IMG/VR virus record: IMGVR_UViG_3300042303_000177
Location: 1 to 40,603 of that record
DNA: 40,603 bases
Reading direction: 5' to 3' (one strand)
Origin: a virus
Part shown: piece after piece, positions 1 through 40,603 of the stretch
Position numbering within the stretch: position 1 is the first letter of the stretch
Layout of the letters: each line of letters starts with the position of its first letter
Program-made: the position numbers and the translations under genes
The notes under the pieces: generated by a model
Databases searched by the model: none
Told to the model about the DNA's origin: nothing
The model's input: the letters and a program-made list of their open reading frames with translations, nothing else

Positions 1-127
1 GCACGGCTCGATCAGGTCTGGTGGGAAGGTGGCGAAGTGCGCGCCCTTGAAGGGGCGGGTTGCGACGGTCCAGACGCTCCGGCGGTTGCGTGTGCCGCTG
101 GCTGCAGGCTCGGCCATCGCTTCACTG
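1..127. repeat. Terminal direct repeat, left copy
   Basis: Bases 1-127 are identical to 40477-40603, the last 127 bases. The repeat lies inside the methyltransferase gene, and both copies read in the same frame, so joining them gives one open gene. The window is therefore a circular or circularly permuted genome with a unit length of 40,476 bp. An exact length of 127 is typical of an assembler k-mer overlap, so I read it as an assembly signature and not as a physical terminal repeat of the virion. Confidence 0.97.
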
Positions 128-693
128 TCGAAGTAATAGCGAGGCGACTTGCTGAGCAGGAAGATGTATTCATGCGCCTTGGTGCAGCGGTCGCGCACCG
201 ACTCGGGCATGGGGTTGGGCTTGTGCCAGATGATGTCCTGCCGGAGATACCAGCCGTCTGCCTGTAGAGCGAAGGCGACGCGCCAGGGGATTCCGATGAG
301 ATCCTTGTCCTTCAGGCCGATCGACGCCGCGCGACTGGTGCGATCGCTCATCTGCTCCAGGGTGTTGCGCGTGCTGCCGACCTTTGCCGTTTCTGGCACC
401 TTGCGATCAGTGCCACCAGTTCTGGCGTAGCTGTCGCCAAGGTTTAGCCAGAGTGTGCCGTCGTCGCGCAGCACGCGGCGCACCTCGCGGAAGACGGCGA
501 CCAGCTCAGCGACAAAGGCTTCTGGCGTCTGCTCGAGGCCGATCTGGCCGTCGTGGCCGTAGTCGCGGAGGCCGAAGTAGGGCGGGCTGGTGACGCAGGT
601 GTGGAAGTGGGCAGGGGGCAGCGACTGCAGCACGGCGCGGCAGTCGCCTGGGAGTATTTGCCAGCTCACGAAGGGGTGGGTGGGGGCCGACAA
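1..693 (-). CDS. DNA methyltransferase, beta class (N-terminal part; continues across the join)
   Basis: N-terminal 231 codons of an adenine- or cytosine-N4 DNA methyltransferase; the rest is at the far end of the window (40294-40476), for a joined protein of 291 residues. SPPY (catalytic motif IV) is at residues 36-39 and the SAM-binding DPFNGAG (motif I) at about 244-250. Motif IV before motif I marks the beta class. I start it at a TTG (691-693) because AGGGGG lies six bases upstream and overlaps the stop codon of the preceding nuclease gene; a GTG at 667-669 is the alternative. With no restriction enzyme beside it, it is best read as an orphan methylase that marks phage DNA against host restriction or affects replication. 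m4C versus m6A cannot be told from sequence. Confidence 0.93.
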   Translation of the reverse strand, partial: MSAPTHPFVSWQILPGDCRAVLQSLPPAHFHTCVTSPPYFGLRDYGHDGQIGLEQTPEAFVAELVAVFREVRRVLRDDGTLWLNLGDSYARTGGTDRKVPETAKVGSTRNTLEQMSDRTSRAASIGLKDKDLIGIPWRVAFALQADGWYLRQDIIWHKPNPMPESVRDRCTKAHEYIFLLSKSPRYYFDSEAMAEPAASGTRNRRSVWTVATRPFKGAHFATFPPDLIEPC

Positions 694-703
694 ATGTTGC
701 CCC

Positions 704-1066
704 CTAGGTCGGTAGGTTGGCAAGCAGCTGCTCAGCATCCGTCACAGAGCGCGCGACGCCGGCGATGCCACCAGCGGAGGCGACGGCCAGCTGCCAGTTG
801 TGCTGCTCAGGGGATAGGCGACCGCGGGGGGTCTTGATCTCGATCGAGGTGAAGACGGCGAGGCGCCGCCCCACCATGTCGGGGGTGACCACCACCGTGC
901 GCCAACCGATCAGGTCAGCACTGCCGCGTGCGAGGCCGAAGGTGACCAGCCGGCCGGTGCGGGGATCGGGCAGAGAGCCGACCTGATTGCGGAACAGTCT
1001 GGTGTCGGGCCTGGTGCCAACGGCCAGCCGGATCTGCTGCTGGAGGGTGGTCTCGGCGTTAGCCAT
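704..1066 (-). CDS. VRR-NUC domain nuclease
   Basis: A 120-residue PD-(D/E)XK nuclease of the VRR-NUC type, common in phage replication modules as a stand-alone Holliday-junction or flap nuclease. The core is visible: GSADLIG supplies the metal-binding Asp, EIKTPRGRLSPEQ supplies the E-x-K pair and the Q helix, and the chain ends with a GVARS strand and a short helix. I place the start at the ATG at 1064-1066 (MANAETTLQ); the open frame extends further upstream, but that part is low-complexity and overlaps the helicase. With this start it overlaps the helicase stop by 8 bp, and its own stop overlaps the methyltransferase ribosome site. Helicase, nuclease and methylase look translationally coupled. 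Confidence 0.88.
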   Translation of the reverse strand: MANAETTLQQQIRLAVGTRPDTRLFRNQVGSLPDPRTGRLVTFGLARGSADLIGWRTVVVTPDMVGRRLAVFTSIEIKTPRGRLSPEQHNWQLAVASAGGIAGVARSVTDAEQLLANLPT

Positions 1067-2534
1067 GGCTGCGCGCGGCGTGGAGGCGGTACGCCCAGCC
1101 TGGGGAGTAGCCCCGCTGCTTGGCGACGGCCAGGAGATCCTGCAGGGTACGGGCACGGCCAACTTCGCGGCGCTGATCCTTTGCGCGCATCTCGGCCCAG
1201 ATCTGAAGGTTGTGCCGCTCGATCTCGATCCGCTGCTCGACGGTCTCCTCTCCGGTTGAGAGAATCATTCCGCCGTAGATGCCGTCATACGGGCGGCTCC
1301 TGACGAGCTCCTGCAGCTCGCCCTTCAGCTGCTTGATCTCTCGCTGCGATGCAGCGCACTCGGTGCCGCAGACGGGGCAGACGGGCTGCGGCTTGAAGGC
1401 AGCAAAGCAGCTCTCGCAGGTGCGCACCGCTGGCGCTGGCGGCCCCCCCTTGCTGGTGCGGCGCCTGGCGTCGTCCAAGCTCCACTCGCGGTGGTCATCG
1501 GGAAAGCCATGGCGGTGGACGTTGCCGACGTGATCAAGGATCAGCGCGTGAGTCTTGCCTGGTGCGGGGCGGAGCACGCGACCGACCTGCTGGAGGTAGA
1601 GGCCCTCGGACTGCGTGGGGCGGAGCAGGATGGCAGCGCCGACCGATGGCACATCGGTGCCTTCGCTGATCACGTCCACCGACACCAGCACCTGCAGGGC
1701 GCCGGTGCCGAGATCGGCGATCAGCTGCTCGCGCTCCTCAGCTGGAGTGGTGCCCAGCACCACCTGCGACGTAATGCCGCTGTCACGAAATTGTCGTGCA
1801 ACATGCTCAGCGTGCTTCGTGGTGCAGCAGAAGGCGACCGCGCTACAGCCACGGCCAAGCCGCTGGAAATGCTCAATTGCGTCGCCAGTTATTGATGGCT
1901 TGTCTAGCTGCTGCGCGGCATCTTCCGGGGCGTAATCGCCTGATCTGATTCGCAAATTGTCTAATTGCACAGCTGAAGCCGGTGCATAGATCTTCGCCGG
2001 TGTGAGGAAGCCTTGTGCAGTCAGCTGCTGCACCGAGGGGCCTTGCACCAGGCGATCGAACACCTCACCAAGTCCGCGGCCATCACGGCGGATTGGTGTT
2101 GCTGTGACGCCCAATCGGTAGGCCTCGGGCCAGTGACTGAGCACGCTCCCCCACGTGCCAGCGACAGCGTGGTGCGCCTCATCGATAACGATGAGATCGG
2201 GCTGCCAGGTTTGGTGCTCGAGACGGCGGGCCAGTGTCTGGACCGACGCAACTTGAACCGGGTGATCTGACGGCTCGAAACCGGCGGCGATAATGCCGTG
2301 GGTGACGCCAGCATGGACCAGCTTCGCGCTGGCCTGGCGGATCAGTTCACGCCGGTGGACCAGGATCAGCACGCGACGACCACGATCAACGGCGCCAGCA
2401 GTGATGGCGGCGAAGCAGATTGTCTTGCCCATGCCAGTCGGCGCGACCAGTAACGGCGCGCGAGCGCCGGAGCGGTAAGCAAGGCGTAGATCGTGTATTG
2501 CGCGGGACTGATAGTCGCGAAGCGTGAGACTCAT
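1059..2534 (-). CDS. SF2 DEAD/DEAH-box helicase with zinc ribbon
   Basis: A 491-residue superfamily 2 helicase. Walker A APTGMGKT is at 31-38, Walker B DEAH at 118-121, motif III TATP at 144-147 and motif VI QQVGRVLRP at 315-323. A zinc ribbon (C373-x2-C376 and C386-x2-C389, C393) follows the helicase core, then an alpha-helical tail. The family includes phage replicative and recombination helicases related to RecG/RadD-like enzymes. It is the first gene of the leftward replication operon, followed by VRR-NUC and methyltransferase with overlapping ends. The start is the first ATG, next to the divergent regulatory region. It probably unwinds forks or recombination intermediates for the phage. 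Confidence 0.93.
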   Translation of the reverse strand: MSLTLRDYQSRAIHDLRLAYRSGARAPLLVAPTGMGKTICFAAITAGAVDRGRRVLILVHRRELIRQASAKLVHAGVTHGIIAAGFEPSDHPVQVASVQTLARRLEHQTWQPDLIVIDEAHHAVAGTWGSVLSHWPEAYRLGVTATPIRRDGRGLGEVFDRLVQGPSVQQLTAQGFLTPAKIYAPASAVQLDNLRIRSGDYAPEDAAQQLDKPSITGDAIEHFQRLGRGCSAVAFCCTTKHAEHVARQFRDSGITSQVVLGTTPAEEREQLIADLGTGALQVLVSVDVISEGTDVPSVGAAILLRPTQSEGLYLQQVGRVLRPAPGKTHALILDHVGNVHRHGFPDDHREWSLDDARRRTSKGGPPAPAVRTCESCFAAFKPQPVCPVCGTECAASQREIKQLKGELQELVRSRPYDGIYGGMILSTGEETVEQRIEIERHNLQIWAEMRAKDQRREVGRARTLQDLLAVAKQRGYSPGWAYRLHAARSHG

Positions 2535-2629
2535 GGGACTTGACCTGAGCTGCCGGGAAGCAATACCAAGGCAGGCGGCCGGATGCTAGCGGGCCGCTGA
2601 GGAAATACTTAGAACTACTGGGGGATGGA
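2535..2629. promoter_or_regulatory. Divergent regulatory region between replication and early operons
   Basis: This 95-bp gap separates the leftward helicase from the rightward early genes, so it should hold both early promoters and a lysogeny operator. A rightward -35-like TTGACC is at 2540-2545, with a poor -10 (ATACCA, 2563-2568) 17 bases on. GCGGCC (2575-2580) and GGCCGC (2592-2597) form a spaced inverted repeat that could be an operator or a hairpin. GGGGGA at 2620-2625 is the ribosome site for the gene at 2630. Its regulatory role is inferred from position; the promoter calls are weak. Confidence 0.4.
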
Positions 2630-2881
2630 ATGAACGACCGGGGATCTGTGGTAAGTTCTGGGAGCACTGATGAGCAACGCATGGACACAGAGGAGTGCGC
2701 CAGCTGCCGCTTCTGGCTCGACAACCCCGAGGCGGAAGTCGATGGGTTCTGCCAGCGGCACGCGCCGCAGCCGCTGATCCTGAGCGTCCCCTACAAAGAA
2801 GGCCCCGGCCGCGAACCTTGGGTGCTTTGGCCCCAGACCCCACCGTCCGAGTGGTGCGGCGAATGGCAGGGGAGGCAGTGA
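2630..2881 (+). CDS. Small cysteine-rich protein, first early gene
   Basis: An 83-residue protein with C23-x2-C26, C41 with H44, and C76, a pattern suggesting one zinc site. The segment CASCRFW followed by GFCQRHAP is similar to small phage proteins of unknown function encoded beside recombination genes. The ATG at 2630 has GGGGGA four to five bases upstream; an in-frame ATG at 2681 would give a shorter protein that keeps all the cysteines. It ends with TGATG, sharing bases with the start of the exonuclease, so the two are probably coupled. No catalytic motif is visible. Confidence 0.75.
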   Translation: MNDRGSVVSSGSTDEQRMDTEECASCRFWLDNPEAEVDGFCQRHAPQPLILSVPYKEGPGREPWVLWPQTPPSEWCGEWQGRQ

Positions 2882-3729
2882 TGGACATCGGCGACTACCA
2901 CCGCCACACGGCGGTATCGAAAAGCCACCTCGACCTGGTGGCGCGCAGCCCGCTCCACTACTGGGCGCGGTACGTGGACCCGAAGCGCGTGGAGCCCGAG
3001 CCGACCGCGGCCATGCTGCTGGGCACGGCGGTGCACACACTGGTGCTGGAGGCCGACCAGTTCGCCGTTCGCTATGTCGCGGCGCCTGAGGGCATCGATC
3101 GCCGCTACAAGGCAGGGAAGGAGCTGTTCGCGGAATGGGAGGCCCAGGCCGCTGGCCGCACGGTGCTGACCAAGGCCGACGCCGACCTGATCCAAGCAAT
3201 GGGCCGCGCGGTGCATGGCCACCCGGCTGCGGCCTACCTGCTGGGGCTGCCGGGCAAGGCTGAGACCACTCACATGTGGACCGATGAGGCCACGGGGCTC
3301 GAGTGCAAATGCCGGCCCGATTGGCTGCTTGATGACGGCAGCCTGATCGTGGACCTGAAGACGACCGAGGATGCGAGCCCGGCGGGCTTCAGCAAGTCGA
3401 TCGCGAACTTCCGCTACCACGTGCAGGCCAGCTGGTACCTCGACGGCCTCGAGCGCGCGACAGGCCGCCGGCCGGAGCAGTTCATCTTCATCTGCGTGGA
3501 GAAGAAGGCGCCCCATGCCGTGGCCGTCTATGCCGCCGACGCGGAGATGGTGGCGGCCGGGCAGGTGACTGCTGCGCGCGACATGCTGCTGCTGGCCGAG
3601 TGCCGCGATGCCGACTACTGGCCGGCCTACAGCGACCAGATCGAGACGATCAGCCTGCCGGCGTGGATGCGCCCGCGGGCCGATGGCAGCGTGCCGGTGG
3701 CACCGGCCGAGCAGATCGAGACCTTCTGA
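2881..3729 (+). CDS. RecE-like exonuclease (PD-(D/E)XK, exodeoxyribonuclease VIII family)
   Basis: A 282-residue nuclease of the RecE/YqaJ-like PDDEXK group, which resects double-stranded ends to give 3' single strands for annealing. Visible active-site landmarks are H52 (GTAVHTLVLE), E141-C-K143 with the following RPD, D158-x-K160 in VDLKTT, and Q182 to Y187 in VQASWYL. The frame is open upstream of 2881, but the ATG at 2881 follows GGGGAGG and overlaps the previous stop, so I use it. RecT follows two genes later, giving the classic RecE-RecT annealing pair used in replication, recombination and circularisation of phage DNA. Confidence 0.92.
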   Translation: MDIGDYHRHTAVSKSHLDLVARSPLHYWARYVDPKRVEPEPTAAMLLGTAVHTLVLEADQFAVRYVAAPEGIDRRYKAGKELFAEWEAQAAGRTVLTKADADLIQAMGRAVHGHPAAAYLLGLPGKAETTHMWTDEATGLECKCRPDWLLDDGSLIVDLKTTEDASPAGFSKSIANFRYHVQASWYLDGLERATGRRPEQFIFICVEKKAPHAVAVYAADAEMVAAGQVTAARDMLLLAECRDADYWPAYSDQIETISLPAWMRPRADGSVPVAPAEQIETF

Positions 3730-3866
3730 TGGACCAGCTCGCGAACCTGGCCCTGATCGTGATCACCACCTGGTGCGGCGCGATCTTTCTCTCACACCTG
3801 ACCGACGCATCGCTGGCGACAGCGGCGGCCGGTTCCTTCTTCATCCTGATGGCCCTCAAGTCATGA
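3729..3866 (+). CDS. Small membrane peptide between exonuclease and recT
   Basis: A 45-residue, strongly hydrophobic peptide with two likely membrane segments (about residues 5-21 and 29-43) and almost no soluble part. It starts at an ATG overlapping the exonuclease stop (TGATG) and stops inside the start of recT (ATGA), so it is embedded in the operon by coupling at both ends. I do not recognise a family. Its place inside a recombination cassette is odd for a membrane protein; possible roles include superinfection exclusion or membrane recruitment, but nothing in the sequence decides. Confidence 0.65.
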   Translation: MDQLANLALIVITTWCGAIFLSHLTDASLATAAAGSFFILMALKS

Positions 3867-4555
3867 CCGAATCCACAGCATTGACCACCAGCTCGAGCGG
3901 CTCGGTGTTCTCAGGCATCCAGGCATTCGAGGATGCGCAACGCATCGCGAAGGCGCTGGCCAGCTCGACACTCATCCCGCCTCAGTTCCAAGGGCAGAAC
4001 GGCTTCGCGAATTGTCTGGTGGCGCTGGAGATCGCCAGCCGGATGCGGATGAGCCCGTTCCAGGTGATGCAGAACCTGCACATCATCCACGGCCGGCCTA
4101 GCTGGTCGAGCCAGTTCATCATCGGCCTGATCAACGGCTGCGGCCGCTTCAGCCCGCTGCGCTACGAGATCAGCGGCACGGGCGACAGCCTGGCCTGCTA
4201 CTGCGTGGCCACCGAGCTGGCCAGCGGCGCCGACCTGAAGGGGCCGGTGGTGAGCATGGCGATGGCGAAGAAGGAAGGGTGGTCCACCAAGAGCGGTAGC
4301 AAGTGGCAGACCATGCCCGACCTGATGATTCGCTACCGGGCCGCGGCGTTCTGGGGTCGGCTCTACATCCCCGAGCTGCTGGTGGGGATCCAGACCGAGG
4401 AGGAGGTGGTGGACGTGCAGCCGGTGACGGTGCGCGCGGCAGAGCCTGAACTGCCGAAGGCAACGATCGAAGACCTGAACGCCAAGATCAAACAACCGAA
4501 GCCGACCGTGGCCGCTGAGCCCGTGGGAGAGGATCCGAACGATGACATCTTCTGA
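3863..4555 (+). CDS. RecT-family single-strand annealing protein
   Basis: A 230-residue RecT/Red-beta-type protein that coats single-stranded DNA and anneals complementary strands. The family signature is clear: an N-terminal helix region leading to ALEIASRMRMSPFQV, and near the C-terminal third the W-x-T-M-P-D-L-M-x-R-x-R-A segment followed by FWGRLYIPELL and a TEEEV motif. The start ATG overlaps the preceding stop (ATGA). The end is a lysine/proline linker and an acidic tip, EDPNDDIF, that resembles the C-terminal peptide of bacterial SSB. The product should work with the exonuclease encoded upstream. Confidence 0.93.
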   Translation: MTESTALTTSSSGSVFSGIQAFEDAQRIAKALASSTLIPPQFQGQNGFANCLVALEIASRMRMSPFQVMQNLHIIHGRPSWSSQFIIGLINGCGRFSPLRYEISGTGDSLACYCVATELASGADLKGPVVSMAMAKKEGWSTKSGSKWQTMPDLMIRYRAAAFWGRLYIPELLVGIQTEEEVVDVQPVTVRAAEPELPKATIEDLNAKIKQPKPTVAAEPVGEDPNDDIF

Positions 4556-4760
4556 GTATCTGACCCCGCGCGAGCTGGCTGCTCGATGGCGGAATATCGT
4601 CTCGCTCAGCACGCTCGACAACTGGCGCAGCAGCCAGAACCGTGGGCCGCGCTTCGTGAAGATCGGCGGCCGCGTCCTCTACCCCGTGGATGAGGTCGTG
4701 GCCTACGAACAGCGCAACCTGCGCGGCCTACCTAACAACCCCTCGCAACCCAACCGATGA
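4542..4760 (+). CDS. Helix-turn-helix protein, excisionase/AlpA-like
   Basis: A 72-residue MerR-like winged helix protein of the HTH_17 (excisionase/AlpA) type. TPRELAARWR is the first helix of the HTH, SLSTLDNWR the recognition part, and GPRFVKIGGRVLYPVDEVVAYE the wing and last helix, a very typical arrangement. It overlaps recT by 14 bp and runs into the next gene by 4 bp. It could be the directionality factor (Xis) for the tyrosine integrase, or a small transcription regulator of the early operon; both are common for this fold. Among the genes here it is one of only two clear HTH candidates for control of lysogeny. Confidence 0.85.
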   Translation: MTSSEYLTPRELAARWRNIVSLSTLDNWRSSQNRGPRFVKIGGRVLYPVDEVVAYEQRNLRGLPNNPSQPNR

Positions 4761-5137
4761 GCTTTTCTGTGAATGGCGCACTGTTCAAGCAATCCGCTGC
4801 CGACTGGCAGAAGCGGATGGGCGACCGCTATGAGGCCGGAAAGAACTACCCCGAGTTCGATGGCGTCCTCAACGTGCCTGCTGATCAGGCCTATACCCTG
4901 GCGCAGTACCTGATGAATGCCCAGCCCCAGGGTGACCGGCAGGAGATTCCGGTACGGCTGAGCGGCTGGGCCAAGACCGCCAGCAGCGGGGTGAAGTATC
5001 TCAGCATCGTGGCCAAGCCCGACTACAAGGTGCAGAAGGCGATCGAGGAGGCTGCGGTGGCACCAGCTGCTGCAGCCAGCCTCGCGCAGGCCACGGGAGG
5101 CGTGGTGAGCGAGATCACCGACGCCGATCTGTTCTGA
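4757..5137 (+). CDS. Putative single-stranded DNA-binding protein
   Basis: A 126-residue protein coded directly after recT and the HTH gene. It has a beta-rich middle (EIPVRLSGWAK...GVKYLSIVAKPDYK), which would fit an OB fold of the DUF736 or SSB-like kind, then an alanine-rich linker and an acidic-hydrophobic end, ITDADLF. Bacterial SSBs end in a similar acidic tip that recruits partners, and RecT here ends in a comparable one. Exonuclease, annealing protein and SSB commonly travel together in phages. No nucleic-acid-binding residues can be assigned with certainty, so the name rests on context and the tail. Confidence 0.55.
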   Translation: MSFSVNGALFKQSAADWQKRMGDRYEAGKNYPEFDGVLNVPADQAYTLAQYLMNAQPQGDRQEIPVRLSGWAKTASSGVKYLSIVAKPDYKVQKAIEEAAVAPAAAASLAQATGGVVSEITDADLF

Positions 5138-5335
5138 TCACATCAGCTCGAGCTCCAGCCGCGCGATCTCATTGACCGCGGCCTGGAGCATCTCCTGCTG
5201 GTGGTAGCACTGGCGGAGGAGCTGAGCGGCGACGCTGCCGGCCTGGGGATGCTTCTCCAGCCGGCGGCAATCGGCCTCGATCTGGAACTGTTTTTCTGGC
5301 GGGATCTCAACCGCCAGCCACTGACCGAAATTCAT
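5138..5335 (-). CDS. Small leftward protein, function unknown
   Basis: A 65-residue protein coded against the surrounding early operon. The C-terminal two thirds is amphipathic helix: QIEADCRRLEKH, then AAQLLRQCYHQQEMLQ and a terminal helix ending LELELM. It resembles, from memory, small cyanobacterial and cyanophage proteins of unknown function. I start it at the ATG at 5333-5335 (AGAGA just upstream); two ATGs further upstream would add up to 11 residues. It abuts the stop of the SSB-like gene without overlap and lies only 22 bp from the divergent zinc-ribbon gene at 5358, so any promoter must overlap that gene. Confidence 0.55.
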   Translation of the reverse strand: MNFGQWLAVEIPPEKQFQIEADCRRLEKHPQAGSVAAQLLRQCYHQQEMLQAAVNEIARLELELM

Positions 5336-5357
5336 TTCTCTGGGGCGGAACTGCCCC

Positions 5358-5642
5358 ATGGTGCCCATGAACTGCCCGAAGTGCAGCTGCCCCCGCCACC
5401 GGGCAGCGGTGACGAATAGCAAGCCTGCGGACCAGACGGTGCGTCGGCGGGTGTGCCTGGACTGCGGCCACGCATGGTTCACGGCCGAGGCGGAGGTGAG
5501 CCGATATGCGGTGGGCTGGTGCTCTGGGCACGCAAGCAAGCCGGTGCTACGGGTGCCGGTGACGCTGACGCTGAGCCACGTGGAGGTGGGCCAGGTGGGA
5601 CCGAAGCCGAAGCAATGTGAAGAACTGTCACAGCCGGGATGA
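5358..5642 (+). CDS. Zinc-ribbon protein, NrdR-like N-terminal domain
   Basis: A 94-residue protein opening with a zinc ribbon: CPKC at about residues 6-9 and CLDCGHAW near 33-40, joined by the RRRVCLDCGH stretch typical of the NrdR zinc domain. The rest (residues 45-94) has no ATP-cone, so it is not a full NrdR. Such short ribbon proteins in phages are usually transcription or replication accessories. The ATG at 5358 has GGGGCGGA about nine bases upstream; an ATG at 5367 would give a slightly shorter protein starting MNCPKC. Confidence 0.72.
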   Translation: MVPMNCPKCSCPRHRAAVTNSKPADQTVRRRVCLDCGHAWFTAEAEVSRYAVGWCSGHASKPVLRVPVTLTLSHVEVGQVGPKPKQCEELSQPG

Positions 5643-5648
5643 TGCGCT

Positions 5649-5788
5649 GCCGGCGGTGGGCCATACTGGTTGCACGGGGCGGACGGAAGCACCCCGGCGA
5701 AAGCCACGAGGAGCCTCCCGACCGAACAGCGCAAACGAGGTCGAAAAACCCGAGCGCAACAGGGCCTGAATAAGCCCGCACCGCCGGT
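5649..5788 (+). ncRNA. Candidate structured RNA / long 5' leader
   Basis: The 173-bp gap between 5642 and 5816 can fold into a closed multi-branch shape. The outer stem is CCGGCGGTG (5650-5658) with CACCGCCGG (5779-5787), nine pairs plus a possible G-U at 5649/5788. Inside are CGGGG/CCCCG (5675-5679 with 5692-5696), GGC-GAAA-GCC with a GNRA loop (5696-5705), CGACC/GGTCG (5719-5723 with 5739-5743) and GGGC/GCCC (5762-5765 with 5774-5777). It matches no RNA family I know. It could be an untranslated regulatory RNA or the leader of the gene at 5816, but GC-rich DNA gives chance hairpins easily. Confidence 0.3.
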
Positions 5789-5815
5789 TGGCCCGGCGCA
5801 CACCGCTTCTCCACC

Positions 5816-6007
5816 ATGCTCACCACCACTCTCCTGGTGATCTGGAAGCTGCTGATCCCGATGCTGCTTCTGGTCGCCGTGATCGACTGGCTGACCGCTT
5901 CAGATGATCGCCGCGTGCGCGTCCTGCGCCGCACCGGCCTCAGCCAGCAGCAGATCGCCACCCGCCTCAACCTGTCCCGCTATCGCGTCCGCAAGGCGCT
6001 CGCATGA
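5816..6007 (+). CDS. Membrane-anchored helix-turn-helix peptide
   Basis: A 63-residue protein with one hydrophobic N-terminal helix (residues 5-26, LLVIWKLLIPMLLLVAVIDWL) and, directly after a charged SDDRR turn, a helix-turn-helix: VRVLRRTGLSQQQIATRLNLS, then RYRVRKAL, with the spacing of sigma-4-like or resolvase-like HTHs. A DNA-binding motif tethered to the membrane by so short a chain is unusual. It might be a regulator or a scaffold for DNA near the membrane. It follows the possible structured RNA by 28 bp and overlaps the next start by 4 bp. Confidence 0.7.
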   Translation: MLTTTLLVIWKLLIPMLLLVAVIDWLTASDDRRVRVLRRTGLSQQQIATRLNLSRYRVRKALA

Positions 6008-6150
6008 TGATCTCCAACCCCATCATCAACCGCATCGCCATCGTGGTGCTGCTGTTCTGCCTCTACGCCGCCGGCTACGACTCCGCCAAGCAGGAGACCG
6101 TCAAGGCGCACCACAACTGCACCGCCGATCACCTACCGCTGAAGCCATGA
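6004..6150 (+). CDS. Small single-span membrane peptide
   Basis: A 48-residue peptide beginning MMISNPIINR, with one hydrophobic span (about residues 7-24, IINRIAIVVLLFCLYAAG) and a polar histidine-containing tail. It overlaps the HTH peptide stop and the next start by four bases each, the same coupling seen across this operon, which is the main reason to call it real. Function unknown. Confidence 0.6.
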   Translation: MMISNPIINRIAIVVLLFCLYAAGYDSAKQETVKAHHNCTADHLPLKP

Positions 6151-6320
6151 CCCCACGCCGCTTCTACTTCCAGATCCGCAGCGCCAACGTGCTCGAGTGC
6201 GTGCTGGCCCACAGCCTCACCGAGGCCAAGCTGATCGCCGCCGACACGTGGCTTCAGTGGTGGTCTGAGCTCGAATGGCTGGACTCCGAAACCGTTACCC
6301 ACCCGATCACCCATGGCTAA
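6147..6320 (+). CDS. Small hypothetical protein
   Basis: A 57-residue protein beginning MTPRRFYFQIRSAN, with a strand-helix pattern and the tryptophan-rich piece TWLQWWSELEWLD. ATGA overlap with the preceding stop and 8-bp overlap with the next start support the frame. The start of the open frame lies further upstream, but that part is a shadow of the two previous genes. I do not recognise it. Confidence 0.6.
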   Translation: MTPRRFYFQIRSANVLECVLAHSLTEAKLIAADTWLQWWSELEWLDSETVTHPITHG

Positions 6321-6552
6321 GACCACCGGAGCAATGCTGCCGTGGCAGTGGCGAGACGAAGACCAGACCAGCCAGCACGGTGACGGCATCAGCCGGCCAC
6401 GGCCCAAGGTGCGCACCAAAGAGTTCCGCGTGATCGTCTACAAGCCAGGCGCGCAACCCATGACCTGGATCACCCGCGCGGAATCCAAACGCCACGCCAA
6501 GCGCTACGCCGAAGCGCGCTGGCCTGGTGCTGCTGTGGAGGTGGTGGGATGA
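6313..6552 (+). CDS. Small basic hypothetical protein
   Basis: A 79-residue basic protein. The second half (VRTKEFRVIVYKPG, then ITRAESKRHAKRYAEARWPG) reads as strand-strand-helix and could bind nucleic acid, judging only by its charge. The start ATG overlaps the preceding gene by 8 bp and its stop overlaps the next ATG (ATGA). No family recognised. Confidence 0.65.
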   Translation: MAKTTGAMLPWQWRDEDQTSQHGDGISRPRPKVRTKEFRVIVYKPGAQPMTWITRAESKRHAKRYAEARWPGAAVEVVG

Positions 6553-6731
6553 CTGACTACAAGTTCGTTCCATTGAACACTCTTGAAAATCGCCTCGGCG
6601 ACGCTCTTGGCCTTGCAATCAGCATGATCCGCAAGCCCGAGACCATTGACAACAAGACCATGGCTCAGATCGAAGCACCATTTAAAGAGTGGTGCGATGC
6701 CCTTGTTGATGGGGGTCTGTTAAATGACTGA
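6549..6731 (+). CDS. Small hypothetical protein
   Basis: A 60-residue, mostly helical, mildly acidic protein starting MTDYKFVPLNTLENRLG. Its DNA is noticeably less GC-rich than neighbouring genes, suggesting separate arrival. ATGA overlap at its start and 8-bp overlap at its end. Function unknown. Confidence 0.65.
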   Translation: MTDYKFVPLNTLENRLGDALGLAISMIRKPETIDNKTMAQIEAPFKEWCDALVDGGLLND

Positions 6732-6939
6732 CCTATCCCCCGCCACGCTGGTGGACCGAGTGGCCCGCGCCATCGGCCAAGACGATGAGCCCATTAACTG
6801 GGAGCCCGAAGCCCGCGCCGCGATCCGCGAGGTGGCCCGCTGGATAGATGCCGAGGCTCAGGAACGACAGTTGTCCCCCCATAACGGCGTCTACTCGGCG
6901 GCCGAGTGGCTGCGTGGCCAACTGGAGGCCACCCGATGA
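6724..6939 (+). CDS. Small hypothetical protein
   Basis: A 71-residue acidic helical protein. The pattern VDRVARAIG, EPEARAAIREVARWIDAE and SAAEWLRGQLE resembles the many short phage proteins that begin with an AxAI helix and end in W-L-R, none with known function. It overlaps both neighbours by a few bases. Confidence 0.65.
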   Translation: MTDLSPATLVDRVARAIGQDDEPINWEPEARAAIREVARWIDAEAQERQLSPHNGVYSAAEWLRGQLEATR

Positions 6940-7133
6940 CTGACATGCGCGCGAGAATCAGCCAGCTGATCACCGACAGCGGCACCTACCGCCAGGGCCA
7001 GCAGGATGAGCGCCACCGGCTGGTGAACATGATCGACATCCGCATCGATCAGCTGCGCACCGTGGCCGGCATCCGCAACCGCGAGCAGCTCTGCGCTGAG
7101 CTGCTCTACCTCCGCCAACACCTAGAACCATGA
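6936..7133 (+). CDS. Small hypothetical helical protein
   Basis: A 65-residue protein predicted as helices joined by a short turn (RISQLITDSGTYRQGQQDERHRLVNMIDIRIDQL is split between two helices, then REQLCAELLYLRQHL). I start it at the ATG at 6936, which overlaps the preceding stop (ATGA); the open frame upstream is a shadow. Its stop overlaps the next ATG. Function unknown; oligomerisation through the helices is likely. Confidence 0.65.
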   Translation: MTDMRARISQLITDSGTYRQGQQDERHRLVNMIDIRIDQLRTVAGIRNREQLCAELLYLRQHLEP

Positions 7134-7417
7134 ACCGCGTCCAACTCGACCAGCAGCGCGCCGACATGCTCGAGGCCCTCTACGAGCGCAGCGGCCGCGA
7201 TGATCTGCCCTACGGCCACCCGCTCCGCTGCACCTACACCGGGCTGTGGCAGGAGTTCGCGCTGGAGGTGGCGGCCAACTTCCGCGACACCGACTACCCC
7301 GAGCTGCTGGGCAACGTGGTGCGCGCGATCGACGCCACCGAGTCGGTGATGACGCAGAAGCTGGCACAGCAGGCGATTGCGGTGTGCCGCGCCCAGCTGC
7401 TTGGCAGGTGGCGGTGA
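7130..7417 (+). CDS. Small hypothetical protein
   Basis: A 95-residue protein with an N-terminal helix (LDQQRADMLEALYERSGR), a glycine/proline loop containing CTYTGLWQEFALEVA, and C-terminal helices. The stop overlaps the next start (TGATG). I do not recognise a family; it is soluble and has no obvious catalytic motif. Confidence 0.65.
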   Translation: MNRVQLDQQRADMLEALYERSGRDDLPYGHPLRCTYTGLWQEFALEVAANFRDTDYPELLGNVVRAIDATESVMTQKLAQQAIAVCRAQLLGRWR

Positions 7418-7647
7418 TGCCCAGTCCGTTTACGGAGATGAAGTGCCCGCAGTGTGGCGGCCGGTTTCGGTGCGAGAACTCGGAGCGCAGCTATGACGGC
7501 CAAGTGCGCCGTCAGCGCCGCAAGTGTTACGACTGCGGCCACCGCGGGACGGAGTACGCCGTGACGCAGGAGTTCTTCAATGAACTGATCGCCGCGCGTG
7601 AGATCGTGACGAAACTGGCCAGCCACTACTGGGAGCTCACCGAATGA
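7417..7647 (+). CDS. Zinc-ribbon protein
   Basis: A 76-residue protein with a four-cysteine ribbon: CPQCGGRF at about 10-17 and CYDCGHRG near 39-46, separated by a basic strand region. A C-terminal helix (EFFNELIAAREIVTKLASHYW) follows. It resembles the ribbon protein at 5358, so the early block carries two related small zinc-ribbon proteins. These often act as transcription-factor-like accessories in phages, which is inference here. The open frame extends upstream, but the ATG at 7417 overlaps the previous stop. Confidence 0.72.
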   Translation: MPSPFTEMKCPQCGGRFRCENSERSYDGQVRRQRRKCYDCGHRGTEYAVTQEFFNELIAAREIVTKLASHYWELTE

Positions 7648-7856
7648 CCGACCAGATCAACCCGGAGCACTACCGGCAGGGCGGCATCGAGTGCATCGAC
7701 GCGATCGAGGCCGCGCTCACGCCGGAGGAGTTCCGCGGCTACTGCAAGGGGAACATCATCAAGTACACCTGGCGCGAGCGGATGAAGGGGGAGTCCGTCT
7801 CTCTGGCCAAGGCGCAGTGGTATCTCCGCCGCCTGATCGGCAAACTGGAGGCATGA
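7644..7856 (+). CDS. DUF3310 protein
   Basis: A 70-residue protein that matches DUF3310 from end to end: NPEHYRQGGIECIDAIEA at the start, EEFRGYCKGNIIKYTWR in the middle, and LAKAQWYLRRLIGKLE at the end. The family is very common in phage early regions; it is sometimes called a nucleotide-kinase-like protein, but its function is not settled. Overlaps of 4 bp at both ends place it in the same coupled operon. Confidence 0.88.
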   Translation: MTDQINPEHYRQGGIECIDAIEAALTPEEFRGYCKGNIIKYTWRERMKGESVSLAKAQWYLRRLIGKLEA

Positions 7857-8086
7857 TGCAGCTGCCCAGCCTGAACCTGATCGAGCGCCTGGCGCTGTGG
7901 ATCCTGGTGCGCAGCCACCGGACCAGCCTGGTGGTGGTGAAGGAGCTGCACTGGCCCGAGGTGTTCGTCGCCGCGGACCAGCGCGATGAGGTCGCCTGCT
8001 ACGTGACCAGCGGCCAGCAGGATGAGCCGGCCTCGCACCTGCTCGAGCGGCTCTACCACTCACCGGCCTACGGCGAGTTCGAATGA
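7853..8086 (+). CDS. Small hypothetical protein
   Basis: A 77-residue protein: a short amphipathic N-terminal helix (NLIERLALWILVR), a beta hairpin region (VVVKELHWPEVFVAAD, then EVACYVTSG), and an acidic end. The start ATG (or the next codon, also ATG) overlaps DUF3310's stop. No family recognised. Confidence 0.62.
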   Translation: MMQLPSLNLIERLALWILVRSHRTSLVVVKELHWPEVFVAADQRDEVACYVTSGQQDEPASHLLERLYHSPAYGEFE

Positions 8087-8424
8087 TCAGCCTCCACGCC
8101 GGCCGGCTGCTGCTGTTCTGCGATCGTGCAGACCGGACGTGGCACTGTCGGGTGAACCTCGGCCCCAGAGCCGAGCACCAACTGGAGGCTGATACGGGCA
8201 CCATCCAGCTGCAGGAGGCGCTGCTTCGCGCTCAGCGCATCTACCAGGCCGCGGTGCTGCGCATCAGGCCGGCCAGCTCGCCGCGGATGTGTTGGGATTG
8301 CCTGCAGTGGGAGCCGGCCCGCAAGGCCTGCACGCTCGGGTTCCCTGAGGCTCGCCAGACTGGTGGCAGGTTTGCCGCACGGTGTGACATCTATGTCGGA
8401 GCCGATGATCCTCGGCCGCAGTGA
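8083..8424 (+). CDS. Hypothetical protein with cysteine cluster
   Basis: A 113-residue protein whose first half is beta-rich (LHAGRLLLFCDR, then TWHCRVNLG) and whose second half has CWDCLQW, C89 in RKACTLGFPE, and C101 in FAARCDIY. The C-x2-C ... C ... GFPE ... F-A-x-x-C pattern resembles the cysteine-rich protein at 2630 and is probably a zinc site. It overlaps the preceding stop by 4 bp. Function unknown. Confidence 0.68.
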   Translation: MISLHAGRLLLFCDRADRTWHCRVNLGPRAEHQLEADTGTIQLQEALLRAQRIYQAAVLRIRPASSPRMCWDCLQWEPARKACTLGFPEARQTGGRFAARCDIYVGADDPRPQ

Positions 8425-8566
8425 TCGCGGCACCGGCTACATCGAAACGCTCGAGCCCGCTGGTGGTGGGGAGCTCTACTACCGCAGCTGCGCTAACGGC
8501 TACTGCAGGTATAGCTCCGATCTCTGGCAGGCCGAGATCTACCTCGACCACCTTCTCGCTCGCTGA
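8393..8566 (+). CDS. Small hypothetical protein
   Basis: A 57-residue (or 53 from the ATG at 8405) protein with RGTGYIETLEP, ELYYRSCANGYCRYSS and a final EIYLDHLLAR helix. Tyrosine-rich. A GGAG lies between the two possible starts but is rather close to the second. It overlaps the previous gene by about 30 bp at the longer start. No family recognised. Confidence 0.55.
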   Translation: MSEPMILGRSDRGTGYIETLEPAGGGELYYRSCANGYCRYSSDLWQAEIYLDHLLAR

Positions 8567-8570
8567 CCCT

Positions 8571-8837
8571 ATGGGGTATTTCAACTGCACCACCACCCGC
8601 GAGGCCTACTACCTCTCGCTGGCCAACAGGCCGAGGCGCGCGAACGCCAGCAGCCCCTACAGGGGCGTCTCCCGGAGCACTAATCCAAAGCTGCCATGGC
8701 GCGCTGCTCTGGGCTACCGGGGGCGCCGCTACTACCTCGGCATGTTTGCCACCGAGCTCGAGGCGGCGCAGGCCTACAACCGTGCGGCGCTGCGGATTAT
8801 CGGCGATCATGCCGTGATCAATCCGCTGCCCGAGTGA
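8571..8837 (+). CDS. Stand-alone AP2/ERF DNA-binding domain protein
   Basis: An 88-residue protein that is almost entirely one AP2 domain: SPYRGVSRS, then WRAALGYRGRRYYLGMFATELEAAQAYNRAA and a short tail. YRGV opens the three-stranded sheet, Y-L-G-x-F closes it, and EAAQAYNRAA is the helix. In phages and cyanobacteria AP2 domains are usually joined to an HNH nuclease as homing endonucleases; here the HNH part is missing and the protein starts at its own ATG (8571), four bases after the preceding stop. It may be a DNA-binding remnant of a homing enzyme or a regulator. Confidence 0.85.
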   Translation: MGYFNCTTTREAYYLSLANRPRRANASSPYRGVSRSTNPKLPWRAALGYRGRRYYLGMFATELEAAQAYNRAALRIIGDHAVINPLPE

Positions 8838-8926
8838 TGACGCTGCCCCTGATGATCGAGCTGCTGGTGGGCTACGCCGTGGCGTGCGGCCTGGCGCTCT
8901 GGCTGGCGTCGAAGATCCTGCCGTGA
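8837..8926 (+). CDS. 29-residue membrane peptide
   Basis: A 29-residue peptide, MTLPLMIELLVGYAVACGLA and then LWLASKILP, almost wholly hydrophobic and long enough for a single membrane span. It overlaps the AP2 gene stop (TGATG). So short a frame could arise by chance, and only the overlap and composition support it. Confidence 0.45.
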   Translation: MTLPLMIELLVGYAVACGLALWLASKILP

Positions 8927-8931
8927 TTGGG

Positions 8932-8985
8932 GTGTGGAGGTGACGCCGGCTCTCGCGCCTGCACGCCTCACCGCAGCCTCCACAC
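8932..8985. repeat. Spaced inverted repeat between converging genes
   Basis: GTGTGGAGG (8932-8940) and CCTCCACAC (8977-8985) are perfect 9-bp arms with 36 bases between them; GGTGA (8939-8943) and TCACC (8968-8972) can pair inside. The element sits between the end of the rightward peptide and the end of the leftward HNH gene. It has no T-run on either side, so it is not a typical intrinsic terminator; it may be a bidirectional stop of another kind or a short RNA hairpin. Confidence 0.45.
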
Positions 8986-9023
8986 TGCGGAATGCCCAGC
9001 GATGAAATCGTTGGACTGGAATC

Positions 9024-9329
9024 TTAGCCCTCGCCGGCCACCCAGCGCGCGATCGCCCACTCGCCCATCGCGGACCAGAACGGCTGCGCGCGGTACCAGT
9101 CCACCCAGCCCTTGTGGCCCTTCTGGCTGTTGCACATCAGGCAGCAGCTGATCAGGTTCTCGCGCACCGTGAGGCCGCCGTGGACCTTGGGCACCACGTG
9201 GTCGAGCGTGGGGCTCCGGCCCAGCGGATCGCCGCAGTAGGCACAGCGGTAGTTCCAAGCCAGGTGGATCTGATCGCGGGCTGACCTGCGGGTGACCAGC
9301 CGCGTCTCATCAATGTGGTGCCGATCCAC
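9024..9329 (-). CDS. HNH endonuclease, leftward
   Basis: A 101-residue HNH nuclease in the compact phage form: C29-x2-C32, D43-H44 in LDHVVPKVHGG, N58, then C63-x2-C66-N67. D-H and N are the catalytic/metal residues and the cysteines bind the structural zinc. I start it at GTG 9327-9329 since the open frame beyond that overlaps the preceding gene out of frame. Small HNH proteins in phages act as homing endonucleases or help terminase cut; this one lies far from terminase and points against the surrounding operon, so a mobile or moron origin is more likely. Confidence 0.85.
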   Translation of the reverse strand: MDRHHIDETRLVTRRSARDQIHLAWNYRCAYCGDPLGRSPTLDHVVPKVHGGLTVRENLISCCLMCNSQKGHKGWVDWYRAQPFWSAMGEWAIARWVAGEG

Positions 9330-9495
9330 CGATGTCTTCGGGCAGGGTGAACAGCTCGATGGCCAGGTCGAGGAGGTCATCCTCTGAGTGGATGAACTCG
9401 GCGATCTGGCTGTAGAGGTCGGCGGGGATCTGGTCGGGGTCGGTGTCGCTGCGGATGATCACCTTGGCGGTGATCTCGGCGATGTGCGCGCGCAT
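9310..9495 (-). CDS. Small acidic protein ahead of the HNH gene
   Basis: A 61-residue acidic helical protein (MRAHIAEITAKVIIRSD, QIPADLYSQIAEFIHSEDD, LLDLAIELFTLPEDI). It overlaps the HNH start by 20 bp, and the two form a leftward pair inside the rightward operon. I start it at the ATG at 9493-9495 because the upstream open frame has no protein-like character; no clear ribosome site is visible. Possibly an antitoxin-like or nuclease-partner protein, by position only. Confidence 0.55.
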   Translation of the reverse strand: MRAHIAEITAKVIIRSDTDPDQIPADLYSQIAEFIHSEDDLLDLAIELFTLPEDIGGSAPH

Positions 9496-9536
9496 GGGCG
9501 TGGCCCCGGCTTGGCCCACGGTAGCGACGGAAACCC

Positions 9537-9605
9537 GTGTGAACGATTGTGAACGCGCTGGCCCGATCGGCGATGCTCCCCCGCCTGTGGTGTAGGATTC
9601 ACACA
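9537..9605. promoter_or_regulatory. Operator-like repeats between divergent genes
   Basis: TGTGAACG occurs at 9538-9545 and again at 9548-9555, exactly ten bases (one helical turn) apart, and GTGTGAA (9537-9543) recurs inverted as TTCACAC (9598-9604). They lie in the 128-bp space between the leftward pair ending at 9495 and the rightward gene at 9624. TAGGAT at 9593-9598 is a possible rightward -10 overlapping the inverted copy. The arrangement looks like a repressor-controlled divergent promoter; the binding protein is unknown. Confidence 0.4.
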
Positions 9606-9623
9606 TCGACAGCCACCCGACCG

Positions 9624-9890
9624 ATGACCCGCTTCAACCCCACCCGCACCGCCGCCGAGATCGCCGCCTTCAAGGCTCAGAACCTCGCCCAGCCCTCCAA
9701 GGTGGTCGTTCTCAAGCCCGCAGCCAAGCCCGCCCGCAAGTCCCAGCGCCAGGAGTGGCAAGAGTTCCGCGCCGAGACCCTTGGCATGATCGAAGCCGCC
9801 AAGCGCGAACGTCACTTCCACATCCTTCCCCAGCTGATGCAGCGCCTGACCACCGCTGACACCATGCTCGCCAACCGGGCACTGGTCTGA
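9624..9890 (+). CDS. Small basic hypothetical protein
   Basis: An 88-residue basic helical protein starting MTRFNPTRTAAEIAAFKAQ. A lysine/proline-rich segment (VVLKPAAKPARKSQR) links two helices, the second rich in charged residues, as in DNA-binding or scaffold proteins. I choose the ATG at 9624; upstream codons overlap the probable promoter. A GC-rich hairpin follows its stop. Function unknown. Confidence 0.6.
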   Translation: MTRFNPTRTAAEIAAFKAQNLAQPSKVVVLKPAAKPARKSQRQEWQEFRAETLGMIEAAKRERHFHILPQLMQRLTTADTMLANRALV

Positions 9891-9899
9891 CCCCTCACC

Positions 9900-9917
9900 G
9901 GGCCGCTCCGGCGGCCC
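9900..9917 (+). other. GC-rich intergenic hairpin
   Basis: GGGCCGC (9900-9906), a four-base TCCG loop and GCGGCCC (9911-9917) make a perfect seven-pair hairpin in the 34-bp gap between two small rightward genes. It is followed by TCTCACC, not a T-run, so it is not a standard terminator; it ends only seven bases before the next start and could hinder translation of that gene or protect upstream mRNA. Confidence 0.45.
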
Positions 9918-9924
9918 TCTCACC

Positions 9925-10113
9925 ATGCGCTTTCTCAGGATTTTTTGCCAGGTCGCACGCTTCATGGCTCTCTTCATCGCGGGTGTCGGGTTGGTTCATC
10001 TGCTCGGGGCTCTCGGCGTTATTGCCGGCGGCCCGCTGCTTGGCCTAGCCGGCTACTTTGTCGGCACTGCGCTACTGCTGTCAGCGGCGGTTTGGCTGTC
10101 AGAGCAAGTGTGA
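9925..10113 (+). CDS. Two-span membrane peptide
   Basis: A 62-residue peptide with two hydrophobic spans (about residues 10-31 and 36-57) split by GVIAGGPLLG, ending with SEQV. Two-span peptides of this size include class II holins, but this gene lies in the early operon, far from the lysozyme, so that role is doubtful. It could be a superinfection-exclusion or lysogenic-conversion peptide. Confidence 0.6.
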   Translation: MRFLRIFCQVARFMALFIAGVGLVHLLGALGVIAGGPLLGLAGYFVGTALLLSAAVWLSEQV

Positions 10114-10121
10114 TCAACTTC

Positions 10122-10232
10122 ATGCCCCAACTCGACCCCGACTACGACGACATCCCTGAGGATCTACCCGAGGATGACGACGATGACCACCCCAGCCTGA
10201 CCGCTGCCGAACGCAACCCTTCCCTGAAATGA
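10122..10232 (+). CDS. 36-residue very acidic peptide
   Basis: A 36-residue peptide, MPQLDPDYDDIPEDLPEDD and on to a DDD run, with ten aspartates and three glutamates. The start ATG (10122) follows closely after the membrane gene; the stop overlaps the next gene start (ATGA). Short acidic phage proteins include DNA mimics that block restriction enzymes, but many acidic peptides are not mimics and no structure can be inferred here. Confidence 0.45.
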   Translation: MPQLDPDYDDIPEDLPEDDDDDHPSLTAAERNPSLK

Positions 10233-10411
10233 CCTACGCCATCGAGATCGGCCCCTGGCACGTCGGGCCGTTCACCACCCACATCGCCGCGCAGCACTTC
10301 GCCGAGACCCACGGCCTCGATGACTTCCGCATGATCCAGCTGGACGACCCCGCCGAAGCGCCCGGTAAGATCCACCGGCTGCGCAGGGCAGCGCTGGAGG
10401 CCAAGCCTTAA
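10229..10411 (+). CDS. Small hypothetical protein
   Basis: A 60-residue protein (MTYAIEIGPWHVGPFTTH, AAQHFAETHGLDDFRMIQLDD). Strand-helix-strand character, with the middle helix and QL-DDP end typical of small phage proteins without known role. ATGA overlap with the acidic peptide. Stop TAA at 10409-10411. Confidence 0.6.
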   Translation: MTYAIEIGPWHVGPFTTHIAAQHFAETHGLDDFRMIQLDDPAEAPGKIHRLRRAALEAKP

Positions 10412-10426
10412 AATCGGGGCAGCCGA

Positions 10427-10873
10427 TTGGCAGCCGTGACCCGCAACAGCCCGGAGTACAGCCGCGCCTACTACGAGCGAAACAAGGAGCGCATCAAGGC
10501 CAAGGCCGCCGAGGGCAACCGCAACCAGCGGCGGCGCCATCGCATTCGGATCATCGAGTATCTGCTGCAGCACCCCTGCGTGGATTGTGGCGAAGCCGAT
10601 CCTGCGGTGCTCGAGTTCGATCATCGCGACCCCAGCCAGAAGCTGTTCTCTGTGGCCAACGGTGCAAACCAGACGTGGAGCTGGGAGCGAATCGAGGCAG
10701 AGATCGCCAAGTGCGACGTGCGCTGCGCAAACTGCCACCGGCGGCGCACGAAGGCGCAGCACCTTGAATGGTACGAAGGTGCGCGGATCATTGCAGCTGC
10801 AACAAAATGCGCGAAATGCGCGCGAACGGCTGAACCGCCCAAAACGACAAAGCCCGCTAAGTCATTGACCTAG
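10427..10873 (+). CDS. HNH endonuclease-like protein
   Basis: A 148-residue protein with a basic helical N-terminus (YYERNKERIKAKAAE), then C51-x2-C54, the DH pair at 65-66 in FDHRDPSQK, and C96, C100-x2-C103-H104. This is the HNH variant often annotated as HNH endonuclease in cyanobacterial and phage genomes. I start at TTG (10427-10429) because GGGGCAG lies five bases upstream; GTG at 10436 is the alternative. The coding end runs through a 22-bp direct-repeat copy and into the terminator, so the gene shares its last 66 bp with the integration site. Confidence 0.8.
   Translation: MAAVTRNSPEYSRAYYERNKERIKAKAAEGNRNQRRRHRIRIIEYLLQHPCVDCGEADPAVLEFDHRDPSQKLFSVANGANQTWSWERIEAEIAKCDVRCANCHRRRTKAQHLEWYEGARIIAAATKCAKCARTAEPPKTTKPAKSLT
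10808..10829 (+). repeat. Direct repeat beside attP, left copy (candidate integrase arm site)
   Basis: TGCGCGAA, three variable bases, then CGCGCGAACGG. The same 22-base pattern recurs in the same direction at 11048-11069 with only three differing positions. The copies flank attP at about 55 and 120 bp. Lambda-type integrases bind short arm sites at such places. This copy lies inside the HNH coding end. Confidence 0.5.
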
Positions 10874-10884
10874 CGGGCGTTTTT
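10852..10884 (+). terminator. Intrinsic terminator of the early operon
   Basis: GCCCGCTA (10852-10859) pairs with TAGCGGGC (10871-10878) over an 11-base loop and is followed by GTTTTT. The stop codon of the HNH gene (TAG, 10871-10873) is the start of the 3' arm. Read leftward, the same hairpin is followed by TTTGTCGTTTT, so after integration it could serve as terminator of the restored tRNA gene. Confidence 0.85.
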
Positions 10885-10929
10885 GGTTGCGGGGACAGGA
10901 TTTGAACCTGTGACCTTCAGGTTATGAGC
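10884..10929 (-). other. attP: 3' half of an initiator tRNA (tRNA-fMet)
   Basis: Reading leftward, the segment contains the anticodon loop CTCATAA (10922-10928; anticodon CAT), the 3' anticodon stem CCTGA (10917-10921), variable AGGTC, the T arm ACAGG-TTCAAAT-CCTGT (10895-10911), the acceptor strand CCCCGCA (10888-10894), discriminator A and encoded CCA (10884-10886). Position 72 is A, the hallmark of bacterial initiator tRNAs. The 5' half is absent: the upstream bases (CATCA) fail to form the stem. A phage-borne tRNA 3' end next to an integrase is the standard attP arrangement, restoring the host gene at integration. Confidence 0.9.
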
Positions 10930-10997
10930 ATCACAATCACACCTCCCAGATGTTCCCGGCAATGCCCTACCGCTCTGATTCATAACCGTTTTTCCGC

Positions 10998-11027
10998 TTG
11001 ACCCGTTCCCGCTGATTTGCGCAAGAT
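10998..11027 (+). promoter_or_regulatory. Possible integrase promoter
   Basis: TTGACC (10998-11003) and CAAGAT (11022-11027), 18 bases apart, make a weak sigma-70-type promoter ahead of the integrase. TTTGCGCAA (11016-11024), related to the repeat motif, overlaps the -10, so binding there could repress the gene. Confidence 0.3.
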
Positions 11028-11047
11028 CCCGCCCGTTACAGGGAATT

Positions 11048-11069
11048 TGCGCGAATGCCGCGCGAACGG
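11048..11069 (+). repeat. Direct repeat beside attP, right copy (candidate integrase arm site)
   Basis: Second copy of the 22-base pattern, TGCGCGAA, three variable bases, CGCGCGAACGG, in the same orientation as at 10808-10829. It lies just upstream of the integrase ribosome site (GGAGAG, 11068-11073 overlaps its end). A related TTTGCGCAA sits at 11016-11024. Integrase binding here could both build the synaptic complex and repress its own synthesis. Confidence 0.5.
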
Positions 11070-11077
11070 AGAGCGTG

Positions 11078-12214
11078 ATGAGCAAGCAGTGGATCGCCGA
11101 TCGGAAGGTGCCGGGGCTAGGTGTGATGGTGCTGCCGTCCGGAGTGCGCACCTGGTATCTGCGCTACCGCGAGCCGGGCGGCAAGCAGCAGACACACAAG
11201 ATCGGCCGCGCTGATTCGGTGAACGTCACCACGGCCCGCGAGGAGGCCCATAAGATCCTTGCCGCCGTGGCGAAGGGTGATGCCCCCACTAGTGCCCGGC
11301 AACAGCTCAGGCGCTCGCCAACGGTCGCCCAGCTGCTCGAGCGGATCAAGCGGGAGCACTGGCGCAAGCTGAGGCCCTGCACCGTCGTGAACAATGAGCT
11401 GATCTGGCGGCTTCACCTGCTGCCCGAGTTCGGCGCCACGAAGGTGGTGGACCTGCAGCGGCGCCATGTCGTCGCATGGTTCCATGAACACAGCGACAGC
11501 CGGCCGGTGCGCGCCAACCGCTGCCTGGAGGTACTGAGCAAGGCCCTGAGCCTGGCTGAGCTGTGGGAGCTACGGCCGCAGGGCACCAACCCCTGCCAAG
11601 GGATCCAATCGAACCGGGAGGCGAAGCGGAAGCGCTACATCTCCCGCGAGGAGCTCGAGCGGATGACGGCCGCATTGGACGCGTTCGCGACGGCTGGCGT
11701 TCGCTGGCGCTTCGCCCAGCTGGTGCGGCTGCTGCTTCTCACTGGCTGCCGGATCAATGAGCTGATGGCTGCTCCGTGGCGCTGGCTCGACGATGACGCA
11801 ACGGTGCTCACCCTGCCCCCGGAGGCCCACAAGACCGGCGGCGATGGCAATGAGCGCAAGGTTCACCTTCCGCCCGCGGCGAGTCTCATCCTACGAGAGC
11901 TGAGACGCAGATCGAACACTGAGTGGATCATTGCCGGGGATGGCGATGGGCACTTGGTTGGCTACTGGCGGATGTGGGCGGACCTGCTCGAAGATGCCGG
12001 GATCCAGAACCTCCGCGTCCACGATCTGCGCCACTCCTATGCGTCCTATGCCATCACCACCGCGGGCCTGACGCTGCCGCAGGTGGGCGCGCTGCTCGGC
12101 CACGCCAGCCCGCAGACCACCGCCCGCTATGCGCACCTGATGGACGAAGCGGCTGCGGCGATGGCGGCGAAGGTGGCCAGCGCCATCACCCAGCAGAAAG
12201 CCCCGGCTGTTTAG
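11078..12214 (+). CDS. int: Tyrosine-recombinase integrase
   Basis: A 378-residue phage integrase. The catalytic domain shows R225 (TGCRINEL), K252, H316-x2-R319 (HDLRHSYAS), H342 (GHASPQTTA) and the nucleophile Y351. Residues 1-60 form an arm-type or DUF4102-like N-terminal domain, and about 80-175 the SAM-like core-binding domain. A GTG at 11075 is an alternative start, but the ATG at 11078 sits four bases after GGAGAG and is preferred. It integrates at the tRNA-derived attP 150 bp upstream. The converging dCTP deaminase gene follows, separated by a hairpin. All five family residues plus the nucleophile are present, so it should be active. Confidence 0.97.
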   Translation: MSKQWIADRKVPGLGVMVLPSGVRTWYLRYREPGGKQQTHKIGRADSVNVTTAREEAHKILAAVAKGDAPTSARQQLRRSPTVAQLLERIKREHWRKLRPCTVVNNELIWRLHLLPEFGATKVVDLQRRHVVAWFHEHSDSRPVRANRCLEVLSKALSLAELWELRPQGTNPCQGIQSNREAKRKRYISREELERMTAALDAFATAGVRWRFAQLVRLLLLTGCRINELMAAPWRWLDDDATVLTLPPEAHKTGGDGNERKVHLPPAASLILRELRRRSNTEWIIAGDGDGHLVGYWRMWADLLEDAGIQNLRVHDLRHSYASYAITTAGLTLPQVGALLGHASPQTTARYAHLMDEAAAAMAAKVASAITQQKAPAV

Positions 12215-12222
12215 GCCGGGGC
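12200..12222. terminator. Hairpin between converging integrase and dCTP deaminase genes
   Basis: GCCCCGGC (12200-12207) and GCCGGGGC (12215-12222) form an eight-pair stem with a seven-base loop containing the integrase stop. The leftward side ends with TTTC, which is a poor T-tract. Position and strength suggest it stops transcripts from both directions. Confidence 0.6.
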
Positions 12223-12248
12223 GGTCCACTTCTCGCTCCGGGGTCAGC

Positions 12249-12764
12249 TTAGCCCTTGCTGGCGGTGACGGTCAGATCGTTGCAGTAGCGGCCGGTCACC
12301 GCGTAGGAGCGGTGGGGGATGCCCTCCATCCTGAAGAAGGCGACCTGGCCGATCTTCATGCCGGGCCATAAGGGCAGCGGGTGCATCCGGCGGACGTTGC
12401 TCAGCTCCAGCGTGAGGCGGCTGCCGTACCAGCCGGGGTCCAGCAGGCCCGCGTGGCTGTGCTCGAGCCCTTCTCTGGCGCGGCTGCTCTTCAGGAAGAA
12501 CAGCCCCATCACCGTGTCGGGCAGGTTGAAGATCTCGCGCGTCTCCGCCAGGCAGAACTCACCCGGCTGCAGCAGATAGGGGTCCTCGGCGGTGTGGTCG
12601 TGGATGCCGTGGATCTGCAGCTCGGGGGTGCCGGGCACCTCGATCATGATCCGATCGCCCAGCAGTACGTCGATGCTGGCCGGGTTGATCAGCTCGGGGT
12701 CAAACGGCACCACCATCGCGTGGGTGCGGCAGAGGTGGTGGAGCTCGTAGTCGGGAAGGGGCAC
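12249..12764 (-). CDS. dcd: dCTP deaminase (dUTPase fold)
   Basis: A 171-residue dCTP deaminase: KSSRAREGL at 92-100 carries the substrate-binding Ser and Arg pair, DPGWYGSRLTLE at 109-120 ends with the Glu expected to activate water, and the C-terminal QRSYAVTGR-like segment (HRSYAVTGRY, 151-160) matches the beta-rich family end. It converts dCTP to dUTP, the route to dTTP. I start at GTG 12762-12764 because N-terminal PLPDYELHHLC matches the family beginning; the upstream frame is a shadow of the lysozyme. As the last gene of the late operon it adjusts nucleotide pools late in infection, or is simply a passenger. Confidence 0.92.
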   Translation of the reverse strand: MPLPDYELHHLCRTHAMVVPFDPELINPASIDVLLGDRIMIEVPGTPELQIHGIHDHTAEDPYLLQPGEFCLAETREIFNLPDTVMGLFFLKSSRAREGLEHSHAGLLDPGWYGSRLTLELSNVRRMHPLPLWPGMKIGQVAFFRMEGIPHRSYAVTGRYCNDLTVTASKG

Positions 12765-12771
12765 GCGATCG

Positions 12772-13854
12772 TCAGTAGACCCACCGGAGCCTAGGCCCGC
12801 CCTGGCGGATGCCAAGATGCACGAACCCCTTGGGCGCGCCGTAGCCGAGGCTGTGGGGCCAGTGCTGATCGCACCAGTCCTGCACCGCGTAGATGTCAGC
12901 ACCGTCCACGGCGAAGTCCACGGCTCCCACGCCGATCGCGTTGTAGAGGTGCTCCGACTGGCTGGCGCCACCCACAGCCCGGTTGATCGCCGTGGGCCTG
13001 TAGCCGGAGGTGATCACGATCGACCGGCCGCCGAACTGCGCGCGCACCTTCTCGAGGAACTGCGCCAGCTTGCTGGCCGTGTCGCACTGGTGCTGGTGAT
13101 CGAAGCGCCGCGCCTCCTGGCCGAGCGCGAACTCGCCGTAGGTGATGTGAGGCGTGATCTTGAAGCTGAAGGGCGATTCTGGGGTGAACATCGCCGAGAC
13201 CGGGCCGGTGGTCTGCTTGTCACGGCCCCAGAGGTCACCTTCCGCGATGCGGCGCCGCTTCAAGCCGGCCTCCACGTTGGTGCCAGGGTTGCGGTAGAGC
13301 AGCAGCGCATCGGGCACGCCGGGCCAGTCCTTCTCGCGCAGCCGCTTGCTGATCGTCTCGAACCCCTTAGCGCCGTAGAAATCAGTGCCGAGGTTGTAGG
13401 CGAAGCTGATCAGCGCGCACTTCTGCTGGTCGGCCATCTCGGCCCAGTGGGGCACGGTGGCGCGCAGCTTGCCGGCGATGCGGTCCACCTCTTGACGCAG
13501 CAGCAGGTCGGCCTCGATCGCGTTGATCTTGTCGCCGCGCTTCACCGGCCGGCCGTCACCGTAGCGGGTGGTGCCGTAGCCGATGGTCCAGGGGTCGCCG
13601 CCGCTCAGCGGGTCGGGGTAGGCCTCGAGGTGGCAGCCCTCGAAATCCTTGATCAGCTTCAGGGCCGCGGCCAGGTCAGCCTGCTTGCCGTCCTGGCTCC
13701 AGGTGTTGAACCATGCCCGATCACGTCGCATGGCGGCCGCGTAGCCGTTGGTGGCGAGATCCTGCTCGAGGGTCTCGATCGCTGCAGCCTGGTGCGGGAG
13801 GCCCCGGTAGAACCGAAAGAGCTGCTCCAGCGTGATCGGTGCAGGGTTGGCCAT
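12772..13854 (-). CDS. Two-domain endolysin: GH24-type lysozyme plus M15 peptidase
   Basis: A 360-residue endolysin. Residues about 60-210 form a phage T4/lambdoid-type lysozyme: E72 in IKDFEGCHLEAY, D81 region (YPDP), then WTIGYGTT with the catalytic Thr. Residues about 235-360 form an M15 peptidase: SGYRPTAINRAVGGAS, SEHLYNA with H302, VDF with D313, and GFVHLG with H346 as the three zinc ligands. It would cut both the glycan chain and the peptide cross-links of peptidoglycan. There is no signal peptide or membrane span, so release depends on a holin; two small hydrophobic proteins are coded upstream. The N-terminal 60 residues have no recognised fold. Confidence 0.93.
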   Translation of the reverse strand: MANPAPITLEQLFRFYRGLPHQAAAIETLEQDLATNGYAAAMRRDRAWFNTWSQDGKQADLAAALKLIKDFEGCHLEAYPDPLSGGDPWTIGYGTTRYGDGRPVKRGDKINAIEADLLLRQEVDRIAGKLRATVPHWAEMADQQKCALISFAYNLGTDFYGAKGFETISKRLREKDWPGVPDALLLYRNPGTNVEAGLKRRRIAEGDLWGRDKQTTGPVSAMFTPESPFSFKITPHITYGEFALGQEARRFDHQHQCDTASKLAQFLEKVRAQFGGRSIVITSGYRPTAINRAVGGASQSEHLYNAIGVGAVDFAVDGADIYAVQDWCDQHWPHSLGYGAPKGFVHLGIRQGGPRLRWVY

Positions 13855-13857
13855 GGG

Positions 13858-14007
13858 TTAGCGGCGCTTGGGGAACAGCAGCCGGCCGGCCTGCAGCAGC
13901 AGCTGGATCCAGCTGTTGGACTTGAGCGGGCTGATCGCGATGATCTCGCTGCCGGCAGCAATGATGATCGCGACGATGGCGGCAGTCTCGGGGCTCATGA
14001 TGTCCAC
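13858..14007 (-). CDS. Small hydrophobic protein of the lysis cassette
   Basis: A 49-residue protein with a hydrophobic segment (AAIVAIIIAAGSEIIAI), an amphipathic NSWIQLLLQAGRLLF segment and a positively charged PKRR end. A single span and basic tail suit a small holin or pinholin, or a peripheral membrane protein. I start at GTG 14005-14007 (GAGGG seven bases upstream); an ATG at 13998 would shorten it by three residues. It ends four bases before the endolysin start. It resembles small proteins of cyanobacterial prophages from memory; none has a proven role. Confidence 0.62.
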   Translation of the reverse strand: MDIMSPETAAIVAIIIAAGSEIIAISPLKSNSWIQLLLQAGRLLFPKRR

Positions 14008-14022
14008 GTCGATGCCCTCAGG

Positions 14023-14256
14023 CTACTTGCGCATTTCAAGGGCGCGCACCCGCTGGTCCAGCTGGGTAAGCTCTGCCTTACTGTCTGTCTTGAGCTCCTC
14101 GACGGCCCGCGCCATCTGCTGCACGGTGGCCTCGACTCGAGCGAACTGCACCTGCATCGAGATGAGCAGGGCGCCGATGGCGAACATGCCAGCGCCGAGG
14201 GCCGCTGGAAGGGAAGCAGCGAAGACCCCGCCGACTGTCCTAGGTTCGTCCGCCAT
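14023..14256 (-). CDS. Transmembrane plus coiled-coil protein, candidate lysis regulator
   Basis: A 77-residue protein. Residues about 10-36 are hydrophobic (GGVFAASLPAALGAGMFAIG onward), followed by a charged coiled coil (FARVEATVQQMARAVEEL, then LTQLDQRVRALEM). It resembles holin-like or XhlA-like proteins in composition, though the order of coil and span is inverted compared with XhlA. The start is ATG 14254-14256 by position; an ATG at 14280 would add eight residues and overlap the upstream gene more. In line with the endolysin two genes later, it probably belongs to lysis. Confidence 0.6.
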   Translation of the reverse strand: MADEPRTVGGVFAASLPAALGAGMFAIGALLISMQVQFARVEATVQQMARAVEELKTDSKAELTQLDQRVRALEMRK

Positions 14257-14413
14257 CGGCTGATCCGGGTCTGATCCCATCGTAACGATCGAAGGGATCA
14301 GGCCTCCCGGCCAGGATGGCAAGAGCGCGCCTGTAGTAGTGATTCTCAGTCTGTCCCGCACGCTCTAGGTGGTCGCGGATCTTGCGCCAGTTTTCGAGCG
14401 TGTCGCGGTCCAT
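14240..14413 (-). CDS. Small basic protein before the lysis genes
   Basis: A 57-residue basic helical protein (MDRDTLENWRKIRDHLERAG, then ENHYYRRALAILAGRPDPFD). It is well coded and has the look of small proteins near endolysins in cyanobacterial prophages, none characterised. ATG at 14411-14413; overlap of 17 bp with the next gene. Confidence 0.6.
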   Translation of the reverse strand: MDRDTLENWRKIRDHLERAGQTENHYYRRALAILAGRPDPFDRYDGIRPGSADGGRT

Positions 14414-14536
14414 TACCGGCCCTGCCCCCGCCAAGGCTTCCGGCCTCTGCGCCGGGGCCGGCTGCGCTGCCCTTGGCCCTGGCAGGTGGTCTTCGGGGGG
14501 CCTGGCGTGTGGCCAGTCCGCCCCAGGGGGCCGGTT

Positions 14537-14719
14537 TTAGCCTTGACCGCCATCTTCCTCAGCAGCAGGTTCCACAGCCACGTCAGTGCTGATGGTGCAG
14601 TTCTCCAAGAAGCCGATCAGGCCAGCACCGGCCGACTGAATCAGGAGCTGGTTGCCGGTGGCGCGAGCGATGGCGTAGGCCTCGATCAGTTCGGTGAGCT
14701 GCTGCTTGGGATCAGGCAT
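14537..14719 (-). CDS. Small hypothetical protein after the fibre accessory genes
   Basis: A 60-residue protein: helical MPDPKQQLTELIEAYAIARA and GNQLLIQSAGAGLIGFLENC, then an acidic end. AGGA lies six to seven bases before the ATG (14717-14719). The 123-bp gap that follows (14414-14536) shows several GC-rich hairpins but nothing I can assign. Function unknown. Confidence 0.62.
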   Translation of the reverse strand: MPDPKQQLTELIEAYAIARATGNQLLIQSAGAGLIGFLENCTISTDVAVEPAAEEDGGQG

Positions 14720-14999
14720 TGGTGTCCTCGTTTGCGGTTGCAGTGTAAGGCGATGCGCCAAGGAGGTCTGCCGGCCATGCGGCCTTCAGGTCTTCGGTGG
14801 TTTCGGCCACGTCGATGGCAGGACTGGCTGGTGCATCGCGCAGCGCCTGCTTCTGGGCGGCGATGGCTGCCGTGTTGGGCTTGGGCTTCTCCAGCTCGCG
14901 CTGAAAGGCGGTGTCAAGCTGCTCCAGCTTGGGGGCACGGGCTTGGCGGATCCTGTCGCGGTGGATGTCGCGGGCCTTGCCGAGGTTGATGGTGATCAT
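14712..14999 (-). CDS. Tail-fibre accessory protein
   Basis: A 95-residue protein of a type common just after phage tail-fibre genes. It begins ITINLGKARDIHRDRIRQAR, continues as a helix-rich EKPKPNTAAIAAQKQALRD and ends with TEDLKAAWPADLLG. Similar sequences sit beside fibre genes in many siphophages; some are fibre-assembly chaperones, but no function is demonstrated for this form. Overlaps both neighbours by a few bases. Confidence 0.75.
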   Translation of the reverse strand: MITINLGKARDIHRDRIRQARAPKLEQLDTAFQRELEKPKPNTAAIAAQKQALRDAPASPAIDVAETTEDLKAAWPADLLGASPYTATANEDTNA

Positions 15000-15253
15000 T
15001 GGGCTGCCTCCTCCTGTTCAGCGAACCAGGCTTCAGGGCCGATGCCATAGCCATCGGGTTCACTGAAGTCTGCCTCCCAGGCGTTGCGGAAGTCGCGGTC
15101 CGGCGGAAGGTCGTCGATGGTGACGATCCGGTAGGGGACGCCGGCTGGCACGTCCTTGCGGGCGATCTGTTCGATAGTCAGACCACAGTCGGCAGAGGGA
15201 ACAATGACGGCGATCCCGTCATTTTCCGCAGGATGAATAATGCGAAGTTCCAT
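14996..15253 (-). CDS. Tail-fibre accessory protein
   Basis: An 85-residue protein beginning MELRIIHPAENDGIAVIVPS, with a GLTIEQIARKDVPAGVPYRI middle and DRDFRNAWEADF near the end. This matches a widespread small phage family located downstream of tail-fibre genes. ATGA overlap with the next gene; eight bases separate it from the fibre stop. Role presumed in fibre assembly or stability. Confidence 0.78.
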   Translation of the reverse strand: MELRIIHPAENDGIAVIVPSADCGLTIEQIARKDVPAGVPYRIVTIDDLPPDRDFRNAWEADFSEPDGYGIGPEAWFAEQEEAAQ

Positions 15254-15261
15254 CAGCGTTC

Positions 15262-17124
15262 TCAGCGAAAGAAGACGACGTTAATCTGGCCCAAATCAAG
15301 GGCCGTCGTGGATCCGGGGTCGGAGTAGCCGGTCCTAAAGCGGAAAGCGGCTGTCGTCTTGGTTGCGCCGCTCAGCTGGTAGGCCCCAAACATGCCGGTG
15401 AAGTTTGTCGTCTGGTCGCAGTCCGTGCCGAAAGTGTAGCTATAGCTGGTGTCTGGCAGTGCCGTAGTGAAGTTCACCGTATAATCGCCAACGCCGTTGT
15501 CGGTAATGCTTGTGACATTGCCATCGGCGCGGATCGTGACTGTGCCAACGCCGCTGAAGTTCACCCACGCCCTCGCCCCGTAGATCGGCGCCGTGCCAGA
15601 TTGTGCGCCGGAGAGCTTGGCTGCTGTGACCCCTGAGTTGGCCAGCTCTGTGGTGCCGACCACGCCTGCTGCGATGGTGGCGGCGATGCTCGCATTGGCC
15701 GTGCCATTGAATGCTGCTGAGGTGCCGGTGACATCACCCGTCAGTGAGATGGTGCGGCCGGTAGTCAGCGAAGCCGCCGAGCCGGACACGCTGATTCCCC
15801 AGGTGCCCGTTGCACCTGTTCCGGTGGTGGGCACCATCGTGCCGCTCACCAGGGTCACGCTGGCATCGGGAAGCGTGACGGTCCGGTTGGCGGTCGGTTG
15901 GTTAGAGACGTTGTGATAGAAGGTGCCAGCCGCGTTGTAGAGGCGGAGGTTGCCGGAATCATCGAACGCGCCCGCGATGGCGCCATTGACGGCAAAACCG
16001 AGCAGTCCGGCCGCAGGGAAGTAGATCCCGGTATCGGTGTCGCCGCTCGTGCTCAGCGAGGGGGCGCTGACGGATCCGGCGCCGAGCTGCACTTGGCCGG
16101 CGAAATAGTTTGGCGCCGTGCCTGCCATGTAGCAGTTCCAGTTGCCGGTGCCGGCTGCCAGTGCACCATAAAACCCGAAGTCGTTGGTGGCGCCGGCGAT
16201 ACTGGACGACGCGACAAATCCGTACTGGTTGGTAATTGTCGTGCCAGCCCCAAGGGGTCCCGTCTGCGCCTGGAAGTGAACCAGACCGGAGAGCGCAGTG
16301 CTGGCTGCGGTGCCAACGGCACTGATAATCCCGTAGCCAGATCCGGTGACGCTTGCAGCGACTAGCGCATCTATTGTCTGCGAGGAGGAGGTAGCTGCGC
16401 TGCCCTGAATGGGCTTGGAGTTGCGAAAGCTGGCGGCACCGTCTGTAGTCGTGCCCAGTAGGAGGTTATTGGTGGGCGAGATTCGAAGAACCTCGGTGCC
16501 CTCAGACGCCAGCGCTAGGACGCCAGCCGCTGCGCTGTAGAGCCCCGTACCAGCTGCGCCGACCTGCAGGCCGTTGGCTGCCACGGTGCCTGATGGCACT
16601 TGAAGCACGCCCGTCAGCGTGCCGCCGGTCTTGAGCAGCGCATCATTGGCGATCTCAGCGTTTACATAAGCGCATGTCGCCAGCTGCGTGGTGTTGGTGC
16701 CAGCCGCTGCAGTCGGCGCAGTTGGGGTGCCCGTCAGCGCGGGGCTGACCAGCGTGGCGTAGCCCTGCGCCTTCACATAGGCGGTGGTGCTGATCGCCGT
16801 GCTGTTGTCAGCCGTTGCTGGCGTGGTGCTGGTGCCGCCGCCATTCAGCGCCGCCGCACCCGTAACCGTCAGAGCACCGCCGATACTGGCCGCGCCTGTG
16901 GTGCTCAGCCCGGTCAGGGCATAGGTGGTGGCCAGCTCGCCCCAAGCCGTGCCCGACCACTTCTGCCAGCGGTTGACCGAGCTGTTCCACCGAATGGCGC
17001 CCGTGATCAGGTTGCTGACCGTCTGCCCGTCGAACTGCTTCGCCAGGTCTTCGTCCCGCGCCTTCAGCTCCGTCAGGAAGTTGGTGTAGAGCGACGTGAG
17101 GGTGGGGTTGCTCCAGTTGGCCAT
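15262..17124 (-). CDS. Tail fibre / receptor-binding protein
   Basis: A 620-residue tail fibre. The N-terminal 45 residues (TSLYTNFLTELKARDEDLA) probably attach it to the tail tip. The long middle is low-complexity beta-rich repeat with Ala, Gly, Thr and Ser: TATAD-NSTAIST-type units, then ALTGTPTAPTAAAGTNTTQ, typical of phage fibre shafts. The C-terminal 110 residues (ARAWVNFSGVGTVTIR, then SITDNGVGDYTVNF and a beta-sandwich end) form the kind of head domain seen at the tips of many marine and freshwater phage fibres, likely the host-binding part. The start overlaps the J stop region, and two small accessory genes follow. Confidence 0.88.
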   Translation of the reverse strand: MANWSNPTLTSLYTNFLTELKARDEDLAKQFDGQTVSNLITGAIRWNSSVNRWQKWSGTAWGELATTYALTGLSTTGAASIGGALTVTGAAALNGGGTSTTPATADNSTAISTTAYVKAQGYATLVSPALTGTPTAPTAAAGTNTTQLATCAYVNAEIANDALLKTGGTLTGVLQVPSGTVAANGLQVGAAGTGLYSAAAGVLALASEGTEVLRISPTNNLLLGTTTDGAASFRNSKPIQGSAATSSSQTIDALVAASVTGSGYGIISAVGTAASTALSGLVHFQAQTGPLGAGTTITNQYGFVASSSIAGATNDFGFYGALAAGTGNWNCYMAGTAPNYFAGQVQLGAGSVSAPSLSTSGDTDTGIYFPAAGLLGFAVNGAIAGAFDDSGNLRLYNAAGTFYHNVSNQPTANRTVTLPDASVTLVSGTMVPTTGTGATGTWGISVSGSAASLTTGRTISLTGDVTGTSAAFNGTANASIAATIAAGVVGTTELANSGVTAAKLSGAQSGTAPIYGARAWVNFSGVGTVTIRADGNVTSITDNGVGDYTVNFTTALPDTSYSYTFGTDCDQTTNFTGMFGAYQLSGATKTTAAFRFRTGYSDPGSTTALDLGQINVVFFR

Positions 17125-20100
17125 CAGACTCCTCGGGCACTCCAGCTAAAAGCCCCACTCACCCGGTTGCCACTGGTGTCAAACAGCAGAACCTTGAAGC
17201 TGGTGGGGTTGGGGGCGTCCACGAAATCATAGATCGCGATCCGAGGAACTGTCCCGGAAGGTGTCACGCTGACCGCTTCCACGTCAACGAAGTTTATGGT
17301 GAAGTTCACGACAGTTCCCCCGACATCACTGGCCACTGCTGTGCCGGTGCCGAAGTCGTTCCGCAGCTTTGAGTCCAGCCTGTAGTTCAAGTCGGTCAGC
17401 TGCATCAGATCGTCGCCGCCTGCGCTGGCGAAGTCGTAGCGGAACTTGATGTAGCGGAAGTCGGTCGTGTAGACCTGATCCACCCCGTCGTAATCGATCC
17501 ACGGGTCGGTGTTGAGCTTCCGCACGCTGATCTTGGGCGTGACTGAGAACGAGCCGGCCACCACCGTGCTGGTCAGCGTCTGGGCCACCTTGCTGGACGG
17601 CACCACACCGCCGTAATCCACGATCTCCTCGTAGGAGGCGGACGTAGTGGACGGCATGGCCCAGCGGGGGTAGCCGGCTGTGACCTGATCCTGCGGTGTA
17701 GTCCAGCTCCTGGTGGTGAAGTGGTCCTGATAGGTCTCGGTCAGATTTAGGCCTAGGGTCAGCGTGCCTGCGTCCAGCTTTGCGTTCGTCTTCGTGCCGC
17801 TCCAGGTGGTGTTCTGGTTCAGCTTCAGCACATAGTCAGGCGGCTGGTTCACAGCTGCCGCCACGCTGCCAGGCGTTCCGTAGTTGCCTGCGCTGTCGAT
17901 GGCCGCCAGCCAGTAGATGAACGATCCGGCTGTGGTCTCAAACACCGTGGTAAACCGGCCGGACTTTGTGCCGATCACCGAAGCTGTGGCCCATGTGGCG
18001 CCGCGCCGTAGCTCAAAGGTCGCCACTGGCAGGACGGTCGTGCAGTCGTTCCACTGCAGCAGCACGTTGTTGTCCACCACCTGCTGCGTGATGGTTGGCT
18101 GGCTGGGCGGGGGCACCGTCACATCGATGGCCGCAGGAGTGCCGTAGCCGACACCTGCGCCGTAGAGGCCGTTGATGTCCACGGCCACCACCCAGAACCG
18201 CTCTGTCTGTCCCCAGTCCACCTTTTGCGTGTAGTAGGTGCCGTTGACCCGGCCGCTGACTGTTGCGGTCGCGTAGGTGCTACCGCGCCGGATTTCGTAG
18301 TAGGCCACCTCTAGGGTGCCTTGGACGGACTGCCAGCTGATCTGCATGTCGCTGCCGTTGAACAGCGACGACAGCGACGGAGCTGGTGGCGCAGCGACCG
18401 TAGCGACCACGCTGCCAGGGGTGCCGTAATTGCCGAGGGCGTCCACGCCAGCGACCCAGAAGGTTTGACCGCCAGACCAGTTCGCATCTAGCGAGTAGCC
18501 CGTGCCGTCAGAGCTGATCTTCGCCACCTTGGTCGCGGTTGCCCATGCCGCGCCGCGCCTGATCTCGTAGAACACCGACCGCAGGTCACCGTTGACCGGG
18601 TTCCATGTCAGGGCGCAAGTCCGGCCATAGAAAGCAGCAGAAACCGACGGCGCAACGGCAGGCGTGATGGTGACGACCACTGAGCCGCCCGCGCCCGTGT
18701 TGCCGGCCGGGTCCACACCGGCGACCCAGAACGTCCTAGCGCCATTCCAAGTGATCGGCACGTTGTAGCTATTGCCGTAGACCCGAGCCACACTCACCCC
18801 GGTGGCGTAGTTGGCGCCATAGCGCAGCTCGTAATAGTCGGGGGTATAGGAGCCTCGCGGGGTCGTCCAGACAATCGCCGCAACGGGATCCTGAATTGCG
18901 TGAGTCACCGTTGGTGCAGTCGGCGCCGTGATCGTGACGGTGGCGCTAGCGGCCGCCTGACTGACCACGTTGCTGGTGTCCCGCGCCTTCACCCGGTAGG
19001 AGGTGGTGCTGGGGTCCAGGAGCCCTAGGACGTAACGGGTGGTCTTGGCGTAGGCCAGGAATGTTGCGCTCTCCCAGCTGCCGCCGCCAGAGCGGATTTC
19101 ATAGTCTTTCAGGTCCAAGTCCGTGACCGGGTTCCAGCTGAGGGTGACGCCCAGATCGGGGTCGATCACCGCAGTGAGCCCGGCGACGTTGCTCGGGGCT
19201 GCAGTCTTGCCGAGCGCATTGATGCTCCCAGTCAGGGCGCTGGTGCTGATCTGCCCCACGGAGTTGAGGCTGAACACCTCGACTTGAAAGTTGCCCGGCG
19301 TGATGTTGAGGATTTCGTGGTCTGGCGACTGCGTGGTGTAGGTATTCCAGTTGCCGTTGCTCTTGCGCCAGCGGACCCGATACTGGTTGACCCCTCGCAC
19401 CTGACGCCAGGTGATGATGACCTTTGCCCGCACCTCCGCCTGATAGGTGTAGAGCGCCTCGGTCAGGGTGAGGTTGGTGGGCGCCGTTGGCACCAGATTG
19501 AGGTTGGTGACATCGCGGAACTGCAGCGGGCGGTCGCGCTCAATGAATGCGTACTTCGAGGCGTTGTAACTGAGCGCCGTGACCGTGTAGTTGGCGCCCT
19601 CCTGCTCCTGCACCGTGAGAACGCGCCAGAGCGAGGTGCTGATGCCGCCGCCGCTGTAGACCCACACGGTGTTCTCGCCAGGGGCGGCAGAGAATCCCGA
19701 CACGGTGTAGAGGATGTTGCCGATTCGATTGTTGATCGCCCGAGCCTCGACGGTGCCATCAGGCAGAACGACCGACAGGGTGCCTCCGCTGCCGGGCAGA
19801 CCGTCTGCGTTGTCCACGGTGACAGCAGACGCCGTGGCGCTGGCCACGCGACCGCCCCGGCGAGCGCCGGCCCTTGCAGGATCGGCCACCTCGATGACCT
19901 GGCCAGGACGAACTAGGACGCCAGCCTCCACCGATGCGGTGAACGTGATCACCTCCGTCTCGTACTGGCTGGAGTACAAGAGCCACTCCCCGAGCCGCGC
20001 CGCTTGGCCGCGTGAGGTGCAGGCAAAGGCCGACAGCTGTGTGGTCTGCACACCGTATTTGGCGACAGCCACCGCGTCCTCCACCACCTCGTAGGCGGTG

Positions 20101-21470
20101 TCCTTAGAGGCCAGGTCCAGGTAGGAGACGACGGCCACGGTGGGGCGCACCTTGCTGTCGCTGCCTGCGTAGCTGAAACCCTCCTCGGTGATGTTGGCCA
20201 GCGTGAACAGGTAGGAGCTGTCTGTGGGCTTGTCCTGCGCAACGGTCAGGGTGCCGGTGCTCCAGTAGGGCATGGCCCGGAACACGCTGCAGAGGTCGTT
20301 GATGAGCTTGTAGGCCTCCTCCTGCGTCTGGATGAGGCAGTGCATTGAGAAGCGGGGCTCAGTGCCGCCGAAGCCGGTGGGCACCAGCTCGTTGCAGTAT
20401 TGGCTCGCGGAGTAGAACGACCACTTGTCGAGGCTGGCCGCCGAGATGTGGCCGCCGAATCCATAGCGGCTGTTGGTGAGCAGATCCCACAGACACCAGG
20501 CAGGGTCTGAGGTCCACTGCGCGGCGCCAAAGGTGCCATTCCAGACGCCCGCGTAGGTGATGCGGCCAGTGGTCAGATCTACCGTCGCATTACTTGGAAT
20601 CGCCACCTTGCGCCCGCGCACCCGATAGCTGCGAGCCGGGACGGAGCTGAACTGCTCAGCGTTCACGCGAATGCCGACCAGGGCGCTGTTGGGATAGCGC
20701 AGCTTCTCCGCGATGATCTCGGTGTAGCTGGTCCAAGCGAAAGCGTCGATCAGCTTGGTGCTAGAGCTGTCGCCAGTGACGCGAGTGACGCGAACATCAA
20801 TCGGGAACGCACCCGACAAGCTGATAATGTAATCGCGCTGATAGTTGTCAGACGTGCGGCCAGTGATCGTATCATCTTTAACTGTTGTATAACCGCCACC
20901 GTTGTACTGAACAGCGATCTGAAGCCGAACGCTGGCGCCGTAAATATCCCCTTCGTTGCTAAAAAACTGCAGCTGCGGGAAATTGACAGTGACTCGCACC
21001 GCGTCAACGTTCACGTCAGTGATGGTGCGCACCACCGGCGTCGCCTGCTCGACCGTGACCCCCACGCCCACTTCGGTCGCTGCAGCGCCGCTGCCAGTGT
21101 TCGAGTTAATCGCCGTCTGCGCCTGAGTCCCGTACCGAACATCTATGCCGACGTTCTTAAAGTTGTAGTCGCTGGTCGCTGGGCTTGTATTGCTTGCGCC
21201 GGCTCTAAGTATTGGCGTGTTGTTGATATAGATGTCTTTGAGCATGGCGCGGTTCCAGTCCGCGCTGCCCCGCACGTAGCCAGCCTTGGAAGGCGTGGCG
21301 AAGCCCTCGATCTCGCCCTCGCCCAGTAGGTCAAGCACCTCGACCGTGGCGGTACTGTTCAGGTTGTCGGCCGCCTCGGTTGGGGTCCGTGCAGGTGCCG
21401 GGCTACTGCCGCCGCCCTTGCCGCCGCCGCCGCCGCCGCCTGCGCCTGAGATCAATTGGATGTCACTCAT
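17124..21470 (-). CDS. Tail tip attachment protein, lambda gpJ-like
   Basis: A 1448-residue tail-tip protein. Early residues include a glycine run (coded by GCC/GGC repeats at 21421-21440) and the J-like N-terminal segment EVLDLLGEGEIEGFA. The middle carries the central J domains (phage tail tip attachment, about residues 100-600), then several FN3-type repeats, visible as repeated beta modules with RVRWRKS-x-x-W and YEIRRG, and a C-terminal beta domain. The open frame continues upstream to 21953, but the ATG at 21468-21470 overlaps the I stop (ATGA) and starts the recognisable domain, so the upstream part is a shadow of gene I. J forms the distal tip, contacts the receptor and triggers genome ejection. 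Confidence 0.93.
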   Translation of the reverse strand: MSDIQLISGAGGGGGGGKGGGSSPAPARTPTEAADNLNSTATVEVLDLLGEGEIEGFATPSKAGYVRGSADWNRAMLKDIYINNTPILRAGASNTSPATSDYNFKNVGIDVRYGTQAQTAINSNTGSGAAATEVGVGVTVEQATPVVRTITDVNVDAVRVTVNFPQLQFFSNEGDIYGASVRLQIAVQYNGGGYTTVKDDTITGRTSDNYQRDYIISLSGAFPIDVRVTRVTGDSSSTKLIDAFAWTSYTEIIAEKLRYPNSALVGIRVNAEQFSSVPARSYRVRGRKVAIPSNATVDLTTGRITYAGVWNGTFGAAQWTSDPAWCLWDLLTNSRYGFGGHISAASLDKWSFYSASQYCNELVPTGFGGTEPRFSMHCLIQTQEEAYKLINDLCSVFRAMPYWSTGTLTVAQDKPTDSSYLFTLANITEEGFSYAGSDSKVRPTVAVVSYLDLASKDTAYEVVEDAVAVAKYGVQTTQLSAFACTSRGQAARLGEWLLYSSQYETEVITFTASVEAGVLVRPGQVIEVADPARAGARRGGRVASATASAVTVDNADGLPGSGGTLSVVLPDGTVEARAINNRIGNILYTVSGFSAAPGENTVWVYSGGGISTSLWRVLTVQEQEGANYTVTALSYNASKYAFIERDRPLQFRDVTNLNLVPTAPTNLTLTEALYTYQAEVRAKVIITWRQVRGVNQYRVRWRKSNGNWNTYTTQSPDHEILNITPGNFQVEVFSLNSVGQISTSALTGSINALGKTAAPSNVAGLTAVIDPDLGVTLSWNPVTDLDLKDYEIRSGGGSWESATFLAYAKTTRYVLGLLDPSTTSYRVKARDTSNVVSQAAASATVTITAPTAPTVTHAIQDPVAAIVWTTPRGSYTPDYYELRYGANYATGVSVARVYGNSYNVPITWNGARTFWVAGVDPAGNTGAGGSVVVTITPAVAPSVSAAFYGRTCALTWNPVNGDLRSVFYEIRRGAAWATATKVAKISSDGTGYSLDANWSGGQTFWVAGVDALGNYGTPGSVVATVAAPPAPSLSSLFNGSDMQISWQSVQGTLEVAYYEIRRGSTYATATVSGRVNGTYYTQKVDWGQTERFWVVAVDINGLYGAGVGYGTPAAIDVTVPPPSQPTITQQVVDNNVLLQWNDCTTVLPVATFELRRGATWATASVIGTKSGRFTTVFETTAGSFIYWLAAIDSAGNYGTPGSVAAAVNQPPDYVLKLNQNTTWSGTKTNAKLDAGTLTLGLNLTETYQDHFTTRSWTTPQDQVTAGYPRWAMPSTTSASYEEIVDYGGVVPSSKVAQTLTSTVVAGSFSVTPKISVRKLNTDPWIDYDGVDQVYTTDFRYIKFRYDFASAGGDDLMQLTDLNYRLDSKLRNDFGTGTAVASDVGGTVVNFTINFVDVEAVSVTPSGTVPRIAIYDFVDAPNPTSFKVLLFDTSGNRVSGAFSWSARGV

Positions 21471-22063
21471 GTCTGGCTGATGTCGATGGCGGCGCTGATC
21501 ACCACCGAGCCCACGATGGTCTCGCCGTAGATCACCGGGACAGGGACGCCCTGTCTGCTGACATTCTGAATCCCGCTGAAGCTGTACGACTTGCGGGGGT
21601 CGTTGTCGGAATCCTTGCCGAGTTGTGTTTGCTGAGGAACTGGCGTGAGCAGCTGCGCCACGCCGCCGAGGATCAGGCTGGCACCCACGCCCAGCGCTAC
21701 GGTGCCCACGGCCAGCGTGCCCGCACCAAACAGTCCAATCGCAGCACCGCCGAAGCCGCCGGTGGCAATCGTCAGCGCGACCAGCGCAACGCCTGCGATG
21801 ATTCGCCCCACAGCGCCGGCGCCGGCAACTACGGGCACGATCTTGATGTCTTGCTGCCCGACCGGATGGCCGATCTCCTCGAGCGAAAGATCGTAATTCC
21901 CCGCGCTCACCCGGTAGTGCTGGTCGGCCATGTGCTTCTCCAGCTCCGGCCAATTTGCCAGCAGGAACCGCACCGCCTCCGCCGCACTGCTCACATCGGC
22001 GTAGAGCACCCGCTTGCCGATGAACTTCGCGAGCTGGCCGTAGAGCCTAATCTTGCGAAGCAT
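21467..22063 (-). CDS. Tail assembly protein, lambda gpI-like
   Basis: A 198-residue protein. The ubiquitin-like N-terminal part ([20 protein letters not shown], with [16 protein letters not shown]) and the glycine/alanine-rich hydrophobic middle ([20 protein letters not shown] and [18 protein letters not shown]) match lambda I, needed for tail-tip assembly but not a main virion part. Overlaps K by 17 bp and J by 4 bp. Confidence 0.9.
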
Positions 22064-22754
22064 GGCGCAGCCTCCGTCCCGTGCATTGTAGGAGCCAGCC
22101 GCCGTAGAGGTCGCGGCTGCTGAGCCTGCCCTGCAGGTGGTGGAGCACGGTCTGCTCTCCCAGGTAGACGGCGACGTGGTTGAGCCCGCTGCTATTGATC
22201 GCCATCAGTAGGGCGTCACCGTGCTGCAGTTCCTCGTCCTCCAGCAGCTCTCGAAAGCCAGTGTCCTTCCAGCAGCGGTCAAAGATCGGCTCACGCACGA
22301 AGTCATCTGACCTTGCCGGCCTTTTCCAGTCGCGCAGCTCAAGTCCCATCTCGTCGGCGTACCAGTCGCGCACCAGCGTCCAGCAGTCGGAGATGCCCCA
22401 TGCCCAGCTCCGGCCGATCAGTGGTGCTTTGTAGCCCTCTGGCTCGCAGCCGCCCCACGCTTCGGTCTTGGGGTTGACGATGTGCCAGGGCAGGCCGCTG
22501 CGCTCACACGCCATGCGGTCTGCCTGGCTGGGCTGTGGCGGGGTGATCGGGTGGCTGTGGACGACTGCGACCACCTCGCCAGCGTCCTCGGCCTTGGCCC
22601 AATCCTCAGGATCAAGCACGAAGAAATCGTCCTGGTCTGCCAGGTTGCCGCAGGGCCAGTAACGTTCGCGGCCTTTGACGACCACCAGCAGGCCGCAGGC
22701 TTCGCGGGGATCCTCCGCCTTGGCGTGTTCGAGCGCGTCTGCCTGCCAGGTCAC
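22047..22754 (-). CDS. Tail tip assembly protein, lambda gpK-like (JAMM + NlpC/P60)
   Basis: A 235-residue protein with two enzymatic folds. The N-terminal JAMM/MPN+ domain has E18, H66-S-H68, S76 and D79 in [15 protein letters not shown]. The C-terminal NlpC/P60 cysteine peptidase has C124 (SDCWTLV) and H193 (NHVAVYLG). Lambda gpK has the same pair and works at tail-tip assembly and, probably, cell-wall penetration. The start overlaps L (ATGA-type), and the end overlaps I by 17 bp. Confidence 0.92.
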
Positions 22755-23758
22755 AGCGTGTAGCTCCCGATGCCAGGGAAGCTGCCGAAAGGCAGGGGGA
22801 AGTCATTGCCGAAGCGTAGCTTGCAGCTGTTGACGCGCTTGCCGCACACGTCCTGAGCCTCGCTCGATACGCCGACATCGTTGTCGTTGAAGTAGACAAT
22901 CACATTCAGGTCCGGGTATGTAGACAGGTAGTAGGCCGCATTGAACTGCCCGCCAGCATTGCCGCTGCGTCCCTCCCAGATGCCGTAGTTGCGGAAGTGC
23001 TGATTGGCAGTCGCAACTGTGTATCCGGCCGCGACGACATCCGCATAAATAGAAAGGTAGTAGCTGGCGTTGAACTGTCCCGAGCTGTTTATGTTACGAC
23101 CTTCGTTGTACCCAAAATTGACGTAATGATTTCGCAGCGGTTTTACTGCTGCGCCGGTTGGGCTGTACCCGCATTCTGCTGATTTATAGGTCCACTGGCA
23201 AACATTGGCGATGCACTGCCGCTTCGGCGCCCTTACCCCCTGCAGGTCGAACGCTGCTGCCAGCTCAAACTCCACCACATCACGGTTCTCGGTCACCTTG
23301 CGGCTGATGTAGTAGATCTCCTGCGGGAACTCGGCTGTCGGGTCCGGGGTGCCGTAGGGGTTCACGTTGCCGGGGAAGTTCACCGCGTCCAGGTAGCGGG
23401 CTAGCGTGCGCCGCCGGATCACCTTGGCGCCGATCAGGTCATTGCCTGGCGTGATCGCATTCACCGCCAGCAGCACCGTGGTGATGGTGCTGAGCACGTT
23501 GGCCACCCGCAGCTTCGGGCGGGGGAGCTGGCCGTTGCCGCTGTACTCAAAGCCGTCACACTCGACGGGAAATGCGGTGAAGGTCTGCCCGGCCCACACG
23601 ACGTTCCCGCCGTCGTTCTTGCCGTTCACACCGGCATGGAAGCGGTAGACATCCGCGCTCCCGTGGAGCGCCGCCACCAGGCGCAGCTCGAACAGCTCGA
23701 TGATCGCGCTCGGCGCGACCTTCTGCAGCTCTTGCGTGATCTCCTGCGGAACGGTCAT
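22751..23758 (-). CDS. Tail tip protein, lambda gpL-like, with inserted repeat modules
   Basis: A 335-residue gpL-like protein, which caps the tail tube at the tip. The family core is intact: an N-terminal beta region, then C182-x4-C187 (CIANVC), C196 (AECGYSPTG) and, after a long interruption, C305 and C312 ([15 protein letters not shown]). In lambda gpL the cysteine region binds an iron-sulfur cluster. Residues about 205-285 are not family sequence: they are half, whole and half copies of a [17 protein letters not shown]-type repeat with YGIWEGR ends. That insertion also has lower GC and is unusual (see findings). Start ATG overlaps the stop of M. Confidence 0.88.
22904..23146 (-). repeat. 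Inserted repeat modules within gpL
   Basis: The insertion covers residues about 205-285 of L. Two full-length FNA-x-YYLS-x-Y-x-D starts are present (residues 229-240 and 272-283) and two EGR ends (218-221 and 261-264), giving a permuted half, full, half arrangement. The DNA shows matching stretches: AGGTAGTAG and TTGAACTG occur in both copies. Base composition is visibly less GC-rich than the flanking gene. The modules resemble repeats in large cell-surface proteins of bacteria. Confidence 0.75.
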
Positions 23759-24099
23759 GAGGGCTCTGCAACCTGCCGGAAGGTGGCGGTAACGGTGTTC
23801 AGGTTGTAGGCGTCAGCCGTCACCTGCCAGTCTTCACAGACGAACTGGCCCTGCACTGCGCCCCACACGGGGGGGGTCCAGGTGAACGACTCCACTCCAC
23901 CGCGAGCCTGCAGGAAATTGCGGATAGCGGTCGTCTCAGTGTCGGTGCGGGCCTTGAATGTCAGCTGCCAACTCTTCAGGTCGGTGTTCAAGCCAAAGCG
24001 GATGCGCTGCTCATAGCCATCGCCAAAACCCACTCGGCGCACGCGAGGTTTGCTCACCTCGGTCGGCGGAAACTCGGGGACGTAGGTGAAGGTCGCCAT
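23755..24099 (-). CDS. Minor tail protein, lambda gpM-like
   Basis: A 114-residue protein with the gpM family landmarks: VRRVGFGDGYEQRIRFG near residue 20, SWQLTFKART in the middle and SFTWTPP before the end. It is a tail-tip component added before L. Its stop overlaps L by 4 bp, and a 2-bp gap separates it from the tape measure. Confidence 0.9.
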   Translation of the reverse strand: MATFTYVPEFPPTEVSKPRVRRVGFGDGYEQRIRFGLNTDLKSWQLTFKARTDTETTAIRNFLQARGGVESFTWTPPVWGAVQGQFVCEDWQVTADAYNLNTVTATFRQVAEPS

Positions 24100-24101
24100 G
24101 A

Positions 24102-27100
24102 TTACGCTGCCAAGAGGCCACCGGGCCGCTTCTGACGGATCAATTCTGCCTGCACCGCCTGCGATACGGCACGGCCCAGCTGTTCAGCCTGCCCAGGGTT
24201 GCCCTGCACCTGAGTGCCACCGGATGCGTCCACGTTCACGGTGACATTGGTGCTGCCGCCACCGCTGCCGCCCTTCATGGCCACCGGGATGCGCCGGCCA
24301 TCAGGCAGAGGCACAAAGGCCTCTGGCATCGAGCCCTCGCCGTAGAGCGCCATCTGAGGGCTGTTGGCGATGCCACCTGAGGCGTACTTGCGCAACGGGA
24401 CCGGGCCTGCGCCGGTCATGATGCCGCCGTCGGCAAAGCCAAACAGCTTGGCGATGCCGCCGCCAGGGCTCAGCGCCGATGTCAGCCCCTTCACGATGGG
24501 CTGGATGATCATGATCTGCGTGATCTGACGGGCGATGTCCTTCAGGACGGTGGCACCAATCTGGCGGAGGCTGTTGCCCCAGTTCTCCGTGCCGTTGATC
24601 AGTAAATCCATGGCCGAACCCAGACCCTGGCCGATGGATCCGGCGATGCCGGCCGCCAGTTGCTTCTGGCGCTCCATGGTTTCGTTCAGGCGCACCAGCT
24701 TCTCGTTCTCCGCCACGATTCCATCCACGATGCCCTTCTGCGCCTGCTGACGCTGAATGGTGTCAGCCAGGATCTTCTCGACCTTGATGCGCTGCTCCTC
24801 GGTGAGCGCGTTGCCCTGCAGGTCGAGGGTCAGCTGGTCGCGGAGCACCTCGAGCTTGTTCTGCTCCGCTCTCGCGCCGTTCTCCGCTTCCACCCGCGAT
24901 TTGGCCACCTCGGGGTTGATGCCAGAGCGGACCAGTTCGTTGATGCGCAGCTGATCGCGCAGCTGGTCGCCGATGCTCTTCGTCTGCCCGTCCAGCTGAG
25001 AGGTCACCTGCGTCAGTGCCGACTGCCGCGAGGAGATCAGCTGGTTGATGTTGGCCTCTTGCTGGGCTCGCTTCTCGGTCTCGCTCAGCTCCTTTGTCTT
25101 GTCCACGGAGCCGGTCAGGCCACCGATCAGCCTGGCCGCATCGCCGGCAAAGCTGCCAGGCGCAGGACCGGCGGCTGCTGCTCCCGTAGCCGACTGGGGA
25201 ATGATGTCGCCCACCCGGTAGGCCTGCCCTCCTGCAACACCTGCTGCTGCAGCGGCCTGAGCCTCGGGCAGATACTGCTTGTAGGCGCCGGAACGATAGA
25301 CGGACCACGCGCCAAAGCCTTGGGAGCCGAAGACAGCCCGTGCCGCGTTGGCGTTGGTGGCGGGGTCAAACAGTGCATCGTTCTCTGCAATGCCGAACTG
25401 GCGACGACGCTGCGGCCCCATGCCGCCCAGCATGTTGATCTGCCACAGGCCGTAGCTGTTGTCCCCGGTGCTGGCGTTGTTGTTGTGGGCACCAGACCGG
25501 CCACCCGATTCGGCCATGGCGATCGCCGCCATGATCGCCGCGTCGTTGGCACCAAAGCCTGCGGACTTGGCCAGCTGCACCAGCTTGGACGTGCCCAGGC
25601 TGCCGGCCGGGACCGAGCCAGGCGTGGCGGTGCCGCCTCCAGCACTCGAGAGGGTGGCTGCCGCATTGGTGGCGCCCTTCTCCATCTGCGCCGCGAGCTT
25701 CCGGCCTGCGTCTTGCAAGATGTCCGACACCTTGCGGGCATAGCCCTCCTGGATCTTGCCGGCAGTGTCGGACACCTGGAGCTTGAACTCCTCGAGCTTG
25801 CGGGCCAGATCGCGGTTGCGATCGCTGGCCTGCTGCTCGATTTTGATGTTCTCCTCGGTGAAGCGGCGAGTTTCGTCGTTCAGCTGCTTCTGGAAGTCGA
25901 TGGCTTCCGTGCTGAGCCCCAGTGCCGCCCTGCGCTGCTTCTCGGACTCCAGCGCCATGTCCTTCTCGGTGGCCGCAACACGGCGCCGCGCCTCCCCGAT
26001 GCTGCGCTCCAGCGTTAGCCGCTGATCACCTAGGTCGCGCTCATAGTCGGCCACCTGCTTCGCGGTCTGCTTGCGGAAGTCCGCCAGCTCGCGAGCGTGG
26101 TCCTGCGCCGCGTCGGCCAGCTTGTCCTCGGTGTCCTTGCGGATCTTCAGCTCATCCTTCAGCGCATCAGCCTTGCCGCGCGCCTCGGCCGCCTCACGCT
26201 CGCGCCGTGCCTCATCCTGGATCTGCTTCTGCTCTGGCGTGAGGGCTTCGGCTTTGTCGCGAGCAGCCGCTGCAGCCTGGCGGTTCGACTCAACGATCGC
26301 CGCGGTGCGCTGCTGGATGAATGCGTTGTATTCGGATCGATTCGTGAATGCACCAAGGGCGCCAAACTTGCGGCGAGCTTCGCCCTGCGCCTGCAGCTGA
26401 GCCAAGAGCTGGCTCTGCGCACCACTGCCGCCGCTGCCAAGGTCAGCAGCGCGCTCGAGCACTCGGGTGAACGCCTGAATCAGCCTGACCGCTGTGGGGC
26501 CGAAAGTCTTGGCAATCGCGATCCCGAGCTTCTCGGTGGCGATCTGCAGATCTTTGACGGCCTGCGCCCCGGTGTTGAACTGCTGGTTCAGCTTGCCCAG
26601 CTGCGAGTCCTTCAGCTTGGCCAGCGCCCGCAGCACCACGTCGGTGGTGACCTTGCCCTCAGATGCCAGATCCTTCAGCTCGCCGATCGTGACGCCGAGC
26701 TCCTTTGCGATCGCCTGCGCTGCCAGCGGTGCCTGCTCACGGATCGAGCGCAGCTCCTCGCCCTGCAGCACGCCGGACGCCAGGCCCTGCTTCAGCTGGA
26801 TCAGCGCGTTGCTGGTCTCCTGCGCTGTAGAGCCGCTGTTGCGGGCCGCAGCCGAGAAGCCGATGAAGGCATCCTCTAGCTCTTTCAGTGTGATGCCAGT
26901 GGGGCGCAGCGATGCGTAGAGGCTGGCGAAGCTCTCCTGTGCCTCGGTGTTGCTGATCCGCAGCGTCTTAGCAATGCGCTCCGTGGCCGCTTGCGCCTGG
27001 TTGTATTCGCCGAACTGATTGGTGAGAGCCTTGAGGCGCACCTCAGCGCTCTCGGCCTGCATCCCAACATCGGCCACGTACTTGACGGCCAGAGTGCCGC

Positions 27101-27476
27101 CAGCGGCCGCCGCAAGGCCCCCTAGACCGCCGCCCATAGCCAGCAGGCCCGTGACGCCACTGCGGGGCGATACGGCAGCCGTCAGCTTGCGCTGCTTGGC
27201 CTCGAGCTCATCGATCTGCTTGCCCAGCCTGCGGTAGGCCTGGCTGTTGATGTCTACGTTGTCGCGGAGCGACTTCAGCGCGGCGATGTGGGTGCGCAGG
27301 CCGGCGGTGGTGTTGCCCGCCGCGCGCGCCATCCGCGCAATGTCGATGTTGGCCTGGCCGAGCGCCGCCTTCGTTACCTTTGACTGCTGCTCAAGCCCCT
27401 GCAGGCCGCGCTTCAGCTGATCGAGCCCCGTGCCCTCGAACTTTGCGGTGAACTTGATGGCCGTGTCCATGTTCAT
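24102..27476 (-). CDS. Tape measure protein with embedded lysozyme-like domain
   Basis: A 1124-residue tape measure protein. The N-terminal region matches the lambda/TP901 tape-measure family (ALTNQFGEYNQAQAATERIA, then LRSIREQAPLAAQAIAKELG). Long charged helices (about 350-620) follow, and near residues 640-745 lies a transglycosylase-like domain with E656 in AMAESGGRSG, GLWQIN and an AVYRSGA-like end (WSVYRSGAYKQY). Such domains open the cell wall locally during DNA entry. At the usual 0.15 nm per residue it predicts a tail of about 170 nm. SD-like GGGAGGG precedes the ATG. Confidence 0.95.
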   Translation of the reverse strand: MNMDTAIKFTAKFEGTGLDQLKRGLQGLEQQSKVTKAALGQANIDIARMARAAGNTTAGLRTHIAALKSLRDNVDINSQAYRRLGKQIDELEAKQRKLTAAVSPRSGVTGLLAMGGGLGGLAAAAGGTLAVKYVADVGMQAESAEVRLKALTNQFGEYNQAQAATERIAKTLRISNTEAQESFASLYASLRPTGITLKELEDAFIGFSAAARNSGSTAQETSNALIQLKQGLASGVLQGEELRSIREQAPLAAQAIAKELGVTIGELKDLASEGKVTTDVVLRALAKLKDSQLGKLNQQFNTGAQAVKDLQIATEKLGIAIAKTFGPTAVRLIQAFTRVLERAADLGSGGSGAQSQLLAQLQAQGEARRKFGALGAFTNRSEYNAFIQQRTAAIVESNRQAAAAARDKAEALTPEQKQIQDEARREREAAEARGKADALKDELKIRKDTEDKLADAAQDHARELADFRKQTAKQVADYERDLGDQRLTLERSIGEARRRVAATEKDMALESEKQRRAALGLSTEAIDFQKQLNDETRRFTEENIKIEQQASDRNRDLARKLEEFKLQVSDTAGKIQEGYARKVSDILQDAGRKLAAQMEKGATNAAATLSSAGGGTATPGSVPAGSLGTSKLVQLAKSAGFGANDAAIMAAIAMAESGGRSGAHNNNASTGDNSYGLWQINMLGGMGPQRRRQFGIAENDALFDPATNANAARAVFGSQGFGAWSVYRSGAYKQYLPEAQAAAAAGVAGGQAYRVGDIIPQSATGAAAAGPAPGSFAGDAARLIGGLTGSVDKTKELSETEKRAQQEANINQLISSRQSALTQVTSQLDGQTKSIGDQLRDQLRINELVRSGINPEVAKSRVEAENGARAEQNKLEVLRDQLTLDLQGNALTEEQRIKVEKILADTIQRQQAQKGIVDGIVAENEKLVRLNETMERQKQLAAGIAGSIGQGLGSAMDLLINGTENWGNSLRQIGATVLKDIARQITQIMIIQPIVKGLTSALSPGGGIAKLFGFADGGIMTGAGPVPLRKYASGGIANSPQMALYGEGSMPEAFVPLPDGRRIPVAMKGGSGGGSTNVTVNVDASGGTQVQGNPGQAEQLGRAVSQAVQAELIRQKRPGGLLAA

Positions 27477-27479
27477 GGC

Positions 27480-28138
27480 TCAGCCCTCCCGGCTCATTGC
27501 AGTCAGCGCAGCGCCTTCCATGATCTGCAGATCCTCCAGGAGCGCGCGCTGGTCGTCCACTAAGTACATCTTAAAGAGCCAGGCCAGCACCGAGTAATCG
27601 AGCCCAACAGGGCCGCCCACGCTGGTGCGCCACTGCGTTTGCACACGGCACCACATCAGCAGGGCGTCCCAGTTTTCGGGCCACACCTCGAAGCCCTTAT
27701 CCTCTGGCAGCTCGACATCCAGGCCGAATACCTTGAGATCGTCTGCTGCCTGATCCTTGACGCCGCCGGTCACCCAATACTCGGCGGCGTCTGTCAGTTT
27801 TTTCTCTTGCCCTTGCTCAGGCTGTCGAGCCAAGCCGTCACCACAGCACTGGCCACAAGCGGGACGCCCAGCAGGTCGGCCTTGGCCTTCTCGCTGTAGG
27901 GCACTTCTCCGCCTTTGCCGTCCTGGATGCCTGCCCAGCCCACCAGCACCTCCTGGCAGAGGTCATCGTCGCCCAGCTCGCCCGACTGAATCAGGTCCCA
28001 CACCTCGCGGATGCGGGGCTGAGACAGCCGCTTGAACTGCGCGTCAAAGGTCTGCTTTTCAAACCGGCCGCCGTCGATGGGGAACTCAACGGCGACAGGC
28101 CAGGTGTAGGAGTCGCTCTGAGACAGAACGAAGGGCAT
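27480..28138 (-). CDS. Tail assembly chaperone, G-T fusion made by -1 frameshift
   Basis: Long product of about 219 residues. Ribosomes read 28138 to the slippery A AAA AAC (27803-27797) and step back one base, avoiding the TGA at 27796-27794, to continue with LTDAAEYWV in the -1 frame until 27480. The T part (27480-27796) resembles DUF1799-type tail proteins. In lambda G and GT keep the tape measure soluble and recruit tail tube subunits at a fixed ratio. A stand-alone start inside the T frame (MARQPEQG, 27833) exists but is less likely than the fusion. Confidence 0.85.
27759..27803 (-). promoter_or_regulatory. Programmed -1 frameshift signal
   Basis: Leftward sequence is A AAA AAC (27803-27797), then five bases TGACA (which contain the zero-frame stop), then a hairpin GACGCCGCC (27791-27783) / GGCGGCGTC (27767-27759) with a 15-base loop. 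The heptamer is in the correct phase (AGA AAA AAC in the zero frame), and the spacer is inside the usual five to nine bases. This is a textbook -1 site. Confidence 0.88.
27794..28138 (-). CDS. Tail assembly chaperone G
   Basis: The short product of the G/GT pair, 114 residues, ending SLSKGKRKN just after the slippery heptamer. Sequence has the phage chaperone pattern EFPIDGGRFEKQTFDAQFKRLSQ, then a helical middle with GDDDLCQEVLVGW. ATG at 28138 overlaps the stop of the tail tube gene. See the GT entry for the frameshift. Confidence 0.88.
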   Translation of the reverse strand: MPFVLSQSDSYTWPVAVEFPIDGGRFEKQTFDAQFKRLSQPRIREVWDLIQSGELGDDDLCQEVLVGWAGIQDGKGGEVPYSEKAKADLLGVPLVASAVVTAWLDSLSKGKRKN

Positions 28139-29085
28139 CAGAACACCTCGATGGAGAACTCATCATCGCCGGTGCCGTTGTTGGACGGCAAAGCAGCGAA
28201 CGGCACAGTGTACTGCGTAATCCCGTTCTGCTCGGCGTAGTTGATGGTGGTGATGTTGGCGCGCGGAACAGTCAGCTTCACCGTGTTGCCAGCGGCCACG
28301 CCGTGGGTCACGGTGCAGTTGCCAGTCGTGGATGACGTGGCGGCAGTGAAGTAGTTCTTTGTCGCCATGGTGATGGCGTCGAACTGCACGGTGCCGGAGG
28401 TGTTGCGATCAGTGAGCAGCACTTCCTTGGTGTTGCCAACCAGCTCGCGATACACCATGTCCATCCCGATCTGCAGCTCCAGGCTTTGCAGCTCTGCTGC
28501 ATAGCTGTGGAACTGGAAGGCCGAGCTGTTGGTGTTGTTGAAGATGCGCGGGGCCTGGAAGCCCGTGTAGACCGCAGAAACACTGCTGAAGCTCACATCG
28601 GTCGGGCCGTTGTAGATGCCCATCAGCTCAAACTGATAGACCGGGATCTGGCCCACGGTCATGTTCAGGCTGACAGTGCCACGGCACCCGGTCACCTTGT
28701 GCTGCACTCCGTCGATGTTGACGTAGATGGTGCAGGAGCTGAACGACTCGGAAACCGGCGCATAGGTGACCTTGCTGGCGGCTGCCACGGTTTCGGACAT
28801 GCCGCAGGCTTTCAGGATCGGGCCATACTTGGGCACGGTGCCTGCAGCGCCGGCGCCGGCAATCTCCACCTCGAAGGTGATGCGGCTGCGGACGTTGCTG
28901 ATGAGGATGTCATCAGCGCCGAAGTAGGGCTTCACCAGGTCGCGGTTGACCTGCTCGGCATCGACCGGCTGGATCTCCAGGTTGCGCACCAGGATCGCGT
29001 TAGCCGCGCCCGTAGGGGTGGGATCGGTGCCGTAGGTGGCTTCAGTCTTCGCGAGCAGGACTCGCTTGTTATAGAGGAGGGGCAT
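28138..29085 (-). CDS. Major tail tube protein
   Basis: A 315-residue tail tube protein. The opening MPLLYNKRVLLAKTEATYGT and the VRNLEIQPVDAEQVNRDLVKPYFGA segment are typical of siphophage tube proteins related to lambda V, and FELMGIYNGPTD plus a C-terminal beta region complete the fold. It polymerises around the tape measure. ATG at 29083-29085 has GAGG about nine bases upstream. Confidence 0.9.
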   Translation of the reverse strand: MPLLYNKRVLLAKTEATYGTDPTPTGAANAILVRNLEIQPVDAEQVNRDLVKPYFGADDILISNVRSRITFEVEIAGAGAAGTVPKYGPILKACGMSETVAAASKVTYAPVSESFSSCTIYVNIDGVQHKVTGCRGTVSLNMTVGQIPVYQFELMGIYNGPTDVSFSSVSAVYTGFQAPRIFNNTNSSAFQFHSYAAELQSLELQIGMDMVYRELVGNTKEVLLTDRNTSGTVQFDAITMATKNYFTAATSSTTGNCTVTHGVAAGNTVKLTVPRANITTINYAEQNGITQYTVPFAALPSNNGTGDDEFSIEVF

Positions 29086-29096
29086 GGCCGGTTACC

Positions 29097-29294
29097 TCAA
29101 GACTCGGTAGAGGGTGCAGTGGCAGGCTCGGGAGCCTTGGGTGATGCGGCCTTGGGAGCGGCAGGAGCCGTCTCCTCTTCCAGCTCCGCTTGCGTGGGCT
29201 GCGGCTCCGTGCGGGAGCCATCAACCAGGGCGCGCTTGCCGGTTTTTGGATCGACGGTGTAGGTGCCGCCCTTGCCGTGGTTTTCGTCCACCAT
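29097..29294 (-). CDS. Small proline/alanine-rich protein before the tube gene
   Basis: A 65-residue polar protein: VDENHGKGGTYTVDPKTGKR, then acidic and Pro/Ala-rich (ELEEETAPAAPKAASPKA). It is likely unstructured at its end. GAGGA lies six bases before the ATG (29292-29294). Similar small basic-to-acidic proteins appear between tail terminator and tube genes; no function is assigned. Confidence 0.6.
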   Translation of the reverse strand: MVDENHGKGGTYTVDPKTGKRALVDGSRTEPQPTQAELEEETAPAAPKAASPKAPEPATAPSTES

Positions 29295-29302
29295 GTTAAT
29301 CC

Positions 29303-29728
29303 TCACGCCAGAGAGAGGTCGCCCGCTTGGGTTCGGTAGCGGATGGAGTAATCCATCAGCACCACGCCCGCTGGCTGGTCTGCGTCCATGCTATCGAAGG
29401 TCACTCGTAACGGAACGATCTCAGTCACCAGTCCCGTCAGCGTGGCGTTGCTGAGCAGTTTCTTGTGGACATCTTCCACGATCGGATCAGCAAGCTGATC
29501 AGGAACGGCGCCGCGCACGATGATCGCGATCCGCACCGTCATCTGCCAGTCCAGCTTCGGCACCACCGAGTTGTCCGCCTGGTCGGTCAGCGGCTCCACC
29601 ACGATCGCTGGGCTCTCCTGCCGCGCGATCGGTTCCACCCGGCTGCGGTAGATCCGCGTGCTCACGCCAGTGGTGCCGGTCAACGCCGTGCGCACCGCAG
29701 CCAGGATCGTCTCGCGCTTCGTCGTCAT
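29303..29728 (-). CDS. Probable tail terminator, lambda gpU-like position
   Basis: A 141-residue alpha/beta protein in the slot normally taken by tail terminator genes (between head-tail joining genes and tube). The pattern TTKRETILAAVRTALTG, TRIYRSRVEPIARQESPAIVVEP and a VRIAIIVRG strand resembles tail-terminator or neck proteins of siphophages. It would end tube polymerisation. The ATG at 29726-29728 overlaps the preceding stop. Confidence 0.72.
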   Translation of the reverse strand: MTTKRETILAAVRTALTGTTGVSTRIYRSRVEPIARQESPAIVVEPLTDQADNSVVPKLDWQMTVRIAIIVRGAVPDQLADPIVEDVHKKLLSNATLTGLVTEIVPLRVTFDSMDADQPAGVVLMDYSIRYRTQAGDLSLA

Positions 29729-30048
29729 CAGTGGCACATCACGCTGACGTTGACCGTAACGCCGCCGCCAATACTGGTGACCGTTGCGCGGACGTAGCGG
29801 ACTGCCCGGCCAGGGTAGAAGTGCGCGTCAACGGTGTTTTGCGAGTGCGTCTTGGCTTCGTCGAGGCTGAACCAAGTTGTGCTGTCAAGCGATCCTTGGT
29901 CCTGGATGGTCACGTTGCCAGTGACGTTATGGACAAAAGTTAAGTGCGAGCCATGCACCTCCACGGCCGGGGTGGACCCCAGCGCGGTTAAGGGTGAGAA
30001 GTGGTGGACGTTGCGGTCAAGCGCCGCAGAGGATCCATAGATAGTCAT
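29728..30048 (-). CDS. Small structural protein in the head-tail region
   Basis: A 106-residue, entirely beta-rich protein (HFSPLTALGSTPAVEV, NVTIQDQGSLDSTTWFSLD, and VRYVRATVTSIGGG). It occupies the place where lambda has gpZ. Its composition would fit a small jelly-roll or decoration-like domain; which one cannot be told. ATGA overlaps at both ends. Confidence 0.6.
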   Translation of the reverse strand: MTIYGSSAALDRNVHHFSPLTALGSTPAVEVHGSHLTFVHNVTGNVTIQDQGSLDSTTWFSLDEAKTHSQNTVDAHFYPGRAVRYVRATVTSIGGGVTVNVSVMCH

Positions 30049-30323
30049 ACCTTCGTCAGCCCGATTTCAACGAAAGCGCCGTCGTCCAGCTTGCGCGCCT
30101 CGCGCACCTGGTAGTTCACGCCGGCCACCGTGATCGCGTCGCCGTACTTAAGGCCGCCGAAATCAGCAGCGCGCGCCGTCAGCGAATAGTCGGTGGTCAG
30201 CACCATGTCGCCCGAGATGACCTGGCTGGGCATGTCGAGGATGCCCAAAGCCGAAATGGCGCCAGCCGTGCAGCTGACGCCAAAGTCGTTCAGGAACACC
30301 GTCAGGTCTTCACTGATCGCCAT
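30045..30323 (-). CDS. Head-tail joining protein, lambda FII-like
   Basis: A 92-residue beta-barrel protein: LTVFLNDFGVSCTAG, then SQVISGDMVLTTDYSL, and KYGDAITVAGVNYQVRE. Length and strand pattern fit the lambda FII/Gifsy-2 head-tail adaptor family, which binds tails to filled heads. It overlaps its neighbours by 4 and 14 bp. Confidence 0.82.
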   Translation of the reverse strand: MAISEDLTVFLNDFGVSCTAGAISALGILDMPSQVISGDMVLTTDYSLTARAADFGGLKYGDAITVAGVNYQVREARKLDDGAFVEIGLTKV

Positions 30324-30492
30324 CGGCCTTCACCTTGCGGGTTGCCTTCGGCTTGATCTCCTCAGCCGGCGCCTCAACAGCGCGGCCCATGCGCAGCAGC
30401 TCGGCAGCCACGTCGCTGTCCAGTTCGTAGACCTTGCCGGCCTCGAGGTATTCGCCCCGAGCGGCGCAGTCGCTTTCGATCAGAACCTTCAT
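30310..30492 (-). CDS. Small protein directly after the capsid terminator
   Basis: A 60-residue protein (MKVLIESDCAARGEYLEAGK, then LDSDVAAELLRMGRAVEAP and a basic end). The ATG (30490-30492) is preceded by the T-run of the capsid terminator and not by a Shine-Dalgarno sequence, so it should be translated weakly or only in read-through transcripts. Similar small proteins lie between capsid and joining genes in many siphophages; some help head completion. Confidence 0.68.
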   Translation of the reverse strand: MKVLIESDCAARGEYLEAGKVYELDSDVAAELLRMGRAVEAPAEEIKPKATRKVKADGDQ

Positions 30493-30495
30493 GAG

Positions 30496-30521
30496 AAAAA
30501 AAGGGGGCGGTTGCCCGCCCC
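30496..30521 (-). terminator. Intrinsic terminator after the capsid gene
   Basis: Leftward, GGGGCGG (30521-30515), a GCAA tetraloop and CCGCCCC (30510-30504), followed after one C by a run of seven T. It stands eight bases after the capsid stop and four bases before the next start, so it separates abundant capsid mRNA from lower-demand downstream genes. Transcription must read through partly to reach the tail genes unless a second promoter exists. Confidence 0.88.
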
Positions 30522-30529
30522 GTCTCCTA

Positions 30530-31873
30530 TCAGGTGGTGATGTCCAGGATGGCGGCGAAGCTCTTGGGATCGCGCACGGCCACGTCATAGGTGACGATGC
30601 CGCGGACGCTGGTCAGAGCCTTGCTGAAGTCGTCGCTGTCCTCGCCCACGGTGATCTCGAGGCCGTTGCCCCAGAAGCCGACCATGGCCTGGCTGAAGTC
30701 GCCCATCAGCAGGGCCGAGCACACCCCAGAGCTGGAGCCCTTGGTGAGGGTGCTGGGCACCTGGTTGGAGGCGGCCAGGGGGTAGCCGTTCATCGTGCCG
30801 GGGGTGGGGCCGCGGCCGATGCGAGCTGCATCAGCGTTGAACAGGAAGGGGCCGTCGCCGGTGGTGGAACCGCCAGCGCGCAGCTTCTTCAGGGCTGCCA
30901 TCACCTTGTAGTTGGTGAGGTAGGCAACGGAGCCGGGGTTGACGGCGCCGTTTACGGTCATCACCGCAGCTTCCAGGTCCACCACCTTCTCGAGGGTGAT
31001 GGCGCCACCGTTGGTGCCCATGGCCACCGAGCCGATGCCGGAGGTCTGCATGATGCCGGTGGGCTGGCCGCTGGAACCGGAGCCGTTCAGGATGCCCAGG
31101 TCGATGGCCAGGTTGATGCCATCGGTCAGGTCACGGCGAACCAGCTCCTCGATGCCAGGGGTGCCCTGCAGCAGGGTCTGGCGGCTGTACTTGGAAAGGG
31201 CGGCCAGGTTCTTGGGAGCCATGGTCACCTGGTCGAAGGTGGACTCCGACTGCGTGATCGCGGTGGTCTGGGTGCTCAGGTAGTAGGTCGAGGCCACACC
31301 GGAGCGGCGGGGGATCGCCACGTTGCCGACCAGGCCAGGCATGGTGCGCACGCCCAGCTGCAGCATCACGCCGGTGTTCCGCAGGAACTCGATGAAGTCA
31401 TCGGCCAGCAGATCGGTCGCGACCAGGTTGCCGCCGGTGGTGGCGCCGGAGGTCACATAGGTGGCGCGCTGATTCAGTGCCGAGAAGGGCACGAAGAAGG
31501 AGCGCTCGGTGGTCTTGGCCACGCCGGACTTCTCCACTTCGCGGGAGAGGTCGCGCACCAGGCCTGCCTCGCGGCTGGACCAGTCGCCGGTCAGCATCGC
31601 GCGGATGCCGGCGGTGATGCTGTAGGAGGCGCGCTCCTGAGAGGCCATCTCAACAGGGGCCACGGTCTCGACGGGCTTGATACCCAGCTTGTCGAGCACG
31701 GCAGCGCGGGCCTCATCGAGGCTGCGGCCGCCTTCGATCAGCTGGCGGCCGAGGTCGGCCATGTTGTGCTTCTCAGTCAGGGCAGAGATGCCGGCAATGC
31801 GAGCGCGCTCAGCCTTCGCAGCCTCGGCAGCCGCTTCAGCCCGCACCGCTGAGATGTCAGGGGTGTTGTCCAT
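30530..31873 (-). CDS. Possible free capsid product from an internal start
   Basis: The codon for Met183 of the fusion (31871-31873, P-M-D-N-T) is preceded by TGAGG with five to six bases between, a ribosome site that a pure fusion would not need. Translation from here would give 447 residues: delta-like helix plus HK97 capsid, without protease. Nested starts of this kind are known in lambda C/Nu3. The excess of capsid over protease needed in a shell makes the arrangement sensible, but it remains inferred. Confidence 0.55.
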   Translation of the reverse strand: MDNTPDISAVRAEAAAEAAKAERARIAGISALTEKHNMADLGRQLIEGGRSLDEARAAVLDKLGIKPVETVAPVEMASQERASYSITAGIRAMLTGDWSSREAGLVRDLSREVEKSGVAKTTERSFFVPFSALNQRATYVTSGATTGGNLVATDLLADDFIEFLRNTGVMLQLGVRTMPGLVGNVAIPRRSGVASTYYLSTQTTAITQSESTFDQVTMAPKNLAALSKYSRQTLLQGTPGIEELVRRDLTDGINLAIDLGILNGSGSSGQPTGIMQTSGIGSVAMGTNGGAITLEKVVDLEAAVMTVNGAVNPGSVAYLTNYKVMAALKKLRAGGSTTGDGPFLFNADAARIGRGPTPGTMNGYPLAASNQVPSTLTKGSSSGVCSALLMGDFSQAMVGFWGNGLEITVGEDSDDFSKALTSVRGIVTYDVAVRDPKSFAAILDITT

Positions 31874-32419
31874 CGGAACCTCAGGTTCTGGTTGGGGGGT
31901 TGGAGATGCGGCGGGGGCCGCAGGTTGAGCGTCGAGAGCACGCCCGACGCCGACCGTTGGGTCTGCAGGTATGCTAACCACGCTCACTTCGTAGGGACTC
32001 CAGCGAGTCGCCACGAAGTCGCCAGTGCCGCGCTGCTCCATGTCTTCGATCTGGTAGCCGAAGCTCACGTTTCGCAGCACGCCGTCTTTGACATCAGCCA
32101 GCACTTCCTGGGCGAAGCTATTACGGCTGAAGCGCACGCTGACGTAGCCGCGCTTTTTCTTGCCATCGATCCACGCGCGCTCGACTACGCCCACCACCTT
32201 GTTGGGGTCGTGGTTGAACAGCAGCGGCGCGGAATCGTTGAGGCGTGCCAGGTCGGCGGCCTCGCGATCATGGCTCAGCACTTCGTTGCCGAAGTAGCGG
32301 GCCACGGGGAACTCGGAACTGAAGGGGAACTCGATGGTGCGCTCGTCTTCGCCGACCTGAAAGTCAGCTACCTCGGCGCGCTTCAGGAGCTGCCCTTCGA
32401 GATCACGCGATAGGTCCAT
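30530..32419 (-). CDS. Fused prohead protease and HK97-fold major capsid protein
   Basis: A 629-residue fusion. Residues about 1-165 are an S78-type prohead protease: H70 in LFNHDPNKVVG and S119 in NVSFGYQIED are the expected catalytic pair. A Pro-rich linker (165-183) and a helical delta-like region (185-250) follow; residues about 270-629 are an HK97-fold capsid (MLTGDWSSREAGLVRD, TSGATTGGNLVATDLLAD, and a VRGIVTYDVAVRDPKSFAAI end). The ATG at 32417-32419 has AGGA upstream and overlaps the portal stop by 17 bp; earlier in-frame Met codons are shadows inside the portal gene. The protease would cut itself and the delta region away. An internal start is described separately. Confidence 0.93.
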   Translation of the reverse strand: MDLSRDLEGQLLKRAEVADFQVGEDERTIEFPFSSEFPVARYFGNEVLSHDREAADLARLNDSAPLLFNHDPNKVVGVVERAWIDGKKKRGYVSVRFSRNSFAQEVLADVKDGVLRNVSFGYQIEDMEQRGTGDFVATRWSPYEVSVVSIPADPTVGVGRALDAQPAAPAASPTPQPEPEVPMDNTPDISAVRAEAAAEAAKAERARIAGISALTEKHNMADLGRQLIEGGRSLDEARAAVLDKLGIKPVETVAPVEMASQERASYSITAGIRAMLTGDWSSREAGLVRDLSREVEKSGVAKTTERSFFVPFSALNQRATYVTSGATTGGNLVATDLLADDFIEFLRNTGVMLQLGVRTMPGLVGNVAIPRRSGVASTYYLSTQTTAITQSESTFDQVTMAPKNLAALSKYSRQTLLQGTPGIEELVRRDLTDGINLAIDLGILNGSGSSGQPTGIMQTSGIGSVAMGTNGGAITLEKVVDLEAAVMTVNGAVNPGSVAYLTNYKVMAALKKLRAGGSTTGDGPFLFNADAARIGRGPTPGTMNGYPLAASNQVPSTLTKGSSSGVCSALLMGDFSQAMVGFWGNGLEITVGEDSDDFSKALTSVRGIVTYDVAVRDPKSFAAILDITT

Positions 32420-33992
32420 CGGTGTCCTCAGTGTCATCCTCACCATTATCGTCGCCTGCGTCCGGGTCGCTGGCCGGAGCCACCTCCTCGGCCTGATCCT
32501 CACCCGCGTCGCCGGCCTGCTGCGTGCCCGCCGCGTTCACCTCATGCGGGTCGGTGTCGAACGTCAGATCGAGCTCATCAGCCAGCTGCAGCTCGGCGGC
32601 CCTGGCCACCATCAGCTCCTCGAGGTCGCCGCCTTGCTCGGCCACCACCTCGCCCAGTGTCTTGAAGCCGCAGCGCACCGCGTCCTTGTAGGCCTGCACT
32701 TCCTTCGCCGGATCCACCCACGCCCACCCGCGTGGCATCCACCGGATCGCCCGGTAGCGCTCGGGGTCGGTCTCGTAGAACGGCAGCCCCAGCGCGCCGC
32801 CCAGCACCGCCATCTCCAGCCAGGCCTCGAAGACCGGCTGATGGAAATTCTCGATCAGGTACTGCTGCAGCGCGCGCCAGTGGTCGCGGTCCTCGAGCAG
32901 GCTCAGCCGGCTGCTGCTGTAGTTCGTCTGGCTGAAATCGCGGCTCACGCTCTCGTAGGAGCAGCCCAGACCCGCCGCCATTGCCCGCAGCATCGCCCTC
33001 AGGAACGGCTCAAACTGCCCATCCGGTGCATCCAGCGATGGCACCGTCACCTTCTCGCCAGGCGCCAGATACTTGAACACGCCGGGCTCAAAGTTCGACA
33101 CCCGCTCGCCGTCCACCACCTCATCGCCCAGCAGCTCGCCCTCGGGGCTCTCGATGAATCCCATCAGCGCGCTCGAGGCCCGCGCGCGGATCACCTCCGC
33201 CTCCTCATAGCCCTGCAGGTGGTGCAGCCGCTGGATCGCAGTCGCCAGCCACGGCACGCCACGGGTCTGGCCGGGCCGGTCCATCAGGTAGAGGTGGATG
33301 ATCTCCGACGCCGGGATCAGCTGGTGCCGCGCACCGGGCTGTCCCTGAAATGGCGCATCGCCGGGGTGTTTCTTGAGGAACGCATACTGCACCGGCCGGC
33401 CCCAGCGGTCGCACTCGACCCCCATCCGCCACTCGTTGCCATCGATCGTGCTCTTGCCCGTGTAGGTGTCATCGAGCAGATCCGACTCGATCACCTCGAG
33501 CGCGAACGGCACCTTGCTGCCACCGAACGGCTGCCGCACCTTGCGGATGAACACCTCACCCGACTCGGCCATCGCGCCGATCACCAGGCGCTCCAGATCG
33601 TGCCAGCTCAGCCGGCCGCCCGTGTGGCAGTGCTGTTTCTTGCTCCAGACCTTCCAGGCGCTCTCGATCGCATCGTTCACCTGCTGGTCCAACCGGCCGC
33701 CGCCGCGCACCATCCGCACCTGCGCCTGCATCTTGATGCCGGTGCCGATCACGTTGTTTTTCACCGCACGGATCGCCTGCCGCGCGTAGTCGTTGTCGCG
33801 CACCAGCTGGCGCGAGCGATTCCGCAGCCGGGGCAGGCTGCCCTTGATCTCAGCGTCGGCGCTGGTGCCGCCCGTCACCCAGTCGCTGGTCAGCCGGCTC
33901 ACCATCGCGCCCTGGTACATCCGCCGCCGTGGTGCTGGGGTCGGTGCAGCGCCGCGCTGCAGCCAGCTGTAGATCGCAGATCGGACGCCCAT
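32403..33992 (-). CDS. Portal protein, lambda gpB family
   Basis: A 529-residue portal. Landmarks of the lambda portal family are present: RSRQLVRDNDYARQAIRAVKNNVIGTG early, LVIGAMAESGEVFIRKV, the LIPASEIIHLYLMDRPGQTRGVPWL stretch (split around DRPGQ), and LGCSYESVSRDFSQTNYSSSR. The end is an acidic, low-complexity tail. It makes the dodecameric vertex for DNA passage. Overlaps the gpW-position gene by 1 bp and the capsid fusion by 17 bp. Confidence 0.95.
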   Translation of the reverse strand: MGVRSAIYSWLQRGAAPTPAPRRRMYQGAMVSRLTSDWVTGGTSADAEIKGSLPRLRNRSRQLVRDNDYARQAIRAVKNNVIGTGIKMQAQVRMVRGGGRLDQQVNDAIESAWKVWSKKQHCHTGGRLSWHDLERLVIGAMAESGEVFIRKVRQPFGGSKVPFALEVIESDLLDDTYTGKSTIDGNEWRMGVECDRWGRPVQYAFLKKHPGDAPFQGQPGARHQLIPASEIIHLYLMDRPGQTRGVPWLATAIQRLHHLQGYEEAEVIRARASSALMGFIESPEGELLGDEVVDGERVSNFEPGVFKYLAPGEKVTVPSLDAPDGQFEPFLRAMLRAMAAGLGCSYESVSRDFSQTNYSSSRLSLLEDRDHWRALQQYLIENFHQPVFEAWLEMAVLGGALGLPFYETDPERYRAIRWMPRGWAWVDPAKEVQAYKDAVRCGFKTLGEVVAEQGGDLEELMVARAAELQLADELDLTFDTDPHEVNAAGTQQAGDAGEDQAEEVAPASDPDAGDDNGEDDTEDTDGPIA

Positions 33993-34576
33993 TAGAACCG
34001 CACGTAGAGGTTGTGAGGATTGCCGAGGCCATTGGCCTGCAGCTGCGCGGCCTGTTCGCGCTTCACGCTGGCCTTCAGACTAGATTCCAGCGTTAGAAGA
34101 TCAGTCATCTCCATTTTCTTCAGCCGCCGGTTGCCGATCGTGTACTCGGCCACCGCACCGCCGGAGATGATCGAGCGGATCGCAGCCTGCACCGCCTCGA
34201 GGTCTTTCTGCGCCTGCGTCCTGTTGTCGAGCGCCGCAGGGGTGCCGGTGTAAGCCAGGTTGGCATCGATCTCGAACTGGCCAGCGCCCAGCGTCACCGT
34301 CTCGCCGGCCTTCGTCGCCACCGCCTGCCAAAAGCCGGTGTCGTCCGCGTGGAATCCTTCGGTCGTGGTCGCCGAAAGACTGAACTGCCACCCGGTCTCG
34401 TAGGCCGTGCCAGTTGCCGTCGCGCCGTGGTTGTTGCGGTTGAACCGGAAGTAGTAGGTCAGCGTCCAGCCGGCCGCGCTGCTGATCGGATTGCCCAGCG
34501 TGTCGCTGCTGGCGACATCGCGCCACTTCACGGTGTCGCCTTCGGTGATCCGGGCTGGGAAGTTCACTGGCCTCAC
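33992..34576 (-). CDS. Head completion / connector protein in the gpW position
   Basis: A 194-residue protein. The N-terminal 120 residues are beta-rich (VNFPARITEGDTVKWRDV, LTYYFRFNRNN). The C-terminal helices (AQKDLEAVQAAIRSIISGG, and AEYTIGNRRLKKMEMTDLL) have the helix-hairpin-helix look of gpW-type head completion proteins. It lies between TerL and portal, exactly where lambda has W. Possibly an N-terminal beta domain fused to a gpW-like tail. It overlaps TerL by 4 bp. Confidence 0.72.
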   Translation of the reverse strand: MRPVNFPARITEGDTVKWRDVASSDTLGNPISSAAGWTLTYYFRFNRNNHGATATGTAYETGWQFSLSATTTEGFHADDTGFWQAVATKAGETVTLGAGQFEIDANLAYTGTPAALDNRTQAQKDLEAVQAAIRSIISGGAVAEYTIGNRRLKKMEMTDLLTLESSLKASVKREQAAQLQANGLGNPHNLYVRF

Positions 34577-36447
34577 CAGTTGCGGACGAACGCCGACGCC
34601 GCGGCTTCTCCCGATCTTAGGCGCGGCTTGCGCGGCTCGGCATCAGTGTTCTCCAGTCGCTTCTCCAGCTGATCCCAGATCGTTCTGCGGTCATACCGCT
34701 GGTACAGCCGATGTACCGCTGCATACGCATAGACCAGACAGTCCAGCGCCTCATTCCGCGCGCTTGGTTTCTTCACCCATTCCCGCACCGGGAAGCCCTT
34801 CACGTACCGCAGCGCCTGCTTCTCTGCCGTCAGCTGCTCGAAATACTCACTCCCGGTCTGCGCATGAAAGTGCAGGTAGCCCGGCCCGCGTTCGTTGTGC
34901 TTGAGCCTTCCGAACAGCGTGGTCTTCACCGTGTCGCCACCCACCGGGAACACCTGCGCGCCGCGCTTCAGCGTGCGGCCCTGCGCGCTGATGTCCACCT
35001 TCGTCGCCTTGCCGATCGGCGGCTTGCCGCGCTGGCTCTGGCCCTTGATCGCGATCACGCCCGCCGCCTGCCGCTCCCGCGCGTACTGGTACACCTCCGC
35101 CGTTGCGTGGCCGCCCGAGTCGATCGCCACCACGTCCGCCCGCAGCTTTGCCCCGCTCACGTGCTCCCAGTCGTGCAGCACCAGCAGGTCCAGCTGCTTC
35201 CACACCTCCGGCCGGCAGGGGTCGCCGTAGATCTCCTGGTGGTCGATCAGCCAGCCCTCCTCCTCGCGGCCCCACGCCCACACGCTCACCGCCAGGCGAT
35301 CGCCCGCGCTGCCGCCGCCGCCCTGCACGTCCACGCCGATCGTCACCGCCAGCGCGCCCTCCGGCAGCCGGCCCGCCGCATACGGCTCGCACCGCTCCAG
35401 CAGCGCATCCGCACTCACCTTGCTGGCGAAGTCCTCCTCCCACGTCTCGGCCAGTCGCGTGTTCACGAACGACTTCAGCATCGGCGCATCGGCCTTCGCC
35501 CGCAGGAAGTCGTCCACCATGTCGGCCCAGCTCAGCCAGCCCAGCGGGCTATAGAGCCCCGACAGCTGGAAGCCCGCGGTTTTGCCGTCGCTCGGTGCCG
35601 TCGCGCGCCACTCGCCCTGCCGCAGCATGGCCGGCTTGTGGATCTCGGCGAACCGCTCATGGCAGTGCTCGCACTCATAGGCCGCCGTCGCTGGGTCGTT
35701 CTTCTCCCACTTCAGCTGCGGCCATTTCAGCCACTGCATTACCTGACAATGCGGGCACGGCACGAAGAAGCGCCGCTGATCGCTCCGTTGAAACTCCGCC
35801 TCGATCCGGCTGAAGTCCTTCACGGTCGGGGTGCTGGTGAGCAGGATCTTCCGCCGCGCGAACGTGGTGGCCCGCTTCTCGGCCAGGCTCACCGGGTCGC
35901 CTTCGCCGTCCACGTCCAGCGGGAACGCATCCACCTCATCGCAGAAGATGTAGCGGCATGGCGTCGAGCGCAGGCCCGTCGCCGAGTTGGCCCCGGTCAG
36001 CAGCATCATCCCGCCGGGGAACTCCTTCGAAAACATCGTGTTGCCCGAGTCCCTCGAGCGGCTCGGCGCGATCTTCTCCGCCAGCACCGGCGTCTCCGTC
36101 ACCAGGCTCTCCAGCCGCTGCTTGCTAAGCCGCTTCGCCATCTCCACCGTGGGCTGCACCAGCAGCATCGGCCCCGGCGCGTGCGCGATCACGTAGCCCA
36201 GCCAGTTGCTGCCGCTCTCGGTCTTGCCCGTCTGCGCCGCAAACATCATCACCACCCGCTGCACCGTGCTGGTGGTGCTCAGGCAGTCCATCGGCTCGCG
36301 CAGGTACGGCGTCCTATTCGTCCGCCACGGCCCCGGTTCCGCGCTTGCCTTGCTGCTCAGCCGCCGGTGCTTGTCCGCCCACTCGCTCACCGTCAGCGGT
36401 GGCTCCGGCCGCAGGCCATCCATGAACGCATCGCGCCACACCGTCAC
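34573..36447 (-). CDS. terL: Terminase large subunit, lambda GpA family
   Basis: A 624-residue terminase large subunit. ATPase: Walker A-like AAQTGKTES at 70-78, Walker B FCDEVDAF at 168-175. C-terminal nuclease: IGVDVQGGGG in the middle third supplies a metal Asp, and further acidic residues follow (VVAIDSGGHATAEV). The family (GpA) generally makes cohesive ends at cos sites. ATG at 36445-36447 overlaps TerS by 4 bp. It packages concatemeric DNA with the TerS encoded upstream. Confidence 0.96.
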   Translation of the reverse strand: MTVWRDAFMDGLRPEPPLTVSEWADKHRRLSSKASAEPGPWRTNRTPYLREPMDCLSTTSTVQRVVMMFAAQTGKTESGSNWLGYVIAHAPGPMLLVQPTVEMAKRLSKQRLESLVTETPVLAEKIAPSRSRDSGNTMFSKEFPGGMMLLTGANSATGLRSTPCRYIFCDEVDAFPLDVDGEGDPVSLAEKRATTFARRKILLTSTPTVKDFSRIEAEFQRSDQRRFFVPCPHCQVMQWLKWPQLKWEKNDPATAAYECEHCHERFAEIHKPAMLRQGEWRATAPSDGKTAGFQLSGLYSPLGWLSWADMVDDFLRAKADAPMLKSFVNTRLAETWEEDFASKVSADALLERCEPYAAGRLPEGALAVTIGVDVQGGGGSAGDRLAVSVWAWGREEEGWLIDHQEIYGDPCRPEVWKQLDLLVLHDWEHVSGAKLRADVVAIDSGGHATAEVYQYARERQAAGVIAIKGQSQRGKPPIGKATKVDISAQGRTLKRGAQVFPVGGDTVKTTLFGRLKHNERGPGYLHFHAQTGSEYFEQLTAEKQALRYVKGFPVREWVKKPSARNEALDCLVYAYAAVHRLYQRYDRRTIWDQLEKRLENTDAEPRKPRLRSGEAAASAFVRNW

Positions 36448-36977
36448 TGCGCCACCTCCTGCAGCGACAGCAGCGCATCACGGTGCTCATCACTCAGCAG
36501 CTGGTGGATCACCGCCGGGTCGGTCTCGCCCGCCAGCTGGTGGCTCAGCCGATCGGCCAGGTTGCTCAGCGCCTCGCGGATGCTCCGGCCCACCTGGAAG
36601 GCGTCCTTCTTCACCTCCTCGGCTGGCACCAGCTCGCGCCGTTGCTGCGCCACCTGCAGCTTGCTCAGCTCGGCCTGGTAGTGCTCGCGCCGCGCCCGGC
36701 TTTCGTTCAGCTCCGGGATCGCATCATCCGGCAGCGCCTCGATCGCGCGCTTCAGCTCCACCGGCGTGCGCGCCTCGATCGGGTCGGCGTGGCTCACCTT
36801 CGCGTTATGCGTCGCCTTCGTGTTCCGGTTCCACAGCTCCAGCGCTTGGTCCCGGTCCAGCCACCGCTTGCCGTCCTTCTCGACCACCGCCGCTGCAATG
36901 CGTGACTTGCTCGCCGCCGTTACGGTTCCCTTCGCGCAGCCCTTGATCGCTGCGAACTCGCTGAAGGTGACTAGCAA
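36444..36977 (-). CDS. terS: Terminase small subunit, Nu1-like
   Basis: A 177-residue protein with an N-terminal winged-helix HTH (FSEFAAIKGCAKGTVTAASK, then VVEKDGKRWLDRDQALELW), a central helical segment with an EHYQAELSKLQVAQQRREL coiled coil, and a C-terminal helical part. This is the layout of lambda Nu1, which binds cosB through its winged helix and TerL through its end. The 323 bp upstream carries repeats that may be its sites. Confidence 0.88.
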   Translation of the reverse strand: MLVTFSEFAAIKGCAKGTVTAASKSRIAAAVVEKDGKRWLDRDQALELWNRNTKATHNAKVSHADPIEARTPVELKRAIEALPDDAIPELNESRARREHYQAELSKLQVAQQRRELVPAEEVKKDAFQVGRSIREALSNLADRLSHQLAGETDPAVIHQLLSDEHRDALLSLQEVAQ

Positions 36978-37300
36978 GCTGTTGCAGGCCCTTACGCCAT
37001 TTGAATGGTAGTGAACTATTGAACTACTGAACGGGTGGGGCGCGCTATGCCCTCAAATCTCATTGTGAGTCCCGTTTGAGACTGCTTTTTTCTGACGCTA
37101 GCTGAGGCGCGGGGTCGCGAAACACCCGCGGGCTGGGCCGGGGGAGGGACCCGCCACCTGCACTTGAGAATCACTCTCAATAGGGCACCCCTCGGCCCAA
37201 ACCCCTTGCGGCGCAAGGGATCTCAGCGATCGGCCCCTGCGACGGCATAACGATGGCGTGATGTCAGCGCCCCTTGAGAACGCCTGCGCCGCAAGGGATC
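36978..37300. promoter_or_regulatory. Gene-free repeat-rich region upstream of TerS (candidate cos/packaging site)
   Basis: No gene is seen in these 323 bp. It holds three TGAAC-type copies with an eight-base period (37012, 37020, 37028); TTGAGA at 37076, 37164 and 37274 with inverted copies TCTCAA at 37175 and CTCAAA at 37052; a perfect TTGAGA-5-TCTCAA palindrome (37164-37180); and a 17-bp direct repeat GCAAGGGATCTCAGCGA at 37213-37229 and 37291-37307. CTCA-TTG-TGAG (37059-37069) nests inside CTCAAA/TTTGAG. A T-run at 37085-37090 follows a four-pair stem and might be a weak rightward stop. In lambda-like phages the region ahead of Nu1 is cos. Confidence 0.5.
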
Positions 37301-38032
37301 TCAGCGACCCCCCAGCCTCCTTGCCATCTCGGCCTGCACCGAGGCCCTGAGCTGCGTGGGCCAGGCCTGCTCGAAGCCCTGCTGCAGCACCTGCCGCACG
37401 GGGAACTGGGGGCGCCTGGCCTTGGGGTTGGGGTCGATGGTGAACAGCCGCCTGGTGCTGGTGTCCAGCGTCGAGGTGCGGGGGATGAATCCTTGCTTCC
37501 GCTCGAACACGGCCATGGTGCTGCTGCCCCGCTTCACCGGGCCGATGAAGTACTGGCCGCCTTTGGTGCGCGCGCCGCCGAGGATCTTGGCGTAGTTGCT
37601 CAGCGACACGTTGCCTGAGGCGTTAAGCAGGCCAGCCCCACGGGCCGGGACCAGCACGGCGCCGGAGGGCACGCCGGCCAGCTTGGTGGCGGAGAGGTCG
37701 GCGCCCTTCAGCTGCGGCCTGGTGCCCTTGACGATGGGGAGCAGGTAGCGGGCCGCCGGGGTGCCACGGCCACCAGCGCTGGACTTGAATCCCACCTCAG
37801 CGGTGAGGTCATCAGCGCGAGCGAATCGGACGTAGGTGGAGTTGAGGGTCCAGCGGGTGGGGCGATCGACGTATCGGGGGGTGTCCTGCCGCAGCTGCCG
37901 CTGAGCGGCCTGAGCGGCGCCTGTGAGCGCCTTGGCGGCCGCATAGCGCAGGTTCTGGTCCGTGAGCAGCCGCACCCGGCTGTCGAGCCTCTGGAGGGCT
38001 CCTGCGTCGAGGTCGATGCGGATGGTGCTCAT
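37301..38032 (-). CDS. Tail completion protein, lambda gpZ-like, displaced
   Basis: A 243-residue protein with the gpZ/minor-tail-Z signature: RLLTDQNLRYAAAKALTGAAQ, VDRPTRWTLNSTYVRFARAD, EVGFKSSAGGRGTPAARYLLP and GNVSLSNYAKILGG. In lambda Z follows FII and precedes U; here it lies upstream of TerS, more than 6 kb away from those genes, after a gap of 323 bp. Its stop overlaps the 17-bp direct repeat. It is expected to connect the tail to the head. The displacement is noted in the findings. Confidence 0.85.
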   Translation of the reverse strand: MSTIRIDLDAGALQRLDSRVRLLTDQNLRYAAAKALTGAAQAAQRQLRQDTPRYVDRPTRWTLNSTYVRFARADDLTAEVGFKSSAGGRGTPAARYLLPIVKGTRPQLKGADLSATKLAGVPSGAVLVPARGAGLLNASGNVSLSNYAKILGGARTKGGQYFIGPVKRGSSTMAVFERKQGFIPRTSTLDTSTRRLFTIDPNPKARRPQFPVRQVLQQGFEQAWPTQLRASVQAEMARRLGGR

Positions 38033-38257
38033 GGCCCAAGGGTAGGGGCGGTGCCCCGATCGGCATAGCGAAAGCCCCGGCAGCAGGGTGAGCCACCGGG
38101 GGTTCGAGCTCCTGTCAACCTACCGACCTCGCCAACGTTGGCCTTATAGCTCCTTTTTTTCTCCTCCCCTCTCCCTTCTATTAGTTTATTACTAAGGTTA
38201 GAAGGTTAGTAAGGTTAGTAAAGGGCTTGGCGGGGCAGGGTTTTCGACTCTCCAACC
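38033..38257. promoter_or_regulatory. Iteron and pyrimidine-tract region: candidate replication origin / late promoter
   Basis: These 225 bp hold no gene. AAGGTTAG is repeated at 38194, 38202 and 38211 (periods of eight and nine bases), with an inverted AACCTA at 38117. A perfect GCCAACGTTGGC palindrome lies at 38131-38142, a pyrimidine-only run of 30 bases at 38150-38179, and an AT-rich island (TATTAGTTTATTACTAA) at 38179-38195. Leftward, TAATAA could be a -10 for the genes that follow. Iterons plus AT-rich island beside a primase-helicase gene suit an origin. Confidence 0.45.
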
Positions 38258-38273
38258 TCACTTTGGAGGTTGG
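38252..38273 (-). terminator. Hairpin at the primase stop codon
   Basis: CCAACCTC (38252-38259), six-base loop, GAGGTTGG (38266-38273): a perfect eight-pair stem overlapping the primase stop (TGA, 38260-38258). No T-run follows leftward (AGAGTCGAAAACC), so it is a weak or atypical terminator, or a repressor site: its AGGTTG arm resembles the AAGGTTAG iterons. Confidence 0.4.
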
Positions 38274-40297
38274 ATAAACACCCACTTATTCCGACCTTCC
38301 AACCATGCGCGCTTCTTTTCGTATCCCAGCTCTCTCATGATGGACGCAACCTGCATCTGGTCGGCACGCACCTGGCGCTCGACCGGCTTGCCGACCGCCT
38401 CCGTCAGAAGCAGCTCGCTGGTGATGGGTCGGCCGAGGTTCCGCACCAGCCATTCCTGGATCGCGGCCTTCCACGGGCTCTCGACCAGGTAGGTCTCGTT
38501 TTCGGCGTCCACCTGCGCGGCGTGCTCCCGGCTGAGGTGGTTCGGCTCGCCGGCGCGGTAGGCAGCGACCGCAGCGGACCAGATCGCGTCGCGCTCAAGC
38601 AGCAGACCATCGACCTGGATGTGGGGCGCCGCGGTGACTGGCACGACCCAGAAGCGGCGGTTCCCGGTGTCGTCCACCAGGAAGCCGGTGTCGCGGTTGG
38701 TGGAGCCGACGATGATCGAGCGGCGTGGGAACGACTCGGTGGTGCGCTGGTAGGGCGCGCGGAACATGTCGGTCTGCTGCGTCAGGAAGGCCTTCACCTG
38801 GCCGGCGTGCTTGCGGCCGGTGATGTGGTCGAGCTCGGCCCACTCCATGATCCAGCTGCGGTGCAGCACCATCAGGTCGTCCTTCGAGCCGATGTCGCGG
38901 AGGGCATCGCTGAACCAGAGGCCGCCGAGGTTGCGCCAGAAAGTGCTCTTGCCGCAGCCCTGCGGCCCCATCAGGACGCAGGCAGAATCGTGCTTGCAGC
39001 CGGGCTCGAAGATCCGCCGGACGGCCGCGATCAGGGTCGCCTTGAGCATGGCGTCGTAGAGGCTGCCGGGCTGATCGCCGGGTCGGAGGTAGGCGGTGGC
39101 GAGGTGGTCGATCGAGGCGGGCGGCACGTGATCGGCGACGTGCTCGAGGTACTCGCGGACTGGATCGTGGGGGTTCTCGAGGGCGACGACGTGCACGGCG
39201 TCAGCGGCGAGATCCTTGGAGACCTTCACGCCCTGCTGCGCCAGCTGCAGGTAGAAGTGCTCGATGTGCTCGATGGGTCGCTGGTCGAGCTCGATCACCG
39301 AGGTGAAGACGTTCCAGCGGAGGCGATCGCCGAGCTGCTGGCGCAGGAGCTCGAGGAGCTCGTTGGATTCGAGCTTGAGGAGCTTGCCTTCGCGGCCTGT
39401 AGGCTTGGGGGCGTCATGCTCCTGTGGGTGGGAGTTCGAGGGCCGTCCTGCCGGTGATGCGGGGCGGCTCTTTTCGTAGCCGGCCATATGGGCGAGGGTG
39501 CCGAGGGTGACGCCATGGCCGTTGAAGCTGGCCCACTTCGCCTCACAGGCACCGGACTCGAACTTGCCGGAGGTGGCAGACCAGTCGATCCAGTAGCGCA
39601 GCAGCGAGTCGTCGCCGACGCTGTGGAGCGCCATGCCGACCTTCACCCAGGTGTCGTATTCGTCGGCGTAGGCGGTCGGCACCCGCTCGAGGTAGTCGAG
39701 GGCGCGCTCGCGGTCGTCCTTCTCAGGCAGGCGGATCAGCGGTGCGGGGTCGGGCTGGTGGCGCTGCATCTGCTGGAGCAGCAGCGACGGCGCTGTGGCG
39801 ATCGGCAGCTCGGAGGGGCTGCGGCCCTTCAGCCAGCGGTAGGCGCCGGTGATGGGGTGAGCGCCAGCGACGACCGACTGGCAACCGGACCAGCGGAGCT
39901 CGAGCTGCTCGCCCTTAATGGAGCTGCGGAGCTTGGTGGTCTTGATCGTGGACCAGAACGGCTCGGGCACCTGGTAGATGATCTGCAGGCGACCGTCGCG
40001 GCCGGAGGTGACGGCCCAGGACTTCGGCAGGTCGCGGAGCGGTGCGCCGATCTGCTCGAGCACCTCTGAGGCGCCGAGGCCATCGTGATCGACGAAGAGC
40101 AGGCCGCCGGATGCGGGGCCGGCTAGGACGCCAATGGCGACGGCGCGACCGGCGCGGATCTCAGCGGCAAGGGCATCGCGGGTGATGGGATTCTTCTGCC
40201 ATTCGGGCTGGTAGGGGCGCTTGTCGTTGCCGACGGCGACGAGAGCCCAGGAGGGTGGGAGCTGCTCGAGCTGGGTGATCAGTGGGTGGGGTGTCAT
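38258..40297 (-). CDS. Primase-polymerase / VapE-type helicase
   Basis: A 679-residue replication protein. Residues about 1-190 are a bifunctional primase-polymerase domain with D70-H-D72 (LLFVDHDG) as the likely metal site. A PriCT-2 domain (about 200-275, ALDYLERVPTAYADEYDTW) follows, then a linker, and the VapE/D5-like P-loop ATPase: GPQGCGKST at 444-452 and NRDTGFLVDDTGNRRFWVVPV with the sensor and Arg finger after it. It probably makes primers and unwinds the origin. The primase part resembles, from memory, cyanobacterial proteins. ATG at 40295-40297 overlaps the methyltransferase stop by 4 bp; the iteron region lies just beyond its end. Confidence 0.93.
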   Translation of the reverse strand: MTPHPLITQLEQLPPSWALVAVGNDKRPYQPEWQKNPITRDALAAEIRAGRAVAIGVLAGPASGGLLFVDHDGLGASEVLEQIGAPLRDLPKSWAVTSGRDGRLQIIYQVPEPFWSTIKTTKLRSSIKGEQLELRWSGCQSVVAGAHPITGAYRWLKGRSPSELPIATAPSLLLQQMQRHQPDPAPLIRLPEKDDRERALDYLERVPTAYADEYDTWVKVGMALHSVGDDSLLRYWIDWSATSGKFESGACEAKWASFNGHGVTLGTLAHMAGYEKSRPASPAGRPSNSHPQEHDAPKPTGREGKLLKLESNELLELLRQQLGDRLRWNVFTSVIELDQRPIEHIEHFYLQLAQQGVKVSKDLAADAVHVVALENPHDPVREYLEHVADHVPPASIDHLATAYLRPGDQPGSLYDAMLKATLIAAVRRIFEPGCKHDSACVLMGPQGCGKSTFWRNLGGLWFSDALRDIGSKDDLMVLHRSWIMEWAELDHITGRKHAGQVKAFLTQQTDMFRAPYQRTTESFPRRSIIVGSTNRDTGFLVDDTGNRRFWVVPVTAAPHIQVDGLLLERDAIWSAAVAAYRAGEPNHLSREHAAQVDAENETYLVESPWKAAIQEWLVRNLGRPITSELLLTEAVGKPVERQVRADQMQVASIMRELGYEKKRAWLEGRNKWVFIQPPK

Positions 40298-40603
40298 GCG
40301 GAGAGCGGGAGCTGGGGGTGAACGGAAGCGAGGCGCTCGGTAGCGAGCGCGATGTAGTCAGGGTTCAGTTCGATGCCGGTGTAGGTGCGGCCGTGCTGGA
40401 TCGAGACCAGGCCGGTGGTGCCAGCACCGTTGAAGGGATCGAGCACATGACCGCCTGCTGGTGCGCCCGCGAGGATGCACGGCTCGATCAGGTCTGGTGG
40501 GAAGGTGGCGAAGTGCGCGCCCTTGAAGGGGCGGGTTGCGACGGTCCAGACGCTCCGGCGGTTGCGTGTGCCGCTGGCTGCAGGCTCGGCCATCGCTTCA
40601 CTG
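40294..40603 (-). CDS. DNA methyltransferase, C-terminal part (joins to window start)
   Basis: The final part of the methyltransferase that begins at 693. Codons 40476 to 40294 follow codon 231 across the join (bases 40477-40603 repeat 1-127). DPFNGAGTTG (motif I, SAM binding) is here, then IELNPDYIALA, usual for the beta class. The stop overlaps the primase start (ATGA). Confidence 0.93.
   Translation of the reverse strand, partial: SEAMAEPAASGTRNRRSVWTVATRPFKGAHFATFPPDLIEPCILAGAPAGGHVLDPFNGAGTTGLVSIQHGRTYTGIELNPDYIALATERLASVHPQLPLSA
40477..40603. repeat. Terminal direct repeat, right copy
   Basis: Exact repeat of bases 1-127; see the left copy. Removing one copy gives the circular 40,476-bp genome. 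Confidence 0.97.

Follow-up and report, generated by a model that had tools for sequence, protein, structure and literature searches.

Evidence for exchange of unrelated cassettes in the Fe-S loop of the tail tip protein gpL of a lambda-like phage

The window, that is, the whole analysed stretch of 40,603 nucleotides (IMG/VR record IMGVR_UViG_3300042303_000177), contains a block of tail genes in the order gpM-gpL-gpK-gpI-gpJ, as in phage lambda. The gpI gene is placed by its position, and the others by Pfam or PHROGs matches. The features are as follows.

23755..24099, minus strand: gpM-like distal tail protein (PF05939, E 6e-30)
22751..23758, minus strand: gpL, tail tip protein (hub HDI plus [4Fe-4S]), 335 aa (TIGR01600, PF05100, PHROG_18; Foldseek to lambda gpL)
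23162..23758, minus strand: conserved gpL core, the HDI beta-sandwich and the first two Fe-S cysteines C187 and C196 (94% amino acid identity to L041, 88% to L017, 80% to L086)
about 22853..23161, minus strand: exchangeable cassette between CGY and DVCGKR, the repeats plus the YFNDND hairpin (BLASTN breakpoints against relatives)
22904..23146, minus strand: FNA-type repeat module, gpL residues 205–285 (shuffle test; predicted helices; segment shared by at least 10 distinct gpLs)
22751..22852, minus strand: conserved gpL C-terminal core, which holds the Fe-S cysteines C305 and C312 and ends in LPFGSFPG (invariant cysteines; lambda gpL alignment)
22047..22754, minus strand: gpK-like JAB/NlpC-P60 protein (PF14464, PF00877)
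21467..22063, minus strand: probable gpI-like protein (position and a hydrophobic stretch; no significant family match)
17124..21452, minus strand: gpJ-like central tail fibre protein (PHROG_31, E 6e-237)

The gpL protein of the window matches TIGR01600 (E 2e-61, 207 bits, curated cut-off 70.75), PF05100 (E 6e-54, 182.8 bits, curated cut-off 25) and PHROG_18 (E 3e-83). The family match is split: it covers the core up to approximately residue 200 and is picked up again at the C-terminal end. The top Foldseek match of the gpL model is lambda gpL (8iyk_L, E 1.6e-12), which has in common with it the HDI core, the four Fe-S cysteines and the gene order. When the profile is aligned to 8iyk_L, to which it matches strongly, C187, C196, C305 and C312 correspond to lambda C173, C182, C205 and C212, the ligands of the lambda [4Fe-4S] cluster (PMC10721106); being in the lambda order, they are the predicted ligands here. 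However, 108 residues lie between the second and the third cysteine (C196–C305), compared to 22 in lambda gpL, which has no foreign repeat domain at this loop. The four cysteines are invariant in a 34-sequence alignment of relatives, and thus the proposal of an earlier, sequence-only reading, an insertion in the cysteine domain with the cysteines retained, was borne out.

TerL and the portal protein are closest to those of the Synechococcus siphophages S-CBS3, S-CBS1 and S-LBS1 (47% and 63%), and gpJ is closest to that of Prochlorococcus phages. The window encodes an integrase (11075–12211), also found in the freshwater phage S-LBS1 (PMC6157547); a 485-aa ORF beside it (12817–14271, plus strand) has no PHROG match. 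A scan of genome contigs with the insert as the only query yielded distant cellular repeats and no prophage with this gpL. Hence we infer the host from the phage side, and it is likely a picocyanobacterium.

The module between C196 and C305 is about 80 residues long and is built of the unit F[ND]xxYYLxxxxDV ... H[YF]xxxGxxEGR in a permuted order: the C-terminal half of a unit, one full unit and the N-terminal half. In the window the full unit has the form FNxxYYLxxYxDV...HFxxYGxxEGR. The same order holds in every FNA-type gpL, and no tandem array of whole units was found among them, one whole unit standing between two halves in all examples. The internal repeats are beyond chance: for each half unit, 5000 shuffled versions were scored against the full unit and none matched the real score. 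The GC content of the segment, 53–54%, is lower than in the rest of gpL (62–64%) and in the whole window (65.0%), as had been noticed from the sequence; less than 1% of the stretches of that length in the window have so little GC.

Helices and no other elements are predicted, with low to moderate confidence, at residues 206–215, 231–243, 248–259 and 274–285, so the module is probably alpha-helical. The AlphaFold2 models are of low confidence (pLDDT 58 for the whole gpL and 46 for the insert alone). The insert alone has no significant family in Pfam, NCBIfam or PHROGs, the only PHROG match being sub-threshold (E 0.014), and Foldseek of its model found no structural match in PDB. Matches to GH12 glucanases in a phmmer search against PDB (E 5e-4 and 0.17) were taken as chance, since the aligned stretch departs from the repeat motif. 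Among annotated phage gpL records the insert has no match; the sole match is an unannotated faecal 'Bacteriophage sp.' contig (33.6%, E 0.01), which we leave out of the count.

Relatives were collected in three IMG/VR scans, by the window protein, an alignment and the insert, giving 128 distinct complete gpLs. The site contains nothing, an FNA module, Ig/FCCH-like repeats, a putative coiled coil with a beta head, or a lectin-bearing cassette. The empty site has the form CGYTGTxYFDxNDxxVxxxxxDVCGKR or is shorter. FNA-type gpLs account for 16 of the 128 sequences, although the sampling favours gpLs of the kind found in the window, and hence neither the class counts nor the counts of cassette changes and loop insertions given below are frequencies. 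The Ig/FCCH-like beta-repeat cassettes have one to three copies, and in the coiled-coil class the putative coiled coil surrounds the beta head. In the long lectin-bearing class, the B_lectin domain (PF01453) is above the cut-off in L093 (E 2.9e-10) and matches more weakly in L099, L112 and L116. The cassettes are unrelated folds of about 70–280 residues, and many close relatives have none.

Among cultured cyanophages, S-2L and S-CBS4 have a large gpL cassette at the same loop; it is of the coiled-coil type, unrelated to the FNA module of the window, and their core is distant. In KBS-S-2A and S-H1 the site is empty. The gpL of MED4-184 lacks the cysteine domain, and the marine gpLs L055–L083 (about 193 aa), terminating in FPSIGTF, lack this domain entirely. 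The FNA type is rare, being present in two of the 80 gpL loci retained by the core-pattern scan, so the repeats are not spread over most gpL homologues; such a spread would have spoken against an insertion. The confirmed FNA matches in IMG/VR (24 loci) are in gpL at this very site in every distinct case examined.

The borders of the cassette follow from DNA alignments. BLASTN matches of the window to L017, L019, L020, L034 and L041 end at reverse-complement positions 17442–17445 (17442 for L034), and those to L017, L019, L020 and L041 restart at 17752. The breakpoints are shared to the codon, the first lying just behind CGY and the second just ahead of DVCGKR; hence the exchanged unit extends approximately from 22853 to 23161 and includes the YFNDND hairpin. 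The repeats are where the sequence-only reading had placed them, at 22904–23146, whereas the hairpin, assigned by it to the core, belongs to the cassette.

The closest cores over the HDI domain belong to L041 with an Ig-type cassette (93%), L017 with a coiled coil (89%) and L086 with a further insert (81%). When the N-terminal part is compared in full, the identity to the window is 94%, 88% and 80%, respectively, whereas the inserts are only 23–27% identical. These three and the window gpL make up a supported clade (SH-aLRT 95) in which no two members share a cassette. Over all classes, 23 cassette changes are required by the tree of 105 HDI cores, which could be distorted by recombination within the core; these include six for FNA, eight for Ig and five for the coiled coil, and at least three of the six FNA changes are forced by strongly supported branches. 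The lectin type forms a single clade, with a core distant from that of the window. At least 70 extra residues at this loop are present in 46 of the 105 Cys-bearing gpLs, whereas any other internal loop has large insertions in at most six of 105 (the second half of the same site excepted). The window gpL, a conserved tail protein, thus has a foreign domain lodged in one of its loops that its close relatives lack. With regard to a possible diversity-generating retroelement target (template/variable repeat, adenine mutagenesis, reverse transcriptase), the relatives differ by replacement of whole cassettes and not by scattered substitutions. As judged from these comparisons, the Fe-S loop of gpL is an exchange site carrying several unrelated cassettes, and the idea of an acquired module holds more strongly than it was proposed.

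The dN/dS ratio of the FNA inserts is 0.03 for L159–L084 and 0.04 for L159–L162, the two close pairs that are least saturated and have a still measurable synonymous distance, compared to 0.12 for the cores in both pairs. In L159–L162 the insert is closer than the core (91% versus 76% identity), and in L159–L016 the core is closer (insert 59%, core 78%), the pattern predicted for cassettes that move from core to core. Recent copying of the module into the window was rejected, as synonymous sites are saturated relative to all other FNA gpLs compared. From the substitution pattern, the FNA module is old and functional, being under strong purifying selection.

Cellular relatives of the FNA repeats are of two kinds, N-terminal repeats of glycosyltransferase-like proteins from Rheinheimera and Novosphingobium, and plasmid-borne RTX, M10 and calcium-binding proteins, among the latter one cyanobacterial relative with four units in the ordinary order. 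The protein WP_011316851 of Trichormus variabilis shows 40% identity to the gpL module over 75 residues. In the RTX/M10 proteins and glycosyltransferases (FNxxYYLxxNPDV...HYLxxGxxEGR; WP_011316851 and L180 from Rheinheimera) the motif order is the same as in gpL and the per-unit spacing is similar. However, gpL has only two units' worth of sequence, permuted and split at the insertion borders, and lacks the RTX nonapeptides and the glycosyltransferase domain of its cellular kin. The attribution of such repeats to large bacterial surface proteins is half correct: there are RTX/calcium-binding and M10 proteins among the relatives, and the N-terminal repeats of glycosyltransferases belong here as well.

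In lambda, the Fe-S domain is present in three copies on the outside of the tip cone (PMC10721106) and swings outward rigidly upon tip opening (PMC11101478). Hence, for a domain between the second and the third cysteine, projection from the tip would be most likely. With slightly better than even confidence, we propose that the Fe-S loop of gpL is a surface-exposed socket for interchangeable, independently folding domains, and that the one in the window binds the host surface and aids reversible adsorption. Lambda-like phages, that of the window being probably a phage of picocyanobacteria, would plug such domains into the loop. From the two halves one more FNA unit could form, which would draw the ends of the domain together for insertion into a loop. 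If exposure is as in lambda, the FNA domain most likely projects outside the tail-tip cone in three copies per virion. It probably binds a host-surface polysaccharide or a surface-layer component, and this would assist reversible adsorption before gpJ engages its receptor. We know of no ligand of the FNA repeats.

An auxiliary adhesin is a plausible role, and the best reading of the module, because a B-lectin is an alternative cassette, the domain is surface-exposed in lambda, and the evolved Dits provide a proven precedent. The secreted RTX proteins and the glycosyltransferases among the cellular kin also speak for adhesion. Adsorption to EPS-coated hosts is regained through carbohydrate-binding domains inserted in Dit (PMC10688798). 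Like the gpL cassette, the insert of evoDit in lactococcal and other siphophages, a carbohydrate-binding-type domain, occupies a loop of a conserved structural protein of the tail end (PMC10688798, PMC6669499), and in both cases some relatives have the insert and others lack it. However, the evoDit insert was shown to aid adsorption to polysaccharide-coated cells, whereas for the gpL insert we infer binding; further, the gpL case concerns a hub/Fe-S protein and not Dit, a lambda-type tip, and other cassettes. The FNA module matches no known carbohydrate-binding fold in Pfam or PDB, and only the lectin cassette of other gpLs qualifies as such. No structure of gpL with an insert of this kind was found.

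The cassette could, alternatively, be a structural element, such as a spacer, a clamp for side fibres or a stabiliser of the gpL–gpJ cone, with no ligand outside the virion and with selection only for folding and assembly. The tolerance of one site to unrelated folds of about 70–280 residues, its being empty in many close relatives, and the common use of Ig-like and coiled-coil folds as structural decorations are consistent with this. Still, the strong conservation of the FNA sequence and the lectin alternative suit binding better than a spacer, and swaps between very close cores suggest selection for change. We consider a purely structural role unlikely, though far from negligible. A farther-reaching reading, which we consider unlikely, makes the loop a receptor-module socket that is general to lambda-like aquatic phages and driven by recombination. 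In this reading the split FNA would be a new class of polysaccharide-binding adhesins, whose binding would be relayed through the rotating Fe-S domain and help to open the tip.

It is very unlikely that the module mimics a bacterial surface protein or acts as a decoy, for instance by binding a host enzyme or hiding the tip. The repeats are indeed found in bacterial RTX-type proteins too, but the nearest cellular relatives found are only about 30–43% identical, the other cassettes at this site are no bacterial surface mimics, and antibody-like pressure is not known in the likely host. Thus the suggestion of an antigen-like decoy found no support. It is even more improbable that the module is a neutral passenger, a product of functionless recombination at a permissive loop: the loop is short or missing in many relatives and the GC content of the cassette is unlike that of its surroundings, but the purifying selection in the two least saturated pairs and the long persistence of the module at saturated synonymous distance largely refute this. 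Finally, despite the abrupt GC shift, an assembly artefact or frame error, also envisaged initially, has a negligible probability, as the frame is open, at least ten distinct gpLs from independent contigs have the module at the same position, and the protein is conserved at saturated synonymous divergence.

The general variability of the gpL C-terminus is already stated in the literature: a comparison of LSH1 and Jersey hubs describes the C region of gpL as hypervariable and near the cell wall (PMC13243795). There the C domain is replaced or truncated, whereas the gpLs compared in this analysis retain the Fe-S domain and exchange entire domains in one loop. In the literature searched, mainly open-access papers, no description of an Fe-S-loop exchange site or of a split FNA module was found. 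The lambda gpL cluster lies on the outer face of the tip and has no known function (PMC10721106). A precise hotspot for the exchange of lectins and other candidate binding folds among near-identical cores suggests that the Fe-S domain may be a mounting platform for auxiliary adhesins, and the cultured cyanophages S-2L and S-CBS4 make this idea testable. If it is true, the loop would join gpJ and the side fibres as a second determinant of host range, one that is easy to recognise and useful in predicting the hosts of uncultured phages.

Further insertion sites were seen in gpL. At the second site, in the HDI loop after LDAVNFP, large foreign domains are present in L041:4001-5521, L003:2486-3475 and L170:2889-4370; in L041 and L170 the stretch ends in ESG/EAG...YQxIGxTWSQNPYG, and L170 has an FNA module in addition. 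The third site, located between the final pair of Fe-S cysteines and LPFG/LPYGSFPG, contains about 205–236 residues of TGSVTxGSxxhxV-type beta repeats in L051, L091, L127, L133, L158 and L152, the latter gpL ending at the contig end.

The motif YVVxGYWxxGYAxGD is seen at the N-terminus of gpL in L054, L125 and L166–L169, and L054 has a second copy behind NFP in the HDI loop, which looks like a small peptide module moving between sites. The gpLs L012–L015 are nearly identical to L004–L011 except for an insertion of 34 residues (AAASAETDSLLLEDSPFNDFYILGY...) in the first HDI loop. A similar stretch, FHDIYILDYSS, is found at the N-terminus of L119.
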